The notes under the pieces were generated by a model. That model did no database searches, was not told the DNA's origin, and saw only the letters and a list, made by a program, of their open reading frames with translations. Source: an uncultured Propionivibrio sp. (lineage in GTDB: Bacteria; Pseudomonadota; Gammaproteobacteria; Burkholderiales; Rhodocyclaceae). From it: a DNA stretch of 64,000 bases. Location of the stretch: the NCBI RefSeq assembly GCF_963666255.1, contig NZ_OY762657.1, positions 434,001-498,000 of the forward strand. The letters run 5' to 3'. The translations under genes and the position numbers were made by a program. Of the stretch, positions 1-64,000 are shown in pieces. Position 1 is the stretch's first letter. Each line of letters starts with the position of its first letter.

Positions 1-1426
1 GGATCGTCCCGCCCAGCCGGTGCGTAACGATATTGGCCACGATATTGAGACCCAGTCCGGTGCCGCCGCGCCCACGGCGCGTCGTGAAGAACGGATCAAA
101 GATACGCGGCAGATGCTCAACCGGAATCGGGTGTCCGTCATTGCGGCAGATCATTTCGACCCAGTCGCCCTCGTCGCGGACATCAAGGGCGATCTCGCCG
201 GCACCGTCCTCGTCATAACCGTGCATCAGCGCGTTCAGCACGAGATTGGTGACGACCTGCGCCAGCAGCCCCGGGCAACTGTTCATCTCCACATCTCGCG
301 GACAGGCGCAGGTGACGCGGACGCGCCGGTGTCGGAACTTCGGTCGCAGGCTGGTCAGCACCTCGTCAAGATAGTCGCCCAGACGGAACTGCCGCCGCTC
401 GTCCGAGGAAGCATCGACCGAGACCTGCTTGAAACTCTGGATCAGGTGGGCGGCACGCTCGACGTTGCTCATCACGAGTTGCGCCCCCTCGTCCACTCGC
501 GCAACAAACTGCGCCAGATCGGACTTGCGGATCACTCCCTGATCCAGCCAGACCTGCATGCGCCGCGTCTCCTCTTGCAAGCAGGAGGCACCGGTCAGGG
601 CGACCCCGACCGGCGTGTTGATTTCGTGAGCGACGCCGGCGACCAATTCGCCGAGCGAGGCGAATTTTTCCGATTGCACCAGCGTATCCTGGGCCTGCTT
701 CAGGGTGTCCAGCGTTGCCGACAATTCCCGGTTGGTGCGCAGCAGTTCCTGCTCGACCGCGCTCCTGCGCTCGATATCCGACACCAGGCGTCGCTCGATC
801 CGGTTGTAGGCATCGACCACTTCGCCGAATTCGTCTTCGCCGCGGAGCTTGAGTTCGCTGACATGGTCCTCGCTCGCCAACTCGCGAAACGCTTTCGACA
901 GATCGAGCAGCGGACGGATCACGATACGGCTCATTGCCGCATACAACATCACGCCGAGCAAGGCGTTGAGGACGACGATCTCGATGAGGCGCGCCCGGAT
1001 TACCTCGAACATTACCCGTTCCAGATACTCCCGCGAAAAATCGATTTCGACCTGACCGAGCGCCAGCGCCTCGCCCGCCCCGTCACCCGACCATTCGAGC
1101 CGGGCGCTGACCAGATCCTTCTCCGCGATGTCCGCGGCATTTTTCCGGGCATGCTCGAGAAACAGGCGACCGCGCTCGTCAATGACGCGAATTGCCAGCA
1201 CATCCTGCGACGCGAGTTCCGCGTCGATCACGCGCTCTGCCTGCTGCTTGTCGAAATTCCAGAGCGCCTGGGCAAGATTGGCGCGCAGCTTGCTGGCGAT
1301 CTCCTGCTTGCGCTGATCGAACCGCTGCTCAAGCTGGTGACGCAGGGCGAACACGGAAAAGATGCTGGACACCAGCAGCACCGCCGTCACCAGCGCAACC
1401 AGCAGGAAATTCAACTTGAAGCGCAT
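1..1426 (-). CDS. Membrane sensor histidine kinase, C-terminus cut by window edge
   Basis: An inner-membrane two-component sensor kinase. The frame is open to base 1, so the last residues lie outside the window. Visible in order: a first membrane helix (about residues 5-27), a periplasmic segment of about 120 residues, a second helix (about 147-168), a HAMP-like linker, a coiled coil, a HisKA domain with the phospho-acceptor near His267 in GVAHEINTP, and a HATPase domain with an N box (NLVLNALMHG) and FDPFFTT followed by GGTGLGL. The ATG follows a GC-rich gap of 75 bases after kup, on the same strand, so co-transcription with kup is possible. The periplasmic part matches no sensor fold I recognise, so the stimulus is unknown. 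A cognate regulator would lie to the left of the window. Confidence 0.88.
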   Translation of the reverse strand, partial: MRFKLNFLLVALVTAVLLVSSIFSVFALRHQLEQRFDQRKQEIASKLRANLAQALWNFDKQQAERVIDAELASQDVLAIRVIDERGRLFLEHARKNAADIAEKDLVSARLEWSGDGAGEALALGQVEIDFSREYLERVMFEVIRARLIEIVVLNALLGVMLYAAMSRIVIRPLLDLSKAFRELASEDHVSELKLRGEDEFGEVVDAYNRIERRLVSDIERRSAVEQELLRTNRELSATLDTLKQAQDTLVQSEKFASLGELVAGVAHEINTPVGVALTGASCLQEETRRMQVWLDQGVIRKSDLAQFVARVDEGAQLVMSNVERAAHLIQSFKQVSVDASSDERRQFRLGDYLDEVLTSLRPKFRHRRVRVTCACPRDVEMNSCPGLLAQVVTNLVLNALMHGYDEDGAGEIALDVRDEGDWVEMICRNDGHPIPVEHLPRIFDPFFTTRRGRGGTGLGLNIVANIVTHRLGGTI

Positions 1427-1501
1427 CGTCCCCCCCGCAGTACGCCCCGGCCACTGCAGCGCTGCCCGGAAGCGCCGGGGAGACGCCGCGCCCCGCGCGC
1501 G

Positions 1502-3385
1502 TCAGAGCACGACCTGCGTCCCCAGTTCAACGACACGGTTGCTCGGAATTTTGTAGAAACTCGTCGCACTGCTCGAATTGCGGAACAGGATGATGAACAG
1601 CTTCTCGCGCCAGTAAGCCATCTCCGAACCGATCCTCGGCACCAGTGTCGCCCGCCCAAGGAAGAATGACGTCGACATCATGTCGATGACGAGTCCCTGT
1701 TCCGCGCACAGCGCCAGTGCTTGCGGAATGTTCGGATCGTCCTTGAAACCGTACTGCACGTTCAGCCGGAAGAAGTTACCCTTGAGTTTCTGGATATCGA
1801 CACGATCAATTTCCGGCACGTAGGGCACATCGAAGACCTCGACCGAGACAACCAGCACGCGCTCATGCAGCACCTTGTTGTGCATCAGATTGTGCAACAT
1901 CGAATTGGGCACGCGATCGTTGCGCGAGGTCAGGAAGACGGCCGTCCCCTCGACGCGCACCGGCTCCGAGATCAGCAGCGCGTCGATGAACATGTCGAGC
2001 TCGATCGCCTCGCCACTGGTGCGCGAACTGAGGAGTTGCCCACCACGTTTCCAGGTGCTCATCAGCACGAACACCAGCGAGCCGATCATCAGCGGGAACC
2101 AGCCGCCGTCGGGAATCTTGAGAACGTTGGCATAAAGGAAGGTCAGTTCCACGACAAGGAAGCAGGAGAAGAGCGCCAGTGCCCGCCCCCAGCCCCATCC
2201 CCAGCCGCGCGCTGCAACGACGATGGCAAGTGTCGAAGTGATCACCATGTCGCCGGTCACCGCAATACCGTAGGCGCCGGCCAGGTTATTGGTCGACTGA
2301 AAACCGAGCACAAGCACGACGACCGCCAGGAACAAGCCCCAGTTGACGCCGGGAAGATAGATCTGGCCCTGCTCCTTCTCGGAGGTGAACTTGACGTCGA
2401 AGCGCGGCACGAAACCGAGTTGCATCGCCTGCCGGGTGACGGAAAACGCGCCCGAAATAACGGCCTGAGACGCAATCACCGTCGCGGCGGTCGACAGGCC
2501 GACGAGCGGCAGCAAGGCCCAGTCCGGCGCCAGATGGTAGAAGGGGTTCGAGGCGCTGTCGGGATTGGCGAGCAGCAGCGCGCCCTGGCCGAAGTAATTG
2601 AGAATCAGGGAAGGGATGACGAAGCTGAACCACGCCTGGCGGATCGGCCGGGAGCCAAAGTGCCCCATGTCGGCATACAGCGCTTCGGCACCGGTGATCG
2701 AAAGCACGACCGCGCCCATGGCGACGATCGCCAACCCCGGATTGGTGAAGAGGAAGCGCAAGCCGTAGAGCGGATTGAGCGCATTAAGAACTTGCGGATT
2801 GGACGCCAGGCTGATCGCGCCGAGCGTCGCCAGCGTGCCAAACCAGACCAGCATCACCGGGCCGAACAGGGCTCCGACCGACGCCGTCCCGCGCCGCTGG
2901 ACGAAAAACAACGCAAACAGAACGAGCAGGGTCAACGGAATGACATAAGGTCGGAAAGCCGGCGTCGCTACATCCAGACCCTCAAGCGCCGAAAGCACCG
3001 AGATGGCGGGTGTTACCATGCCGTCGCCATAGAACATGCCGGCGCCGAGCAGACCGACCAGCATGATCGCGCGTTCGCGCTTTGGATTACCCTTGGCATC
3101 ATGCAGGGCCAGCGCGATCAAGGCCATGATACCGCCCTCGCCGCGGTTATCGGCGCGCATGATGAAGACGACATACTTGATCGAGACGATGACGATCAGC
3201 GCCCACACGATCAACGAGAGAATGCCAAGCACGTTATCCGGCGTCAGCGGGATCGGATGGTTGCCGGAAAACACCTCTTTCATCGTGTACAGCGGGCTTG
3301 TGCCGATATCGCCATACACCACACCCAGTGCCGCCAATGCCAGTGCCGCCTGCTGGGCCTTGCTCTGCTCGCCACCCTGATGCAT
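1502..3385 (-). CDS. kup: Low-affinity potassium transporter Kup
   Basis: Inner-membrane K+ uptake protein of the KUP/HAK/KT family, a proton-coupled K+ importer. The 627 residues match the usual bacterial length (about 620-630). The family signature GVVYGDIGTSPLYT is at the N-terminus, followed by about twelve hydrophobic helices and a soluble C-terminal domain of about 150 residues. The frame could open upstream at 3499, but the ATG at 3385 has a strong ribosome site (AGAGGGG five bases upstream) and gives the canonical N-terminus, so it is preferred. It is divergent from the fructose bisphosphatase gene, across an intergenic stretch of 284 bases in which I see no distinct operator. The kinase gene follows it on the same strand. 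Confidence 0.95.
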   Translation of the reverse strand: MHQGGEQSKAQQAALALAALGVVYGDIGTSPLYTMKEVFSGNHPIPLTPDNVLGILSLIVWALIVIVSIKYVVFIMRADNRGEGGIMALIALALHDAKGNPKRERAIMLVGLLGAGMFYGDGMVTPAISVLSALEGLDVATPAFRPYVIPLTLLVLFALFFVQRRGTASVGALFGPVMLVWFGTLATLGAISLASNPQVLNALNPLYGLRFLFTNPGLAIVAMGAVVLSITGAEALYADMGHFGSRPIRQAWFSFVIPSLILNYFGQGALLLANPDSASNPFYHLAPDWALLPLVGLSTAATVIASQAVISGAFSVTRQAMQLGFVPRFDVKFTSEKEQGQIYLPGVNWGLFLAVVVLVLGFQSTNNLAGAYGIAVTGDMVITSTLAIVVAARGWGWGWGRALALFSCFLVVELTFLYANVLKIPDGGWFPLMIGSLVFVLMSTWKRGGQLLSSRTSGEAIELDMFIDALLISEPVRVEGTAVFLTSRNDRVPNSMLHNLMHNKVLHERVLVVSVEVFDVPYVPEIDRVDIQKLKGNFFRLNVQYGFKDDPNIPQALALCAEQGLVIDMMSTSFFLGRATLVPRIGSEMAYWREKLFIILFRNSSSATSFYKIPSNRVVELGTQVVL

Positions 3386-3669
3386 CGTGTCCCCTCTTCG
3401 TTTGCCTCCGGACATCGCCGTCAGCTGCCTTTTTTCTTCTTGACCGCCAAACGCGCCGGCGAAGGCGCCGGAACCCGCCTCCGCTGAACTCTCCGGCACT
3501 CTTCAGGTCGATATTGTCCCTGATTAAGGGGATTGCCGCAAACCGCCGGAGTCGTCGGTGCCCCTGTGGCAATCCGCAGAGGAATTGACGCCGCCGCGGA
3601 CACCCCCGATACTTTTCACGACATTTTGACCCGACGCGCCATTCACGCGTCATCACGAAGGCCACGATT

Positions 3670-5637
3670 ATGCAAAAGTACCCCTTGAACTACCTTTCGC
3701 TGCTCTCCGAAAAGCACCCCTCGATCGAGGCGGCCTCGACGGCCATCATCAACCTCACGGCGCAGCTGCAGCTCCCCAAGGGCACCGAGCACTTCCTCTC
3801 CGACGTTCACGGCGAGCACGAAGCCTTCCAGCATGTCATCCGCAACGGCGCCGGCTCGATCTGGCGAAAGATCGACGAAATGTTCGCCAACTCGATGTCG
3901 AAGCGCGAACGCCGGAACCTCACGACGCTGATCTACTACCCCGAGGACAAGACGCCGCTGATGCTGCAAAGCGTCAACGACAAGGACGAGTGGTGCCGGC
4001 TCACGCTCGTCCGGCTCGTCAAGTTCTGTCGCACGCTGAGCGCCAAGTATCGGCGTGAAACCGTGCGTGCCCTGCTGCCGAAGCACCTGGCCGAGACGAT
4101 CGAGGAGCTTCTTTACGACCAGGAAGGCGTCGAACACAAATCGGCCTACTACCAGAGCCAGATCGACACCATCGTCTCGACCGGCAGCTCGCAGACCTTC
4201 ATCACCTGTCTCGCCACGCTGATCCAGCAGCTGGCCGTCGAACGCCTGCACATCATCGGCGACATCTACGACCGCGGCCCCGGCGCCCACATCATCCTCG
4301 ACGAGTTGATGGACCACCACCAGGTCGACATCCAGTGGGGCAACCACGACATCCTCTGGATGGGCGCCGCCGCCGGCTGCGAACCCTGCATCGCCAATGT
4401 CGTCCGCATCAGCCTGCGCTACGGCAATATGGAGACGCTCGAGAACGGCTACGGCATCAGCCTGCTGCCGCTGGCCTCGTTTGCACTCGAAACCTACAAG
4501 GAAGATCCCTGCGAACCTTTCACGCCGAAAGTCGCGGCCAACAGCCTGTTCAGCACGCAGGAAATCCGGCTGATGGCGCAGATGCAGAAGGCGATGGCGG
4601 TCATCCAGTTCAAGCTCGAAAGCCAGGTCATCCGGCGGCGTCCGCAGTACCAGATGGAAGACCGCCTGCTGCTGCGCAAGATCGACTATGCCCGCGGCGT
4701 CATCACGCTCGACGGCGTCGAATACCCCTTGATCGACACGTTCTTCCCGACCATCGACCCGGCCGATCCGGAAGCACTGACCGCCGAAGAACAGGCAATC
4801 GTCGACAAGCTCGTCCTCTCCTTCACCAGCAGCCAGAAACTACATCAGCATATCCGCTTCCTGTTCTCGATCGGCAGCCTCTATCGCGTCCATGACGGCA
4901 ACCTGCTCTACCACGGCTGCATCGCCATGAACGACGACGGCAGCTTCCGCGCCTTCAACGTCGACGGCAAATCCTTCGCCGGCAAGGCCTTCCTCGACCG
5001 TGTCGACCGCCTTGCGCGGCAAGGCTATTTCGACACCGATCACCCGGCGCAAAAGCGCTACGGCATGGATGCCATGTGGTTCCTCTGGTGCGCCCCGATG
5101 TCGCCGCTTTTCGGCAAGGACCGGATGACCACCTTCGAACGCTACTTCATCGCCGACAAGGCAACGCACGTCGAGAAGCGCAACGCCTACTACACACTGC
5201 GCGACACCGAGGAATCGGCGCGCAAGATCCTGCAGGAATTCCGGCTCGACCCCGACCACGGCATCATCATCAATGGCCACGTCCCGGTGAAGGTGACGAA
5301 GGGCGAACGCCCGATCAAGGCCAACGGCCGCCTGATGGTCATCGACGGTGGATTCTCGCGCGCCTACCAGAAGCAAACCGGCATCGCCGGTTATACGCTC
5401 ATCTCCAATTCGCGCGGCATGCTGCTGGCTGCTCACCAGCCCTTCGAGTCGAAGCAGGCAGCGGTCTCGGAAGAGTTCGATATCGACAGCGAAACGGAGA
5501 TCGTGCATACCCACCCGTTCCGCCTGCGCGTCCGCGACACCGACCGCGGACTGGAAATCCAGGAGAAGATCGACGCACTCAAGGCGCTGCTGCACGCCTA
5601 CCGCGAGGGCCTGATCAAGGAACACAGCCTGGCCTGA
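3670..5637 (+). CDS. fbp: Fructose-1,6-bisphosphatase, class III
   Basis: Cytoplasmic gluconeogenic enzyme hydrolysing fructose 1,6-bisphosphate to fructose 6-phosphate. The 655 residues match the long class III FBPase first known from Bacillus, which has a calcineurin-like metallophosphatase core. Visible metal-binding motifs are FLSDVHGEHE near residue 40, GDIYDRGPG near 197 and WGNHD near 222, with a later INGHVPVK element near 537. The ATG opens a canonical MQKYPLNYLSLL N-terminus. It stands alone, divergent from kup, and ends just before a strong symmetrical terminator. Proteobacteria more often carry class I enzymes, so this may be a replacement or an extra copy; the window cannot tell which. 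Confidence 0.93.
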   Translation: MQKYPLNYLSLLSEKHPSIEAASTAIINLTAQLQLPKGTEHFLSDVHGEHEAFQHVIRNGAGSIWRKIDEMFANSMSKRERRNLTTLIYYPEDKTPLMLQSVNDKDEWCRLTLVRLVKFCRTLSAKYRRETVRALLPKHLAETIEELLYDQEGVEHKSAYYQSQIDTIVSTGSSQTFITCLATLIQQLAVERLHIIGDIYDRGPGAHIILDELMDHHQVDIQWGNHDILWMGAAAGCEPCIANVVRISLRYGNMETLENGYGISLLPLASFALETYKEDPCEPFTPKVAANSLFSTQEIRLMAQMQKAMAVIQFKLESQVIRRRPQYQMEDRLLLRKIDYARGVITLDGVEYPLIDTFFPTIDPADPEALTAEEQAIVDKLVLSFTSSQKLHQHIRFLFSIGSLYRVHDGNLLYHGCIAMNDDGSFRAFNVDGKSFAGKAFLDRVDRLARQGYFDTDHPAQKRYGMDAMWFLWCAPMSPLFGKDRMTTFERYFIADKATHVEKRNAYYTLRDTEESARKILQEFRLDPDHGIIINGHVPVKVTKGERPIKANGRLMVIDGGFSRAYQKQTGIAGYTLISNSRGMLLAAHQPFESKQAAVSEEFDIDSETEIVHTHPFRLRVRDTDRGLEIQEKIDALKALLHAYREGLIKEHSLA

Positions 5638-5646
5638 GGATGGCAT

Positions 5647-5677
5647 AAAAAAACGGTCCCCGCGGGGACCGTTTTTT
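5647..5677. terminator. Bidirectional rho-independent terminator
   Basis: An A-tract, a perfect GC-rich stem (CGGTCCCC at 5654-5661 pairing with GGGGACCG at 5664-5671) and a T-tract at 5672-5677. It lies between the convergent fbp and kduD genes and can stop transcription from both sides. Confidence 0.9.
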
Positions 5678-5720
5678 ATTGCATCACCCCGGGACGAAAG
5701 CCGCCCGGTCGCCGCCGGAA

Positions 5721-6491
5721 TCAGCGTGCCAGCCAGCCGCCGTCAACAGCGATGGTGTAGCCGTTCACATAGTCGGCCGCCTTCGACGCCAGGAAGACGA
5801 CAGCACCGCCGAGATCCTCGGGCAGACCCCAGCGCCCGGCCGGAATACGGCCGAGGATTTCGTTGCTGCGCGCCTCGTCGGCCCGCAACTGCGCCGTGTT
5901 GTCGGTCGCCATGTAGCCCGGCGCAATGGCATTGACATTGACGCCGTGCTTGGCCCACTCGTTGGCCATCAGCATGGTGATGCCCTTGACGCCGCTCTTC
6001 GACGCCGTGTAGGACGGCACCCGGATACCGCCCTGGAAGGACAGCATCGAGGCCACATTGACGATCTTGCCGCCGGTACCTTGCTTGATGAACTGCCGCG
6101 CAACGCCCTGGCACATGAAGAACACCGTCTTGAGATTGATGTTCATGACATCATCCCATTCCTTCTCTGTGAAATCGATCGAGTCGTTGCGCATGATGAT
6201 ACCGGCATTATTCACCAGGATATCGACATGACCGAAGGCATCGACGGCGGTCTTGACGACCTGTTCGACCGGCTCGATGCTGAGCAGGTTTGCCTGGATG
6301 TGCAGGTACTTGCGCCCGGTCGCCTCAACGGCGGCCTGCGTTTCCGCTGCATCCGGCGTATAGGTGACGCCGACGATATCGGCACCGGCCTGCGCCAGCG
6401 CGACCGCCATGCCGCGCCCGAGACCGCGTTCGGACCCGGTGACGATGGCCACTTTTCCTTCCAGCTTGAATGCGTCGAGAATTCCGCTCAT
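5721..6491 (-). CDS. kduD: 2-dehydro-3-deoxy-D-gluconate 5-dehydrogenase (KduD-type SDR)
   Basis: Cytoplasmic short-chain dehydrogenase that interconverts 2,5-diketo-3-deoxygluconate and 2-keto-3-deoxygluconate with NAD(H), a late step in breakdown of unsaturated uronates from pectin-type polysaccharides. The 256 residues carry the cofactor motif TGSERGLGRG near residue 19, NNAG, a catalytic Ser and the YTASK Tyr-Lys pair, and a C-terminal VDGGWL. The ATG at 6491 is preceded by GGAG nine bases upstream; an upstream extension lacks a ribosome site. It is the last gene of a minus-strand run after kduI (13 bases apart) and kdgF. The family call is firm, and the pathway call rests on KduI and KdgF next door. 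Confidence 0.88.
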   Translation of the reverse strand: MSGILDAFKLEGKVAIVTGSERGLGRGMAVALAQAGADIVGVTYTPDAAETQAAVEATGRKYLHIQANLLSIEPVEQVVKTAVDAFGHVDILVNNAGIIMRNDSIDFTEKEWDDVMNINLKTVFFMCQGVARQFIKQGTGGKIVNVASMLSFQGGIRVPSYTASKSGVKGITMLMANEWAKHGVNVNAIAPGYMATDNTAQLRADEARSNEILGRIPAGRWGLPEDLGGAVVFLASKAADYVNGYTIAVDGGWLAR

Positions 6492-6504
6492 TTTTCTGTG
6501 CTCC

Positions 6505-7341
6505 TTATTTGAGGTCGTTGGGGCCGAGGCCATCCATGTCGTCGAAGGTCTGGTTCTCACCGGCCATCGCCCAGACGAAGGAATACGGACCGGAGGCAAC
6601 GCCGGAGTGGATCGACCACGACGGCGAAATCACGGCCTGTTCGCTGGCCATGACAATGTGCCGGGTTTCCTGCGGCTGTCCGTGCAGGTGGAACACGCGC
6701 GTTTCCGGCGCCATGCCGAAATAGAGATAAACCTCCATGCGGCGCTCATGCGTGTGCGGCGGGAAGGTGTTCCAGACGCTGCCCGGCTCGAGCACGGTGA
6801 CGCCCATCACCAACTGGCAGCTCTTGCAGACAGCCGGATGGACGTACTGATAGATGGTGCGCACGTTGCAGGTCTCGGGCGAGCCGAGCTTGCGCGGATT
6901 GGCCTTCTCGCGGCTGATATGCACAGTCGGATAACTCGCGTGCGCCGGGCTGCTGACGAGATAGAACTTCGCCGGCGCCGCCGCATCGTCGCTCTCGAAC
7001 GCCACGGTCGTCTTGCCCATGCCGACATAGAGCCCTTCGCCATTGGCGAGCGACAGCGTCTCACCGTCGACGATGACGCGGCCATTGCCGCCGAGGTTCA
7101 CGACGCCAAGTTCGCGCCGATCGAGGAAGTTCGGCGTGCCGAACTCCTTGCCGCCTTCGAGCGACAGCGTCTGCGAGGTCGGCACGGCACCGCCGAAAAC
7201 GACACGATCGACGTGCGTGTAGGTCAGCCGGAGTTCGCCGGTGACGAAAACCTGCTCGACGAGAAAATGACGACGCAAAGTCTCCGTGTCATATTTCTTC
7301 ATGTCCTCGGGATGATGCGAATAACGGATATCAAGTTTCAT
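6505..7341 (-). CDS. kduI: 4-deoxy-L-threo-5-hexosulose-uronate ketol-isomerase KduI
   Basis: Cytoplasmic cupin-fold isomerase converting 5-keto-4-deoxyuronate to 2,5-diketo-3-deoxygluconate, the step before KduD. It has 278 residues, the usual length of the family. The zinc-site motif PPHTHERRME lies near residues 194-203, with a later His (IHSGV) in the second cupin half. The start MKLDIRYSHHPEDMKKYDT is canonical and the ATG has an excellent ribosome site (GGAGG). It lies 13 bases after kdgF and 13 bases before kduD on the minus strand, which implies one transcript for the three enzymes. Confidence 0.95.
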   Translation of the reverse strand: MKLDIRYSHHPEDMKKYDTETLRRHFLVEQVFVTGELRLTYTHVDRVVFGGAVPTSQTLSLEGGKEFGTPNFLDRRELGVVNLGGNGRVIVDGETLSLANGEGLYVGMGKTTVAFESDDAAAPAKFYLVSSPAHASYPTVHISREKANPRKLGSPETCNVRTIYQYVHPAVCKSCQLVMGVTVLEPGSVWNTFPPHTHERRMEVYLYFGMAPETRVFHLHGQPQETRHIVMASEQAVISPSWSIHSGVASGPYSFVWAMAGENQTFDDMDGLGPNDLK

Positions 7342-7353
7342 GCAACCTCCAAA

Positions 7354-7695
7354 CTAAGCCTTGAGAAAGTCTTCACGCTGCGGCGTGAAGATGTCGAGCA
7401 ATCGCCCTTCGACGACACAGGTGGCCCCGTGCAGCACCGAGGACTTGATGAAAACGGAATCACCGGCGCGCAAGGTTCTGGATTCGCCCTCGACGGTGAA
7501 GACGAACTCGCCCTCGAGGCAATAGCAGACCTGCTCATGCACGTGGCGATGCTCATAGCCGATCGCCCCGGCCTTGAAAAACACCTCGACCGCCATCAGC
7601 CCGCCACCGTGGGCGCGAATCTTACGGCTGACCTTGCCTGCCTCGATCTCTTCGAGTTCCAGCGCATCATCGGGGAAAAAAACAGCTTCACTCAT
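7354..7695 (-). CDS. kdgF: Cupin of the KdgF type, unsaturated uronate ketonisation
   Basis: A single-domain cupin of 113 residues. KdgF proteins speed conversion of the unsaturated uronates released by polysaccharide lyases into the linear keto form used by KduI. The visible cupin metal motif is HRHVHEQ near residues 47-53, followed by a Gly-rich turn and a second His (LHGA) near residue 87. The RKIRAH and LMAVEV elements match the KdgF subgroup better than generic cupins. It sits directly upstream of kduI. The ATG at 7695 gives the usual length; the frame could extend upstream to 7812, but that part looks non-coding. The ribosome site is weak. Confidence 0.8.
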   Translation of the reverse strand: MSEAVFFPDDALELEEIEAGKVSRKIRAHGGGLMAVEVFFKAGAIGYEHRHVHEQVCYCLEGEFVFTVEGESRTLRAGDSVFIKSSVLHGATCVVEGRLLDIFTPQREDFLKA

Positions 7696-7806
7696 CGCAA
7701 CATTCCAATCTAAACAGCATTTTTTCAACTGCCACATCTCCGTGCGCCGTGTCATCCGGTTGCATCGCAACGCCATGACCATGCTCACGGAGGCCCAAAA
7801 AAAATA

Positions 7807-7823
7807 GGTCAAATGGCCTGACC
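7807..7823. promoter_or_regulatory. Inverted repeat upstream of the kdgF-kduI-kduD run, possible operator
   Basis: A perfect inverted repeat GGTCA-N7-TGACC lies in the 194-base gap between the IclR gene and kdgF. The octamer CTGACCAA at its right arm recurs in reverse orientation within the inverted repeat at 14496-14510, upstream of the first gene of this catabolic region. A shared operator is an inference; no binding data are implied. The gap also holds a weak hairpin near 7845-7866 (CCCTTT and AAAGGG) that might end the IclR transcript. Confidence 0.3.
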
Positions 7824-7889
7824 AATCACTCTACACGAAGCCAACCCTTTCAGCAAGAAAAAAGGGCTTCGAAAACAACATCAAAGACG

Positions 7890-8666
7890 CTATCGGCGCT
7901 GTCGCATCGCTGCGACAAAACCGAGCCGGCGCGAAATCGTCGCACCTACTTGCATCAGTTCTTCGACCACCTGTTGCCGCCCTTCGTTCAAGCGCTTGAT
8001 CGGGCCCGACACACTGATCGCCGCAATGACATTGCCAGTGTAGTTGTAGATCGGCACGGCCAGGCAGAACAATCCGTACTCGACGCCTTCGTCGTCAATG
8101 GCATAGCCGTTGGCGCGGATGGTCGCAAATTCCTCGTACAGCTTGACCCGGTCAATGATCGTTTTTTCGGTAAGGCGCGTCAGCTTCCGCTCGAACACCC
8201 GGTCGGTCTCCTCGATCGACAGGTTCGCCAGGATCACCTTGCCCAGGGCCGTGCAATACGCCGGACGGCGACTGCCAAGATGCGCCGTCGTCTGGATCGA
8301 CCCGGTACCTTCTGCCTTGTAGAGATAAACGACATCTCCATTGTTGTAGACGCCCAGAAACGAGGTCTCGCCAACCGACATCGACAACTCCTGCAGATAC
8401 GGTATCGAGACATCGACGACGTCCTGCCCGATCAAACCGGAGAGTCCGATTTCCAGCGCCTTTACGCCAATGTAATAGCGCTCGTTTTCCTTGTTCCAGG
8501 TCACGTATTCGCGCTCGGCCAGGATCTCGAGCACCCGGAACGCCGTGGTCTTCGGAATGCCGACGATCTTGACGATCTCGGCAAGCGACAAGCCTTTGGC
8601 ATTCTGCGCCACCGCCTCGAGCACGTTCAGGGTTTTATCGACACTCGAATTGACTTTATCGCTCAT
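7890..8666 (-). CDS. IclR-family transcriptional regulator, KdgR-like
   Basis: Cytoplasmic DNA-binding regulator of 258 residues. It has an N-terminal winged helix-turn-helix (about residues 8-70, with LSLAEIVKIVGIPKTTAFRV as the recognition part) and a C-terminal IclR effector domain (about 85-250). KdgR, the pectin-catabolism regulator of enterobacteria, belongs to this family. Its position between the kdgF-kduI-kduD run and the TRAP transporter genes suggests it senses a uronate intermediate such as 2-keto-3-deoxygluconate and controls both groups. I do not see a good copy of the enterobacterial KdgR box, so the target sequence may differ. It is separated from the transporter genes by a strong hairpin. 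Confidence 0.85.
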   Translation of the reverse strand: MSDKVNSSVDKTLNVLEAVAQNAKGLSLAEIVKIVGIPKTTAFRVLEILAEREYVTWNKENERYYIGVKALEIGLSGLIGQDVVDVSIPYLQELSMSVGETSFLGVYNNGDVVYLYKAEGTGSIQTTAHLGSRRPAYCTALGKVILANLSIEETDRVFERKLTRLTEKTIIDRVKLYEEFATIRANGYAIDDEGVEYGLFCLAVPIYNYTGNVIAAISVSGPIKRLNEGRQQVVEELMQVGATISRRLGFVAAMRQRR

Positions 8667-8690
8667 GACAACCGTTTATAAACTTAAAAT

Positions 8691-8724
8691 CCGTGTTGCC
8701 GGAATCAGCATTCCGGCAACACGG
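8691..8724 (-). terminator. Rho-independent terminator after dctP
   Basis: A perfect 15-bp stem (8691-8705 with 8710-8724) and a CAGC loop, read on the minus strand, is followed by ATTTTAAGTTT. It lies 30 bases beyond the end of dctP and just before the IclR gene, so it should separate the transporter transcript from the regulator. Confidence 0.75.
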
Positions 8725-8754
8725 AGAAAGCGCGCCTGGCGCGCCGCTACAGAC

Positions 8755-9744
8755 TTACTTGACGTCGCGGACGGCGTCGATGGCCTTGATCACGTCTTCA
8801 CCGCCGAACTTGTCGGTGAAGGTCTTGCGGCCCGCCTTCGTCGCTTCCAGGAACGGCGCCGGATCAACCTTCTCCACCACCGAAACGTTCAGCTTCTTCA
8901 GGTCCGCAACGATCTTCGCGATGTTGTCGTTGTTCAGCTTGCGCTGGTACGCGCCCGCTTCACGCGCCGCTTCGACGATCGCCTTCTGATTCGCCGGCGA
9001 CAGCGATTCAAACTTCTGCTTGTTCATCACCACCACCAGCGCGCTGTACGCGTGGTACGTCAGCGACAGGTGCTTCTGCACTTCGTACAGCTTCGCCGAC
9101 CACAGCACCCCGATCGGGTGTTCCTGCGCGTCCACCGTCTTCATTTCCAGCGCCGTGTACAGTTCCGCCAAAGGCATCGGCACCGGGTTCGCGCCCAAGA
9201 GCTTGAACGCTTCGATGTGCGCCGGGCTGCCCGTCGTCCGCATCTTCAGCCCCTTCACGTCCGCCGGTACGTTGATCGGGTGCTTCGAGTTGCTCATCTG
9301 ACGCCAGCCGTTGTCCCAGTACGCCAGACCCTTCATGTTGAATTCGGCCAGCTTGTCCAGCATGTCCTGGCCCGGCTTGCCGTCCAGCGCGCGGTACGCG
9401 TGCGCCGTGTCCTTGAACATGAACGGGATGTCGAAGATCCCCATCAGCGGCACCAGCCCGCTGAAGTTGCCCGAGCCCGAGACGATGATGTCGATCGTCC
9501 CGCCACGTACGCCGCTGATCGCCGCGTCAAACTTGCCCAGCGAGCTGTCCGGGTACACTTTCAGTTCCAGCGCGCCCTTCGTCTTCGCTTTCAGCAGTTC
9601 GCTGAATTTCTCGCCACCCTGGAATTGCGTGTCCGAGCGCGGCGCTTCCGATGCAAAGCGCAGCGTTTCCGCTTGCGCCGCCGCGAACATCCCCGCCAGC
9701 GCCCCGGCCATCAGCAACGTTTTGAACATGCCCTTGATTTTCAT
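8755..9744 (-). CDS. dctP: TRAP transporter solute-binding protein DctP
   Basis: Periplasmic substrate-binding component of a tripartite ATP-independent transporter. It has 329 residues, with a signal peptide at about 1-25 (Lys start, hydrophobic core, cleavage after AQA). The mature protein has the DctP fold: ETLRFASEAP start, the conserved arginine region GLKMRTTGSP near residue 167 that binds a substrate carboxylate, and the ALEMKTVDAQEHP element. The ATG has a good ribosome site (GAGGAG). It is the third gene of a dctQ-dctM-dctP order on the minus strand. The uronate enzymes around it suggest a sugar acid or uronate oligomer as substrate, which is inference. Confidence 0.92.
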   Translation of the reverse strand: MKIKGMFKTLLMAGALAGMFAAAQAETLRFASEAPRSDTQFQGGEKFSELLKAKTKGALELKVYPDSSLGKFDAAISGVRGGTIDIIVSGSGNFSGLVPLMGIFDIPFMFKDTAHAYRALDGKPGQDMLDKLAEFNMKGLAYWDNGWRQMSNSKHPINVPADVKGLKMRTTGSPAHIEAFKLLGANPVPMPLAELYTALEMKTVDAQEHPIGVLWSAKLYEVQKHLSLTYHAYSALVVVMNKQKFESLSPANQKAIVEAAREAGAYQRKLNNDNIAKIVADLKKLNVSVVEKVDPAPFLEATKAGRKTFTDKFGGEDVIKAIDAVRDVK

Positions 9745-9794
9745 TCCGTTTCTCCTCGTTTGATTGAACTACAACAGAACTCTTTTTACTTTGC

Positions 9795-11075
9795 TCAGTA
9801 GAACCACCGCGCCGGGATCGTCACCAGTTGCGGGAACGCCACCAGCAGGAACATCACCAGCGTTTCCGCCACCAGGAACGGGAACATCCCCTTGATCACC
9901 GTGTCCAGATTCACCCGCGCCACGCTCGAGACAACGTTCAGGACCGTCCCTACCGGCGGTGTGATCAGCCCGATCGCGTTGTTCATCATGAACATGATGC
10001 CAAAGTAGTACGGGTCGATTCCCGCCGCTTTCACCAGCGGCATCAGCACCGGCGTCAGGATCAGTACCGTCGGCGCCAGGTCCAGTGCCGTCCCCACCGC
10101 AAAGACCAGGATCATCAGGATGACCATCAGCAGCAGCCGGTTGTCCATGAACGGCGCCATCATCTCCGTCACTTGCGCCGGAATGTCCGCGATCGTGATC
10201 AGCCATGCCGATACCATCGACGCCGCCACGATCAGCATGATCGAGCTCGCCGTCTTCGCCGAGGCCAGCAGGATCTTCGGCAGGTCCGACAGTTTCATGC
10301 CGCGGTAGATGAACAGGCTGACGATCAGCGCCACCACCGCCGCCACCACCGCCGCTTCCGTCGGCGTGAACATCCCGCTCTTCATCCCGCCAATGATGAT
10401 GAACGGCAGGAGCAGCGCCCAGATCGCTTCGCGCAGCGAGGTCCACAGCACTTGTGCGTCAAACTTTTGCTTCGGCGCGTTGGCAAAGTCTTTCCGCGCC
10501 ACGAACTTCCAGGTGATCACCAGCGACAGCGCCATGATCAGCCCCGGGAAGATCCCCGTGAAGAAGAGTTTCGTGATCGACAGTTGCGCCGCTACCCCGA
10601 ACAGCACCAGCGGCATCGCCGGCGGCAGGATCGGCGCGATGCACGCCGCTCCGGCAATCAGGCCCGCCGACCGTCCGACGTTGTAGTTCGCCTTGCGCAT
10701 CATCGGGATCACCACCGCCGCCAGCGCCGCGCTGTCCGCCGCCGCCGATCCCGAGATGCTCGCCAGAATCAGCGCCGCAATGATCGCGACATAGCCCAGC
10801 CCGCCTTCAATGTGCCCGACCAGTGCGTTCGCCACTTTGACGATCTGGTGCGAGATCCCCCCCTTGTTCATGATCTCGCCCGCCAGCATGAAGAACGGGA
10901 TCGCCATCAGCGGGAAATTGTCCGCTCCAGAGACCAGGTTCTGCGCCAGGATCTGCACGTCGAACGAGTTCAGGTGAATCATCAGCGACACGCCGCAGAC
11001 CAGCAGCGCAAACGCTACCGGCATGCCAATGAACATCGCTCCGCACAGCGATACCAAGAATACTGTTACCGTCAT
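9795..11075 (-). CDS. dctM: TRAP transporter large permease DctM
   Basis: Inner-membrane large subunit of the TRAP transporter, the part that couples uptake to the sodium or proton gradient. It has 426 residues, the normal DctM length, with about twelve hydrophobic helices. Family motifs include GMPVAFAL near residue 17, the ISGSAAADSAAL loop near 108 and ITPPVGTVLN near 374. It lies 20 bases after dctQ and 50 bases before dctP, in the same direction, so the three subunits form one unit. Confidence 0.93.
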   Translation of the reverse strand: MTVTVFLVSLCGAMFIGMPVAFALLVCGVSLMIHLNSFDVQILAQNLVSGADNFPLMAIPFFMLAGEIMNKGGISHQIVKVANALVGHIEGGLGYVAIIAALILASISGSAAADSAALAAVVIPMMRKANYNVGRSAGLIAGAACIAPILPPAMPLVLFGVAAQLSITKLFFTGIFPGLIMALSLVITWKFVARKDFANAPKQKFDAQVLWTSLREAIWALLLPFIIIGGMKSGMFTPTEAAVVAAVVALIVSLFIYRGMKLSDLPKILLASAKTASSIMLIVAASMVSAWLITIADIPAQVTEMMAPFMDNRLLLMVILMILVFAVGTALDLAPTVLILTPVLMPLVKAAGIDPYYFGIMFMMNNAIGLITPPVGTVLNVVSSVARVNLDTVIKGMFPFLVAETLVMFLLVAFPQLVTIPARWFY

Positions 11076-11095
11076 TTTCTTTCGCTCCGCGTCGC

Positions 11096-11596
11096 TTATA
11101 GCGCGTCTTCAATATCCGGACACATTTCCTGCTCGTCCATCTGCCCCGTCACCAACCGGTACAGCGAACCCAGCAGCAGGACGCCCATCCCCACGCTGCA
11201 TACCAGCAGCGCCATATACACCACCCCGATCGGGATCCCCGATACCGGCGCGATGTTCGCCATGTTCAGCCCCACAATCTTGATCCCGCCGTACGTCATC
11301 AGCACGCAGCACGCCAGCGTCGTCACGTCGCTGATGAATTTGCATGCCTTCTTCCCCGCCAGCGGCAGCAGCTTCGTCACCGTGTGCACCCCAAGGTGCC
11401 CGTTGTCATAGAGCATCAGCACCGATCCCAGGAATACCATCCACACAAACAGGAAGCGCGATACCTCTTCCGAGAAAATAATCCCGTAGTTGAACCCGTA
11501 GCGCAGCACCACGTTCCCGAATACCAGCAACACCATCAGCCCGAATATGCAGATCAGCAGCCATTCCAGCGTCTTCAGCAACAGCTTTGAAAACAT
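11096..11596 (-). CDS. dctQ: TRAP transporter small permease DctQ
   Basis: Inner-membrane small subunit of the TRAP transporter, needed for assembly with DctM. It has 166 residues and four hydrophobic helices (about 10-32, 45-65, 86-106, 125-150). The conserved region following helix 1, NVVLRYGFN, and the EEVSRFLFVW motif near residue 43 are typical. The ATG at 11596 is preceded by a strong GGGAGGGG ribosome site. It is first of the three transporter genes and follows the SDR gene by 36 bases, so the transporter is probably co-transcribed with the upstream dehydrogenases. Confidence 0.9.
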   Translation of the reverse strand: MFSKLLLKTLEWLLICIFGLMVLLVFGNVVLRYGFNYGIIFSEEVSRFLFVWMVFLGSVLMLYDNGHLGVHTVTKLLPLAGKKACKFISDVTTLACCVLMTYGGIKIVGLNMANIAPVSGIPIGVVYMALLVCSVGMGVLLLGSLYRLVTGQMDEQEMCPDIEDAL

Positions 11597-11632
11597 CCTT
11601 TTCCCCTCCCTTTTCTTTCTTTCAGTGCCGCC

Positions 11633-12388
11633 CTAGCGCCCCATCCAGCCGCCATCGACGGTAATGATTGTGCCATTGACATAATCCGATGCACTCGAGG
11701 CAAGATAGATCGCCGCCCCGACCATGTCTTCCGGTTTGCCCCAGCGGCCCGCCGGAATACGTTCCATGATCTGGCGACTGCGCGTCGCATCGGCCATCAG
11801 TGCCGTATTCATCTCGGTCGCCATGTAGCCGGGCGCGATGCAATTGACATTGACGCCCTGGCTCGCCCACTCGTTCGAAAGCGACTTTGTAAACTGCGCG
11901 ACGGCGCCCTTGCTAGCGGCATAGGCCGGCACGGTCAGTCCGCCCTGGAACGAGAGCAGCGAGGCAATATTGATGATCTTGCCCGACTTCTGCGCGAGCA
12001 TCCGCTTGCCGACCTCCTGGCACATGAAGAAGACGGCGTTCATATTGACGTCGATGACGTAGTTCCAGTCCTGGCGCGGGAATTCGGCCGCCTTGTGACG
12101 GCTTTGCACACCGGCGTTATTGACGAGAATGTCGATCCGGCCAAAATCGGCCTCGACCTTGGCGACCAGCGCCGGAATGCCGTCGATGTCGGCAAGGTCG
12201 TGCACATAAAACTTGCCGCAGACGCCCTGCGCGTTGATCTGATCGATGACATCCTGATCGGCTTTGCGGCCGACGACGGCGACGTTGGCACCGGCCTTGG
12301 CGAGGCCAATCGCCATCGCCTTGCCAAGCCCGCGATTCCCCCCGGTGAACAGCGCGGTTTTTCCCTTGAGGTTGAAAATATCAAGCAT
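11633..12388 (-). CDS. Second KduD-like short-chain dehydrogenase
   Basis: Cytoplasmic NAD(P)-dependent SDR of 251 residues, related to the KduD at 5721-6491 but clearly different in sequence. It has TGGNRGLGKA near residue 15, NNAG near 90, a catalytic Ser (ASLLSFQGG) and YAASK near 155, and ends VDGGWMGR like the KduD/gluconate 5-dehydrogenase group. It lies upstream of dctQ and 14 bases after the zinc dehydrogenase. Two KduD-type enzymes in one region suggest different stereoisomers or keto-positions of a sugar acid. Gluconate 5-dehydrogenase activity is the main alternative. Confidence 0.8.
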   Translation of the reverse strand: MLDIFNLKGKTALFTGGNRGLGKAMAIGLAKAGANVAVVGRKADQDVIDQINAQGVCGKFYVHDLADIDGIPALVAKVEADFGRIDILVNNAGVQSRHKAAEFPRQDWNYVIDVNMNAVFFMCQEVGKRMLAQKSGKIINIASLLSFQGGLTVPAYAASKGAVAQFTKSLSNEWASQGVNVNCIAPGYMATEMNTALMADATRSRQIMERIPAGRWGKPEDMVGAAIYLASSASDYVNGTIITVDGGWMGR

Positions 12389-12402
12389 GGACAGCCTTCT
12401 TT

Positions 12403-13404
12403 CTATAATTTGAAAAGCATCTTGATGGCGTTGGCCCCCTTGAGCAGGTCCTGGAAAACCGCAGGCGCCTGCTCCGGCGTCGAGACCGAAAGCATCAGTT
12501 CGAAGTCGATGGTGCCACTTCCCAGGATGCCTGCGGCAATCTCGAAATCGCGGCGCTCATAGACGCGAATACCGATCATCGTCAGTTCCTTGAACTCGAT
12601 CTTGAGCAGATCGACTTCCGGCGGTTTTTTGTAGGAGCCGACCACCACGGCAGTCCCACGCACCTTGATAACATCCATCAGCGTTGCCTGAACGCTCGGG
12701 TGCGCGGCGCAATCGAAGGCGAAATCGGCGCACAGGCCCTGCGTCGCTGCCTTGACGCTGGCAACGACATCGTCATTGGCCGCGTCGATCGTGATGAAGC
12801 CGAGCTTCTTGGCGATTTCCAGACGATAGGGATTGGCCTCGACGACAATCACCGAGCGTGCACCGAAATACTTGAGGCAGGACGCCACGCACAGACCGAT
12901 CGGACCGGCACCATAGACAACAGCCGTGTCACCCGGTTTGTAGCCGGAACGGCGGACGGCATGCACGCCGACAGCGACAGGCTCGATGAAGGCGCCCAGC
13001 TTGAGAGAGAGCCCGGCGGGAATCTCAACGACCTTGTCGACCGGCACCTTGACGTATTCGGCCATGCCACCGTCACAATCGATACCGATCAGCTTGAGCG
13101 TGTTGCATACATGCGGATAGCCGCTCTTGCACGGCTCGCACTCACCACAGGAAAGCAGCGGATAGACGGTCACCGGCGTCCCCTTGGCCAGGGTCGGATG
13201 CCCCTTCTCGATGACGCCCGAGAATTCGTGACCCATGATCAGCGGCGCCTTGGCGCGCGGGTGCGTTCCCTGGTAAATGAACATGTCGGAACCGCAGATA
13301 CCGGCATACGCAACCTTGATCAGAACTTCGCCCGCGGCCACTTCGGGAATTGCGCGGTCTTCGGCAGCGACATCCTGCGCACTCTTATACACAATACTTT
13401 TCAT
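12403..13404 (-). CDS. Zinc-dependent alcohol dehydrogenase, RspB / L-idonate 5-dehydrogenase-like
   Basis: Cytoplasmic medium-chain dehydrogenase of 333 residues. It has the catalytic zinc ligands AGICGSD near residue 35 and GHE near 60, the structural zinc four-cysteine motif CGECEPC plus the following VC (about 85-100), and the NAD-binding glycine motif GAGPIG near 165. The subgroup acts on sugar alcohols and sugar acids, for example L-idonate, L-gulonate or L-galactonate oxidised at C5. Start chosen at the ATG 13404 with AAGGAAG eight bases upstream; an in-frame GTG at 13422 overlaps that ribosome site and is less likely. It lies among KduD-like and 2-hydroxyacid dehydrogenases. The exact substrate cannot be read from the sequence. 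Confidence 0.85.
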   Translation of the reverse strand: MKSIVYKSAQDVAAEDRAIPEVAAGEVLIKVAYAGICGSDMFIYQGTHPRAKAPLIMGHEFSGVIEKGHPTLAKGTPVTVYPLLSCGECEPCKSGYPHVCNTLKLIGIDCDGGMAEYVKVPVDKVVEIPAGLSLKLGAFIEPVAVGVHAVRRSGYKPGDTAVVYGAGPIGLCVASCLKYFGARSVIVVEANPYRLEIAKKLGFITIDAANDDVVASVKAATQGLCADFAFDCAAHPSVQATLMDVIKVRGTAVVVGSYKKPPEVDLLKIEFKELTMIGIRVYERRDFEIAAGILGSGTIDFELMLSVSTPEQAPAVFQDLLKGANAIKMLFKL

Positions 13405-13479
13405 GCCAATCACTTCCTTCACGAACGGGATTCGAAAATCATGCGGACGGCGGACGCCGGCTTGACCGGCAGTCGCCGC

Positions 13480-14445
13480 TCAGAATTTGTTCATCTGGTA
13501 CCAGGGCGCTTCGCCACGCAGCACACGGCGCACTTCCTCTGCCGCCTTGCGCTTCAACTCCTGCGCCGATTCGCTCGAATGCCAGGCCATATGCGGCGAG
13601 CACAGGAAATTGTCATACTTGAAGAGCGGATGATCGACGCGACCCGGTTCGTTCGCCAGCACATCGAGTGCGGCACCCGCCAGTCGTTTCTCGGCCAGCA
13701 TTTTTTCCAGCGCCACTTCATTGACGATGTTGCCACGCGCGGTGTTGACGAGATACGCCGTCGGTTTCATCAACCCGAGCCGCGCCTCGTCGAGCAGGTT
13801 GCGCGTTTCGTCGCTGAGCGGGCAGTGCACCGAAACGACGTCGGATTCATGCAACAGCGTTTCCAGAGACACCAGCGTGACGCCCTCGGGCGCACGCGCC
13901 GGATCGGTGATGTTGGGATCGAAAGCCAGTACGCGCATACCGAGCGCGCGTACCTTGCGTGCCATCGCGCTGCCGATCCGGCCGATACCGATGATGCCGA
14001 TCGTCTGAACCTGATGGCGGAAGATCGGCTGCATCAGGCGGAAATCCCACTGCCCTTGCTTGACGTAGGCATTGGCTTGGGCAATCTTGCGCGTCAGGCA
14101 CAGCATCATCGCCAGCGCGTGGTCGGAAACTTCCTCTGTGCCGTAGTCCGGAACATTGCTGGCAATGATCCCGAGTTCAGCCGCCGCCCTGAGATCGATG
14201 GTATCGACACCAACCCCGTAGCGAGCGATGATCTTGCAGCGTTTCAGGTGCTGCATCACGCGCCGGGTCAGCGGCGCATACATGATGATGAGCGCCTCGG
14301 CGTCCGCGCACTGGGCGATCACCTCATCCTCGGTCCGGCAGTTCAGCCACGGCAGGTCACGACAGACATCGGCCAACACCCGCTTTTCGATGTCGATATC
14401 GGGATGATCACAATCGGCCACCAGCACCACATGGTCGTTATTCAC
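13480..14445 (-). CDS. D-isomer-specific 2-hydroxyacid dehydrogenase
   Basis: Cytoplasmic NAD-dependent dehydrogenase of 321 residues in the phosphoglycerate dehydrogenase / CtBP-like family, reducing a 2-keto acid to a D-2-hydroxy acid or the reverse. It shows the GVGVDTID region near residue 76, the NAD motif GIGRIGSA near 154, the catalytic Arg in NTARG near 235, a Glu near 265 (LANEPG) and the His of SPHMAW near 285. The start codon is GTG at 14445, preceded by GAGAGGA at seven bases. It is the first gene of the minus-strand catabolic run, so the 325-base region to its right should hold the promoter. Confidence 0.85.
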   Translation of the reverse strand: MNNDHVVLVADCDHPDIDIEKRVLADVCRDLPWLNCRTEDEVIAQCADAEALIIMYAPLTRRVMQHLKRCKIIARYGVGVDTIDLRAAAELGIIASNVPDYGTEEVSDHALAMMLCLTRKIAQANAYVKQGQWDFRLMQPIFRHQVQTIGIIGIGRIGSAMARKVRALGMRVLAFDPNITDPARAPEGVTLVSLETLLHESDVVSVHCPLSDETRNLLDEARLGLMKPTAYLVNTARGNIVNEVALEKMLAEKRLAGAALDVLANEPGRVDHPLFKYDNFLCSPHMAWHSSESAQELKRKAAEEVRRVLRGEAPWYQMNKF

Positions 14446-14770
14446 GAAATATTCCTCTCAACACAGAGTAACCCAATGCCAACCGGCCTGTCGCCCTGAC
14501 AATTGGTCAGATATGTAGAAACATCATTCTCGAATATTACCACCAAAATCAAAAAACGGAACAGCGTTTCGTATTTATGCATCTGGCACGAGACGAATCG
14601 CCGACAACACCTCCTGCCGCAACACGCACCAATCGGTCGATGTCGCCTTTTCTGGCGGGATCTTGCCGGCGATGTCACAAGTCCGTTGCCGATGGAGAAC
14701 CAATTGGCGTAACGTATTGCCTGACACCCAGAGACACCGAACAACCCTTTCGCACAGTCCCTGCAAACGA
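14446..14770. other. Divergent intergenic region with an inverted repeat
   Basis: A 325-base gap between the divergent hydroxyacid dehydrogenase and HD-GYP regulator genes. It must hold promoters for both sides. The only distinct element I see is CTGAC-AATTG-GTCAG at 14496-14510, an inverted repeat about 50 bases upstream of the dehydrogenase start, listed separately. The rest is unremarkable. Confidence 0.6.
14496..14510. promoter_or_regulatory. Inverted repeat CTGAC-N5-GTCAG, possible operator of the catabolic operon
   Basis: A five-base inverted repeat with a five-base AATTG centre. Its right part, TTGGTCAG, is the reverse complement of CTGACCAA at 7818-7825 upstream of kdgF. Placement upstream of the first gene of the region fits a control site, but the binding protein is unknown and chance is not excluded. 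Confidence 0.3.
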
Positions 14771-16120
14771 ATGGATACCGTCATTTCTCACCCTCCCCCC
14801 CAGGCCGCGGCCGACACATCGACCACCACCGTACTGCTGGTCGACGACGAGCCGAACATTCTCTCTTCGCTGCGACGCCTGCTGCGCCCGACCGGATACC
14901 GGACGCTCATTGCCGAAAGCGGACGCGCCGGTCTGGAGATTCTCGAAAAAGAGCACGTCGACCTCGTCATTTCCGACATGCGCATGCCGGAAATGGATGG
15001 CGCCCGCTTTCTCGAAGAGGTGCGCAACCGCTGGCCCGAAGTCGTCCGCATCCTGCTCACCGGCTATGCCGACATCAGTTCGACCATCGCCGCCATCAAC
15101 CGCGGCGAAATCTACCGTTACATCTCAAAGCCCTGGAACGATCACGATCTGTTACTCGTCATCCGCGAGGCGCTGGAAAACAGTCGTCTGCGCGGCGAGA
15201 ACGAGCGGCTGCTGGCGCTTACCCAGGCTCAGAACGAGGCACTCAAGGATCTCAATGCCGGCCTTGAGGACAAGGTCAAACAGCGCACGGCGGAAATCGA
15301 GCAGATCAACAGTTTCCTCAATCTCGCCAACGACAAGCTCAAGCAGAACTTCCTGATCTCGATCAAGATCTTCTCGGGTCTGATCGAACTGCGCGGCAAC
15401 AACGTCGGCGGCCACTCGCGCCGTGTCGCCGATCTGGCGCGGCGGCTCTCCGCAAAGCTGGGCATGACTTCCCGCGAGCAGCACGACGTCTTCTACGCTG
15501 CCCTGCTTCATGACATCGGAAAGATCGGCTTCCCCGACACGCTGATCGCCAAACCCGTATCGAAGATGAGCAGCGAAGAGTTGTCCCTCTATCGCAAGCA
15601 TCCGGGCATCGGTGCCTCGGCGCTGACGGCGCTGGAGGAACTGGCCGACGTGGCGCGCTACGTGCGTTCCCACCATGAGCGTTTTGACGGACAGGGCTTC
15701 CCTGACGGCCTCGAAGGCACAGCCATCCCCCGCGGCGGCCGACTACTGGCGGTCATCGACGAATATGACGCGCTTCAGGGCGGCATGATGTCCGAGAAGC
15801 GGATGAGCGCGGACGAGGCCAGGAAGTACATCGAGCAGTCGCGAGGAAAGCGCTTCGATCCGGAAATCGTCGACGCATTCTCCGCCCTGCTCGACACCAT
15901 CGCCGAGGAATCGATCCGCGACAAGGCGGTCTACTACACCGACCTGCGTAGCGGCATGGTGCTCGCGCGCGACCTCTTCAGCAAGGAAGGGCTGCTCCTG
16001 CTGGCCGCCGACTTCGTTCTCGATGCCCGCATCATCCGCCAGATCCAGGAATATGCAGCACGGGAAAAACTGCCGATCACGGTGCATGTCCACCTGGAAC
16101 CGCCGGGGCAGAAGCAATGA
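14771..16120 (+). CDS. Response regulator with HD-GYP output domain (c-di-GMP phosphodiesterase-like)
   Basis: Cytoplasmic response regulator of 449 residues. The N-terminal receiver (about 20-135) has the phospho-acceptor Asp69 (SDMRMP) and the SKPW Lys signature; a coiled coil follows (about 140-190), then an HD-GYP domain (about 195-370) with the metal pair His247-Asp248 in HDIGKIG, the HHERFDGQG element and GFPDG in place of the classical GYP tripeptide near residue 309. Such proteins hydrolyse c-di-GMP when phosphorylated, though GYP variants differ in activity. About 70 residues at the C-terminus match nothing I recognise. It overlaps the next regulator by four bases (ATGA). The ATG at 14771 has a weak ribosome site; upstream starts would add non-conserved sequence. 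Confidence 0.85.
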   Translation: MDTVISHPPPQAAADTSTTTVLLVDDEPNILSSLRRLLRPTGYRTLIAESGRAGLEILEKEHVDLVISDMRMPEMDGARFLEEVRNRWPEVVRILLTGYADISSTIAAINRGEIYRYISKPWNDHDLLLVIREALENSRLRGENERLLALTQAQNEALKDLNAGLEDKVKQRTAEIEQINSFLNLANDKLKQNFLISIKIFSGLIELRGNNVGGHSRRVADLARRLSAKLGMTSREQHDVFYAALLHDIGKIGFPDTLIAKPVSKMSSEELSLYRKHPGIGASALTALEELADVARYVRSHHERFDGQGFPDGLEGTAIPRGGRLLAVIDEYDALQGGMMSEKRMSADEARKYIEQSRGKRFDPEIVDAFSALLDTIAEESIRDKAVYYTDLRSGMVLARDLFSKEGLLLLAADFVLDARIIRQIQEYAAREKLPITVHVHLEPPGQKQ

Positions 16121-16692
16121 AACGGGGATTGCTGCTCGACGACGAGCCTTTCGTGCTCAAGGCGTTGCAGCGAGTACTCGCGCCATCGGGAGCGCCCGGC
16201 CGTCTGCCACCACTGCGACTCGACCTGTTTGCCGATCCTGCCGAAGCGCTCGCCAAGGCCCGCCACACCGCCTATGACTTCGTAATCGCCGACTACCGGA
16301 TGCCAGGCATGAGCGGCGTCGAATTTCTCCGGCAACTGCGCGCCATTCAGCCCGACACCGTTCGGATCATCCTGTCCGGCCAAGCAGACCTTGACGGCGT
16401 CATCGGCGCAGTCAATGTCGGGGGAATTCACCGGTTCATTGCCAAGCCCTGGGACAACGACGCTCTGATTGCCGCCCTTGCCGAGGAACTGGCGAACCGG
16501 GAGACGCGGCTTGAAAACGGACGCCTCGCCGACGTCGTGCGCGTCGAACGCGGCAGTCTCACGCCGGAAGAACTCGAACGGCGCCGGCTCGAAGCGCTTG
16601 AACCCGGCATCACCCAGGTCAACTGGGGACCCGACGGCGCCGTATTGCTCGACGAATCGCTGCTTGACGCGACAGAATCGCGCAACAAGTGA
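16117..16692 (+). CDS. Receiver-domain protein with short C-terminal tail
   Basis: Cytoplasmic response regulator of 191 residues. The receiver (about 1-125) has the acidic pair in LLLDDEP, phospho-acceptor Asp59 in IADYRMP, a Ser in LSGQA and Lys in AKPW, so it should be phosphorylatable. The remaining 65 residues are charged and helical with no output domain I recognise. The start overlaps the stop of the HD-GYP gene (ATGA), so the two are translationally coupled. It may act as a phosphate relay or a protein-binding switch for the HD-GYP protein or the kinase that follows 42 bases downstream. Confidence 0.85.
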   Translation: MKRGLLLDDEPFVLKALQRVLAPSGAPGRLPPLRLDLFADPAEALAKARHTAYDFVIADYRMPGMSGVEFLRQLRAIQPDTVRIILSGQADLDGVIGAVNVGGIHRFIAKPWDNDALIAALAEELANRETRLENGRLADVVRVERGSLTPEELERRRLEALEPGITQVNWGPDGAVLLDESLLDATESRNK

Positions 16693-16734
16693 CGCTCCTT
16701 TCTGCGGCCAACGCTAGCCATCGATGACACCACG

Positions 16735-18051
16735 ATGAACCCGGAAGCCCCCCCCATCCAGGACAGCCGAGTCGACGCCCGTGTCCTGTTTGTCGAAGAC
16801 GACGCAATCCAGTTGATGGCCTTGCGTCGTCTGGGCGAGAAAATCGTCAGCGCGGTCCGCGGCGCGCCGGATGGCCTGAAAGCCCTCGAAATCTGGCGTG
16901 AGTGGCAACCGGACGTCGTTGTCACCGACATCCACATGCCGAACATGAACGGGCTGGAACTCTCCGCCACAATCAAGCGGGAAAACCCTGACGCGCAGAT
17001 CGTCGTCCTGACGGCCGACCTCACCGACGACAGCCTTATCGAAGCGCTGCATGCCGGTGTTGACCGCTACATCACGAAACCGGTCGACATGCGCCTGCTC
17101 GCCGATGCCATCGGCAAGTGCCTGCGCGACCGCGATCACCTGAACGAACTCCGCCTCAACCGCGAAATCGCCTTGCTCAACACCGCGCTGCAGAAGGAAA
17201 AAGCCGAACACCTGGCCCTCATCCATCGACTCGAAGAAGCGCACAACCAACTGCTCCTGTCAGAAAAAATGGCTTCCATCGGCCAACTGGCAGCCGGCGT
17301 CGCGCACGAGATCAACAACCCTCTGGGCTTCGTCACGGCGAATTTCAGCGTACTTCAGCAATACATCACCCGACTCTCGCGCCTGCTCGGAACCTACACA
17401 GGCCTCGAAAGCGCGCTCTCCGCACAGGACCGCAGCACGCTCACACAAATCAAGGCGGAAATCGATTTCGAGTTTCTCAACGAAGACTTGCGCGAGATTC
17501 TTGAGGAATCCGCCTCGGGACTCCTTCGAGTCAAGCAGATCGTGCAGAGCCTCACCGATTTCGCCGAAGGCGGCGGCACGGATTTCGAACCTTGCGACCT
17601 GCATGACTGCCTTGAAACGACGCTCAGCGTCATGACGCACGAATTGAAAGGAAAAACGGAGATTCTGCGGGAATATGGCGAGTTACCACTGGTCGACTGC
17701 ATTCCGTCCGAAATCCGGCAAGTGTTCATGAACCTGCTCGCCAACGCCGCCCAGGCCACCACAGGGGAAGGACGCATCGTCATTCGTACCCGCCGGCAAG
17801 CCGATTACGCCTGCATAGAGATCACCGACAACGGCCATGGCATTCCGCCCGACATCCTTAACCGCATCTTCGACCCCTTCTTTACCACCAAACCGGTCGG
17901 CGTGGGAACGGGGTTGGGATTGTCGATCGCCCATGGCATCATTCGCAAACATGCGGGACGAATAGAGGTGGATAACAGGCCCGGCCAGGGCGCAACCTTC
18001 CGCCTCCTGATCCCTCTTCACCGCCCGGAAGCAGCTGCCACGACGACGTGA
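16735..18051 (+). CDS. Soluble receiver-histidine kinase fusion
   Basis: A 438-residue cytoplasmic protein without membrane helices. It carries an N-terminal receiver (about 15-130, phospho-acceptor in VTDIHMP, Lys in ITKPVD), a coiled coil (about 140-175), HisKA with His191 in GVAHEINNPLG, and a HATPase with NLLANAAQA, DNGHG and GTGLGLS. Such proteins take phosphate from another kinase at the receiver and so tune their own kinase. It is the last of three plus-strand genes starting at 14771 and is a clear relative of the genes at 18065-19393 and 26316-27656, including the same spacer between H box and N box. It converges on the next gene with 13 bases between. Confidence 0.88.
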   Translation: MNPEAPPIQDSRVDARVLFVEDDAIQLMALRRLGEKIVSAVRGAPDGLKALEIWREWQPDVVVTDIHMPNMNGLELSATIKRENPDAQIVVLTADLTDDSLIEALHAGVDRYITKPVDMRLLADAIGKCLRDRDHLNELRLNREIALLNTALQKEKAEHLALIHRLEEAHNQLLLSEKMASIGQLAAGVAHEINNPLGFVTANFSVLQQYITRLSRLLGTYTGLESALSAQDRSTLTQIKAEIDFEFLNEDLREILEESASGLLRVKQIVQSLTDFAEGGGTDFEPCDLHDCLETTLSVMTHELKGKTEILREYGELPLVDCIPSEIRQVFMNLLANAAQATTGEGRIVIRTRRQADYACIEITDNGHGIPPDILNRIFDPFFTTKPVGVGTGLGLSIAHGIIRKHAGRIEVDNRPGQGATFRLLIPLHRPEAAATTT

Positions 18052-18064
18052 TATCGGGCGAGTA

Positions 18065-19393
18065 TCAGCGGCGACGGATCGGCAGGCTGATGTGAAAAAT
18101 CGTTCCCTTGCCCTGTTCGCTGCACACAGCGATCATGCCGTTGTGCGTTTTGACGATGCCATAGGACAGGGACAAACCAAGCCCGGTCCCCTCACCGACG
18201 GGCTTGGTGGTAAAGAAGGGATCGAAGATGCGGTTCTGGTGCTCCGCGGAAATGCCCCGTCCGTTATCGACAATCTCGATCCAGACGGAATCGCCCGAAA
18301 CCCCTGTGCGGATGTCGATCTCCCCGCGCTCGCCTTCGGGAATTGCCTGCGCCGCATTGACGAGCAGATTCAGGAAAACCTGCCCCAACTGCGAGGGTAG
18401 ACATTCGACCGGCGGCAGGTTGCCGTAATTTTTGCGCACCGTGGCCCGATACTTGATCTCATTGTTGGCGATATTGAGGGCCGAATCGATACACTCGTGA
18501 ATGTCGGCGGTTTCCCAGGCCGGATTGAGATCAACGTGGGCAAAACGTTTAAGGTCCTGGACGATCTTGCGCACGCGTGACAAGCCGTCGAGCGACTCCT
18601 CGATCAGCATCGGACCATCCTGCCGCACGTAGTCGATGTCGATGGCCTGACGCATCTGTTGCAGCCTCGCCAGGACAGGAGAATCCTTATCGCACTCGGC
18701 CGCCAGTGTTTCATAGACTGACAGCAGGGACAGGAGACCGTCGAAATAACTCCTGAGGGTTCCCAGGTTGGCGTTGACGAAGCCGATCGGATTGTTGATC
18801 TCATGCGCCACACCCGCAGCGAGAAGACCGATCGCCGACATTTTTTCCGACTGCAGGAGCTGCGACTCCATCTGGCTTAAACGACTGCTGGCCGACTCCA
18901 GTTTGCCGGCACTATCAGCGACACGCGATTCGAGCAGGGAACTGTAGCGTTCCAGCGCATTCTGATAGCGCTTGAGCTTGAGCAGATTGCGGACGCGCAT
19001 GACCAGTTCGGCCTTGGCCACCGGCTTGGTCAGAAATTCCTCGACGCCGTTGGAGAGCGCCGCGAGGCGTGACTCCGCATCGCCCAAGGCCGTCAGCATG
19101 ATGATCGGAATATTGGCGGTACGCGCCTCCGCCTTGAGAATCTCGGCAACGTCAAAACCGCTGATTCCCGGCATCATGACATCGAGCACCACCAAATCCG
19201 GAAGCCGATGATCGATCTCGTTGAGCGCTTCCTCGCCGGATGAAACAGAAACGATCTCGTAACCCTCGTTACGCAACTGGGCAGCAATGACATTACGATT
19301 GTGCGCTTCGTCGTCGACGACAAGGATGACGGCGGTATCGCCATCGAATTTGATATCAGCGCCTTGCACGAGACTCGAAGCATCCATGATCAT
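18065..19393 (-). CDS. Soluble receiver-histidine kinase fusion (paralogue 2)
   Basis: A 442-residue cytoplasmic protein with the same layout as its neighbour: receiver (about 20-140; LVVDDE, LDVMMPG, TKPV), coiled coil (about 145-185), HisKA with His197 in GVAHEINNP, and HATPase with NLLVNAAQA, DNGRG and GTGLGLS. The segment between the H and N boxes, containing DIDYVRQD and SRVRKIVQDL, is shared with the paralogues. It is the second gene of a minus-strand pair, 24 bases after the HTH-receiver gene. The ATG at 19393 is used; an ATG two codons later is equally possible because neither has a clear ribosome site. Confidence 0.87.
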   Translation of the reverse strand: MIMDASSLVQGADIKFDGDTAVILVVDDEAHNRNVIAAQLRNEGYEIVSVSSGEEALNEIDHRLPDLVVLDVMMPGISGFDVAEILKAEARTANIPIIMLTALGDAESRLAALSNGVEEFLTKPVAKAELVMRVRNLLKLKRYQNALERYSSLLESRVADSAGKLESASSRLSQMESQLLQSEKMSAIGLLAAGVAHEINNPIGFVNANLGTLRSYFDGLLSLLSVYETLAAECDKDSPVLARLQQMRQAIDIDYVRQDGPMLIEESLDGLSRVRKIVQDLKRFAHVDLNPAWETADIHECIDSALNIANNEIKYRATVRKNYGNLPPVECLPSQLGQVFLNLLVNAAQAIPEGERGEIDIRTGVSGDSVWIEIVDNGRGISAEHQNRIFDPFFTTKPVGEGTGLGLSLSYGIVKTHNGMIAVCSEQGKGTIFHISLPIRRR

Positions 19394-19417
19394 GGTCTAC
19401 ACCGGGGTTGGCAACGT

Positions 19418-20008
19418 TCAGCCCGGCGCCACTCGCCGCACATGCCATCCATCGTAATAGGCTCTGACGAGAGAAACAAGCAGCGACACCTGGATCGGCT
19501 TGTGAAACACGACGACACCTTCCGGAACACCGCCGTTCCGGACAATTTCTTCGTCCTCAAGACCAGTCACCGCAATGATCTGCAGCGCTCGATTCTGCGT
19601 GCTGGAAACAAGCGTGTTAAGCATGTGGAAACCATCAAGGCCGGGCATGACGAGATCGGTAATCAGCACTTGCGGCGGACGCTCACCAAACTTGATCAAA
19701 CCTTCGACGCCATCACATGCGACCCGCAACTCCACTTTCGGCGATATGCCCTTGAGTTTTGACACCAGCATTTGCCGCAACACCTCGTCATCCTCGACGA
19801 CAAGGATGCTGAAGGATCCCGCCGGCGCGCCGCAGGCTTCATCCCTCGCCCGCAATTGCTCATCAACCGAGGAACGCAGTATGCGGCGGTGCCCGCCCGG
19901 TGTCTTCCACGCTCTCAGTCGCCCCTGCTCAACCCAGAGTTGAACAGTGCGGACGCATATTCCCAAGGCATCAGCGGCCTCGCTGGTGGTGCAGGAATGA
20001 TCATTCAT
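19418..20008 (-). CDS. MerR-type helix-turn-helix fused to a C-terminal receiver
   Basis: A 196-residue cytoplasmic protein. The N-terminal 50 residues are a MerR/excisionase-like DNA-binding domain (TSEAADALGICVRTVQLWVE, then GHRRI), and residues about 65-190 form a receiver with the acidic pair in LVVEDDE, phospho-acceptor in ITDLVMPG and Lys in FHKPI. The order is unusual, since most response regulators have the receiver first. It is probably a phosphorylation-controlled transcription factor. ATG at 20008 chosen because the HTH starts right after it; upstream frame up to 20191 is AT-rich and unlike coding sequence. It leads a minus-strand pair with the receiver-kinase and is divergent from the binding-protein gene. 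Confidence 0.82.
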   Translation of the reverse strand: MNDHSCTTSEAADALGICVRTVQLWVEQGRLRAWKTPGGHRRILRSSVDEQLRARDEACGAPAGSFSILVVEDDEVLRQMLVSKLKGISPKVELRVACDGVEGLIKFGERPPQVLITDLVMPGLDGFHMLNTLVSSTQNRALQIIAVTGLEDEEIVRNGGVPEGVVVFHKPIQVSLLVSLVRAYYDGWHVRRVAPG

Positions 20009-20148
20009 GGCTTCTTGATTTCGTTTGCAATTATTGGCACATCGATTATGATATTTATCAAATATACTCTTTAAATCATTTTTTTCAACTCTCTCAAACC
20101 CGACGGCTTCTCCCGTACCCGACGCCGCCAGCACAGCAAGGAGCGCCC

Positions 20149-21252
20149 ATGACCCGCTGCTTAATGACCCTGCTCGCATTTTGTTGCGCAATGCTGACCG
20201 GCTGCGGTCCGCAAGAGCCCATCCGGATCGGATTCATCGGCGGCCTGTCGGATCGCAATTCGGACAATGGCCAGTCGGGACTCAACGGCGCCACGCTCGC
20301 GATCGAAAATTTCAATCGTGCCGGCGGCGCCAACGGGCGCCTGGTCGAACTGATCGCCCGCGACGATGCGCAGAACGCCGAAACCGCTGCTCGCTCGGCC
20401 AGCGAGCTCGTCGCCGCTGGCGTCGAAGCGATCATCGGCCCCTTCACCAGCGGGATGGCTGAAGTCATCGTGCCGATCACCGGTAAGGCGGGCATATTCG
20501 AAATCAGCCCAACCATCACGTCGATGGCGTTCTACGGAAAGGATGACAACCTCTTCCGCATCAACCGGACGACACGCGACAACGCCGTCGAATACGCAGA
20601 CGTCATGGCACGACGCGGCCTCATGAACATCGCCATCGCCTATGACGTCCGGAATCGCAACTTTTCGGAATCCTGGCTGAACGAATTTCGTCAAGCACTG
20701 ACTACACACGGAGGCAAGATCGCCGTGGCGATCCCCTACGAATCGGCGGCCGACAGCAATTTCGACGATATCATTCGCGACATGGTCAAATCGCGCCCGG
20801 ACAGCCTCTTCTTCATCTCTGGCGCCATCGACGTCGCCCGCCTCGCCAAGGCCGCGCGCAGCCAGTCACCGAACCTGCCGATTGGCGCCAGCGAATGGGC
20901 TTCGACAGAACAGTTGACCGATCTCGGCGGCGAATTCGTCGACGGACTGCTGATCGTCCAGAATTACGATCGCGACGACCGCTCCCAACGTTTCACCGAG
21001 TTTTCCGAGGCCTATCTCAAGCGCTTCCAACGCGCGCCCGGCTATAGTTCGGTTTCGGCGCACGATGCTGCCACCGTCCTGCTGACGGCACTCAAGCATC
21101 GGCAGAAAAACGAAACGATCAAGGCAGCCGCCCTGCGCAACAGCCCGTATCAGGGATTGCAGCAAGAGATCGTCTTCGACCAGAATGGCGATACGCCACG
21201 CAAGGTCTATTTCACCCAGATCCGGTCGGGACGCTATGTCAAGATAGAGTGA
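20149..21252 (+). CDS. Lipoprotein ABC-type substrate-binding protein (Peripla_BP_6 / LivJ-like)
   Basis: A periplasmic ligand-binding lipoprotein of 367 residues. The signal peptide ends in a lipobox, LTGC, with the lipidated Cys near residue 19. The mature part starts IRIGFIGGLS and has the two-lobe type I binding fold seen in branched-chain amino acid and amide sensors (NGATLAIENFNRAGG, IIGPFTSGM, HDAATVLL). No ABC permease or ATPase lies nearby; instead, a membrane hybrid kinase follows 67 bases downstream on the same strand. It is therefore more likely a sensor lobe for that kinase than a transporter part (inference). The ATG has a good AAGGAG ribosome site. Confidence 0.87.
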   Translation: MTRCLMTLLAFCCAMLTGCGPQEPIRIGFIGGLSDRNSDNGQSGLNGATLAIENFNRAGGANGRLVELIARDDAQNAETAARSASELVAAGVEAIIGPFTSGMAEVIVPITGKAGIFEISPTITSMAFYGKDDNLFRINRTTRDNAVEYADVMARRGLMNIAIAYDVRNRNFSESWLNEFRQALTTHGGKIAVAIPYESAADSNFDDIIRDMVKSRPDSLFFISGAIDVARLAKAARSQSPNLPIGASEWASTEQLTDLGGEFVDGLLIVQNYDRDDRSQRFTEFSEAYLKRFQRAPGYSSVSAHDAATVLLTALKHRQKNETIKAAALRNSPYQGLQQEIVFDQNGDTPRKVYFTQIRSGRYVKIE

Positions 21253-21319
21253 TCCGAATGACGCCCCGCTTACCGACCACCTGGCCGCCAACGCCGGATT
21301 TCCTCCAGTCTCCTTTGTC

Positions 21320-24232
21320 ATGACAGGAAAATCGCGACTCGCCCGTCTCTATGACGGATGGAACGCTTCGCTGCGGGCTCGCCTGGTGACCCTCAGCGTG
21401 GCCCCCCTGCTGGTCGCCTTCCCGATGATCATCGCCATCATGGTCCTCGTCGGCGGGGCGAGTTTCGATCGGCAACTGAGCGTCAATGTCTTCGGCAAGG
21501 TCGAGGGCATGCGCAACTATCTCGACCACGTTGGCGCACGTTCGATCGACTACCTCAAGCAGCAGGCGACCTCTGACCGTATCACGACGCTGCTCGCTGC
21601 CTACTTCTCCACAAAAAACCATGGAAACGAGCTGGCCGAAACCCTGAAATCGATCGCGCAAAGCGAGCAGTTTGATTTCCTGATCGTCGGCGATCGCTCC
21701 GGAAAAGTCATCGCCTCCAGCATCGATAGCCAGCGCGGCCGAACTCTGCCCGAGACCTTCGTCACGCGCCAGGCGCGTACGGGCCTGCCCGCTTGGGCAT
21801 ATGAGGTTCTGGGCGAACAGCAACTGCAGGCGATTTCGCCCGCGCTCGCGGAACGCGCCAGGATCGAATCCGAGGGCAAGATCGAGGACCGTGGCCTCCT
21901 GATCAATTTCGCCGTGCACTTTCCGCTGTCCTCCCGCTATCCGGACACCTTCCTGTTCGGTGGCATCATGATCAACCGCAATTCCGGCCTGATCGACTAC
22001 ATCCGTGACATCGTCTTCCCGATCAATGCACAGATCGGCAGCCTGTCGGGGAGTACCTCCGTTTTTCTCGACGACCTGCGCATCGCCAGCAACGTCCGCA
22101 CATCCGGCGGCCACCGCGCGACCGGGACGCGGGCGAGCGACGACGTGGTGCGCGACGTTCTCGGCGCCGGCAAGACCTGGGCAAAGCACGCCTTTGTCGT
22201 CGATAACTGGCAAATCTCCGGCTATGAACCGCTGCGCGACGGCGACGGCAAGATCATCGGCATGATCTACGCCGGATTCCCGGAAGCGCCCTATGTCCGG
22301 GAGAAGTGGCTCCTGCTCGGCAGCATCACCCTGTTGCTGGCGCTCTCCATGCTGACGCTCACGATTTTGCATCTGCGCAGCGCCCAGCAACTGACGCGCC
22401 GACTGCGCACGATCTCCGACGCAATGACGGCACTGCGCCACGGCAACCACGCCGTGCGCGTCGGCGAACTCGGAGGCCACGACGAAATCACCCAGCTCGG
22501 TGGCGACTGCGACACTCTGATCGTCACGCTTGCGGAACAGGAGCAGGCGCAGCGCCAATACCAGGCGCAGATCATCGAAGAAATCTCGCTGCGCCGGGCG
22601 CTATTCAACAATGTCCGCGACGGCATCGTCGTTCTCAACGAGGACGGCAGCGTCTTCGAAGCCAATCAGCGCTTCGCCGAAATGCTCGGTTACGACCCTG
22701 AGGAAGTCCTGGCCTGCCACGCCTGGGACTGGGAAGAAACGACGCGCGAGGAAACGCTCGCCGCACTCGGCGCCATTACACGCAGCGGCGCGACCCACCA
22801 GCGCAAGCAACGCCGCCGCGACGGCAGCCGCTTCGACGCGGAAATCAGCGCCACCCGGATCGAGTACGGCGAAAGCCGCTTCATCCTCTGTCTCGAACAC
22901 GACATCACCGAACGCCAGAGACTCTCCGACGAACTCGAACGTCATCGCGACCACTTGCGCGAACTCGTAGACGCCCGCACGCGAGAACTCGAAAAAGCCC
23001 TCAGGGAAGCGAAGCAGGCCAACCAGGCCAAGAGCGAATTTCTCGCCAACATGAGCCATGAAATCCGCACCCCGATGAACGGCATCCTCGGCATGACCGA
23101 AGTTCTCCTCGAATCGCCGCTATCGGCCGAACAACGCGACCATCTGCAGATCGTCAAGGCATCCGGCGATGCGCTGCTGACGATCATCAACGACATTCTC
23201 GATTTTTCGAAGATCGAGGCCGGCCGACTCGAACTCGAACACATCGCGTTCAACCTGCCTGACCTGATGCAATCCTTGGTCGCGCGCCAGCAACAGGCGG
23301 CGAAGGCCAAGGGGCTGGCGCTTCAGCTAGGCCTCGCCGAAGATCTTCCGCCCACCGTCATCGGCGACCCGATCCGCCTGGGTCAGATCGTGACCAACCT
23401 GCTCAGCAATGCGATCAAATTCACCGCACAAGGCAGCGTCACCGTTGTCGTCCGCAATGACGGCATTAATCAGGACAAACAGGCGAGGCTGCATTTCGCG
23501 GTAACCGATACAGGAATCGGCATTACCCCTGAAAAGCGACGGAGCATCTTCGACGCCTTCGTCCAATCGGACAGTTCCGTCACCCGGCGCTTTGGCGGTA
23601 CCGGACTCGGACTCGCCATTTCCCGCGAGCTTGTCGCACACATGGGCGGAACGCTCGACGTCGACAGCGAACTCAACCATGGCAGTTGCTTCCGTTTTGC
23701 CGTCGATTTCCCGATTCCGGCATCGAGCGATATCGTGATGCAACAACAGGATGGCGCCACGGTACCCAAGACAGCGCCCCCCGGCAAGGATTCGGACTCG
23801 GCGACCACGACCACGGCCCGCTGGAACATCCTCGTTGCCGAAGACAACAAGATCAACCAGCGACTGATCTCGGCCATGCTCACCCGCTCGGCGCACACCG
23901 TGACGCTCGTCAGCACCGGCCATGAGGTCCTCGCGCGAATGGCGACTGAACATTTCGACGTCATTCTGATGGACCTCCAGATGCCCGAACTCGACGGACT
24001 GGAAACGACGCAGCGTATTCGCGCCGAAGAGGCCGCGAGCGGAAAACATCAGGCGATCATCGCCCTCACCGCCAACGCCCTGGTCGGCGACAAGGAACGT
24101 TGCCTCGCTGCAGGAATGGATGCTTACGTCGCCAAACCATTCAGCCGGCAGGAACTCTTGCAGGCACTGGCGAAAGTGATCGAAACAGCGAACGGGGCGC
24201 TGCGGGCGAATACGTCCGCTTACAAGGCGTAA
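21320..24232 (+). CDS. Membrane hybrid histidine kinase: Cache-like sensor, HAMP, PAS, HisKA, HATPase, receiver
   Basis: A 970-residue inner-membrane kinase. Visible order: helix 1 (about 28-48), a large periplasmic Cache-like sensor (about 50-328), helix 2 (about 330-352), HAMP (to about 405), PAS (about 423-540), coiled coil, HisKA with His580 in [11 protein letters not shown], HATPase with NLLSNAIKF near 692 and GTGLGLA near 760, a linker of about 50 residues, and a receiver with phospho-acceptor near Asp884 (LMDLQMP) and AKPF. It has no Hpt domain, so phosphate must pass to another protein. It lies just downstream of the lipoprotein binding protein. The last 13 bases overlap the 3' end of the convergent GGDEF-EAL gene. 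Confidence 0.9.
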   Translation: MTGKSRLARLYDGWNASLRARLVTLSVAPLLVAFPMIIAIMVLVGGASFDRQLSVNVFGKVEGMRNYLDHVGARSIDYLKQQATSDRITTLLAAYFSTKNHGNELAETLKSIAQSEQFDFLIVGDRSGKVIASSIDSQRGRTLPETFVTRQARTGLPAWAYEVLGEQQLQAISPALAERARIESEGKIEDRGLLINFAVHFPLSSRYPDTFLFGGIMINRNSGLIDYIRDIVFPINAQIGSLSGSTSVFLDDLRIASNVRTSGGHRATGTRASDDVVRDVLGAGKTWAKHAFVVDNWQISGYEPLRDGDGKIIGMIYAGFPEAPYVREKWLLLGSITLLLALSMLTLTILHLRSAQQLTRRLRTISDAMTALRHGNHAVRVGELGGHDEITQLGGDCDTLIVTLAEQEQAQRQYQAQIIEEISLRRALFNNVRDGIVVLNEDGSVFEANQRFAEMLGYDPEEVLACHAWDWEETTREETLAALGAITRSGATHQRKQRRRDGSRFDAEISATRIEYGESRFILCLEHDITERQRLSDELERHRDHLRELVDARTRELEKALREAKQANQAKSEFLANMSHEIRTPMNGILGMTEVLLESPLSAEQRDHLQIVKASGDALLTIINDILDFSKIEAGRLELEHIAFNLPDLMQSLVARQQQAAKAKGLALQLGLAEDLPPTVIGDPIRLGQIVTNLLSNAIKFTAQGSVTVVVRNDGINQDKQARLHFAVTDTGIGITPEKRRSIFDAFVQSDSSVTRRFGGTGLGLAISRELVAHMGGTLDVDSELNHGSCFRFAVDFPIPASSDIVMQQQDGATVPKTAPPGKDSDSATTTTARWNILVAEDNKINQRLISAMLTRSAHTVTLVSTGHEVLARMATEHFDVILMDLQMPELDGLETTQRIRAEEAASGKHQAIIALTANALVGDKERCLAAGMDAYVAKPFSRQELLQALAKVIETANGALRANTSAYKA

Positions 24233-26274
24233 GGCTGGCTGCGCCGAATCAGTGCCGCGAAATCCTCGGCATTAACCGCCGGACTGAAATAGAAACCCTG
24301 GACGCTGTCGCAGTGGTACTGGCGCAGAATCGCCAGTTGCTCTGCCGTTTCGACCCCTTCGGCGACGACGCTGAGTTTGAGTCGGTGCGCCATTTCGATG
24401 ATGCTGCGCACGAGTTCCGTACTCGCCGAGCAGGTCGTCAGGTCACGCACGAAACTCGCATCGATTTTCAGCGTATCGATCGGGAAACGGCTCAGATAGG
24501 ACAACGACGAGTACCCCGTTCCAAAATCATCGATCGCCAGGGACACCCCCATGCGCTTGAACATCATCAGCATCTCGACCGTCTGCCCGTCATCCGACAC
24601 CAGCGCGCCTTCAGTCAATTCCAGTTCGATCTCGTTGCCTGACACACCGTGCGCTGCCAACACACGGGTCAGCGAATCCACCGTATTCTGCCGCTGGAAC
24701 TGGCTGGCCGACAGATTCAAGGCAATGCGGGGCGGCGACATCGCCTTGCTCCGCCATTCCGCGACCTGACGACACACTTCTTCGAGTACCCATTCCCCGG
24801 CCACATTGATCAGCCCGGAGCTCTCCGCCAAAGGAATGAATTCCCCCGGCGGCACCAATCCGCGCGCCGGATGCTGCCAGCGTAACAGGGCCTCAGCACC
24901 GACGATACGCCCGTCAAGCAAATCGACCTTCGGCTGATAATGCAGCCGGAATTCCCCGCGCTCGACCGCGCGGCGCAGGTCCTGCTCCAGCGAAAGCCGG
25001 CGGCCGGTCTCGGCGTTCATCTCCGCCTGATACACGCGGTAAGTGTTTCTCCCTCCCTGCTTGGCCTCGTACATCGCCGCCTCGGCATTCCGCAGCAGTA
25101 TCTCGGGCATCTCGCCATCCCGCGGGAAACAGCTGATACCGAGGCTCGGCGTGACGAACACCTCGTTCGCCTCGACACCGATAGGCAATTGGCATGCCAA
25201 CAGAATTTTTTCCACCACATGGCAGATATCGTCGATACCGCTCGCCAGCGGTAACAACAGGGCGAACTCATCGCCGCCGAGACGCGCCAGCAAATCCTCG
25301 CGGCGCAAGCAGGTCGCCACGCGGGCGGACAGTTCGACCAACAGACGGTCGCCAAAATCATGACCGAAGGTATCGTTGATATTCTTGAAACGGTCCAGAT
25401 CGAACATCACGACACCGCACATCAACTCACGACGGTTCGCCTGCAGCAACGCCGTGTCGAGATATTCCATGAACATCGCCCGGTTCGGCAGACCGGTCAG
25501 CGCATCGTGGAACGCCGCATGCCGCATGCGTTCATCGGCCGCTTTCTGGCTGGAAAGATCGATGAACATGCCGACATACTGTTGCAGCACCCCCTGCCGG
25601 TCGTGAACGGCAGTGACATTCAGGCGCAGCGGATAGCGGCTTTCGTCACGCCGCCAGCCCTCCAGCTCACCGCTCCACTCATCCGCGTGCTGTAAATGCG
25701 CTACCAGCATCGCGCCAATGGGGCTGCCGTCGTTCCATGCAAAAAGATTCGAACAGGACTGGCCGACGACCTCCGCCGGAGAAAAGCCGGTCATTCTAAG
25801 GAAGGCCGGGTTGACCGACTGGATATTGCCATCGGCATCAGCAATGAAAATCGCCTCGGCGGAGTTTTCGTAAATCTTGGTCAGCTGCGTGCTATTCCTG
25901 CTCAGATCGTAGCGCTCGCAGGCCTCCGCCAGCATCGCCCGCAACAATTCGTCGTTCCAGGGTTTGGAGATGAATTTGTAGATATTCCCGCGATTGACCG
26001 CGTCGCTGATCGAAGCGAAATCCGAATACCCGGACAAGACGACACGGACCGATTCCGGGCAGATCTCCCGGGCGCGCGCCAGAAACTCGGAACCGGACAT
26101 CCCCGGCATGCGTTGGTCCGCAAGAATCACATGCACATCATTAGTAGCGAGGACGTCGAGCGCTTCTTCACCGCTCGACGCTGTCAGGATGCGGTAGGGA
26201 TCATGCCGGAGCAGACGCACGAGGGCGCGAACGATGTATTCCTCGTCATCGACAATCAGCAAAGTATGCTTCAT
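24220..26274 (-). CDS. REC-PAS-GGDEF-EAL response regulator (c-di-GMP turnover)
   Basis: Cytoplasmic protein of 684 residues. Domains: receiver (about 1-125; IVDDEE, LADQRMPG, SKPW), PAS (about 130-250), GGDEF diguanylate cyclase domain (about 265-430) with an intact RLGGDEF motif and DLDRFKNIND, and EAL phosphodiesterase domain (about 445-680) with intact EALLRW, the ELTEGAL, DDFGTGYSS and VVAEGVE motifs. Both catalytic sites look complete, so it may make or degrade c-di-GMP depending on phosphorylation. The ATG at 26274 is preceded by GGGGA; a start five codons upstream is less likely. It is the last of three minus-strand signalling genes. Confidence 0.92.
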   Translation of the reverse strand: MKHTLLIVDDEEYIVRALVRLLRHDPYRILTASSGEEALDVLATNDVHVILADQRMPGMSGSEFLARAREICPESVRVVLSGYSDFASISDAVNRGNIYKFISKPWNDELLRAMLAEACERYDLSRNSTQLTKIYENSAEAIFIADADGNIQSVNPAFLRMTGFSPAEVVGQSCSNLFAWNDGSPIGAMLVAHLQHADEWSGELEGWRRDESRYPLRLNVTAVHDRQGVLQQYVGMFIDLSSQKAADERMRHAAFHDALTGLPNRAMFMEYLDTALLQANRRELMCGVVMFDLDRFKNINDTFGHDFGDRLLVELSARVATCLRREDLLARLGGDEFALLLPLASGIDDICHVVEKILLACQLPIGVEANEVFVTPSLGISCFPRDGEMPEILLRNAEAAMYEAKQGGRNTYRVYQAEMNAETGRRLSLEQDLRRAVERGEFRLHYQPKVDLLDGRIVGAEALLRWQHPARGLVPPGEFIPLAESSGLINVAGEWVLEEVCRQVAEWRSKAMSPPRIALNLSASQFQRQNTVDSLTRVLAAHGVSGNEIELELTEGALVSDDGQTVEMLMMFKRMGVSLAIDDFGTGYSSLSYLSRFPIDTLKIDASFVRDLTTCSASTELVRSIIEMAHRLKLSVVAEGVETAEQLAILRQYHCDSVQGFYFSPAVNAEDFAALIRRSQPYAL

Positions 26275-26315
26275 GAAAATCCCCGCCACCGCGACCGCCC
26301 GGTACGTGCCTTTCG

Positions 26316-27656
26316 TTATCCTGCGGTGCCACCGGGCAAGTGTTCATCCTGCCGACGCGCGCTCACCGGCAGAACCAATCGGAAACACGACCCCTTGTTC
26401 AAGGCGCTCTTGACCTCGATGCGCCCACCATGATTCTTGACGATCCCGTACGAGAGTGCCAGCCCGAGTCCCGCGCCACTACCGACCGGCTGTGTCGTGA
26501 AAAACGGATCGAAGACCTTGGCGACCGTTTCCGGCGCCATGCCGATGCCATTATCAGCGATATCGACATGGACCAGGCCCGTATTACCCGCAGCGGTACG
26601 GATGCGGATTCGCCCGCCCGGCCGGTCTCCGATCGCCTGAACGGCATTCTTCAGCACATGTCGGCACACCTCGACGATCTGCTCGGGCAGACACTCGATC
26701 GGCGGCAGATCGCCGAATTCCGTGACGAACTCCGCCGTCACCGGCATTTCCTCGCGCAAACGCCTGAGTGCCGCCTCGATCCCGGCGTTGAGGTCGAAGG
26801 TCTGCCAGGCCTCACGGCTATCGAGTTCGGAAAAATCGCGCAAACCTTGCACGATGCGCGCCACGCGACGGATTCCGTCGCAGGACTCGTCGATCAGGCT
26901 CGGCGCGTCCTCGCGGATGTAATCGAGATCGAAACGTTGCCGCACCGCGCGCAAGGCTGCCGCCGTCTCCGCCGACAAAGGGGCGACGACCTCCTCATAC
27001 GCGGCGAGACCGGCCGACAGGTCGTCGAGATACTTGCGCAACGAGCCGAGATTGGACAATACGAAACCGATCGGCGTATTGATCTCGTGTGCCACGCCCG
27101 CCGCGAGTTGGCCGATCGAGGCGAGTTTCTCGGACTGAATCAACTGTGTCTGCATGGCCGACAGCGCCGCATTCAGTTCGCTCAATTCGATGCAGCGACG
27201 CGACAACTCGGCCTCCGCCAGTTTTCTCGCCTGAATATCCTCCTCCATCTGCTGGTTGGCGACGTACAGCCGTTGCCGCAACCGTGCCACGCGTTCCATG
27301 GCCATCAGCTTGGTGCGCAACACGCCGTCATCGACCGTTTTGGGGAGCAGATCGTCGCCACCGGCATCGACCGAGGTGACAAAATTCTCGGTCGTCGCCA
27401 CGGCGGTCAGAAAGATGATCGGCGTCCACGCCCACGCCTGCGACGCCTCGAACAGACGAATCTGGTGCGTCGCAGCGAATCCATCCATCACTGGCATCTC
27501 GATATCCATCAGGACAAGATCCGGCGCCAGTGCCTTGAATTTCTCGACGGCCACCGCCCCGTTCTCGGCGCAAGACACCTCGTGCCCGAAATTCGCCAGA
27601 CGCGCCGAAAAAATCGTCGAGGCTGAGCGGGAGTCATCGACGAGAAGGATTCTCAT
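26316..27656 (-). CDS. Soluble receiver-histidine kinase fusion (paralogue 3)
   Basis: A 446-residue cytoplasmic protein with receiver (about 1-120; LLVDDSRS, LMDIEMPVMDG), coiled coil, HisKA with His190 in GVAHEINTP, and HATPase with DNGIGMAP and GAGLGLA. In the receiver the usual Lys-Pro is Lys-Thr (LLPKTVDD); the switch lysine is retained. The spacer with DLDYIRED and RRVARIVQGL matches paralogues 1 and 2. ATG at 27656 chosen for its strong GGAGG ribosome site. It lies between the membrane hybrid kinase gene (137-base gap) and the REC-PAS-GGDEF-EAL gene (41-base gap), all on the minus strand, which suggests a relay from membrane kinase to c-di-GMP enzyme. Confidence 0.87.
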   Translation of the reverse strand: MRILLVDDSRSASTIFSARLANFGHEVSCAENGAVAVEKFKALAPDLVLMDIEMPVMDGFAATHQIRLFEASQAWAWTPIIFLTAVATTENFVTSVDAGGDDLLPKTVDDGVLRTKLMAMERVARLRQRLYVANQQMEEDIQARKLAEAELSRRCIELSELNAALSAMQTQLIQSEKLASIGQLAAGVAHEINTPIGFVLSNLGSLRKYLDDLSAGLAAYEEVVAPLSAETAAALRAVRQRFDLDYIREDAPSLIDESCDGIRRVARIVQGLRDFSELDSREAWQTFDLNAGIEAALRRLREEMPVTAEFVTEFGDLPPIECLPEQIVEVCRHVLKNAVQAIGDRPGGRIRIRTAAGNTGLVHVDIADNGIGMAPETVAKVFDPFFTTQPVGSGAGLGLALSYGIVKNHGGRIEVKSALNKGSCFRLVLPVSARRQDEHLPGGTAG

Positions 27657-27793
27657 GGCCACCTCCGAACGCGCTGGAACCAGGTGCAGCGACAAACCGC
27701 ACCGAGAAATTTCGGCATTAACGCCGTAACTGATAAAAATGATACTACTTCCTGCAACAAAAGCAAGCGTCGCAGCACTGGTCGGCTACCGGA

Positions 27794-29929
27794 TTATTCA
27801 GCGGGATCTGATTGCCCGGGACCCGGCTTCCCGACAGCCGGCGACAACCACTGATCGAGCATCCGCTCGAGTGCCTTGGCCGAGATGGGTTTTGAAATGT
27901 AGTCGTTCATCCCGGCCGCGAGGCAACGTTCGCGGTCGCCGGTAACCGCATTGGCCGTCATGGCGATGACCGGCACCTGGCAGTGACGCGCCCGCAGGCG
28001 CGATGTCGCCTCGTAGCCATCCATGACCGGCATCTGGCAATCCATGAATATCAGGTCGAAATCCGCAACCGCTGCCTGCTCCAGCGCTTCCTGACCATTG
28101 ACCGCAGTTACGACATTGACGTAACCCAGACGCCGGAGCAAGCCCTTGGCGACCATCTGATTGACGCTGTTGTCCTCGACCAGCAGTACGCGATACGACT
28201 GGGCCGCCGCCTCGCCCTCTCGGCGGTTATCTGCAGCCGGCAGGACTTCCGCCGTTTCCGGCACGACCGCGAGCGGAAGCAGGACCCAGAAGGTCGAACC
28301 TTGCCCCTCGACACTGCTGAACCCAACCGTTCCGCCCATCATCCCGGCCAGTTGCTTGCTGATCGCGAGCCCCAGGCCGGTTCCACCGAAGGTTCTCGTC
28401 GTCGAGGCATCTGCCTGGGCAAAAGGCGCGAACAGGCGGGACTGCGCCTCACGCGGAATGCCGACGCCGGTATCGACAACCGAAAACCGTAAGACCACGC
28501 CGTCGGTCGATGCGCTCTCGAGCGAAACCGCCAGAACGACTTCGCCGCTGCTCGTAAACTTGAACGCGTTGCCGAGGAAATTATTGAGGATCTGGCGAAG
28601 ACGATGCGGATCGCCGCGCAGGCAACGGGGCAAATCGCCGGCGATTTCCTGCCGGAATGTGATGTTCCTCTCGCCGGCACGGACCGTATAGAACGCAATC
28701 AGATCCTCGATCAACAGCCGCAAGTCGAAATCGAGCATCTCGATTTCGAGCTTGCCGGCCTCGATCTTGGAAAAGTCGAGGATGTCGTTGATGATTGTCA
28801 GCAAGAGCTGGGCGCTGTTGGCCAGTACCTGCGCATATTTGCGCGAAGCCGGCGCCAGTTCGCCCTCAAGCAGCAATTGCGACATGCCGATGATGCCGTT
28901 CATCGGCGTGCGGATTTCATGCGACATGGCGGCCAGGAAGGCGCTTTTAGCGTGATTGGCTGCCTCCGCCTGATCCTTCGATATCTCGAGTTGCCGCCGC
29001 ACCTCTTCCAGCCGGAGCAAGGAACGCGTCAACAACAGGAAAAGGACGATGACTGCCGCCGCAACCGCCAGCGCAACCCCGACGACGTCGCGCCGGTGAG
29101 CGTGATAATCCGCCAGCACTTCGACAAGGCTCTCGCCGACGACGAAACTCATGCCATACGACGGCAGGCGGACATAGCCGTACACTCGCTCGACCCCGTC
29201 GGTCGCCGCCACTTGCGTAAAGGTTCCGGTCACATTGGCGTCGCGGTTCAGATAGGGACTGTTGCGCAGCACCTGGCCGAAATACTCTTCGGCGGACGGG
29301 AAGCGCGCCATGAATTCTCCGGAGTCGCGCACCATCGCCATGACACTGGCACCGGAGAGTTTCAATTTCCCGGCAAAGCCGGCAAACAGGTCCGGACTTA
29401 CCGACAGCACAATGACGCCGTCAAACGCGCCGTTGCGAAATACCGGGCGCGTGAATTGAATCGACCATTTTCCCGACACCTTGCCTTTGAGCGGCTTGCT
29501 GATGAACAGTTGATCGGTTCCCAGATTGTCGCGATGCACACGAAAATGCTCGCGCTGGCTCAGGTCGGTACGGTCGGTCGGCTTGGCGAGATTGGAAAAG
29601 GCGACGAAACCCTCCCGATCAATGACAGCTACCTGAAAGGAAATATCGCCGATGATATCCTGCCGCCGCTGCACGAGTTCGGCGAAGGATTGCCAGTTGC
29701 CGGTCCAATAACTGCGCAAGTCCAACGCCAGCTCGTCGACACGCTTGAACGCTGAGTAGGAAAACTCGGCGAAGACCTGCGCCTGGACCTCGGTCCGCAG
29801 TTCCGCCTCATGAATGACACTGTCTTTGCTTCGTCCCAACTCGTAATGCGCGACCGCAAAAATCACGACCAGGCTCACCAGGGCCACGGCGCCAATCTTG
29901 AACAGAAATTTCGGATAAAGGCGTTTCAT
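27794..29929 (-). CDS. Membrane hybrid histidine kinase with dCache-like sensor
   Basis: A 711-residue inner-membrane kinase: helix 1 (about 11-29), periplasmic double-Cache-like sensor (about 35-280), helix 2 (about 283-303), short coiled coil, HisKA with His near 335 in [11 protein letters not shown], HATPase ([23 protein letters not shown]), and a C-terminal receiver with phospho-acceptor near residue 628 ([11 protein letters not shown]) and SKPI. There is no HAMP or PAS between membrane and kinase core. It is the first gene of the minus-strand trio ending with the GGDEF-EAL protein. Cache domains usually bind small metabolites such as amino acids or carboxylates; the ligand here is unknown. 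Confidence 0.9.
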
Positions 29930-30237
29930 GAAACAGTCGGAGTCAATCCCTGCATTAATGCCGAGTTAATAATGCGCCAATCCCGGCGCATGCCATCCCG
30001 AAAGTCCAGGCAATACTGCACTCTAGCAACAACGGCCGCCGCCGGCAAACAACGCCACGGACAGGCAGACGCATTGCCATCAATGACAAGGGAATTCAAC
30101 GCAAGTATCGCAACGCGCACACTATGCTCATGGAAAATCGATTTTTTGATAAATTCGGGCCTCGCGGCATTTACTGAACGGCATGGTTGCCGACCGGATA
30201 TCGCCGGACACCCACAATTTCACGACAGGACACCCAC
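29930..30237. other. Divergent intergenic region
   Basis: A 308-base gap between the hybrid kinase and the conserved unknown gene. It is more AT-rich near its right end (AAATCGATTTTTTGATAAATTC around 30134-30155), which may hold a promoter for the plus-strand gene. I see no RNA gene or repeat in it. Confidence 0.5.
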
Positions 30238-31653
30238 ATGCACGAACGCAACGCCGCACTGACCACCGACCAGAAAGCCCTGGCCGTCAACCTCGACAAA
30301 TACAAGTACGGCACCATCGTCGAGATCGGTGCGGGGCAGGAAGTGGCGCGTCGTTTCTTCCAGGTCGGCGCTGCCGCCGGCACCATTGCCAAGACCATGT
30401 CAGCCTATGACATGGCGGTCAGCGATGACATCTACGGACAGGTCGACCGCTACGTCAGCCGCGAGCGGCTGCTGCAGATGCTCGACAAGGAGTTCACTCA
30501 GGTCGTCACGCGCCTCAGCGACGTGCGTCCGAAGAACACCACCTTCTTCGCCTATGCCGCCACGGTTACCGCCCGCAGCTTCAAGCAGACGAACGAATGC
30601 CATGGCTGGGTCGGCGTCCGGCTGCAACTGCACCCCGGCGCAGAACCGAGCGACGTCATCCTGCACGTGCGCATGCTCGACCACGAGAACGCGCAGCAAT
30701 CGGAAGCACTCGGCATCCTTGGCGTCAACCTGATCCACGGCGCATTCTTCCTGCACCAGAAGCCCGACTGGATTGTCGAATCGCTCGCGGACGGGCTTGG
30801 GCCAGAACGCATCGAAGTCGACTCAATTCATTTCTCGGGGCCGTATTTCGAGGAAGTCGAAAACCGGTTGATGAACCTTCATCTCGTGCGCAGCAAACTG
30901 ACGCGCGCGGTAATCTTCAACCCGGCCGGCGAAGTCGTCGTTCCTGGCGCGCTCTTCTATCGCAAACCGGTGATGGTGATGCGCGGGCATTTCAAGCCGG
31001 TCACCAACGTCAACATCGACATGATGGCCTCCGGCCTCAAGCAGTTCAGCCAACTCGCCGCCGTCGACGCCAACCAGATCGTCTCGCTCGCCGAAGTGAC
31101 AATGAACTCGCTGATCCGCAACGACAACGTCGATGACGCCGACTTCCTTGCACGCATCGACCTGCTGGCTTCGCAGGGCTACACGGTCATGATCTCCGAT
31201 TACCTGCGCTATTTCCGCCTGCGCGATTACCTGCGACGGTATACGCAAAAGCCCATCGGCATCGTGCTGTCGGTACGCGACTTCCACTACCTGTTCGACG
31301 AGAAGTACTACGAAGGTCTGGAAGGCGGCATCCTCGAGGCATTCGGCAAGCTCTTCCCGGACAACACCTACGTCTATGTCTATCCGTCACGCCCGCGCGG
31401 CACCGAAGCATCGGCACAGATCACGCTCGACAACGTCGAGGTGCCGCGCAAACTGCGGCACCTGCTCGCCCACCTCAAGGAAAATGACAAGATGCTGGCG
31501 CTGATTCCGCTCGACGACCGCCACATGCACATCGATGCCGCCGAGGTGCTGGCCAACCTGCGCCATGGTCGCGGCAACTGGGAAAATGATGTCCCCGAAG
31601 CCGTCGCGCGCCACATCGTCGCCAACCGGCTGATGGGCTACGACAGCGAGTAG
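30238..31653 (+). CDS. Conserved protein of unknown function
   Basis: A 471-residue protein, apparently cytoplasmic, with no signal peptide or membrane helix. It looks well conserved in composition and coding quality, with recognisable blocks such as YKYGTIVEIGAGQEVARRFF near residue 20 and DDRHMHIDAAEVL near the C-terminus. I recognise related proteins in betaproteobacterial genomes, where labels such as TonB-dependent receptor or nucleotide adenylyltransferase are sometimes attached. Neither fits: there is no beta-barrel or signal peptide, and I see no HxGH nucleotidyltransferase motif. The ATG at 30238 has AGGA eight bases upstream. It is monocistronic, ending at a symmetrical terminator before the convergent ssb gene. 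Confidence 0.8.
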   Translation: MHERNAALTTDQKALAVNLDKYKYGTIVEIGAGQEVARRFFQVGAAAGTIAKTMSAYDMAVSDDIYGQVDRYVSRERLLQMLDKEFTQVVTRLSDVRPKNTTFFAYAATVTARSFKQTNECHGWVGVRLQLHPGAEPSDVILHVRMLDHENAQQSEALGILGVNLIHGAFFLHQKPDWIVESLADGLGPERIEVDSIHFSGPYFEEVENRLMNLHLVRSKLTRAVIFNPAGEVVVPGALFYRKPVMVMRGHFKPVTNVNIDMMASGLKQFSQLAAVDANQIVSLAEVTMNSLIRNDNVDDADFLARIDLLASQGYTVMISDYLRYFRLRDYLRRYTQKPIGIVLSVRDFHYLFDEKYYEGLEGGILEAFGKLFPDNTYVYVYPSRPRGTEASAQITLDNVEVPRKLRHLLAHLKENDKMLALIPLDDRHMHIDAAEVLANLRHGRGNWENDVPEAVARHIVANRLMGYDSE

Positions 31654-31693
31654 GCCCCGCCCAGCCGTCCGCCCGCCGGATCCCGGCGAAAGA

Positions 31694-31730
31694 AAAAGCC
31701 CGGACAGGTTATTCACCTGTCCGGGCTTTT
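31694..31730. terminator. Bidirectional rho-independent terminator
   Basis: A perfect 16-bp inverted repeat including flanking A and T tracts (31694-31709 with 31715-31730) and loop TATTC. It lies between the convergent unknown gene and ssb. Confidence 0.9.
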
Positions 31731-31752
31731 GTCACTATGACTTTGGCTTATC

Positions 31753-32220
31753 TCAGAACGGGATGTCGTCATCCATGTCGTCGAAGCTCGCCTTCTTGGC
31801 CGCTACCGGCTTCGCTCCGCCGTAGGACGGTGCCGGCGCGGCCGGTTCGCCGCCGCCGTAGGACGACGACGGTTCGCCCATGCCCTGACGGCCGCCGAGC
31901 ATCTTCATTTCCTCGACGACGATCTCGGTCGTCTGGCGCTCCTGGCCGTCCTTGTCCTGCCACTTGCGCGAACGCAACCGGCCCTCGACATAGACTTGCG
32001 ACCCCTTCTTCAGATACTGGCCGGCGATTTCGGCGAGCTTGCCGAAGAACACCAGACGGTGCCACTCGGTCGCCTCCTTGCGCTCCCCGCTCGACTTGTC
32101 GCGCCAGGTGTCGGTCGTCGCCAGGGACACGTTGACGATGGCGCTGCCATCGGCGCCATACCGAGATTCCGGGTCGCGCCCGAGATTACCGACGAGAATC
32201 ACTTTGTTGACCGAGGCCAT
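31753..32220 (-). CDS. ssb: Single-stranded DNA-binding protein
   Basis: Cytoplasmic SSB of 155 residues that coats single-stranded DNA in replication, repair and recombination. The OB fold spans about residues 1-108 ([18 protein letters not shown] start, [12 protein letters not shown]). A Gly/Ser/Pro-rich linker follows, and the acidic tip DDMDDDIPF recruits partner proteins. The length is slightly below E. coli SSB. It lies 57 bases downstream of the MFS gene on the same strand and close to uvrA, a common betaproteobacterial order. Confidence 0.97.
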
Positions 32221-32277
32221 GCTGTCTCCAATAAAACGAAAGGGGTTAGCGGAAAACCCGGATTATAAGGGAAAGAC

Positions 32278-33453
32278 TCAGGCCGCCGCTTGTCTGCGTG
32301 AAGGCGGAGGCACCAGCCCCCTCGCCAGCCACAACCAGGCGCCCGCCAGCACGGCGCAGGCGGAGAAAACGGCATCGCCACCGAAATGCTGCAGCAACCA
32401 GCCGCCGACACCGCCACCGACGAACAGGCCGATCGCCTGGGTGGTGTTGTAGACGCCGAGCGCCAGACCGCGCTGACCGGCCGGTGCGATGCGCGAGACC
32501 AGCGACGGCAGCGTCGCTTCAAGGATATTGAACGCGATGAAAAACGACAGGATCAAGCCCGCCAGTACCCACCCGTGATCACGGCCGAAAATGAAACCCA
32601 CCTCGGTCGCCAGCAGCAGCGCGATGGCACCGATGAACACCGGCTTGATCTGGCCGTGACGCTCGGCCCGGATCACTGCCGGCACCATGAAGGCGAAGGA
32701 CAGCAGCACCGCCGGCAAATAGACCTTCCAGTGCTCGGCGAGCGGCAGCGCGGCCGCCTGCCTGAGCGCGGCCGGAATGACCATGAACATTGCCATCTGC
32801 ATCAAATGCAGTGAAAAGATGCCGACATTCAGCCGCAGCAGTTGCGGATCGAGCAGCACGCGCAAGTTCCTCGCTTCCGCCACGGCCGGTCGGGCGGGGG
32901 CGGCCGGCACAACCCAGGCGACAACGCCGATCGCCGCCAGCGACAGGACACCGGTCAGCAGAAAAATGCCGTGCAGGCCCACCGCCGCGTACATCAGCGG
33001 CGCCAGCACGAGCGATCCGGCGAACACCAGCCCGATCGACGAGCCGATCATCGCCATCACCTTGGTCCGGTGCTCGTCGCGCGTCAGGTCGGCGGCCAGC
33101 GCCGTCACCGCCGCCGAAATCGCGCCGGCGCCCTGCAGGATGCGTCCGGCGATCATCCAGTACAAATCCTCGGCCTGAGCCGCAACGAGGCAGCCGGCGG
33201 CGAAGAGCAGCAGGCCGAACACGATGACTGGTTTGCGCCCGAAGCGATCGGAGGCAACGCCGAAAGGAATCTGGAACACCGCCTGCGTCAGTCCATAGGC
33301 GCCGAAGGCGATACCGATCAGCGTGTAATTGTCACCACCCGGCAACTGCTGCGCCGCCACGGCAAAAACCGGCAGGATCAGGAACATGCCAAGCATGCGC
33401 AAGGCGAAGACCGAAGCCAGCCCGAGGCCGGCGCGACGCTCTGACGGCGTCAT
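32278..33453 (-). CDS. Major facilitator superfamily transporter
   Basis: Inner-membrane transporter of 391 residues with about twelve hydrophobic helices. The loop 2-3 MFS signature is present ([13 protein letters not shown]), along with the [10 protein letters not shown] motif in helix 5 typical of drug/proton antiporters. The start is uncertain: candidates at 33453 ([10 protein letters not shown], chosen because the first helix and family N-terminus follow), 33477 and 33513 all lack a strong ribosome site. The gene is divergent from uvrA. Its substrate is unknown; position between uvrA and ssb is conserved in related bacteria, but that does not reveal its function. Confidence 0.85.
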
Positions 33454-33645
33454 GGGATCGTGGGACAAGGAACGCATCCGTCGGAAAGAAATCGAAAATT
33501 CGAAAGGAGACATGGACACAGCGGAACGCCGATTGGTTCGCGCTGTCGGAAGTGCGTATATTAAGCGGTTTTTCCCTTGCGCCCGGCACCAACGCATTCT
33601 CCCGGGCTCGCAGAACCAGACTCACCTCATCGCATCAGGCATCTC

Positions 33646-36501
<2,856 letters not shown>

Positions 36502-36632
36502 CAAAAAAAACAACAAAATCGCTAAATTCTTCGCAAAAACCCGCGCCAACCCTCTTCACAGCTTGCATATGAAATGTAAGAATCTTCGCCGAGTACCAGA
36601 CCGGCTCTCAACAATCACCAACAGGAGATACC

Positions 36633-36929
36633 ATGAACAAGTCTGAATTGATCGATGCCATCGCAGCAAAAACCGAACTCTCGAAGGTTGCTTCCGGCAA
36701 GGCGCTTGACGCCGTCGTCGAAGCCATCGTTCAGGCTGTTGCCAAGGGTGACGGCGTAAGCCTCGTCGGCTTCGGCTCCTTCAAGGCATCGGCTCGCGCC
36801 GCTCGCGAAGGCAAGAACCCGAAGACGGGTGAAAAGATCAAGATCCCGGCAACCACCGTGCCGAAGTTCAGCGCCGGCGCCACCTTCAAGGCCGCCGTTG
36901 CCGCCGCCAAGGGCAAGAAGAAGAAATAA
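36633..36929 (+). CDS. hupB: HU-family DNA-binding protein
   Basis: Nucleoid protein of 98 residues that bends and compacts DNA as a dimer. It starts [18 protein letters not shown] and has the DNA-arm region [21 protein letters not shown]. The C-terminal tail is lysine-rich (KGKKKK), slightly longer than enteric HU. The ATG has a strong AGGAG ribosome site. It is preceded by an AT-rich stretch of 131 bases after uvrA, a plausible promoter region, and followed by a terminator. Confidence 0.95.
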
Positions 36930-36948
36930 GTTTGACGTGCAGAGCCGG

Positions 36949-36976
36949 AAAGGGCTTGCCATGTGCAAGCCTTTTT
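36949..36976 (+). terminator. Rho-independent terminator after hupB
   Basis: A stem of GCTTGC and GCAAGC extended by G-C, G-T and A-T pairs, followed by TTTTT. It begins about 20 bases after the hupB stop. Confidence 0.75.
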
Positions 36977-37051
36977 CGTTGGTGGGGGCTCTGTTAAGCC
37001 AATTAGCATTTGACGCGCATTCATGAATTTCGTAGAATGCGCGCTCGATGT

Positions 37052-37127
<76 letters not shown>

Positions 37128-37135
37128 CAGAATTC

Positions 37136-37166
37136 AAAGCCCGACCGTTTCCGGTTGGGCTTTTTT
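37136..37166 (+). terminator. Rho-independent terminator after tRNA-Ala
   Basis: AAAGCCCGACCG pairs with CGGTTGGGCTTT (one G-T pair) across a four-base loop, followed by more T residues. It starts nine bases after the tRNA. Confidence 0.85.
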
Positions 37167-37388
37167 CATATATGGCTTCGACTGTGCCAAATATGGCGAC
37201 CATCTGTCATTCAAGCACCACAGACCCTGGCGTCACCCCCAAAAGGCATTTGGATGTCCGGCCGGTCCGACTGTCGCCCCCCCAAAAAAAGCCTTCTATA
37301 GGACAGACAAGACGGCACCGCTTGGCAAGCTGCGAGCCACAACACCGTTGAATACAAAGCCCCGCCGATTCAGTCAATGAGAATGTCA

Positions 37389-37418
37389 TTGCCGTGCCGC
37401 AAGGCGGAAGAGTAAAAT
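37389..37418 (+). promoter_or_regulatory. Candidate sigma-70 promoter of the rfaH-like gene
   Basis: TTGCCG (37389-37394) and TAAAAT (37413-37418) are separated by 18 bases and lie just upstream of the RfaH-like gene at 37451. The 220 bases between the tRNA terminator and this site hold nothing I recognise. Confidence 0.5.
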
Positions 37419-37450
37419 AGCGGCGATACAGAGAACTTTCGGAGGTGGCG

Positions 37451-37948
37451 ATGCACTGGTATCTAGTTCATACCAAGCCAAGACAGGAAAAGTGCGCCCT
37501 CGACAACCTCCATCGACAGGGTTATCAGTGCTACCTTCCGACGCTTCCCTCGGAAAAGCTACGCCAAGGACTGCTAACAATTGCCGACGAGCCACTATTC
37601 CCGCGTTACCTGTTCATCCGCTTGGGACAGGGGGACTCAGCCAAGAGTTGGTCGCCGATTCGTTCGACCAAGGGTGTTAGCCGCCTGGTCAGCTTTGGGA
37701 TCGAACCGGCACGGGTTGATGACAGGCTGATTGAACTGCTGCGAACTCAGGAAGCGGGGGTACAAGCCGAGCCGCAGCGATTGTTCAAGCAAGGTGAGCG
37801 CGTGCGCCTCACAGAAACACCGTTTGCCGGCATCGAAGGGATCTACCAGATGGCCGACGGAGAGCGTCGAGTCATGGTACTGATCGAGATTCTGAGCAAG
37901 CCCGTGACCGTGCGTGTCACGCCGGCGAGTGTGCGCAAGGCAAGCTGA
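37451..37948 (+). CDS. rfaH: RfaH-type transcription antiterminator (NusG paralogue)
   Basis: Cytoplasmic antiterminator of 165 residues that binds RNA polymerase paused at an ops element and lets it transcribe long polysaccharide operons. The NGN domain (about 1-100) has WYLVHTKPRQE at the start, EPLFPRYLFIRL near 55 and IRSTKGVSRLVSFG near 74, all matching E. coli RfaH elements. A short KOW-type C-terminal domain follows (about 112-165). The ATG at 37451 has GGAGG five bases upstream; a GTG two codons earlier overlaps that site. An exact ops match lies 171 bases after its stop, before the glycan genes, which strongly supports an RfaH assignment over housekeeping NusG. Confidence 0.92.
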   Translation: MHWYLVHTKPRQEKCALDNLHRQGYQCYLPTLPSEKLRQGLLTIADEPLFPRYLFIRLGQGDSAKSWSPIRSTKGVSRLVSFGIEPARVDDRLIELLRTQEAGVQAEPQRLFKQGERVRLTETPFAGIEGIYQMADGERRVMVLIEILSKPVTVRVTPASVRKAS

Positions 37949-38119
37949 TCAACCTGCCTCGTTATTGCCTGTTTGGCAAAAAGCCTTTCTCAAAGTCATG
38001 ACGGTGTGGCACAATTCCGGTCGTCCGTCGAACTTGAGGCAGCATCTTTTGCCGCACTTTATTGTTCCGGGCTCCCTGCCAGAACCTACCAACCGCGCTT
38101 GCTGATCGTGAAACAGCAT

Positions 38120-38132
38120 GGCGGTAGCGTGC
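38120..38132 (+). promoter_or_regulatory. ops element (RfaH recruitment site)
   Basis: GGCGGTAGCGTGC matches the E. coli ops consensus GGCGGTAGCGT exactly and extends the match by one or two bases. It lies in the leader between rfaH and the MarR-like gene, 11 bases before that start, in the sense orientation for the surface-glycan operon. The bases before it (GCTGATCGTGAAACAGCAT) loosely resemble part of the longer JUMPstart region. An RfaH gene 171 bases upstream makes chance occurrence unlikely. Confidence 0.85.
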
Positions 38133-38142
38133 CATAAACACC

Positions 38143-38535
38143 TTGAGTATCGTATCCCCACTACAGAAATTGGCTGGTTTCCAAAACGAAATCCAGTTCG
38201 AAATCTTGCTCCGTTTGCATCAGACGTCGGAGGCCATTCAGCGTGAACAGACCAAGGTACTGGCCATGAGTATTGGCGCGATCAATTTCTGCTTCCAGGC
38301 GCTTGTAGAAAAGAGTTTGGTCAAGATTCAGAGCCTTAGCCTTAGTCTGAGCAAGAACAAGCTACGTTATACCTATTCACTCACGCCCACTGGAGTGGCT
38401 GAGAAATCCAGGCTGACGGCGAAGTTTTTGAGGCAAAAAGCGGCCGAGTACGGGACGTTTCAAGCCGAAATAGAGAAGTTGATAGCTGACCTCTTGAGTG
38501 ATGAACGCAAAGCAGAAGGATGGCGAAGTCGATGA
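38143..38535 (+). CDS. EPS-associated MarR-family regulator
   Basis: A cytoplasmic winged-helix protein of about 130 residues. It resembles the MarR group found at the head of exopolysaccharide loci (EPS-associated MarR family): helix-turn-helix with SIGAINFCFQALVEKSLVK near residues 43-61, a wing region with KNKLRYTYSLTPTG near 71-84, then a long helix with KSRLTAKFLRQKAAEYG. The start is uncertain. No ATG fits, and TTG at 38143 is the best candidate, only 11 bases after ops; such spacing raises the possibility that RfaH also affects its translation. It overlaps galE by four bases. Confidence 0.75.
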   Translation: MSIVSPLQKLAGFQNEIQFEILLRLHQTSEAIQREQTKVLAMSIGAINFCFQALVEKSLVKIQSLSLSLSKNKLRYTYSLTPTGVAEKSRLTAKFLRQKAAEYGTFQAEIEKLIADLLSDERKAEGWRSR

Positions 38536-39536
38536 ACGTCCTCCTCACTGGCGGGGCTGGATACATCGGCAGCCATACGGCAGTCGTACTGTCGCAATTG
38601 GGTCACCAAGTCATCCTGTATGACAACCTGTCGAACAGCAGTTGCATTGTGCTTGAGAAACTCGCGCAGATTGCTGGGCGGAAGATTCCCTTCGTAAAGG
38701 GTGATGTGCGCGACACCGGATTGCTCAGTAATGTGCTGGCGTCTTACGAAATTAATGCTGTCGTTCATTTTGCAGGATTGAAAGCCGTTGGTGAGTCTGC
38801 TCAAAAACCCATCGACTACTACACCAATAATGTTCAAGGCACGATTAGTCTGTTGCAGGCCATGCAGTTGCGGGGAATCAAAACTATCGTGTTCAGCAGT
38901 AGTGCAACTGTATACGGCGAACCTCGGTACCTTCCCCTAGATGAAAATCACCCCACCAACGCCACCAATCCTTATGGACGCACCAAACTTCACGTCGAAG
39001 AAATGTTGCGCGACGTTGTTACATCAGATTCTCAGTGGCGAATTGCATGCCTGCGTTATTTCAACCCGGTTGGCGCCCACGAAAGCGGTCTCATTGGTGA
39101 GAGCCCCTGCGGAGCGCCCAACAACCTCATGCCTTACATCGTCCAAGTGGCGGCGGGACAGCGAGCAAAATTGGAGGTCTTCGGCGGTGATTACCCCACT
39201 CCGGATGGCACCGGCGTTAGGGACTACATCCATGTCATGGACTTAGCGGAGGGGCATGCGGCAACATTGAATTTGCTATCCCAAACCACTGGTTGGCATG
39301 CCATTAACCTTGGCACAGGGAAGGGCTACAGCGTTCTCGACATGATCCAGGCGTTCGAGAAAGCATCTGGCCGCCAAGTGCCTTATGAAGTGGTCGCCCG
39401 CCGCGCAGGTGATGTGGCCGAATGTTTTGCGTACCCAAACAAAGCCAGAGAGTTATTGAACATGACTGCCAGGCGCACCTTGAACGAAATGTGTGCCAGC
39501 GCATGGCGGTTTCAGCAGTCGATCCAATTTGAATAA
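38532..39536 (+). CDS. galE: UDP-glucose 4-epimerase
   Basis: Cytoplasmic NAD-dependent epimerase interconverting UDP-glucose and UDP-galactose (or the N-acetyl forms), supplying a sugar for the glycan. It has 334 residues with GGAGYIGSH at the N-terminus, SSSATVYG with the catalytic Ser, YGRTK with the Tyr-Lys pair and RYFNPVGAH. The ATG at 38532 overlaps the stop of the MarR-like gene (ATGA) and gives the canonical start MNVLLTGGAG; an ATG at 38520 would add four residues. The gene is visibly less GC-rich than the housekeeping genes to its left. Confidence 0.92.
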   Translation: MNVLLTGGAGYIGSHTAVVLSQLGHQVILYDNLSNSSCIVLEKLAQIAGRKIPFVKGDVRDTGLLSNVLASYEINAVVHFAGLKAVGESAQKPIDYYTNNVQGTISLLQAMQLRGIKTIVFSSSATVYGEPRYLPLDENHPTNATNPYGRTKLHVEEMLRDVVTSDSQWRIACLRYFNPVGAHESGLIGESPCGAPNNLMPYIVQVAAGQRAKLEVFGGDYPTPDGTGVRDYIHVMDLAEGHAATLNLLSQTTGWHAINLGTGKGYSVLDMIQAFEKASGRQVPYEVVARRAGDVAECFAYPNKARELLNMTARRTLNEMCASAWRFQQSIQFE

Positions 39537-39552
39537 TGCCACGGGGTCCCGT

Positions 39553-41325
39553 TTGGTAGTTTTATCTTTGTACACACGCCTCTGGCGCCATATCGAATCG
39601 AGACGCTACAAGCAGTTGATTCTACTTGTCGTCGTCATGGTGCTAGCTTCTTTCGCCGAAGTTGCGAGTATCGGCGCTGTGCTGCCGTTTCTGGGTGCAT
39701 TGATGGCACCGGAGGTGGTTTTTCAGCATTCGTTGGCGAAGCCAATTGTGGTGATTCTAGGGATCACCGAGCCCACTCAATTATTACGCCCTCTAACAAT
39801 CGTTTTCATTCTGATGGCGTTGTTTTCTGCAACCATGCGCGTAATTATGCTGTGGGCACAGACGCATTTGGGTTTTGCCATTGGTGCGGATTTCGGCATT
39901 GAAATTTACAGAAAAACGCTTTATCAACCCTATTCCGTGCATGTGGCACGAAATAGCAGCGAAGTTATTGCGGGAATATCTATAAAGGTTCATTCAGTTG
40001 TAGGGGCTGCTTTGTTGCCGCTATTAACTATTATGAGCGCAGGTATGCTCTTGGTTGCAATTCTGCTTGCCCTTGTCGCTATAGATCCTCTTGCATCAGT
40101 TGCAGCCTTGGTGGGCGTAGGCCTCCCCTATGGGCTAATCATGTTTGCCACCAAAAAACGCCTTGCGCACAACGGAGAGCGAATTAGCCTTGCGTCCAAC
40201 AGTGTCATCAAAGCCTTGCAGGAAGGCCTTGGGGGTATTCGGGATGTGCTGATCGATGGAAGCCAGGAAGCTTATTGTAAAGTCTATCGCGATGCAGATC
40301 TTTCTCTTCGCCGCTCACAAGCTAGTATTCAGATTATTGGCGGGGTTCCCCGTTTTCTCATCGAGTTCTTCGGGATGGTGCTTATCGCGACATTGGCTTA
40401 TGGGTTATCTGGGCGCGATGGAGGGGTCGCTGGCGCGATCCCAATCTTGGGCGCTTTGGCAGTTGGAGCACAGCGCTTGTTACCGGTTTTGCAGCAGCTT
40501 TATAACAGTTGGGCCGGAATACGCGGCGGTCAAGCCTCGCTGCAAGACGTAATTGAGCTCTTGGATCAGCCTCTGCCTGAGCATGCAGACGCTCCCGCGT
40601 CTGTTCCCATGCGCTTCGACGCATCGATAGAACTGAATGAAATTAGCTTTCGCTACTCCTCAAATGCGCCGTGGGTTATCCAAGGGGTAAGCCTTGCTAT
40701 CCCAAAGGGTAGTCGAGTTGGTTTAATTGGGACAACTGGAAGCGGCAAGAGCACGTTAGTTGATCTTATTATGGGGTTGTTGCAGCCAACAAAAGGCGCG
40801 CTAGCGATCGACGGCATTTCGGTAACAGAACAAAACCATCGATCATGGCAAGCGCATATCGCCCATGTGCCACAGGCGATTTTTCTCGCTGATGCTACGG
40901 TTGCTGAGAACATTGCTTTTGGTATCGCCCCCGACAAGATCGACATTGCCCGAGTTAAGTGTGCAGCACGCCAAGCACAGATCGCCACAACCATCGAGTC
41001 ATGGGAAAATAAATACGATACTAGTGTTGGTGAGCGCGGAGTCCGTTTGTCGGGTGGCCAGCGCCAGCGTATTGGTATTGCTCGTGCTTTATACAAAAGG
41101 GCGGACGTTATTGTTTTAGACGAGGCGACTAGTGCATTGGATGGCGACACCGAGAAAGCCGTCATGGAGGCAATCGCCAATATCGAAAAGAATATTACCC
41201 TCCTCTGCGTGGCGCACCGGCTTACGACTTTGAAGAGTTGTGATCTGATTGTCGAACTGGAAGATGGCAAGGTACTTCGTACCGGGAGCTATGAAGAAAT
41301 GATCCAAGCTGAAATGAGGCACTAG
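39553..41325 (+). CDS. ABC exporter / lipid-linked oligosaccharide flippase-like (PglK type)
   Basis: An inner-membrane half-transporter of about 590 residues with a fused ATPase. About six helices span residues 20-310, then the nucleotide-binding domain has Walker A GTTGSGKST near 398, signature LSGGQRQRIGIARAL near 500 and Walker B VIVLDEATSALD. In glycan loci such proteins flip lipid-linked oligosaccharides (PglK/WlaB) or export lipids (MsbA). The start is uncertain: no ATG fits after galE, and TTG at 39553 with GGGG upstream is the best choice, while earlier GTG codons lie inside galE. It is the most AT-rich gene in the region. It is followed four bases later by legB. Confidence 0.82.
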   Translation: MVVLSLYTRLWRHIESRRYKQLILLVVVMVLASFAEVASIGAVLPFLGALMAPEVVFQHSLAKPIVVILGITEPTQLLRPLTIVFILMALFSATMRVIMLWAQTHLGFAIGADFGIEIYRKTLYQPYSVHVARNSSEVIAGISIKVHSVVGAALLPLLTIMSAGMLLVAILLALVAIDPLASVAALVGVGLPYGLIMFATKKRLAHNGERISLASNSVIKALQEGLGGIRDVLIDGSQEAYCKVYRDADLSLRRSQASIQIIGGVPRFLIEFFGMVLIATLAYGLSGRDGGVAGAIPILGALAVGAQRLLPVLQQLYNSWAGIRGGQASLQDVIELLDQPLPEHADAPASVPMRFDASIELNEISFRYSSNAPWVIQGVSLAIPKGSRVGLIGTTGSGKSTLVDLIMGLLQPTKGALAIDGISVTEQNHRSWQAHIAHVPQAIFLADATVAENIAFGIAPDKIDIARVKCAARQAQIATTIESWENKYDTSVGERGVRLSGGQRQRIGIARALYKRADVIVLDEATSALDGDTEKAVMEAIANIEKNITLLCVAHRLTTLKSCDLIVELEDGKVLRTGSYEEMIQAEMRH

Positions 41326-41329
41326 CACT

Positions 41330-42325
41330 ATGGCCATTTTAATAACCGGAGCTGATGGCTTCATCGGCTCACACTTGACCGAAGCTCTTGTTCGCGCGGG
41401 ACATGACGTCCGCGCGTTTACTTTGTACAACTCGTTTAATTCTTGGGGCTGGCTAGACCAATGTGCTGCCGACGTAAAGGGAGCCTTTGAGGTGTTCTCC
41501 GGCGACATTCGCGATCCCAATGGGGTCCGTACAGCGATGAAAGGTTGCGACGCCGTCCTTCACCTTGCCGCCCTTATTGCAATTCCTTATTCGTATCATT
41601 CGCCTGACACCTACGTCGATACTAACATTAAAGGCACTCTGAACGTGCTGCAGGCAGCCCGCGATCTTGGTGTTGCAAAAGTTGTGCACACATCGACCAG
41701 CGAGGTCTACGGTACTGCACGCTTCGTGCCTATCACAGAGGAACACCCGTTACAGGGACAATCTCCATACTCGGCAAGTAAGATTGGGGCCGACCAGATC
41801 GCTCTGTCTTTCTATGCGTCTTTCGGGACACCAGTTCACGTTCTGCGACCTTTCAACACTTACGGCCCGCGCCAGTCCGCGCGCGCCGTTATTCCAACCA
41901 TCATCACACAGATCGCTAGCGGTCAGCGCTCAATCAAGTTGGGCGCTGTGCGCCCAACTCGTGACTTCAATTACGTGGCTGACACCGTTCGTGGCTTCAT
42001 GGCGGCTCTGGATTCGCCGCGAGGTCTGGGCGAAGTGGTTAACATAGGCAGCAACTTCGAGGTCTCCATCGGGGAGACGGCGCAAACCATCGCCGAACTC
42101 ATGGGGGCGGACATTCAGATCGTGGTCGACAACGATCGCCTACGCCCCGAGAAGAGTGAGGTGGAGCGCCTGTGGGCGGATAATACGAAGGCGTTCGACT
42201 TGCTTGGTTGGCGCCCTGCATACGCCGGGCTGGCAGGTTTTCGACGTGGCTTGACGGAAACCATTGCTTGGTTCAGCGAGCCTCAAAATCTGTGTCAGTA
42301 CAAAGTCGGTATTAACAATATATGA
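41330..42325 (+). CDS. legB: NDP-N-acetylglucosamine 4,6-dehydratase LegB
   Basis: Cytoplasmic extended SDR of 331 residues. LegB starts legionaminic acid synthesis by converting (GDP- or UDP-) GlcNAc to the 4-keto-6-deoxy sugar. Family marks include GADGFIGSH, YNSFNSWGWLD near residue 33, HLAALIAIPYSY near 80, STSEVYG, PLQGQSPYSASKIGAD with the catalytic Tyr-Lys, and RPFNTYGPRQSARAVIPTI. These match the Campylobacter LegB group closely. It overlaps the next synthase region by four bases (ATGA). In known pathways a LegC aminotransferase and LegH acetyltransferase act next; neither is adjacent here. Confidence 0.88.
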   Translation: MAILITGADGFIGSHLTEALVRAGHDVRAFTLYNSFNSWGWLDQCAADVKGAFEVFSGDIRDPNGVRTAMKGCDAVLHLAALIAIPYSYHSPDTYVDTNIKGTLNVLQAARDLGVAKVVHTSTSEVYGTARFVPITEEHPLQGQSPYSASKIGADQIALSFYASFGTPVHVLRPFNTYGPRQSARAVIPTIITQIASGQRSIKLGAVRPTRDFNYVADTVRGFMAALDSPRGLGEVVNIGSNFEVSIGETAQTIAELMGADIQIVVDNDRLRPEKSEVERLWADNTKAFDLLGWRPAYAGLAGFRRGLTETIAWFSEPQNLCQYKVGINNI

Positions 42326-42345
42326 ATGCCGCGATGGAGTTGCAT

Positions 42346-43383
42346 ATGCCCGAAATCAATATCTGCGGCAGGCTAGTCGGGCCAGCGCATCCGCCGTTGG
42401 TAGTGGCTGAAATCGGCATCAACCATAACGGCAGTCTCAAATTGGCGCGTACCTTCGTGGACGCTGCTGCAGAGGCGGGCGTTGAGGTGCTAAAGCACCA
42501 GACCCATGTAGTGGACGATGAAATGAGCGGCGAGGCACGGCACGTTATTCCGGGCAATGCCGACGAGTCCATATACGATATCATGGCTCGCTGTGCGCTT
42601 TCCGAGAGGGACGAGATTGCTCTCAAGAAATACGTTGAGTCGCGGGGCATGATTTTTATCAGCACGCCGTTTTCGCGTGCCGCAGCGGATCGCCTTGAGC
42701 GCATGGGCGTTGGTGCCTACAAGATTGGCTCCGGCGAGTGCAACAACTACCCTTTGCTCGAACATATCGCTGGTTTTGGCAAGCCCGTCATCATCAGCAC
42801 GGGCATGAACGATATTGACAGCGTGGCCAAGTCGGTGGCGATCTTCGAGCGAGCTGGAGTGCCTTATGCACTGCTTCATACCACCAACCTTTATCCAACG
42901 CCTCCGCATCTTGTAAGACTTGGCGCCATGGTCGAGTTGGCCGAAGCGTTTCCGCGCGCCGTAGTCGGATTGTCAGATCACACCACCAACAACTTGGCCT
43001 GTTTCGGCGCAGTGACATTGGGGGCTTCGATTCTCGAGCGCCACTTCACCGACACCATGAGCCGCGAAGGTCCGGACATCGTTTGCTCGATGGATGTGCA
43101 GCGCTGCCGCGAGTTAATTGAGGGCAGCCGCATTCTTCACCAAGAAATGGGCGGTTCAAAGGCCCCCCTACCAGAAGAGCAGGTCACTATGGATTTCGCG
43201 TTCGCGACCGTAGTGACCATCGCCAATGTGCGGGCAGGTGATGTCCTCACCAAAGACAACATTTGGGTAAAGCGACCTGGCACTGGCGCATTTTCTGCAG
43301 AATGCTACAAAGATCTGCTTGGCAAAAAGGCGGTGCGCGATCTGCCGATGGATGCGCACCTGCAAATCGGGGACGTGGCTTAG
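42346..43383 (+). CDS. neuB: Nonulosonic acid synthase, NeuB family
   Basis: Cytoplasmic PEP-dependent condensing enzyme of 345 residues that joins a mannosamine-type sugar to PEP to give a nine-carbon sialic-type acid. It has VVAEIGINHNGS at the N-terminus, KIGSGECNNYPL near residue 125, HTTNLYPTP near 183, LSDHTTNN near 215, ERHFTD near 237, and a C-terminal SAF domain (about 285-345) with an antifreeze-like fold. The sequence follows Campylobacter NeuB1 (sialic acid synthase) more closely than LegI or PseI. ATG at 42346 is preceded by GGAG; the upstream ATG at 42322 overlaps the legB stop. Context with LegB argues for a legionaminic-type product, so Neu5Ac versus Leg is unresolved. Confidence 0.85.
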   Translation: MPEINICGRLVGPAHPPLVVAEIGINHNGSLKLARTFVDAAAEAGVEVLKHQTHVVDDEMSGEARHVIPGNADESIYDIMARCALSERDEIALKKYVESRGMIFISTPFSRAAADRLERMGVGAYKIGSGECNNYPLLEHIAGFGKPVIISTGMNDIDSVAKSVAIFERAGVPYALLHTTNLYPTPPHLVRLGAMVELAEAFPRAVVGLSDHTTNNLACFGAVTLGASILERHFTDTMSREGPDIVCSMDVQRCRELIEGSRILHQEMGGSKAPLPEEQVTMDFAFATVVTIANVRAGDVLTKDNIWVKRPGTGAFSAECYKDLLGKKAVRDLPMDAHLQIGDVA

Positions 43384-43394
43384 CACGGCCGCTA

Positions 43395-44213
43395 ATGACA
43401 AGAGTTATCATCACAGGGGCGACTGGCTTTCTCGGCCGCCACCTATTGTCAAAGTTGAGTGGTGAGTTCGAGTTAGTGCCCGTGTCGCGAGGGCAGCACA
43501 CGGGCATGGTGCAGGTGACAAACTACGCTAGCGTGCCGGACGGTGATCTACTGATCCACCTGGCGGAGGAGCCGGACCGCGCCGTCGCCAGCCTTGCTGG
43601 CGATGCCTATGTTGAAGCCAGCACTGAGTTGGTGCGGACGCTCAGTCGGCGTTTCGCAGGCCGTATAATTTACGCTTCGTCTGGCGCGGTGTATGGTGAC
43701 TCAGGCGACGCGCCGTTTCGTATCCACGACCCGCTTGTCTCTTCTGACACTTACACGCGCGCCAAAATTTCAGGGGAAGCAGCGGTTCTGGATGAGGGGG
43801 GAGCGGTGGTGCGCTTGGCCAATCTTTTTGGCCCGGGAATGTCGAAAAATAACGTGATGTCCGATATCCTGCGCCAGATTCCGGGAGAGGGGCCACTTCT
43901 GGTTCGAGACGACAAGCCAGTGCGTGACTTCCTCGCTGTCGATGACGCTGTCAAGCTCTTCACTTTGCTGGCTGGCTGCAGGATAAACGGTGTATTGAAC
44001 GCGGGCTCCGGTGTCGGCACCCGGATTCAGGCCTTGGCTGAAACGGCTCTTGCGCTGTACGGCGAGATCGGGCGCGAGATCATTGCGACGCAGCCTACAC
44101 TGCGTTCTTCGGTCAACGTCCTGAACGTGGAAGAGACGGCCAGGGCAGTTGGATGGACTGCCTCGCTCTCCCTCGCGGAACACATGGATATATATTTTTT
44201 CGGAAAGAGTTAG
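43395..44213 (+). CDS. NAD-dependent epimerase/dehydratase (SDR)
   Basis: Cytoplasmic extended SDR of 272 residues, short for the family. It has GATGFLGRH at the N-terminus, ASSGAVYG near residue 97 and YTRAK near 118, so cofactor and catalytic residues appear present. It sits between the NeuB-type synthase and the NeuC-like epimerase and probably modifies the same sugar, for instance as a 4-reductase or epimerase. I cannot name the reaction. Start at ATG 43395, 11 bases after the synthase gene; the frame is open upstream within that gene but is not conserved. Confidence 0.75.
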   Translation: MTRVIITGATGFLGRHLLSKLSGEFELVPVSRGQHTGMVQVTNYASVPDGDLLIHLAEEPDRAVASLAGDAYVEASTELVRTLSRRFAGRIIYASSGAVYGDSGDAPFRIHDPLVSSDTYTRAKISGEAAVLDEGGAVVRLANLFGPGMSKNNVMSDILRQIPGEGPLLVRDDKPVRDFLAVDDAVKLFTLLAGCRINGVLNAGSGVGTRIQALAETALALYGEIGREIIATQPTLRSSVNVLNVEETARAVGWTASLSLAEHMDIYFFGKS

Positions 44214-44216
44214 TTG

Positions 44217-45437
44217 ATGCCCAAGCGAAAAATTGCCATATTCACCGGTAATCGCGCCGAATATGGACTCCAGTACCCCATTATCAAGGCGGTAGACCAG
44301 CACCCTGATCTGGAATATCAATTGCTGGTATCCGGTGCGCACCTAGACAGCAATTTCGGACGCACCTTGAGCGAAATCCAGGAAGATGGGTTCCGAATCG
44401 ACGCCGAGGTGAAGATCGAAATGGACTCCGACTCTCGAATTGCCACGGCACAGGCCATTGGTTCGGGAGTCCTTGCGGTAAGTCGCGCGCTAGACGAACT
44501 CCGTCCGGACATAATGGTGGTCTACGCTGACCGTTTCGAGGGATTCGCCGCCGTCATCGCTGCCACCCAGATGAATATACCCACTGCGCATATCGAGGGA
44601 GGGGACCTAACCGAAGGCGGCGCGCTTGACGACTCGGTCCGTCACGCCATGACGAAGCTCGCACACATGCATTTCACAACCAACCAGCAGGCGTCGAACC
44701 GCATTTTGGCCATGGGTGAAGAGTCGTGGCGCGTACATACAGTCGGTTTTCCCGCCATCGACCTGATTTCGGAAGGGCGTTTCGCAGCGCCGGCGGAGAT
44801 CGTCGAAAATCTAGGACTGGACCTCGCTCGGCCGATAGTTCTCTTCACCCAGCATTCCGTCACCACCGAGGCTGATCAGGCAGCCATACAGCTCGCTCCT
44901 TCCGCCGAAGCCATGTGCCGGCTAGCTGCCGAGGGAGTGCAGGTAATCATGACCTATCCCAACAACGACGCTGGTGGCCGCCAAATCATCGCGAGCTTGG
45001 TGGCTCTGGACGAGAGAAAGGTCGCGGGCATCCAAGTACACCGTTCCTTGGGACGTCACCTTTATCACGGCGTGCTGGCGCTAGCGCGCGACCCCGCTGT
45101 CCGCGTCGTCTGCGTCGGGAACTCGTCATCGGGAATCAAGGAGACCCCGGCTTTTGGCTGCCCGACCGTCAATATCGGCTCGCGGCAGCAGGGTCGCCTG
45201 CGCGCTGGCAACGTGATCGACGCCGGTTACGACGCCGACGCGATCGCCGCCGCGGTGCATCGCTGCCTCGACGACGAGGCCTTCCGTAGCGTTGCACGCA
45301 CAAGCCCCAATCCGTATTACCTTGGCGGTGCCGGCGTCAAGGTTGCCGAGGCGCTCGCCGCCGTCCGGCTTGACCAGACCCTGCTCAGGAAGTCGATGAC
45401 GCTCAAAGGCGAGGCGCGCGACGGTTGGTTCCGCTGA
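44217..45437 (+). CDS. NDP-sugar 2-epimerase, hydrolysing (NeuC / LegG family)
   Basis: Cytoplasmic GT-B-fold enzyme of 406 residues that releases the NDP from an N-acetylated glucosamine derivative while inverting C2, giving the mannosamine-type substrate of the synthase. It shows FTGNRAEYGLQYPII at the start, VVYADRFEG near residue 100, HIEGGDLTEGG near 121, FTQHSVTTE near 209, YPNNDAGG and NSSSGIKETPAFGCP near 300. NeuC uses UDP-GlcNAc and LegG uses the diacetamido sugar; sequence reading alone does not separate them. Start at ATG 44217; the preceding TTG is a poor alternative. Part of a plus-strand run with gaps of at most about 20 bases. Confidence 0.87.
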   Translation: MPKRKIAIFTGNRAEYGLQYPIIKAVDQHPDLEYQLLVSGAHLDSNFGRTLSEIQEDGFRIDAEVKIEMDSDSRIATAQAIGSGVLAVSRALDELRPDIMVVYADRFEGFAAVIAATQMNIPTAHIEGGDLTEGGALDDSVRHAMTKLAHMHFTTNQQASNRILAMGEESWRVHTVGFPAIDLISEGRFAAPAEIVENLGLDLARPIVLFTQHSVTTEADQAAIQLAPSAEAMCRLAAEGVQVIMTYPNNDAGGRQIIASLVALDERKVAGIQVHRSLGRHLYHGVLALARDPAVRVVCVGNSSSGIKETPAFGCPTVNIGSRQQGRLRAGNVIDAGYDADAIAAAVHRCLDDEAFRSVARTSPNPYYLGGAGVKVAEALAAVRLDQTLLRKSMTLKGEARDGWFR

Positions 45438-45453
45438 GCCTAGAACGCAGCAA

Positions 45454-46533
45454 ATGACCGAGGTGACACGATTGTCCGAAACCCTGTCGAGCCAGTGGGA
45501 AAAAGCACTGGTCCCGGAGAGCGCTACGCTGACCGACGCGATCCGTTGCCTCAACGAGGCGAAAACCCAGATCGCCCTCGTCGTCGCCGCCGACCGCGTG
45601 CTGGTCGGCACCGTTACCGACGGCGACATCCGTCGCGGGCTACTGCGCGGCGTTTCGATGGAAAGCCCGGCCGCATCTGTCATGCAGCGTTCGCCGCTGG
45701 TGGTGACGCAGCAAGTGTCGCGCGAGGCGGTCTTCCAACTCATGCAGGCCAACCGTATCCATCAACTTCCCGTTGTGGACGCAGAACGTCGAGCGGTCGG
45801 ATTGCATCTCTGGCACGATTTGGCAGCCACCCCCAAACGTGACAACCAGATGGTAATTATGGCCGGCGGTAAGGGCACGCGCTTGCGCCCACATACCGAC
45901 AATTGTCCTAAGCCCCTTCTGCCGGTAAGCGGCAAGCCGATGCTTGAACATATCATCGAGCGTGCCAAGTCCAATGGATTCCACCGCTTTGTGTTTTCAG
46001 TCCATTACCTCGGCCACATGATTGAGGAGTATTTCGGTGATGGCGCCCGTTGGGACGTAAACATTGAATACCTCTATGAGTCAGAACCGCTTGGTACTGC
46101 CGGCGCCATTGCCTTGCTGCGAGATCGACCAGAGTCTGCCTTCCTAGTATCCAATGGCGACGTGCTGACCGATATCAACTACGGTGACCTTCTTGATTTC
46201 CATCTGCGTCATGGCTCGACGGCAACCATGGCTGCGCGTCTGTACGAATGGCAACACCCCTTCGGCGTAATCCAGACCAAAGGGGTCGACATCGTCGGTT
46301 TCGAGGAGAAGCCCGTGCTACGTAACCATATCAATGCTGGCATCTACGTGCTGGAGCCGCAGGCAATCGAACTGCTCCAAGCGGGCGTGCCATGCGATAT
46401 GCCCACGCTTTTTGGCCGTCTTCAGGAGCGAGGACGGCGGACCATTGTGTATCCCATGCATGAGCCCTGGCTGGACGTCGGTCGTACTGACGACTATTTG
46501 GCCATCCAGAGCAGCGTCAGGAAAGACCAATAG
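45454..46533 (+). CDS. ptmE: CBS-domain sugar nucleotidyltransferase (PtmE-like)
   Basis: Cytoplasmic enzyme of 359 residues with two CBS repeats (about 10-130) and a nucleotidyltransferase domain (about 130-355) carrying GGKGTRLRPHTDNCPKPLLP near residue 135 and NGDVLTD near 238. Campylobacter PtmE, with this layout, uses GTP to make GDP-glucosamine for legionaminic acid, which begins from a GDP- rather than UDP-linked sugar. The neighbouring LegB and CMP-sugar synthetase support that role. Related CBS-nucleotidyltransferases of other specificity exist, so the nucleotide is inferred. PtmA and PtmF, the other GDP-GlcNAc genes of Campylobacter, are not seen here. Confidence 0.82.
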   Translation: MTEVTRLSETLSSQWEKALVPESATLTDAIRCLNEAKTQIALVVAADRVLVGTVTDGDIRRGLLRGVSMESPAASVMQRSPLVVTQQVSREAVFQLMQANRIHQLPVVDAERRAVGLHLWHDLAATPKRDNQMVIMAGGKGTRLRPHTDNCPKPLLPVSGKPMLEHIIERAKSNGFHRFVFSVHYLGHMIEEYFGDGARWDVNIEYLYESEPLGTAGAIALLRDRPESAFLVSNGDVLTDINYGDLLDFHLRHGSTATMAARLYEWQHPFGVIQTKGVDIVGFEEKPVLRNHINAGIYVLEPQAIELLQAGVPCDMPTLFGRLQERGRRTIVYPMHEPWLDVGRTDDYLAIQSSVRKDQ

Positions 46534-47229
46534 ATGCGAATACTCGCATTGATCACAGCGAGAGCCGGCTCGAAGCGCGTGCCAGGAAAAAACACGCGGT
46601 TGCTGGGCGGGAAGCCACTCTTGGCTTGGAGTGTGGCCGCGGCACAAGGCATACCCGACATCTGCGACATACTCGTATCCACCGACGACGAGAACGTCGC
46701 CACGGTTGCGCGAGCTGCTGGCGCCTCGGTTCCGTGGTTGCGACCAATGGAGCTTTCCGGCGACACTGCCACTTCGGTAGATGTCGCCCTGCATGCTCTG
46801 GATCGCTACGAGACCGACGTCGGTGCGGTAGACGGACTGCTTCTGCTGCAGCCAACCTCCCCCTTTCGTAGCCGTGAGACTGTGATGCGGGGCTTGGCTA
46901 CATTCAAAGCCGGTGACAGGCGACCGGTGGTCGGCGTATCTCCAGCCCAGTCTCATCCTCTATGGTGCTTCAGGTTGGAGGAGGAGCGCCTGGTTCCGTT
47001 CTGTGGAGAAGGCGGAATGCGCCTACGCTCCCAAGATCTTCCCTCGGCGTTCATTGTAAACGGCGCCCTTTATTTAATATCACCGCGCGACTTGCGTGAG
47101 CGTAAATCTTTCTACTCTGACGACATGGTGCCCCTGCTAATGGAGGCTCCTCGTGAGGGCATCGATATCGACACCGAATGGGACTGGAAAATGGCCGAGC
47201 TGTTAGTCAACATGGAACATGGCAGTTAG
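46534..47229 (+). CDS. CMP-nonulosonic acid synthetase (LegF / NeuA family)
   Basis: Cytoplasmic cytidylyltransferase of 231 residues that activates a sialic-type sugar with CTP. It has ITARAGSKRVPGKN at the N-terminus, LLLQPTSPFR near residue 107 and IDIDTEWDWKMAE near the C-terminus. It starts immediately after the ptmE stop. Position at the end of the legB-neuB-neuC-ptmE block points to the product of that block as substrate; it differs from the PseF at 49475. Confidence 0.87.
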   Translation: MRILALITARAGSKRVPGKNTRLLGGKPLLAWSVAAAQGIPDICDILVSTDDENVATVARAAGASVPWLRPMELSGDTATSVDVALHALDRYETDVGAVDGLLLLQPTSPFRSRETVMRGLATFKAGDRRPVVGVSPAQSHPLWCFRLEEERLVPFCGEGGMRLRSQDLPSAFIVNGALYLISPRDLRERKSFYSDDMVPLLMEAPREGIDIDTEWDWKMAELLVNMEHGS

Positions 47230-49474
<2,245 letters not shown>

Positions 49475-49478
<4 letters not shown>

Positions 49479-50203
49479 AGATTGCGGTGATTCCCGCGCG
49501 TGGCGGCAGCAAGCGCATCCCGCGCAAGAACATTAAGCCCTTCGCCGGCAAGCCGATGATCGCGCATGCGATCGGGGCGGCCAAAGCCAGCGGATTGTTC
49601 GAGCGCGTCATTGTAACGACCGACGATGAAGAGATCAGCGAGATTGCCCGCGACTACGGTGCTGAGACGCCTTTCGTGCGCCCAGGCGAGCTTGCCGACG
49701 ACCATACGCCGACGGTTCCTGTCATCGCGCACGCGATCCGGTCCTGCCTCGGCTTGGGTTGGAACGTAGAGCATGTGTGCTGTATCTACCCGGGCGTGCC
49801 CTTCATTCAGGCCAGCGACCTAGCCGTTGCCTTCGAACTGCTGCAACGGAGCGAGGCGGACTACAGCTTTCCCATTGCTGAATTCCCTGCAGCGATACAG
49901 CGAGCGCTAAAGCGAAGCGCCGACGGCCGGATGCAGCCATTCCAACCAGAGTGTGAGCTTATCCGTACCCAGGACCTCGAACCGGGATACTACGACGCGG
50001 GACAATTCTACTGGGGCTCGGCCCAGGCATGGCTGACCAACAATCGCATCCATCGTAGCGGCGTCGGTCTGGTCATTCCCGCCTGGCGGGTGGTGGATAT
50101 CGACACACCGGATGACTGGGATCGCGCGCAGCTTATGTGGCGAGCACTTTGCAGTAGCGACGCTTACTGTAAGAGCGCGCCTGCTCAAGACGAATCGAGT
50201 TAA
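49475..50203 (+). CDS. pseF: Pseudaminic acid cytidylyltransferase PseF
   Basis: Cytoplasmic enzyme of 242 residues that makes CMP-pseudaminic acid, the last step of the pathway. It has AVIPARGGSKRIPRKNIKPF at the N-terminus, IYPGVPFI near residue 107, and VDIDTPDDWDRAQLM near 208. The start is GTG, overlapping the pseC stop; the stop overlaps the next ATG (TAATG). Confidence 0.94.
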
Positions 50204-51753
50204 TGAACGCTTTCGAAACGCACGGCATAAAGGTCGCCTTTCGAGTAGACGCAAATGCGGAGATCGGTCTTGGCCATCTGATGCGTTGCCTCGCCCTGGC
50301 CGATCGTCTCGCTGCTGCTGGTGTGTGTTGTCACTTTCTCGGTTACGGCGATGTTGTACGAACGCACGTGGCTGACCGCCATGTCTTTCACTCACTTCCC
50401 GATATTTCGGCAGGAAGGCTTGACGACGTCGATGCTGAAGGTGTGCAGGACTATGCGCACTGGCTGCCCTACGGCTGGCGCGCCGATGCTGCGGCCTGCC
50501 TCAATGTCCTAGCCGATATCGGCCGCGTTGATTGGCTGATCGTCGACCATTACGCGTTGGATCGGCGCTGGGAGGAGATGCTGGTCCCGGTGACGGTCCG
50601 GCTGATGGTCATAGATGACTTGGCCAATCGTGACCACGCTTGCGACTTGTTACTCGATCAAAACCTCGTGGACGGCATGGCGACGCGCTATCACCTGCGC
50701 GTGCCGGCCAACTGTCGTCAACTGCTGGGGCCTAGCTATGCGCTCTTACGCCCGGAATTTGCAGCGACCCGCGCAGCGGCGCAGGCGCGTCCGACGCTTG
50801 CTGGCGTTAACTCTATTCTCGTGATGTTCGGCGGTGCTGATGCGGTGGACCTGACCTCTGAGACCGTGGCGGCACTGCGCGAACTAGCCTATGCAGGTTC
50901 CGTAAACGTGGTGGTTGGCCCCTTGTATGCGAATGTCGCCACCTTACGGGAATCGCTCGCGGCGCTGCCCGGCGCCATCTTGCATGTGGCGCCGTCTGGT
51001 TTAGCCAATCTGATCGCCGGCGCCGACTTTGTGGTGGGGTCGCCCGGTGTCAGCAGTTGGGAGCGCTGCGTCCTGGGGGCGCCTGCTGCCGTAGTGACCG
51101 TTGCCAGCAACCAAGCGCAGATTGCCACAGCTCTTGCCAGAGTCGGCGCGCATTGGCATCTCGGAGCTCTGGGGGGTGACTCATTCGATGCCTTGAAAGC
51201 AGCACTGGCTTTGGCGCTCCACAGCCCAGATAGTCTAGAGGGCATGCGTCGCCACGCCTTTGCTGTGTGCGACGGCCTTGGCACCGACCGCGTCGTCCGC
51301 CATCTGGCCGCGCTGGCAATTACGCTGCGACCAGCGACTATTGAACAGGCAGGCATACTGCACGCTTGGCGCAACGACCCGCGTGTGCGCCAGGCTTCAT
51401 TCAACACCTCGGTCATTGATTTCGAAACGCACATGCGCTGGATCGAACAGGTCCTGGCCGATCCGCAGCGCCACCTGTTGATCGCCGCGACTGTGGATGG
51501 CGATGTCGCTGGCGTACGTTTTGACTGTGCCGGCGACGAGGCCGAGGTGTCCATCTACTTGGCCCCTGACCTTGGCAATCGCGGTCTGGGTACAGCGGTG
51601 ATAAAGGAAATGCGGCACTGGGCGCGCGTCAATCTCCCTGCGGTCAGCAGGCTGACCGCCACCGTGCTAGCGAATAATCCGTCTTCGCGCAAGGCGTTCC
51701 TGAATGCGGGTTTCAAGCCGCGGCATGAGGTGCTGACGGTCGACTTGCGATGA
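50203..51753 (+). CDS. pseG: PseG-PseH fusion: UDP-sugar hydrolase plus N-acetyltransferase
   Basis: Cytoplasmic bifunctional protein of 516 residues. Residues about 8-345 are PseG, a GT-B-like hydrolase removing UDP from the diacetamido-altropyranose (FRVDANAEIGLGHLMRCLALA, VDHYALD, VIDDLANRDHACDLLLDQNL, GADAVDLT). Residues about 355-516 are a GNAT acetyltransferase (LRPATIEQAGILHAWRNDP, LGNRGLGTAVIKEM) that fits PseH, the N-acetyl transfer of step three. Separate genes in Campylobacter, fused here; no separate PseH lies in the Pse block. Steps three and four of the pathway are therefore on one chain. Confidence 0.92.
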   Translation: MNAFETHGIKVAFRVDANAEIGLGHLMRCLALADRLAAAGVCCHFLGYGDVVRTHVADRHVFHSLPDISAGRLDDVDAEGVQDYAHWLPYGWRADAAACLNVLADIGRVDWLIVDHYALDRRWEEMLVPVTVRLMVIDDLANRDHACDLLLDQNLVDGMATRYHLRVPANCRQLLGPSYALLRPEFAATRAAAQARPTLAGVNSILVMFGGADAVDLTSETVAALRELAYAGSVNVVVGPLYANVATLRESLAALPGAILHVAPSGLANLIAGADFVVGSPGVSSWERCVLGAPAAVVTVASNQAQIATALARVGAHWHLGALGGDSFDALKAALALALHSPDSLEGMRRHAFAVCDGLGTDRVVRHLAALAITLRPATIEQAGILHAWRNDPRVRQASFNTSVIDFETHMRWIEQVLADPQRHLLIAATVDGDVAGVRFDCAGDEAEVSIYLAPDLGNRGLGTAVIKEMRHWARVNLPAVSRLTATVLANNPSSRKAFLNAGFKPRHEVLTVDLR

Positions 51754-51768
51754 TTAAAGGAAATCCAC

Positions 51769-52830
51769 ATGGCAGAAAGTCATAGCATCGCCATCGGCGG
51801 CCGAAAGATCGGTAAGGGCTACGCTCCCTTCGTGATCGCAGAAGTGTCCGGCAACCACAACCAGTCGCTCGACCGGGCGCTCGCGATCGTCGAGGCCGCC
51901 GCTGCTGCGGGCGCGCATGCCCTGAAGCTGCAGACCTACACCGCAGAGACGATGACGCTCGCGAGTGACCGCGGCGAATTCTTCATCAACGACGAGAATA
52001 GCCTCTGGCGGGGCAACAGCTTGCACGACCTGTACAAGCAGGCTTACACGCCGTGGGAATGGCACGCGCCGCTGATGACGCGTGCCGCCCAACTCGGCAT
52101 GCTGTGCCTCAGTTCGCCCTTCGACGCCAGCGCCGTCGACTTTCTTGAGTCGCTGAATGTCCCCGCGTACAAGATCGCCTCGTTCGAAAACGTCGACCTG
52201 CCTTTAATCCGCAAGGTCGCGCGAACAGGCAAGCCGATGATCATTTCTACCGGCATGGCAACCGTCGCCGAAATCGACGATGCCGTGCGAGCCGCGCGAG
52301 AGGCCGGTTGCAGAGAACTGGTGCTGCTCAAGTGCACCAGCACCTACCCGGCCACGCCGCAGAACAGCAACGTTACGACCATCCCGCACATGCGCGAGCT
52401 GTTCGATTGCCAGGTCGGCTTGTCCGACCACACCATGGGCATTGGTGCGTCGGTCGCCGCAGTGGCGCTCGGCGCCACCGTCGTCGAAAAGCATTTCACA
52501 CTGCGCCGTGCCGACGGCGGCGTGGACAGCAGCTTCTCGTTGGAGCCGGACGAACTGCGCAGCCTCGTCGTGGAGACCGAGCGCGCCTGGCAAGCGCTGG
52601 GGGCGGTAAGTTACGGGCCCGGCGAAGCAGAAAGTAAGTCGCTCGTCTTCCGCCGCTCAATCTACGTCGTTGCAGATCTCAAGGCCGGCGACGTACTGAG
52701 CGAGTCGAACCTGCGCTGCATCCGCCCCGGTTTTGGCTTGTCGCCCAAATATTACGAAACCCTGCTTGGTCGGCGAGTGAACCGCGCTATTCGTGTGGGC
52801 ACGCCGATGTCGTGGGACTTCATTGGTTGA
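51769..52830 (+). CDS. pseI: Pseudaminic acid synthase PseI
   Basis: Cytoplasmic NeuB-family synthase of 353 residues condensing 2,4-diacetamido-2,4,6-trideoxy-L-altrose with PEP. It has FVIAEVSGNHNQSLDRAL at the N-terminus, KLQTYTAETMTL near residue 46, YKIASFEN near 131, CTSTYPATP near 191, LSDHTMGIG near 222, VEKHFTLRRADGGVD and a C-terminal SAF domain. The TAETMTL and DGGVDSSFSL elements separate PseI from NeuB and LegI. The ATG has AAAGGAA upstream. With PseB, C, F and G-H the pathway is complete. Confidence 0.95.
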   Translation: MAESHSIAIGGRKIGKGYAPFVIAEVSGNHNQSLDRALAIVEAAAAAGAHALKLQTYTAETMTLASDRGEFFINDENSLWRGNSLHDLYKQAYTPWEWHAPLMTRAAQLGMLCLSSPFDASAVDFLESLNVPAYKIASFENVDLPLIRKVARTGKPMIISTGMATVAEIDDAVRAAREAGCRELVLLKCTSTYPATPQNSNVTTIPHMRELFDCQVGLSDHTMGIGASVAAVALGATVVEKHFTLRRADGGVDSSFSLEPDELRSLVVETERAWQALGAVSYGPGEAESKSLVFRRSIYVVADLKAGDVLSESNLRCIRPGFGLSPKYYETLLGRRVNRAIRVGTPMSWDFIG

Positions 52831-52839
52831 AAAAATGTG

Positions 52840-53874
52840 ATGTCTGAGCAGATGAATCTGATCACTGCGCGAACCGCTGTGCTTGAAGGGCCCCGTAACC
52901 TGCGGTTCAAGGAAGAGACGCTTGATCCGGCCGCTCTCGGCGAGGGCGAACTCCTTTGCGCGACCATCGTCTCGGCGATCTCGCCGGGGACCGAGCTTGC
53001 GGCCTACACTGACGCGCCGCCGCTACGCCCCGGTGTCGTCTATCCGCGCCTCGTCGGTTACTGCAACGTTGCTCGGGTGCTGGCTTGCGGCAAGACCGTG
53101 AGCGGAATTGCGCCCGGCGACCGAATCCTGAGTTTTTCCAGCCATCGCAGCCACTTCTGCCTCGCCGCTACCGATGCGCTGGCCGTGCTTCCCGAAGGGG
53201 TGGTGAGCGACGACGCGGCTTGCGCCTACCTGTTCCACCTCGGGTACAACGCGGTGCTCAAGTCGGGGCTGCGCCCGGGTAGCGAGGTGGTCGTCATCGG
53301 TCTCGGCGTCCTCGGCCTGACCACCGTCGCGCTGGCAGCCCTCGCCGGCGCGCACGTTTTCGCGATCTCGGACCACGAATCGCCCCGCGAGAAAGCGCTG
53401 GCCTTCGGCGCCACCGCCTGTTTCAGCCGCGCCGAATTCCCGCAGCTCGCCGAGCGGCTCGGGCCGGCGCGCGCTCAGGTAGTCATCACGACGAGCAACA
53501 CCTGGGCCGACTGGCGACTGGCGCTTGAAGGTGCCGGCCAACGCGGGACGATCGCGGTGCTCGGTTTTCCCGGTCGTCAGGAAACCGCCATTCCTTTCAA
53601 TCCGCTCGACAGTGCGCATTTCTACATGCGTCAGCTTTGCATCACGGCTGTGGGCATGTCGCCGGAACTGCCGGATTCGCGTGGTTTCCTGCCTTTCAAC
53701 GAACGCGCCAACCTGAAGCGCCTGCTTGACTGGATAGAAGCCGGCCGCCTTCTTCCCGCGGAACTCGTCTCAGGTCGCTTCCCGGGATCGCAGTTAGCCA
53801 GCGCGTACGAGAGCCTCCTGCGCCGCGAGGGCAGTCCGCTGACCTATCTGCTCGACTGGAGCGCCGGCCAATGA
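52840..53874 (+). CDS. Medium-chain dehydrogenase/reductase without zinc motifs
   Basis: Cytoplasmic oxidoreductase of 344 residues in the MDR superfamily. It has ISPGTELAAYT near residue 48 and a nucleotide-binding motif GLGVLGLTT near 156. The zinc alcohol dehydrogenase marks (GHE and the four-cysteine loop) are absent, so it is probably zinc-free. In related loci an MDR domain of this kind is fused to a Gfo/Idh/MocA domain; here the two are separate genes overlapping by four bases. The reaction is unknown, probably on a nucleotide sugar. ATG at 52840 preferred; 52852 is possible. It opens a more GC-rich part of the locus. Confidence 0.78.
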   Translation: MSEQMNLITARTAVLEGPRNLRFKEETLDPAALGEGELLCATIVSAISPGTELAAYTDAPPLRPGVVYPRLVGYCNVARVLACGKTVSGIAPGDRILSFSSHRSHFCLAATDALAVLPEGVVSDDAACAYLFHLGYNAVLKSGLRPGSEVVVIGLGVLGLTTVALAALAGAHVFAISDHESPREKALAFGATACFSRAEFPQLAERLGPARAQVVITTSNTWADWRLALEGAGQRGTIAVLGFPGRQETAIPFNPLDSAHFYMRQLCITAVGMSPELPDSRGFLPFNERANLKRLLDWIEAGRLLPAELVSGRFPGSQLASAYESLLRREGSPLTYLLDWSAGQ

Positions 53875-54950
53875 TCGCAACCCACAGCGAGAGGATTCGC
53901 AGCGCCGTCATAGGTTGCGGCCGCATGGGCGCCGTCACCAGCGAGGCCATGCGCCGCTTCGCGCCGCCGGCGTGGATGCCGCTCAGCCATGCGGAAGCCG
54001 TTCTCGCGCAGCCCTGCCTCGAACTGGTGGGTGTCTGCGATATCGCACCCGAACCGCTCGCCGCCGCTGCCGCGCGTTTCAGTGTTCCGGCCTACGCTGA
54101 TTACCGTCAGCTCCTCGACGCCCTGCGGCCGAAACTCGTTACCGTCGCGACTCGCACGCCCGAGAGGCCCGATGTCATCGCCGCTTCGCTGGCCGCAGGC
54201 GCGCGCGCGCTGCATCTCGAAAAACCGCTCTGCAACAGTGTTGCGCAACTGACGCAGCTCGAAGCGCTGTTCGCCGATCCCAGCCTCGCTTGCACCTTCG
54301 GCACGCTGCGGCGCTACATGCCCATCTATCACCGCGCCCGAACGCTCGCTAGCGAAGCGTACTTCGGCGGTCTAAGCCAGGTGCAGGTCAACATGGGCAA
54401 GGCGCCGCTCATGTGGACACATCCACATTCCATCGATTTGCTGCTCTTCCTGGCAGGTGATCGGCCCGTCAAGAGCGTTTCGGCGCGCTTCGCCGATGGC
54501 AGTGTGGAACGGCATGGCAGCCGGATTGATGGCGACCCGGTTGTGACATCGATACTCTTCGAGTTTGATGATGGTTTGAGCGGTGTGATCGGTCAAACTG
54601 GGGGGTGTGATGTCGTTTTGGCCGGCAACAACGGTACGATCGCCGTCGAGTCAGACGGTCGCCGGCTACGTATCAGGACTAGCGAAGGTAGCGATATTTA
54701 CTGGGACAGGCATCTGCTTGAGGAGGCTGATGGAAGCCCAGGCGGTACCCGCTTGGCGCTGGACCGCCTGGTCGAAGGTCTAAACGGCAATGCAGCCCAA
54801 ATACTCGCCGACAAGCGCGCGATCCTGACTGGGCAACGCCTGCTGCTTGCCTGCGGCCAATCGCACTTGGCCGGCGGCGCCGCCGTCGATCCGGCGCAGC
54901 TCGATCCGAAACTCGTCATCACCGGCCGTAGCGGCAATCGCTATGCGTAA
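53871..54950 (+). CDS. Gfo/Idh/MocA-family oxidoreductase 1
   Basis: Cytoplasmic NAD(P)-dependent sugar oxidoreductase of 359 residues. The N-terminal Rossmann domain (about 8-135) has VIGCGRMGAVTSE and the family lysine motif HLEKPLC near residue 108; the C-terminal sheet domain carries a His pair in WTHPHSIDLLL near 183. Enzymes of this family oxidise nucleotide sugars at C3 (WbpB) or reduce keto sugars. Starts inside the stop of the MDR gene (ATGA), implying a tight functional pair. Substrate not deducible. Confidence 0.83.
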   Translation: MIATHSERIRSAVIGCGRMGAVTSEAMRRFAPPAWMPLSHAEAVLAQPCLELVGVCDIAPEPLAAAAARFSVPAYADYRQLLDALRPKLVTVATRTPERPDVIAASLAAGARALHLEKPLCNSVAQLTQLEALFADPSLACTFGTLRRYMPIYHRARTLASEAYFGGLSQVQVNMGKAPLMWTHPHSIDLLLFLAGDRPVKSVSARFADGSVERHGSRIDGDPVVTSILFEFDDGLSGVIGQTGGCDVVLAGNNGTIAVESDGRRLRIRTSEGSDIYWDRHLLEEADGSPGGTRLALDRLVEGLNGNAAQILADKRAILTGQRLLLACGQSHLAGGAAVDPAQLDPKLVITGRSGNRYA

Positions 54951-54976
54951 CCAGCAAGCGATCGATGGAGGCGCCG

Positions 54977-55951
54977 ATGCCGTTTAAGGCACTCGTCGTC
55001 GGTCTCGGCCAGATCGGCATGGGTTATGACCTGTCGCTCGACGCCGAGCAGATCTACTCGCACGCGCGCGCCTTCGCGACGCATCCCGACTTCGAACTCG
55101 TCGGCGGTGTTGATCCGAGCGCCGAGCGCCGCGTCACTTTCGCGCGCGCCTACGCGCGTCCGGCCTATGCAGACATCGCTGCCGCGCTTGCCGCGCAGGC
55201 GCCGGACGTCGTTGCCCTCGCCGTGCCGACACCGTACCACCGGGCCGCGCTCAACGAGGTGCTAGAAAATGGACGGCCGCAGGCGATCCTGTGCGAAAAG
55301 CCGCTCGCCGACGAAACCGGCGCCGCACAAGCGATCGTCGCTGCTTGCGCTGCCAAGGGCATCGCGCTCTACGTGAATTACATCCGACGCAGCGACCCAG
55401 GCGCGATCGAAGTCGGCCGGCGCATCGCCGCAGGCCTCATCGAAGCGCCGCTCAAGGGCGTCGTCTGGTATTCGAAGGGCTTGCGCCACAACGGTTCGCA
55501 CTTCCTGAACCTGCTCGAATCCTGGCTCGGGCCAGTCCAAAAAACAGCCGTGATCGACCCGGGCCGACTCCTACCGGACGGTGACGCCGAACCCGATCTG
55601 GACATTACGTTTGAAGGCGGGCGGGCGGTCTTCCTGGCCACGCGCGAGGAAGATTTTTCGCACTACACGATCGAACTCGTCGCCGCCAACGGCCGCCTGC
55701 GCTACGAGCAAGGCGGTGCGTTGATCGAGTGGCAGCCGACCGTCAGCGACTCCCGTCTCGACGGTTACACGCGGCTCGCCGAAACGGCGGAGACAATCGC
55801 CTCCGGCATGGCCCGCTATCAGTGGAACGTCGCTGCGCAACTGGCCGCCGCGCTGCGCGGCGAGGCGGCGCAGCTGTGCTCCGGCGACAAAGCGCTCGCC
55901 CTGCTGCAAACGATCGCCGACGTCTGCCAGCGGAGGCCGGCGCCGGCCTGA
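54977..55951 (+). CDS. Gfo/Idh/MocA-family oxidoreductase 2
   Basis: Cytoplasmic oxidoreductase of 324 residues, same family as its neighbour but not a close copy. VVGLGQIGMGYD at the N-terminus, CEKPLAD near residue 108, and NGSHFLNLLESW near 174 in the position of the catalytic His. ATG at 54977 has a strong GGAGG ribosome site and gives the usual start. Having two such enzymes plus an MDR suggests oxidation and reduction at different carbons of one sugar. 26 bases follow the previous gene. Confidence 0.82.
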   Translation: MPFKALVVGLGQIGMGYDLSLDAEQIYSHARAFATHPDFELVGGVDPSAERRVTFARAYARPAYADIAAALAAQAPDVVALAVPTPYHRAALNEVLENGRPQAILCEKPLADETGAAQAIVAACAAKGIALYVNYIRRSDPGAIEVGRRIAAGLIEAPLKGVVWYSKGLRHNGSHFLNLLESWLGPVQKTAVIDPGRLLPDGDAEPDLDITFEGGRAVFLATREEDFSHYTIELVAANGRLRYEQGGALIEWQPTVSDSRLDGYTRLAETAETIASGMARYQWNVAAQLAAALRGEAAQLCSGDKALALLQTIADVCQRRPAPA

Positions 55952-56083
55952 AAGAGCTTTGTTCGCGCGAGCCGATGAAGCTTACTGCTGGCAGTGCCGC
56001 GAACGCTTGAAAAATACCCTCCGGTGCAAACCGGGTCGTCAGGCGGCCGATTGCTGCCGCCACACTCACTCATCCAGAAAACC
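55952..56083 (+). other. Short intergenic stretch
   Basis: A 132-base gap, the largest in the cassette 52840-63830. It keeps an open reading phase into the aminotransferase from 55994, but that part has no family match I recognise. No promoter or hairpin is clear. Confidence 0.35.
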
Positions 56084-57379
56084 ATGGCCAACGAAACCAA
56101 ACTAGCCCTGTTCGGCGGGCCGAAGACGATCGAACGGCCCTTCGTCCGCTACAACCCGATCGGTGCCGAGGAAGTCGAGGCAGCCAAGGCCGTCGTCGAG
56201 AGCGGCGTGCTGTCGCAATTCATCGGCGCCTGGCACGAGGACTTCAACGGCGGTCCAAAAGTGCGCGAATTCGAAAACGCCTGCGCAACCTATTTCGGCG
56301 CACGCCACGCGATTACCGTCAACTCGTGGTCGTCCGGCCTCACCGCCGCCGTTGGCGCGATCGGCATCGAGCCGGGTGACGAAATAATCGTCAGCCCATG
56401 GACGATGTGCGCGAGCGCGACGGCGATCCTGCACTGGAACGCGATCCCCGTCTTCGCCGACATCGAGCCCACGACCTTCTGTCTCGACCCAGCCGCCGTC
56501 GAAGCGGCGATCACGCCCTACACAAAGGCGATCATGGCGGTCGACATCTTCGGCCACTCGGCGAACATGCGCGCGCTGATGGAGATCGCCGGGCGGCACG
56601 GCCTCAAAGTCATTTCGGATACCGCTCAGGCGCCGGGCGCCATGTACCACGGCCGGCACGCCGGAACGCTGGCGCACATCGGCGGCTACAGTCTGAATTA
56701 TCACAAGCACATTCACACCGGGGAAGGCGGCATCCTCGTCACCGACGACGATCTGCTCGCCGAACGCTTGCGCATGATCCGCAACCACGCCGAGGCGGTG
56801 GTCGCTGGCCGCAAATGGGACGATCTGACGAATATGATCGGCTACAACTTCCGGCTCGGCGAGATCGAGTCGGCAATCGGCATCGAGCAGTTGAAGAAGC
56901 TCGCCGGCTTCGTTGCCGACCGGCAGCGCGCCGCACGCCAGCTCGACGCCGGTCTGGCCGGTCTCACCGGGCTGCGCACGCCTCCTGTCGTTGACGGCTG
57001 CACCCATGCTTACTACGTCTATGCCATGACGCTCGACCCCGCAGCACTCGGCGTGCCGCGCTCGCGCATCATCGAGGCGCTCGCCGCCGAAGGCGTGCAG
57101 GGGCTCTCCGGCGCCTATCAGAATCTGCATCTCTTGCCGATGTACCAGAAGAAAATGGCTTACGGGTCGAAGGGGTTCCCCTGGACTTCGGACATCTGCC
57201 GCCGCGAAGTGAGTTACGCCAAAGGCATCTGCCCGCGCGCCGAGGCGCTCAACGAGTCGTCTTATCTCGGCTTTGCGATGTGCCTGCACCAGTTGACCGA
57301 CGCCGAAGTCGCGCTGCTCGTCCAGGCTTTCCGCAAGGTCTGGGCAAACCTGCCGACGCTCGCCGAAGGCGCTGCGTGA
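56084..57379 (+). CDS. DegT/DnrJ/EryC1/StrS-family aminotransferase
   Basis: Cytoplasmic PLP-dependent sugar aminotransferase of 431 residues, longer than PseC. It starts with LALFGGPKTIERPF, a feature of the AHBA synthase / scyllo-inosamine aminotransferase side of the family. Pocket residues: NSWSSGLTAAVGAIG near 83, DTAQAPGA near 184 and the PLP lysine near Lys208 in NYHKHIHTGEGG. It adds an amino group to a keto carbon, presumably one made by the MDR or MocA enzymes. It is not of the LegC type by motif, yet is the only aminotransferase besides PseC in the window. It overlaps the GNAT gene (GTGA). Weak ribosome site. Confidence 0.85.
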   Translation: MANETKLALFGGPKTIERPFVRYNPIGAEEVEAAKAVVESGVLSQFIGAWHEDFNGGPKVREFENACATYFGARHAITVNSWSSGLTAAVGAIGIEPGDEIIVSPWTMCASATAILHWNAIPVFADIEPTTFCLDPAAVEAAITPYTKAIMAVDIFGHSANMRALMEIAGRHGLKVISDTAQAPGAMYHGRHAGTLAHIGGYSLNYHKHIHTGEGGILVTDDDLLAERLRMIRNHAEAVVAGRKWDDLTNMIGYNFRLGEIESAIGIEQLKKLAGFVADRQRAARQLDAGLAGLTGLRTPPVVDGCTHAYYVYAMTLDPAALGVPRSRIIEALAAEGVQGLSGAYQNLHLLPMYQKKMAYGSKGFPWTSDICRREVSYAKGICPRAEALNESSYLGFAMCLHQLTDAEVALLVQAFRKVWANLPTLAEGAA

Positions 57380-57900
57380 GTCTGCGCCTTACCACCGCGC
57401 GGCTCGTCCTGGCGCCGTTCACAGCGAACGACATCTCGCCGCGCTACATCGGTTGGCTGAACGATCCGGAAGTCATGCGCTATTCGAACCAGCGCTTCCG
57501 CCGACACGACGTGCCCAGCAGCGAGGCCTATCTGCGCAGCTTCGCCGGCGGTCCGAATCAGTTCTGGAGCGCCCGGCTGGCCGCCGACGACAGGATGATC
57601 GGTACGCTGACCGCTTACATCGCCCCGCAGCACGGCACCGCCGACGTCGGCCTGCTGATCGGAGAGCGCGACGTCTGGGGACACGGCTACGGTCTCGAAG
57701 CGTGGCAGCGGCTACTCGACCACCTCTTCAGCGAACACGCGCTACGCAAGGTCACCGCCGGAGCGGCTGCGGGCAACGTCGGCATGATCAGGATCATGGA
57801 GCGCGCCGGCATGCAGCATGAGGCGACGCGAAGACAGCAGGAAATTATCGACGGCGAACTGCAGGACATCGTTTATTTTGCAAAATTCAGAACTGCTTGA
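57376..57900 (+). CDS. GNAT-family N-acetyltransferase
   Basis: Cytoplasmic acetyltransferase of 174 residues of the RimJ/RimL-like GNAT type: LRLTTARLVLAPF start, an acetyl-CoA loop region in GERDVWGHGYGLEA near residue 97 and GNVGMIRIMERAG near 134. The GTG start overlaps the aminotransferase stop, so it likely acetylates the amino group that enzyme adds. It could also supply the LegH step missing from the Leg-like block. It is distinct from the GNAT half of the PseG-PseH fusion. Confidence 0.83.
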   Translation: MSLRLTTARLVLAPFTANDISPRYIGWLNDPEVMRYSNQRFRRHDVPSSEAYLRSFAGGPNQFWSARLAADDRMIGTLTAYIAPQHGTADVGLLIGERDVWGHGYGLEAWQRLLDHLFSEHALRKVTAGAAAGNVGMIRIMERAGMQHEATRRQQEIIDGELQDIVYFAKFRTA

Positions 57901-58798
57901 CCTCTCGCCGCCGCTGGCCGTAGCCTGTCACGACGCCGGCGCAGCCAACCTGATCGCAGCTTGGCTGCGCGGCTGGCGCAGCGAAATCCGCCTCTGCCTC
58001 GCCGGCCCCGCCGCTGCACTGTGGCGCCGCCTGGACCCCGACGTCGCGCTGTTGCCACTCGATCGCGCGCTCGACGGCGCGGCGACGCTCCTGAGCGGCA
58101 CCGGCTGGGCCAGCGAACACGAACACGAAGCGCGCAAGCTGGCCCAAAGCCTCGGCATCCGCAGCATCGCAGCAGTGGACCACTGGGTGAATTACCGCGA
58201 ACGCTTCATCCGCCACGGAGAATTGATTTTGCCGAACGAGCTCTGGGTCGCGGACACCTACGCGAAGATCGAGGCGCAGCGCTGCTTCCCGAGCATGCCG
58301 GTGCGCGAACTGCCGAATCTCTACTTGCAGAATCTGGTCGAGGAAGTCGCCGCCTGCGATCCCGCCGCGCCGGCCGAAAAGCCTGCCTGCGTGCTCTACG
58401 TGCTCGAACCGATCCGCTGCGACTGGGACGCGGCCAAGCGGCACGACGCGCGGCCGGGCGAGCTGCAGGCCTTCGAATATTTCCTCGCCCACCTTGACCG
58501 CGTCGGCGCCGCCGACGCGCACATCGTCTTGCGCCCACATCCGTCCGATCCTGCCGGCAAGTACGACGACTGGCTCGCCCGCTTCACGGGCCGCGACCTC
58601 GCAATCGACGCCGGCACGCCGCTGGCCCGGCAGATTGCCAGCGCCGACTGGGTCGTCGGCTGCGAAAGCTTTGCGCTGGTGGCAGCGCTAGAGGCCGGCC
58701 GCATCGTCTTTTCCTCGCTGCCACCGTGGGCACCGCCGTGTTCGCTGCCGCACCGCGAGCTGCGCCACGTGCGCCATTTGCAGGAGTGCGCCGCATGA
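57878..58798 (+). CDS. Polysaccharide-locus protein of unknown function, possibly GT-B-like
   Basis: A soluble protein of about 306 residues. I do not recognise a named family. Visible: an N-terminal CHDAGAANLIAAWLRG block, AVDHWVNYRERF near residue 95, ELPNLYLQNL near 143, YVLEPIRCDW near 165 and LRPHPSDPAGKYD near 215; the last resembles the LRPHP motif of CDP-glycerol transferase and capsule-type GT-B proteins and of the protein at 62565. The start is uncertain: TTG at 57878 overlaps the GNAT gene by 23 bases; an ATG at 57818 would overlap by 83. It overlaps the next gene by four bases. Confidence 0.65.
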   Translation: MQNSELLDLSPPLAVACHDAGAANLIAAWLRGWRSEIRLCLAGPAAALWRRLDPDVALLPLDRALDGAATLLSGTGWASEHEHEARKLAQSLGIRSIAAVDHWVNYRERFIRHGELILPNELWVADTYAKIEAQRCFPSMPVRELPNLYLQNLVEEVAACDPAAPAEKPACVLYVLEPIRCDWDAAKRHDARPGELQAFEYFLAHLDRVGAADAHIVLRPHPSDPAGKYDDWLARFTGRDLAIDAGTPLARQIASADWVVGCESFALVAALEAGRIVFSSLPPWAPPCSLPHRELRHVRHLQECAA

Positions 58799-59925
58799 AA
58801 TATTGCAGCAGCTGTCTTCAACCCGATACACGGCCCAACGCCGTCTTCAACGATGCCGGTATCTGTCCCGCGTGCAGCTACTTTGCCCAACTGCAGCACG
58901 TCGACTGGCTCGAACGCTTCGAAATCCTGAAAGATGTCCTCGCCCGCTTCCCGCGCCAGCCCGACCAGTACTACGACTGCATCATCGGCGTCAGCGGCGG
59001 CAAGGACAGCGTCCGTCAAGCCTTGTGGATCCGCGACAAGTTGGGGCTGCGACCGCTGCTCGCCTGCCTCAGCTACCCGCCCGAGCAGGTCACAGAGCGC
59101 GGCGTCGATAACATCTCGAATCTTATCGAACTCGGTTTCGACGTCGTCATTTCGGCCCCTGCACCTGGCACATGGAAGCGCCTGATGCGCGAGGCCTTCA
59201 TGCGCTTCACCAACTGGGCCAAGTCCACCGAGCTTGCGCTATTCAGCTCGGTGCCGCAACTGGCGATCCGTTACGGCATACCGCTGATCCTCTGGGGCGA
59301 GAATCCCGGCCTGCAGCTCGGCGACATGAAGACGCTGGGCCGCACCGGCTACGACGGCAACAACCTGCGCTTCATGAATACGCTCGCTGGCGGCGGACTC
59401 GACTGGATGCTCGAGTCCGGCGTCGCGCCAAGCGAGCTCTTGGCCTATCGCTACCCGTCGCCCGAAACCTTCGAGACGAACGGCTTGCAAATCGTCTATC
59501 TCGGCTGGTTCCTCGGCGACTGGTCGCTCGTCAACAACGCTCTCTACTCGTGCACCAACGGCCTCGAGAAACGCGAGGACACCGTCGCCAATACGGGCGA
59601 CCTCCACGGCGTCACTTCGCTCGACGAGGACTGGGTGACGCTGAACCAGATGATCAAGTACTACAAATTCGGCTTTGGCCGCGTGACCGACTACGTGAAC
59701 GAAGAAATCCGCCTCGGCCGCATGAGCCGCGAACAGGGCATCGTTCTCGTCGAGAAGCACGACGACGCCTGCGGCGCCGGTTACATCGAGGATTTCTGCC
59801 GTTACATCGAGATCAGCGTACCGCAGTTCTGGGAGAAGGTGCACGCTTCGGTCAACCGCGAGCTGTTCGAGCTGCGCGACGACGGCAAGATCGTGCGTCG
59901 CTTCAAGGTGGGGGTTGGGCTGTGA
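58795..59925 (+). CDS. N-acetyl sugar amidotransferase (PseA/WbpG family), copy 1
   Basis: Cytoplasmic ATP-dependent enzyme of 376 residues that converts an N-acetyl group to an acetamidino group using ammonia. A four-cysteine pattern (CSSC near residue 4, CPAC near 24) may bind metal. The PP-loop SGGKDS near 66-71 is intact, and ILWGENP near 166 follows. PseA makes the Pse acetamidino form and WbpG the ManNAc3NAcA form. Given the complete Pse pathway upstream, Pse7Ac to Pse7Am is the first guess. It overlaps hisH by four bases. Confidence 0.88.
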   Translation: MKYCSSCLQPDTRPNAVFNDAGICPACSYFAQLQHVDWLERFEILKDVLARFPRQPDQYYDCIIGVSGGKDSVRQALWIRDKLGLRPLLACLSYPPEQVTERGVDNISNLIELGFDVVISAPAPGTWKRLMREAFMRFTNWAKSTELALFSSVPQLAIRYGIPLILWGENPGLQLGDMKTLGRTGYDGNNLRFMNTLAGGGLDWMLESGVAPSELLAYRYPSPETFETNGLQIVYLGWFLGDWSLVNNALYSCTNGLEKREDTVANTGDLHGVTSLDEDWVTLNQMIKYYKFGFGRVTDYVNEEIRLGRMSREQGIVLVEKHDDACGAGYIEDFCRYIEISVPQFWEKVHASVNRELFELRDDGKIVRRFKVGVGL

Positions 59926-60533
59926 GCAAACTGTCGGTCGGCATCGTTAACTACGGCGTGGGCAACCTCGCTTCGGTCAGACATTGCCTGCAGGAACTCG
60001 ATTTCCGCTGCCGCGTCAGCGACGACACCGCCGTTCTCTCCGGCTGCGACCTGCTACTGCTTCCCGGCGTCGGTGCCTTTCCGCTCGCCATGAAAGCCTT
60101 GCAGGCGTGCGGCCTAGATCGCTACCTCGTCGAACAATCGGCACAGGGGCGTCCACTGCTTGGCATTTGCCTCGGTATGCAGCTCCTCGCCGATGCATCG
60201 CACGAGGGCGGACTGACCCGCGGTCTCGGCTTGATCCCCGGCGAAGTGGTCTCGCTCGGCCAGGGGCGCTGGCACATTGGTTGGAACAGCGTTGAAAAGC
60301 TCGGGGCGAGCCCGCTGTTCGACCTCGACGGCGGCGACTGTTTCTACTTCAACCATTCCTATGTCTACCGCGGTGCCGACGAATACCAGTTGTGCCGCAC
60401 TCGTTTCGACGGCGATTTCGCCGCAATGATCGGCACGGGCAAGACGGTGGGAATCCAGTTTCATCCCGAGAAAAGCCAGATTGCTGGTCACGCGCTACTG
60501 CAGAAAATCGTGCGGAGGCTTTGCGATGCTTAA
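59922..60533 (+). CDS. hisH: Glutamine amidotransferase HisH-like, ammonia supplier
   Basis: Cytoplasmic class I glutaminase of 203 residues. It has VGIVNYGVGNLASV at the N-terminus, the nucleophile Cys83 in GICLGMQL, and the His-Glu pair in QFHPEKSQ near 183. GTG start overlaps the stop of the amidotransferase gene. In glycan loci HisH releases ammonia passed through HisF to a PseA/WbpG enzyme. Placement between two such enzymes, with none of the other histidine genes, argues against a role in histidine synthesis. Confidence 0.9.
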   Translation: MSKLSVGIVNYGVGNLASVRHCLQELDFRCRVSDDTAVLSGCDLLLLPGVGAFPLAMKALQACGLDRYLVEQSAQGRPLLGICLGMQLLADASHEGGLTRGLGLIPGEVVSLGQGRWHIGWNSVEKLGASPLFDLDGGDCFYFNHSYVYRGADEYQLCRTRFDGDFAAMIGTGKTVGIQFHPEKSQIAGHALLQKIVRRLCDA

Positions 60534-61293
60534 GAAGCGACTGATCGGCGTCATCGCGGTCAAGGCCGGCATCGCCGTTCAAACCTTCGGCTATCGACGC
60601 TACCTGCCGCTGGGAAGCCCCGAGTGCCTGGCGGAAAATCTCAATCGTTGGGGCGTCGATGAAATCCTCGTTCTCTGCATCGACCGTAGCCACAATGGCC
60701 TTGGTCCCGATCTGGCGCTGCTTCGCCGACTCGGTGCGCTGGGCCTGTCCACGCCCTTGAGCTACGGCGGCGGCGTGCATACGCCTGCCGATGCCGCTCA
60801 AGCAATCCAGGCGGGCGCAGAACGCCTGTGCCTCGACGCGGTGCTGCATACCGACCCAAACGCGGTGCGCGACATGGCCGAGTTACTCGGTTCTCAGGCG
60901 CTCGTCGCGGCGATGCCGATGGCGATGTGCGGCGACACGGCGATGCGTTACGCCTACATGCAGAACAGCCTGTTGCCGTATGCAGAGGAGACGAATCGCC
61001 TCTTCGACGAGGGAGCCGTTTCAGAGGCTCTGCTGATCGACGCTGTCCATGAAGGGCAACGCAACGCCTTCGATGCAGAACTCGTGCGTTGCTTTCCGCG
61101 CCAAGCAACGCCGCTGATCGTGTTCGGCGGCATCAGTGAACCGATGCAGGTCACACGGTTGCTTGACGAGACGACGGTTGTCGCAGTTGCCGTTGGCAAT
61201 TCGCTCAACTATTCGGAGCACGCCGTGCAAAATCTCAAGCAACAGGTCCAGGCGCCTTCGCTACGGCCAGCAATCTACTTGGAGGGACGCTGA
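60526..61293 (+). CDS. hisF: HisF-like barrel protein lacking both catalytic aspartates
   Basis: Cytoplasmic TIM-barrel of 255 residues, partner of HisH. Compared with genuine HisF, the start MLKKRLIGVIAVKAG places Ala11 where catalytic Asp11 is expected (IPCLDV), and VAAMPMAM stands where Asp130 is expected (VAIDA). The second conserved region also differs, IDRSHNG. It therefore should not perform imidazole glycerol phosphate synthesis but can still dock HisH and channel ammonia. The ATG overlaps hisH by eight bases; the stop overlaps the next ATG (TGATG). Confidence 0.87.
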   Translation: MLKKRLIGVIAVKAGIAVQTFGYRRYLPLGSPECLAENLNRWGVDEILVLCIDRSHNGLGPDLALLRRLGALGLSTPLSYGGGVHTPADAAQAIQAGAERLCLDAVLHTDPNAVRDMAELLGSQALVAAMPMAMCGDTAMRYAYMQNSLLPYAEETNRLFDEGAVSEALLIDAVHEGQRNAFDAELVRCFPRQATPLIVFGGISEPMQVTRLLDETTVVAVAVGNSLNYSEHAVQNLKQQVQAPSLRPAIYLEGR

Positions 61294-62546
61294 TGTCGTC
61301 GTTTCCCGCCGCCGCGCAAGCCTGCAAGCGCTGCCTTTATACGACCGACCATCCACTCGGGCTGACGCTCGACGATGAAGGCATCTGCTCGGGTTGCCGC
61401 ATCCACGAAGAGAAGGACTGTCTTGACTGGCAGGCACGCTGGCGGCGCCTCGAGGAACTCGTGCGGCCACACCGCAGCCGCGCCGGCAACTACGACTGCA
61501 TCGTTCCGGTCTCGGGCGCCAACGATTCCTATTTTATCGTGCACACGGTCAAGGAGAGGCTTGGGCTCAATCCGCTGCTGGTGACCTACAACAAGTACTT
61601 CAATACGCCGCTTGGCATCCGCAACCTGGCCAACCTGCGCATCCGCTTCAACTGCGACATTCTCTACCAGAACGTCAATCCGCTCTCGGTACGGGCGATC
61701 ACGCGCGCCAGCCTGCGCCAGTTCGGCAGCATCTACTGGCCGTGCATCGCCGGGCAGACGGTTTTTCCAGTGCAGACCGCGGTGCGCTACGGCATTCCGC
61801 TGATCGTCTGGGGCGCCCACCAGGGCCTCGAGCAAGTCGGCATGTTCTCACACGAGCACGAAGTCGAAATGACGCGGCGCTACCGCAAGGACCACGACCT
61901 GATGGGCTGCGAAGCCGATGATCTACTCTGCATTTTCGACACGTTGCGCGAGGAAGACGTCTGGCAGTACCGCTATCCGGACGACCGTTCGCTCCACGCT
62001 ACCGGCGTCACCGGCATCTACCTCGGCAACTACGTGCGATGGGATCCAAAGGCGCAACACGAGGAAATGATGCGCCGGTACGGCTACCGCAGCGCCGCGT
62101 GCGCGCGCACCTTCGATTGCTACGACCATGTCGACTGCTACAACTACATCGATCTGCACGACCAGATCAAGCTCTATAAGCACGGCTATTCGAAAGTGAC
62201 CGACCATGCATGTCGCGAGATCCGGCACGGCCGCCTGACCCGCGTGCAGGCTCTGGCGCTGGTGCGGCGTTACGAGCAGGTCCCGTCGCGCTTTTCGAAG
62301 TTGTTCATGGACTGGCTCGGCGTCACCGAGTCGTCGCTGCAGTTCCTCATGGATCAGCACCGTAACCTCCGCCACTGGACTTCGACAGAACCAGGCCAGT
62401 GGGCCTTCAAAGGCGCAAGTACCCGCGAGCCCTGGGACGACGCCGACACCGCTGCGGCGATTCCCGCGCGCGCTCACTTCGAGGCCACCGACCCGTGGCC
62501 GACCGAGAACGCGAAATACATCGTCATCGGCAAGGGCTATCCCTAG
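61293..62546 (+). CDS. N-acetyl sugar amidotransferase-like protein, copy 2, variant PP-loop
   Basis: Cytoplasmic protein of 417 residues related to copy 1: four-cysteine N-terminus (CKRC near residue 11, CSGC near 32), LGLNPLLVTYNKYFN near 90 and VWGAHQGLEQ near 171. The PP-loop reads SGANDS near 74-79 instead of SGGKDS, so the lysine is Asn. The enzyme may bind ATP differently or depend on a partner. It overlaps the HisF-like gene by one base. A second sugar as substrate (for example the Leg-like acid, as for PtmG in Campylobacter) is an attractive inference. Confidence 0.8.
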   Translation: MSSFPAAAQACKRCLYTTDHPLGLTLDDEGICSGCRIHEEKDCLDWQARWRRLEELVRPHRSRAGNYDCIVPVSGANDSYFIVHTVKERLGLNPLLVTYNKYFNTPLGIRNLANLRIRFNCDILYQNVNPLSVRAITRASLRQFGSIYWPCIAGQTVFPVQTAVRYGIPLIVWGAHQGLEQVGMFSHEHEVEMTRRYRKDHDLMGCEADDLLCIFDTLREEDVWQYRYPDDRSLHATGVTGIYLGNYVRWDPKAQHEEMMRRYGYRSAACARTFDCYDHVDCYNYIDLHDQIKLYKHGYSKVTDHACREIRHGRLTRVQALALVRRYEQVPSRFSKLFMDWLGVTESSLQFLMDQHRNLRHWTSTEPGQWAFKGASTREPWDDADTAAAIPARAHFEATDPWPTENAKYIVIGKGYP

Positions 62547-62564
62547 CCACGCCTGGAAACCTAA

Positions 62565-63830
62565 ATGGCATTCATCAAGACCGATCTTACGATCATCTAT
62601 TGCGATTCCCGGCGCCGGGATTCGACCGTCGCCATCCTGCTTCAGGAACTGCTGAAGCAGCGCGGGCAGCTGAGCTTCGTCGCCTCGCGACGCAACTTCT
62701 CGAAGATCCTGAAGCTCGCGACGCCGTCCAACATCGTCATGATCGGCCAGATCAACATCGTCTACGACCTAGTTTACGACGGCAAGATCTTGAAGGAGCG
62801 TTTCAGGGACACAAACATCTACTTCTACCCTTCCGAAGGGTATGCCACCGACAACGAGTACCACATGATGTACCCGGGGCGCTTCAACTATCGGGATACG
62901 AAGAAAATCTTTTTCTGGGGCCGCGAAAGCTTAGAGTGGGTCAAGCGCCATCTTGACGTCGCCCCCGAAACGCTCGACAACACCGGCTATCCACGCACGC
63001 GCATGGCGCGTGTCTACGCCGCCCTGCGCGGCCCGGAGAAAGTGCCCAAGATCGGCATCGTCGGCCGCTTCGCGATGCTCAACGACCTCTACGGCGTGCT
63101 GCCGATGGAGTATGTCGTCACCGAGTTCGCGCTCGCCAAGGAGCAATACAAAGGCGCGATGGTGTCGCGTCTGCACGTCGAATCCGAGACGATCGCGACG
63201 ATTCTGCGCGCGGTCGACTTCATCATGAAGAACACCGACTACCGGGTCAGCATGCGCCCGCATCCGAACGAGGCGCCGGCGTCGTACGCCGGACTGAAAA
63301 AGCTTTACGGTGACCGCTTCGAGGTCAGTGACGAGGTCGATGTCGCGGACTGGCTGTCCGGCTGCACCAAGATCATGGGGCTGGCGTCTTCGACCTACAT
63401 CGACGCCAGCCTGATCGACGTGCCGGTCATCTGCCTCGACCGGGTCAGCGGTGTCGTCGATCAGACGATGGCCTACGAGCCGGCGCTGCGCTTGATCTAC
63501 GAAACGGCTTACCTGCCCGCCGACTTCGACGAACTGACCGCGCTCGTCGCGGGCGACATCGGGCCGAAGCGCAGCCCAGTTTTTGCCGAGCTGATCGAAA
63601 GCAACTTCACCGGCGAGCACGCTGACCCGATCAGGCACGTCGCCGACTCGATCGCCCACATCCCGGCACGGCCGACGACGGCGCTCGTCAAGCTCGCCAT
63701 CGAGACCGCCGACCGCCTGCTGGTCGCGCGCGACCGCCTGCGCAAGAGCACCGCCTTGGATTTCGAATACAGCGCCGCGTTCCACGGTCGCAACCGTGCC
63801 TTCATCAACAAATATCTCGATGGCAAATAA
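62565..63830 (+). CDS. Surface carbohydrate biosynthesis protein, GT-B-like
   Basis: A soluble protein of 421 residues matching proteins found in surface-polysaccharide loci and called surface carbohydrate biosynthesis proteins. Visible elements: YCDSRRRDSTVAILLQELL near residue 12, FFWGRESLEWVKRHL near 112, a second lobe with KIGIVGRFAMLNDLYG near 162, MRPHPNEAPASY near 228 and LASSTYIDASLIDVPVICLDR near 270. The MRPHP-type motif and two-lobe layout suggest a GT-B fold. Acceptor and donor unknown. It starts 18 bases after the amidotransferase and overlaps the acyltransferase gene by 11 bases. Confidence 0.75.
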   Translation: MAFIKTDLTIIYCDSRRRDSTVAILLQELLKQRGQLSFVASRRNFSKILKLATPSNIVMIGQINIVYDLVYDGKILKERFRDTNIYFYPSEGYATDNEYHMMYPGRFNYRDTKKIFFWGRESLEWVKRHLDVAPETLDNTGYPRTRMARVYAALRGPEKVPKIGIVGRFAMLNDLYGVLPMEYVVTEFALAKEQYKGAMVSRLHVESETIATILRAVDFIMKNTDYRVSMRPHPNEAPASYAGLKKLYGDRFEVSDEVDVADWLSGCTKIMGLASSTYIDASLIDVPVICLDRVSGVVDQTMAYEPALRLIYETAYLPADFDELTALVAGDIGPKRSPVFAELIESNFTGEHADPIRHVADSIAHIPARPTTALVKLAIETADRLLVARDRLRKSTALDFEYSAAFHGRNRAFINKYLDGK

Positions 63831-64000
63831 AAACTACGATCCAGTCATTACAGGGCTGCGCGCCTACTCAATCGTTGCCGTCCTGCTGTTTCACTTCTTC
63901 CACGAGCAGCTACCGTGGCTGGCAGGCTACAAGGGCGTCGACGTCTTCTTCGTCATCTCCGGCTATCTGATCATCGGCCACATCACGCATGCAGCCGCCG
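63820..64000 (+). CDS. Acyltransferase 3 family protein, 5' end only
   Basis: Inner-membrane O-acyltransferase of the OafA/acyltransferase 3 family, cut by the right edge after 60 codons. It begins MANKNYDPVITGLRAYSIVAV, with the conserved GLRAxS element, a first helix with the family His (LFHFFHEQ), and GVDVFFVISGYLI, a strong family mark. Such enzymes O-acetylate O-antigen, capsule or exopolysaccharide sugars. ATG lies 11 bases inside the previous gene. Confidence 0.88.
   Translation, partial: MANKNYDPVITGLRAYSIVAVLLFHFFHEQLPWLAGYKGVDVFFVISGYLIIGHITHAAA

Follow-up and report, generated by a model that had tools for sequence, protein, structure and literature searches.

Does the rfaH gene that lies beside a perfect ops site and a long run of glycan genes in a betaproteobacterium work together with these neighbours as an antitermination module? 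The window examined here is a stretch of 64,000 nt from the genome of an uncultured Propionivibrio sp. (order Burkholderiales), and all coordinates refer to it. RfaH, ops and the JUMPstart sequence with its stem-loop are known from Gammaproteobacteria, according to the available parts of three papers (PMC2864571, PMC6391919, PMC7819879). We consider it probable (roughly 0.85) that RfaH and ops in the window form a complete antitermination module, which acts on the glycan genes next to it. This reading is built on the parts themselves, their order, their conservation, the covariation of an RNA hairpin and the ops-contact residues kept in the protein.

The rfaH gene (37451–37948, plus strand) encodes a specialised NusG paralog of 165 amino acids. 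The protein scores 167.4 bits against the NCBIfam RfaH equivalog TIGR01955 (cut-off 144.5), which places it in the family, and the E. coli RfaH structures 5ond and 2oug are its top matches among solved structures. Foldseek ranked an integrative NusG model first and the polymerase-bound E. coli RfaH (6c6s) second. The UpxY profile NF033644 gave 76 bits, under its cut-off of 100, so the protein is not assigned to the UpxY family. H20 is an important residue in E. coli RfaH. The side chains of four residues, K10, H20, R23 and R73, contact ops there, according to the available text of the structural work (PMC5995543). The equivalents in the window are K9, N19, R22 and K74; three of the four are still basic, and H20 is replaced by N. 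The same pattern runs through an alignment of 50 rows, with K at the K10 position in 48, K or R at the R73 position in 43 and N at the H20 position in 49. Among the positions related to autoinhibition, the equivalents of E48, R138 and L142 are kept, and F130 is replaced by Y.

The ops element GGCGGTAGCGTGC (38120–38132, plus strand) begins 171 nt downstream of the end of rfaH, and 10 nt separate it from the TTG at 38143. The exact ops match after an RfaH-like gene that the sequence-only reading had pointed out is therefore confirmed. The core GGCGGTAGCGTG sits in the leader before the first gene, a leader that we infer to be untranslated. The 11-mer GGCGGTAGCGT occurs exactly once in the window and six times in the whole genome (4.0 Mb), close to the count of about 5 that we ourselves estimate from base composition; the 11-mer alone is thus weak evidence. 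The 13-mer has two copies in the genome, and the second (C2:1110987) has no upstream leader by eye. With our leader model R1, the site in the window was the only match in this genome at E≤0.1.

We chose 53 loci by RfaH protein similarity, 50 of which have the full 450 nt downstream of rfaH. Within this distance and on the same strand, GGCGGTAGCGTG is present exactly in 25 of the 53 loci and with at most one mismatch in 33. In the same loci, the 450 nt after rfaH hold no exact 12-mer on the opposite strand and the 450 nt before it none on the same strand; 1000 letter-shuffled 12-mers likewise gave none. Looking for ops beside rfaH-like genes in the genome and its relatives, the check proposed by the sequence-only reading, hence shows a site conserved across many betaproteobacterial families. 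Twenty of the 53 loci have no 12-mer, even with one mismatch, in the 450 nt downstream. These include loci with a leader elsewhere (L178, L222), loci with a changed ops as in Herbaspirillum and loci with too little sequence (L206, L216); in the remainder, nothing clear was found. In L178 and L191, the site is upstream on the other strand, and these sites look like divergent leaders. Three Herbaspirillum loci (L195, L196, L207) retain the leader type of the window, called type A below, with ops altered to AGCGGTAGCCTT or GGCGGTAGCCTT, which could be either shifted specificity or decay.

An overlapping survey covered 54 regions from the order and the genus (the window plus 53) and included RfaH matches below the family cut-off. 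The exact 12-mer lies within 250 nt downstream in 17 of them, two of which (L099 and L120) are identical copies in one genome, and six further regions have it 0.5–2.3 kb downstream. At L070 (G005), rfaH is flanked by two divergent leader-plus-ops elements (9463–9516, minus strand; 10370–10423, plus strand), an arrangement in which a single RfaH could act on both of the diverging units. At L154 (G034), two ops elements lie about 1 kb apart on the minus strand (3859–3912 and 4885–4938), each with a 10-bp hairpin, and the two hairpins are near-identical in sequence.

Judged from the alignments, the conserved unit is larger than ops and comprises a promoter-like block, a hairpin and ops. The leader CCGCGCTTGCTGATCGTGAAACAGCAT (38093–38119, plus strand) defines type A in an alignment of 19 leaders (A1). 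The 27-nt conserved stretch before ops, CCGCGCTTGCYGATCGTGAAACRGCAT, is found in nine families of the order (f1, f7, f18, f19, f24, f42, f43, f46 and f51). It contains an RNA hairpin, TGCTG-ATCGTGAAA-CAGCA (38100–38118), identified by pairing and covariation, with a 5-bp stem, a 9-nt loop and a 1-nt spacer to ops. The stem positions pair in 98.9% of cells across the 19 leaders, and two of the five pairs are changed on both sides. The covariation score was reached by none of 500 shuffles, and pairing fell to 16–55% when the partner was shifted by 1–3 columns. When the window leader is folded together with ops, a competing fold is present. An unusual folding energy was considered and rejected as a property of the leaders, with a median z of −0.39 (n=34) vs 0.05 in 41 controls (p=0.07). 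Both findings speak against the hairpin.

In 2010, Weinberg et al. reported that JUMPstart contains a conserved stem-loop, and a table row of that paper names the gamma-Proteobacteria (PMC2864571, available in part). The window leader shares this architecture, a stem-loop directly upstream of ops that ends 1 nt before it. The same hairpin geometry, with different sequences, is seen in the rfb and waaQ leaders of E. coli K-12, and we therefore regard the element as a betaproteobacterial JUMPstart-like one. It differs from the Rfam JUMPstart model RF01707 in both its stem and loop sequences, scoring 17.4 bits against a cut-off of 35, and so falls outside that family. Under stricter filters, which the E. 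coli control passes, RF01707 was above its cut-off in none of 399 Burkholderiales genomes. The combination of block, hairpin and ops offers a bioinformatic handle for operons of the RfaH type in this group, which escape the Rfam model.

Leaders of other types point the same way. Fourteen non-type-A leaders from rfaH regions have different hairpins at this position; scored for a stem that ends 1 nt before ops, they average 12.3, vs 5.0 in 41 leaderless 13-mers, with a p value of 2e-4 that is optimistic because several of the 14 are interrelated and one (L204) is by eye a type A variant. A score of at least 9 was reached by 12 of the 14 and by 12 of the 41, a control, used for the folding energies too, that is partly selected, since eight unlinked sites judged real by their leaders are excluded from it. 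R1 scored above 40 bits in 36 of the 53 protein-selected loci (37 matches, two on the minus strand), at least four of which (L174, L181, L191, L217) are contigs used in building the model. Across 312 genomes of the class, R1 scored strongly for the window only, and 14 others reached 25–31 bits. Nine of those 14 were read; all have ops cores, and most have unrelated hairpins. The class sites found with R1 were left out of the stem-score comparison because they had been selected for structure.

The promoter-like block (37987–38015, plus strand), aligned across genera, consists of TTCTCA (37987–37992), 17 nt and CACAAT (38010–38015), the latter inside the conserved TGTGGCACAAT (38005–38015). With up to two mismatches, TGTGGCACAAT starts 86–139 nt before ops at 30 of 38 type A sites, vs about 1% of shuffles, although the motif was taken from the window and 16 relatives and the comparison is not independent of those rows. 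The positive sites include the unlinked L155 and the divergent L178. A consensus promoter scan of the window did not list the block at 37987–38015. The same scan did list a promoter-like site with 9 of 12 consensus positions (TTGCCG-18-TAAAAT, 37389–37418, plus strand). The sequence-only reading had taken it for the rfaH promoter, and for rfaH itself this is plausible. The gene run may not need it, given a conserved block between rfaH and ops, and probably has a promoter of its own downstream of rfaH.

To see how far rfaH and ops occur together, we surveyed 399 genomes of the order, 44 of which are RfaH-positive (E at most 1e-20), 26 of them above the family cut-off. The bare 13-mer is found in 23 of the 44 RfaH-positive and 62 of the 355 RfaH-negative genomes (p=1.3e-6). 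With so many RfaH-negative genomes among the matches, neither the 11-mer nor the 13-mer by itself was accepted as a marker. Thirty-five of the 13-mer contexts in RfaH-negative genomes were read by eye (27 in L122–L151 and 8 in L152–L171), and none has a leader. R1, run genome-wide with stricter filters and with 14 candidates scored per genome, matched at E<1e-3 in 15 of 44 RfaH-positive and 1 of 355 RfaH-negative genomes; since 14 of the 15 supplied rows of the model, what is informative is how rarely it matches in RfaH-negative genomes.

The 44 RfaH-positive genomes were labelled by hand. In 18, rfaH and ops share a contig and lie no more than 6 kb apart (one with an upstream ops and one with a mismatch among them); seven have leader-bearing ops elsewhere, and in 19 neither was found. 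The seven genomes without ops near rfaH hold eight leader-bearing sites, six of which precede a homolog of the MarR_EPS regulator described below; ops and MarR_EPS thus often remain neighbours where rfaH lies apart from them. The contiguity of rfaH, ops and operon, put forward earlier as special, is real here, but it is not unusual in this group. One genome (G086, L239) has a good leader with ops, and its matches to the RfaH model reach at most 49 and 41 bits, so that it has no RfaH above the cut-off; the gene downstream of this leader is, by eye, likely a polysaccharide-export permease. The same genome has a short NusG-like frame of 88 amino acids (C19:61881). G086, the 20 loci lacking a nearby 12-mer, the 19 RfaH-positive genomes in which no site was found and the change of H20 to N weigh against our main reading. 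In G110 (L091, L108), three RfaH-family matches, two above the cut-off, lie within about 78 kb (C1:105445–183603). In G050, three contigs (C3, C11, C14) carry the 13-mer at the identical position 26–38 near the contig start, as if the assembly had cut a repeated element.

The window thus resembles the E. coli RfaH-ops system in its RfaH family protein, exact ops, promoter-proximal leader and glycan gene run, and in its contacts of the K10 and R73 type. It differs in that rfaH adjoins its likely target, in the change of H20 to N and in having one leader-bearing site in the genome. Among the matches listed from the open-access literature, no title or opening of an abstract mentions an ops or JUMPstart element in Betaproteobacteria. 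On our reading, a large group of environmental bacteria would also recruit RfaH in the ops-type manner. Wang et al. (2020) describe RfaH clusters CL2–CL8 near envelope genes, with an HTH regulator in CL4; the available parts of their paper report no ops for these clusters and name E. coli RfaH as the sole member for which recruitment is understood in detail (PMC7593976). The window is like CL4 in having RfaH near envelope genes with an HTH regulator, possibly the present MarR_EPS pairing, and unlike it in having ops.

The order of events that we propose starts with RNA polymerase initiating just past the promoter-like block that lies around 38010. Promoter activity is read from sequence here, and pausing, loading, Rho exclusion and ribosome recruitment are carried over by analogy with E. 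coli. The leader hairpin (38100–38118) would fold on leaving the polymerase, which would then pause at ops with the RNA 3' end about 12 nt beyond the hairpin. The ops pause is placed at U11 in the available text of recent work, which also treats the E. coli pause as biochemically distinct from hairpin-stabilised pauses (PMC11001881). At that distance, we propose, the hairpin could limit backtracking or lengthen the pause. RfaH from the adjoining gene would read flipped-out ops bases on the non-template strand, replace NusG on the polymerase and stay bound. Bound RfaH would keep Rho from ending the long transcript early, and a ribosome would be recruited to the first gene, which by eye has no clear Shine-Dalgarno sequence.

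UpxY and TaA are NusG paralogs encoded in their target operons, and the window is like them in having the regulator gene beside the operon. By the same route, polymerase near rfaH might simply catch RfaH in cis without sequence recognition, with ops as a pause site only. The adjoining rfaH fits such loading, and so does the NusG-like β C-terminal domain (CTD), i.e. no autoinhibition, that AlphaFold2 predicts for the window RfaH (mean pLDDT 87.4) and for a relative with its leader-bearing ops on a different contig (L215, 87.7). In addition, the available text of a preprint has predicted monomorphic RfaHs tending to adjoin operons (PMC13015549). We nevertheless hold cis loading to be very unlikely. 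The conserved promoter-like block of the gene run is downstream of rfaH, the ops bases are kept together with the basic character of three of the four contact residues, and leader-bearing ops also occurs away from rfaH. Unlike UpxY and TaA, the window protein, which scores below the UpxY cut-off, comes with an ops site.

The β-CTD models come from narrow alignments and were made without an E. coli control, and are a hint only. We looked for a difference in CTD fold between a linked and an unlinked RfaH, and both models are β. If the predicted β-barrel holds, it would set the window protein apart from E. coli RfaH, a difference to which we give low weight. The hint matters because, in the available parts of the published account (PMC7593976), ops recognition appears late in the evolution of RfaH and jointly with autoinhibition, and because monomorphic RfaHs have been linked to neighbouring operons. 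It leads to a speculative proposal, which we rate as doubtful, that betaproteobacterial RfaHs are ops-specific and not fold-switching, the free CTD being already a β-barrel and specificity residing in ops plus the sequence-variable hairpin 1 nt upstream. If this were true, ops recognition would have evolved earlier than autoinhibition, or in its absence, contrary to the published joint late order. Hairpin and ops together would then serve Beta- and Gammaproteobacteria alike as a general loading platform in which the hairpin sequence is free to change. The linked and unlinked natural versions of the module are material for testing the evolution of ops recognition and fold switching.

The first gene after ops encodes the MarR_EPS regulator (38143–38535, plus strand; TIGR04176, 103.1 bits, cut-off 88), and its TTG start is uncertain. 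The main role of the conserved leader could, in principle, be to bind this protein, as DNA or as RNA. In a tblastn search with the window protein as query (E<1e-4), which included some short contigs, 24 of the 63 unique ops sites, among them six of the eight unlinked ones, do have a MarR_EPS homolog within the next 900 nt. None was found in this way at the other 39, and the rfb and waaQ leaders of E. coli have a hairpin of equal geometry with ops and no such gene annotated nearby, which makes this explanation very improbable in our view. Among the literature matches listed for MarR_EPS, nothing on its function was found. A chance occurrence of an 11–13-mer in GC-rich DNA, which the six genomic 11-mers would fit, is ruled out for practical purposes by the 33 linked sites in 53 loci against zero in the controls and by a position, strand and upstream leader conserved in dozens of loci.

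The module also appears to travel. The RfaH of the window shares 91% identity with its counterpart in a genome from another family (G226), where NusG is 80% identical, and 73% with that in a genome from the same genus (G005), where NusG is 99% identical. Sequence comparison thus indicates that the rfaH gene moves between lineages, and the leader probably moves together with it. Upstream of rfaH are a tRNA gene (37052–37124, Rfam match) and, after it, a terminator-like hairpin (37136–37163). In G226, tRNA-Ala(CGC) also stands before rfaH. A tRNA-flanked integrated island was rejected as a rule, as a search of the window and the genome that allowed three mismatches gave no second copy of the tRNA 3' end. 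In 60 related loci, tRNA-Ala(CGC) is beside rfaH in L094 and L174 only, which are the same contig, and four others have other tRNAs.

The glycan gene run (38520–63830, plus strand), delimited by family matches and gaps, is the putative RfaH-dependent unit. Its families include galE, an ABC exporter, a legB-type dehydratase, two neuB-type genes, neuC, cytidylyltransferases and aminotransferases, among others. Plus-strand frames, mostly of sugar-pathway families and a few without a Pfam match, continue to the end of the window, about 1.8 kb short of the contig end. The largest gap between listed frames from 38143 rightward is 87 nt, and terminator-like sites in the run are no more frequent than in shuffles. 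A contiguous glycan run is therefore real, and these features are compatible with the RfaH-dependent unit of more than 25 kb from 38143 that had been predicted. Between 42322 and 52830, the run holds two different NeuB-type genes (42322 and 51769) and two cytidylyltransferase-type genes (46534 and 49475), a pairing that suggests two nonulosonic acid pathways.
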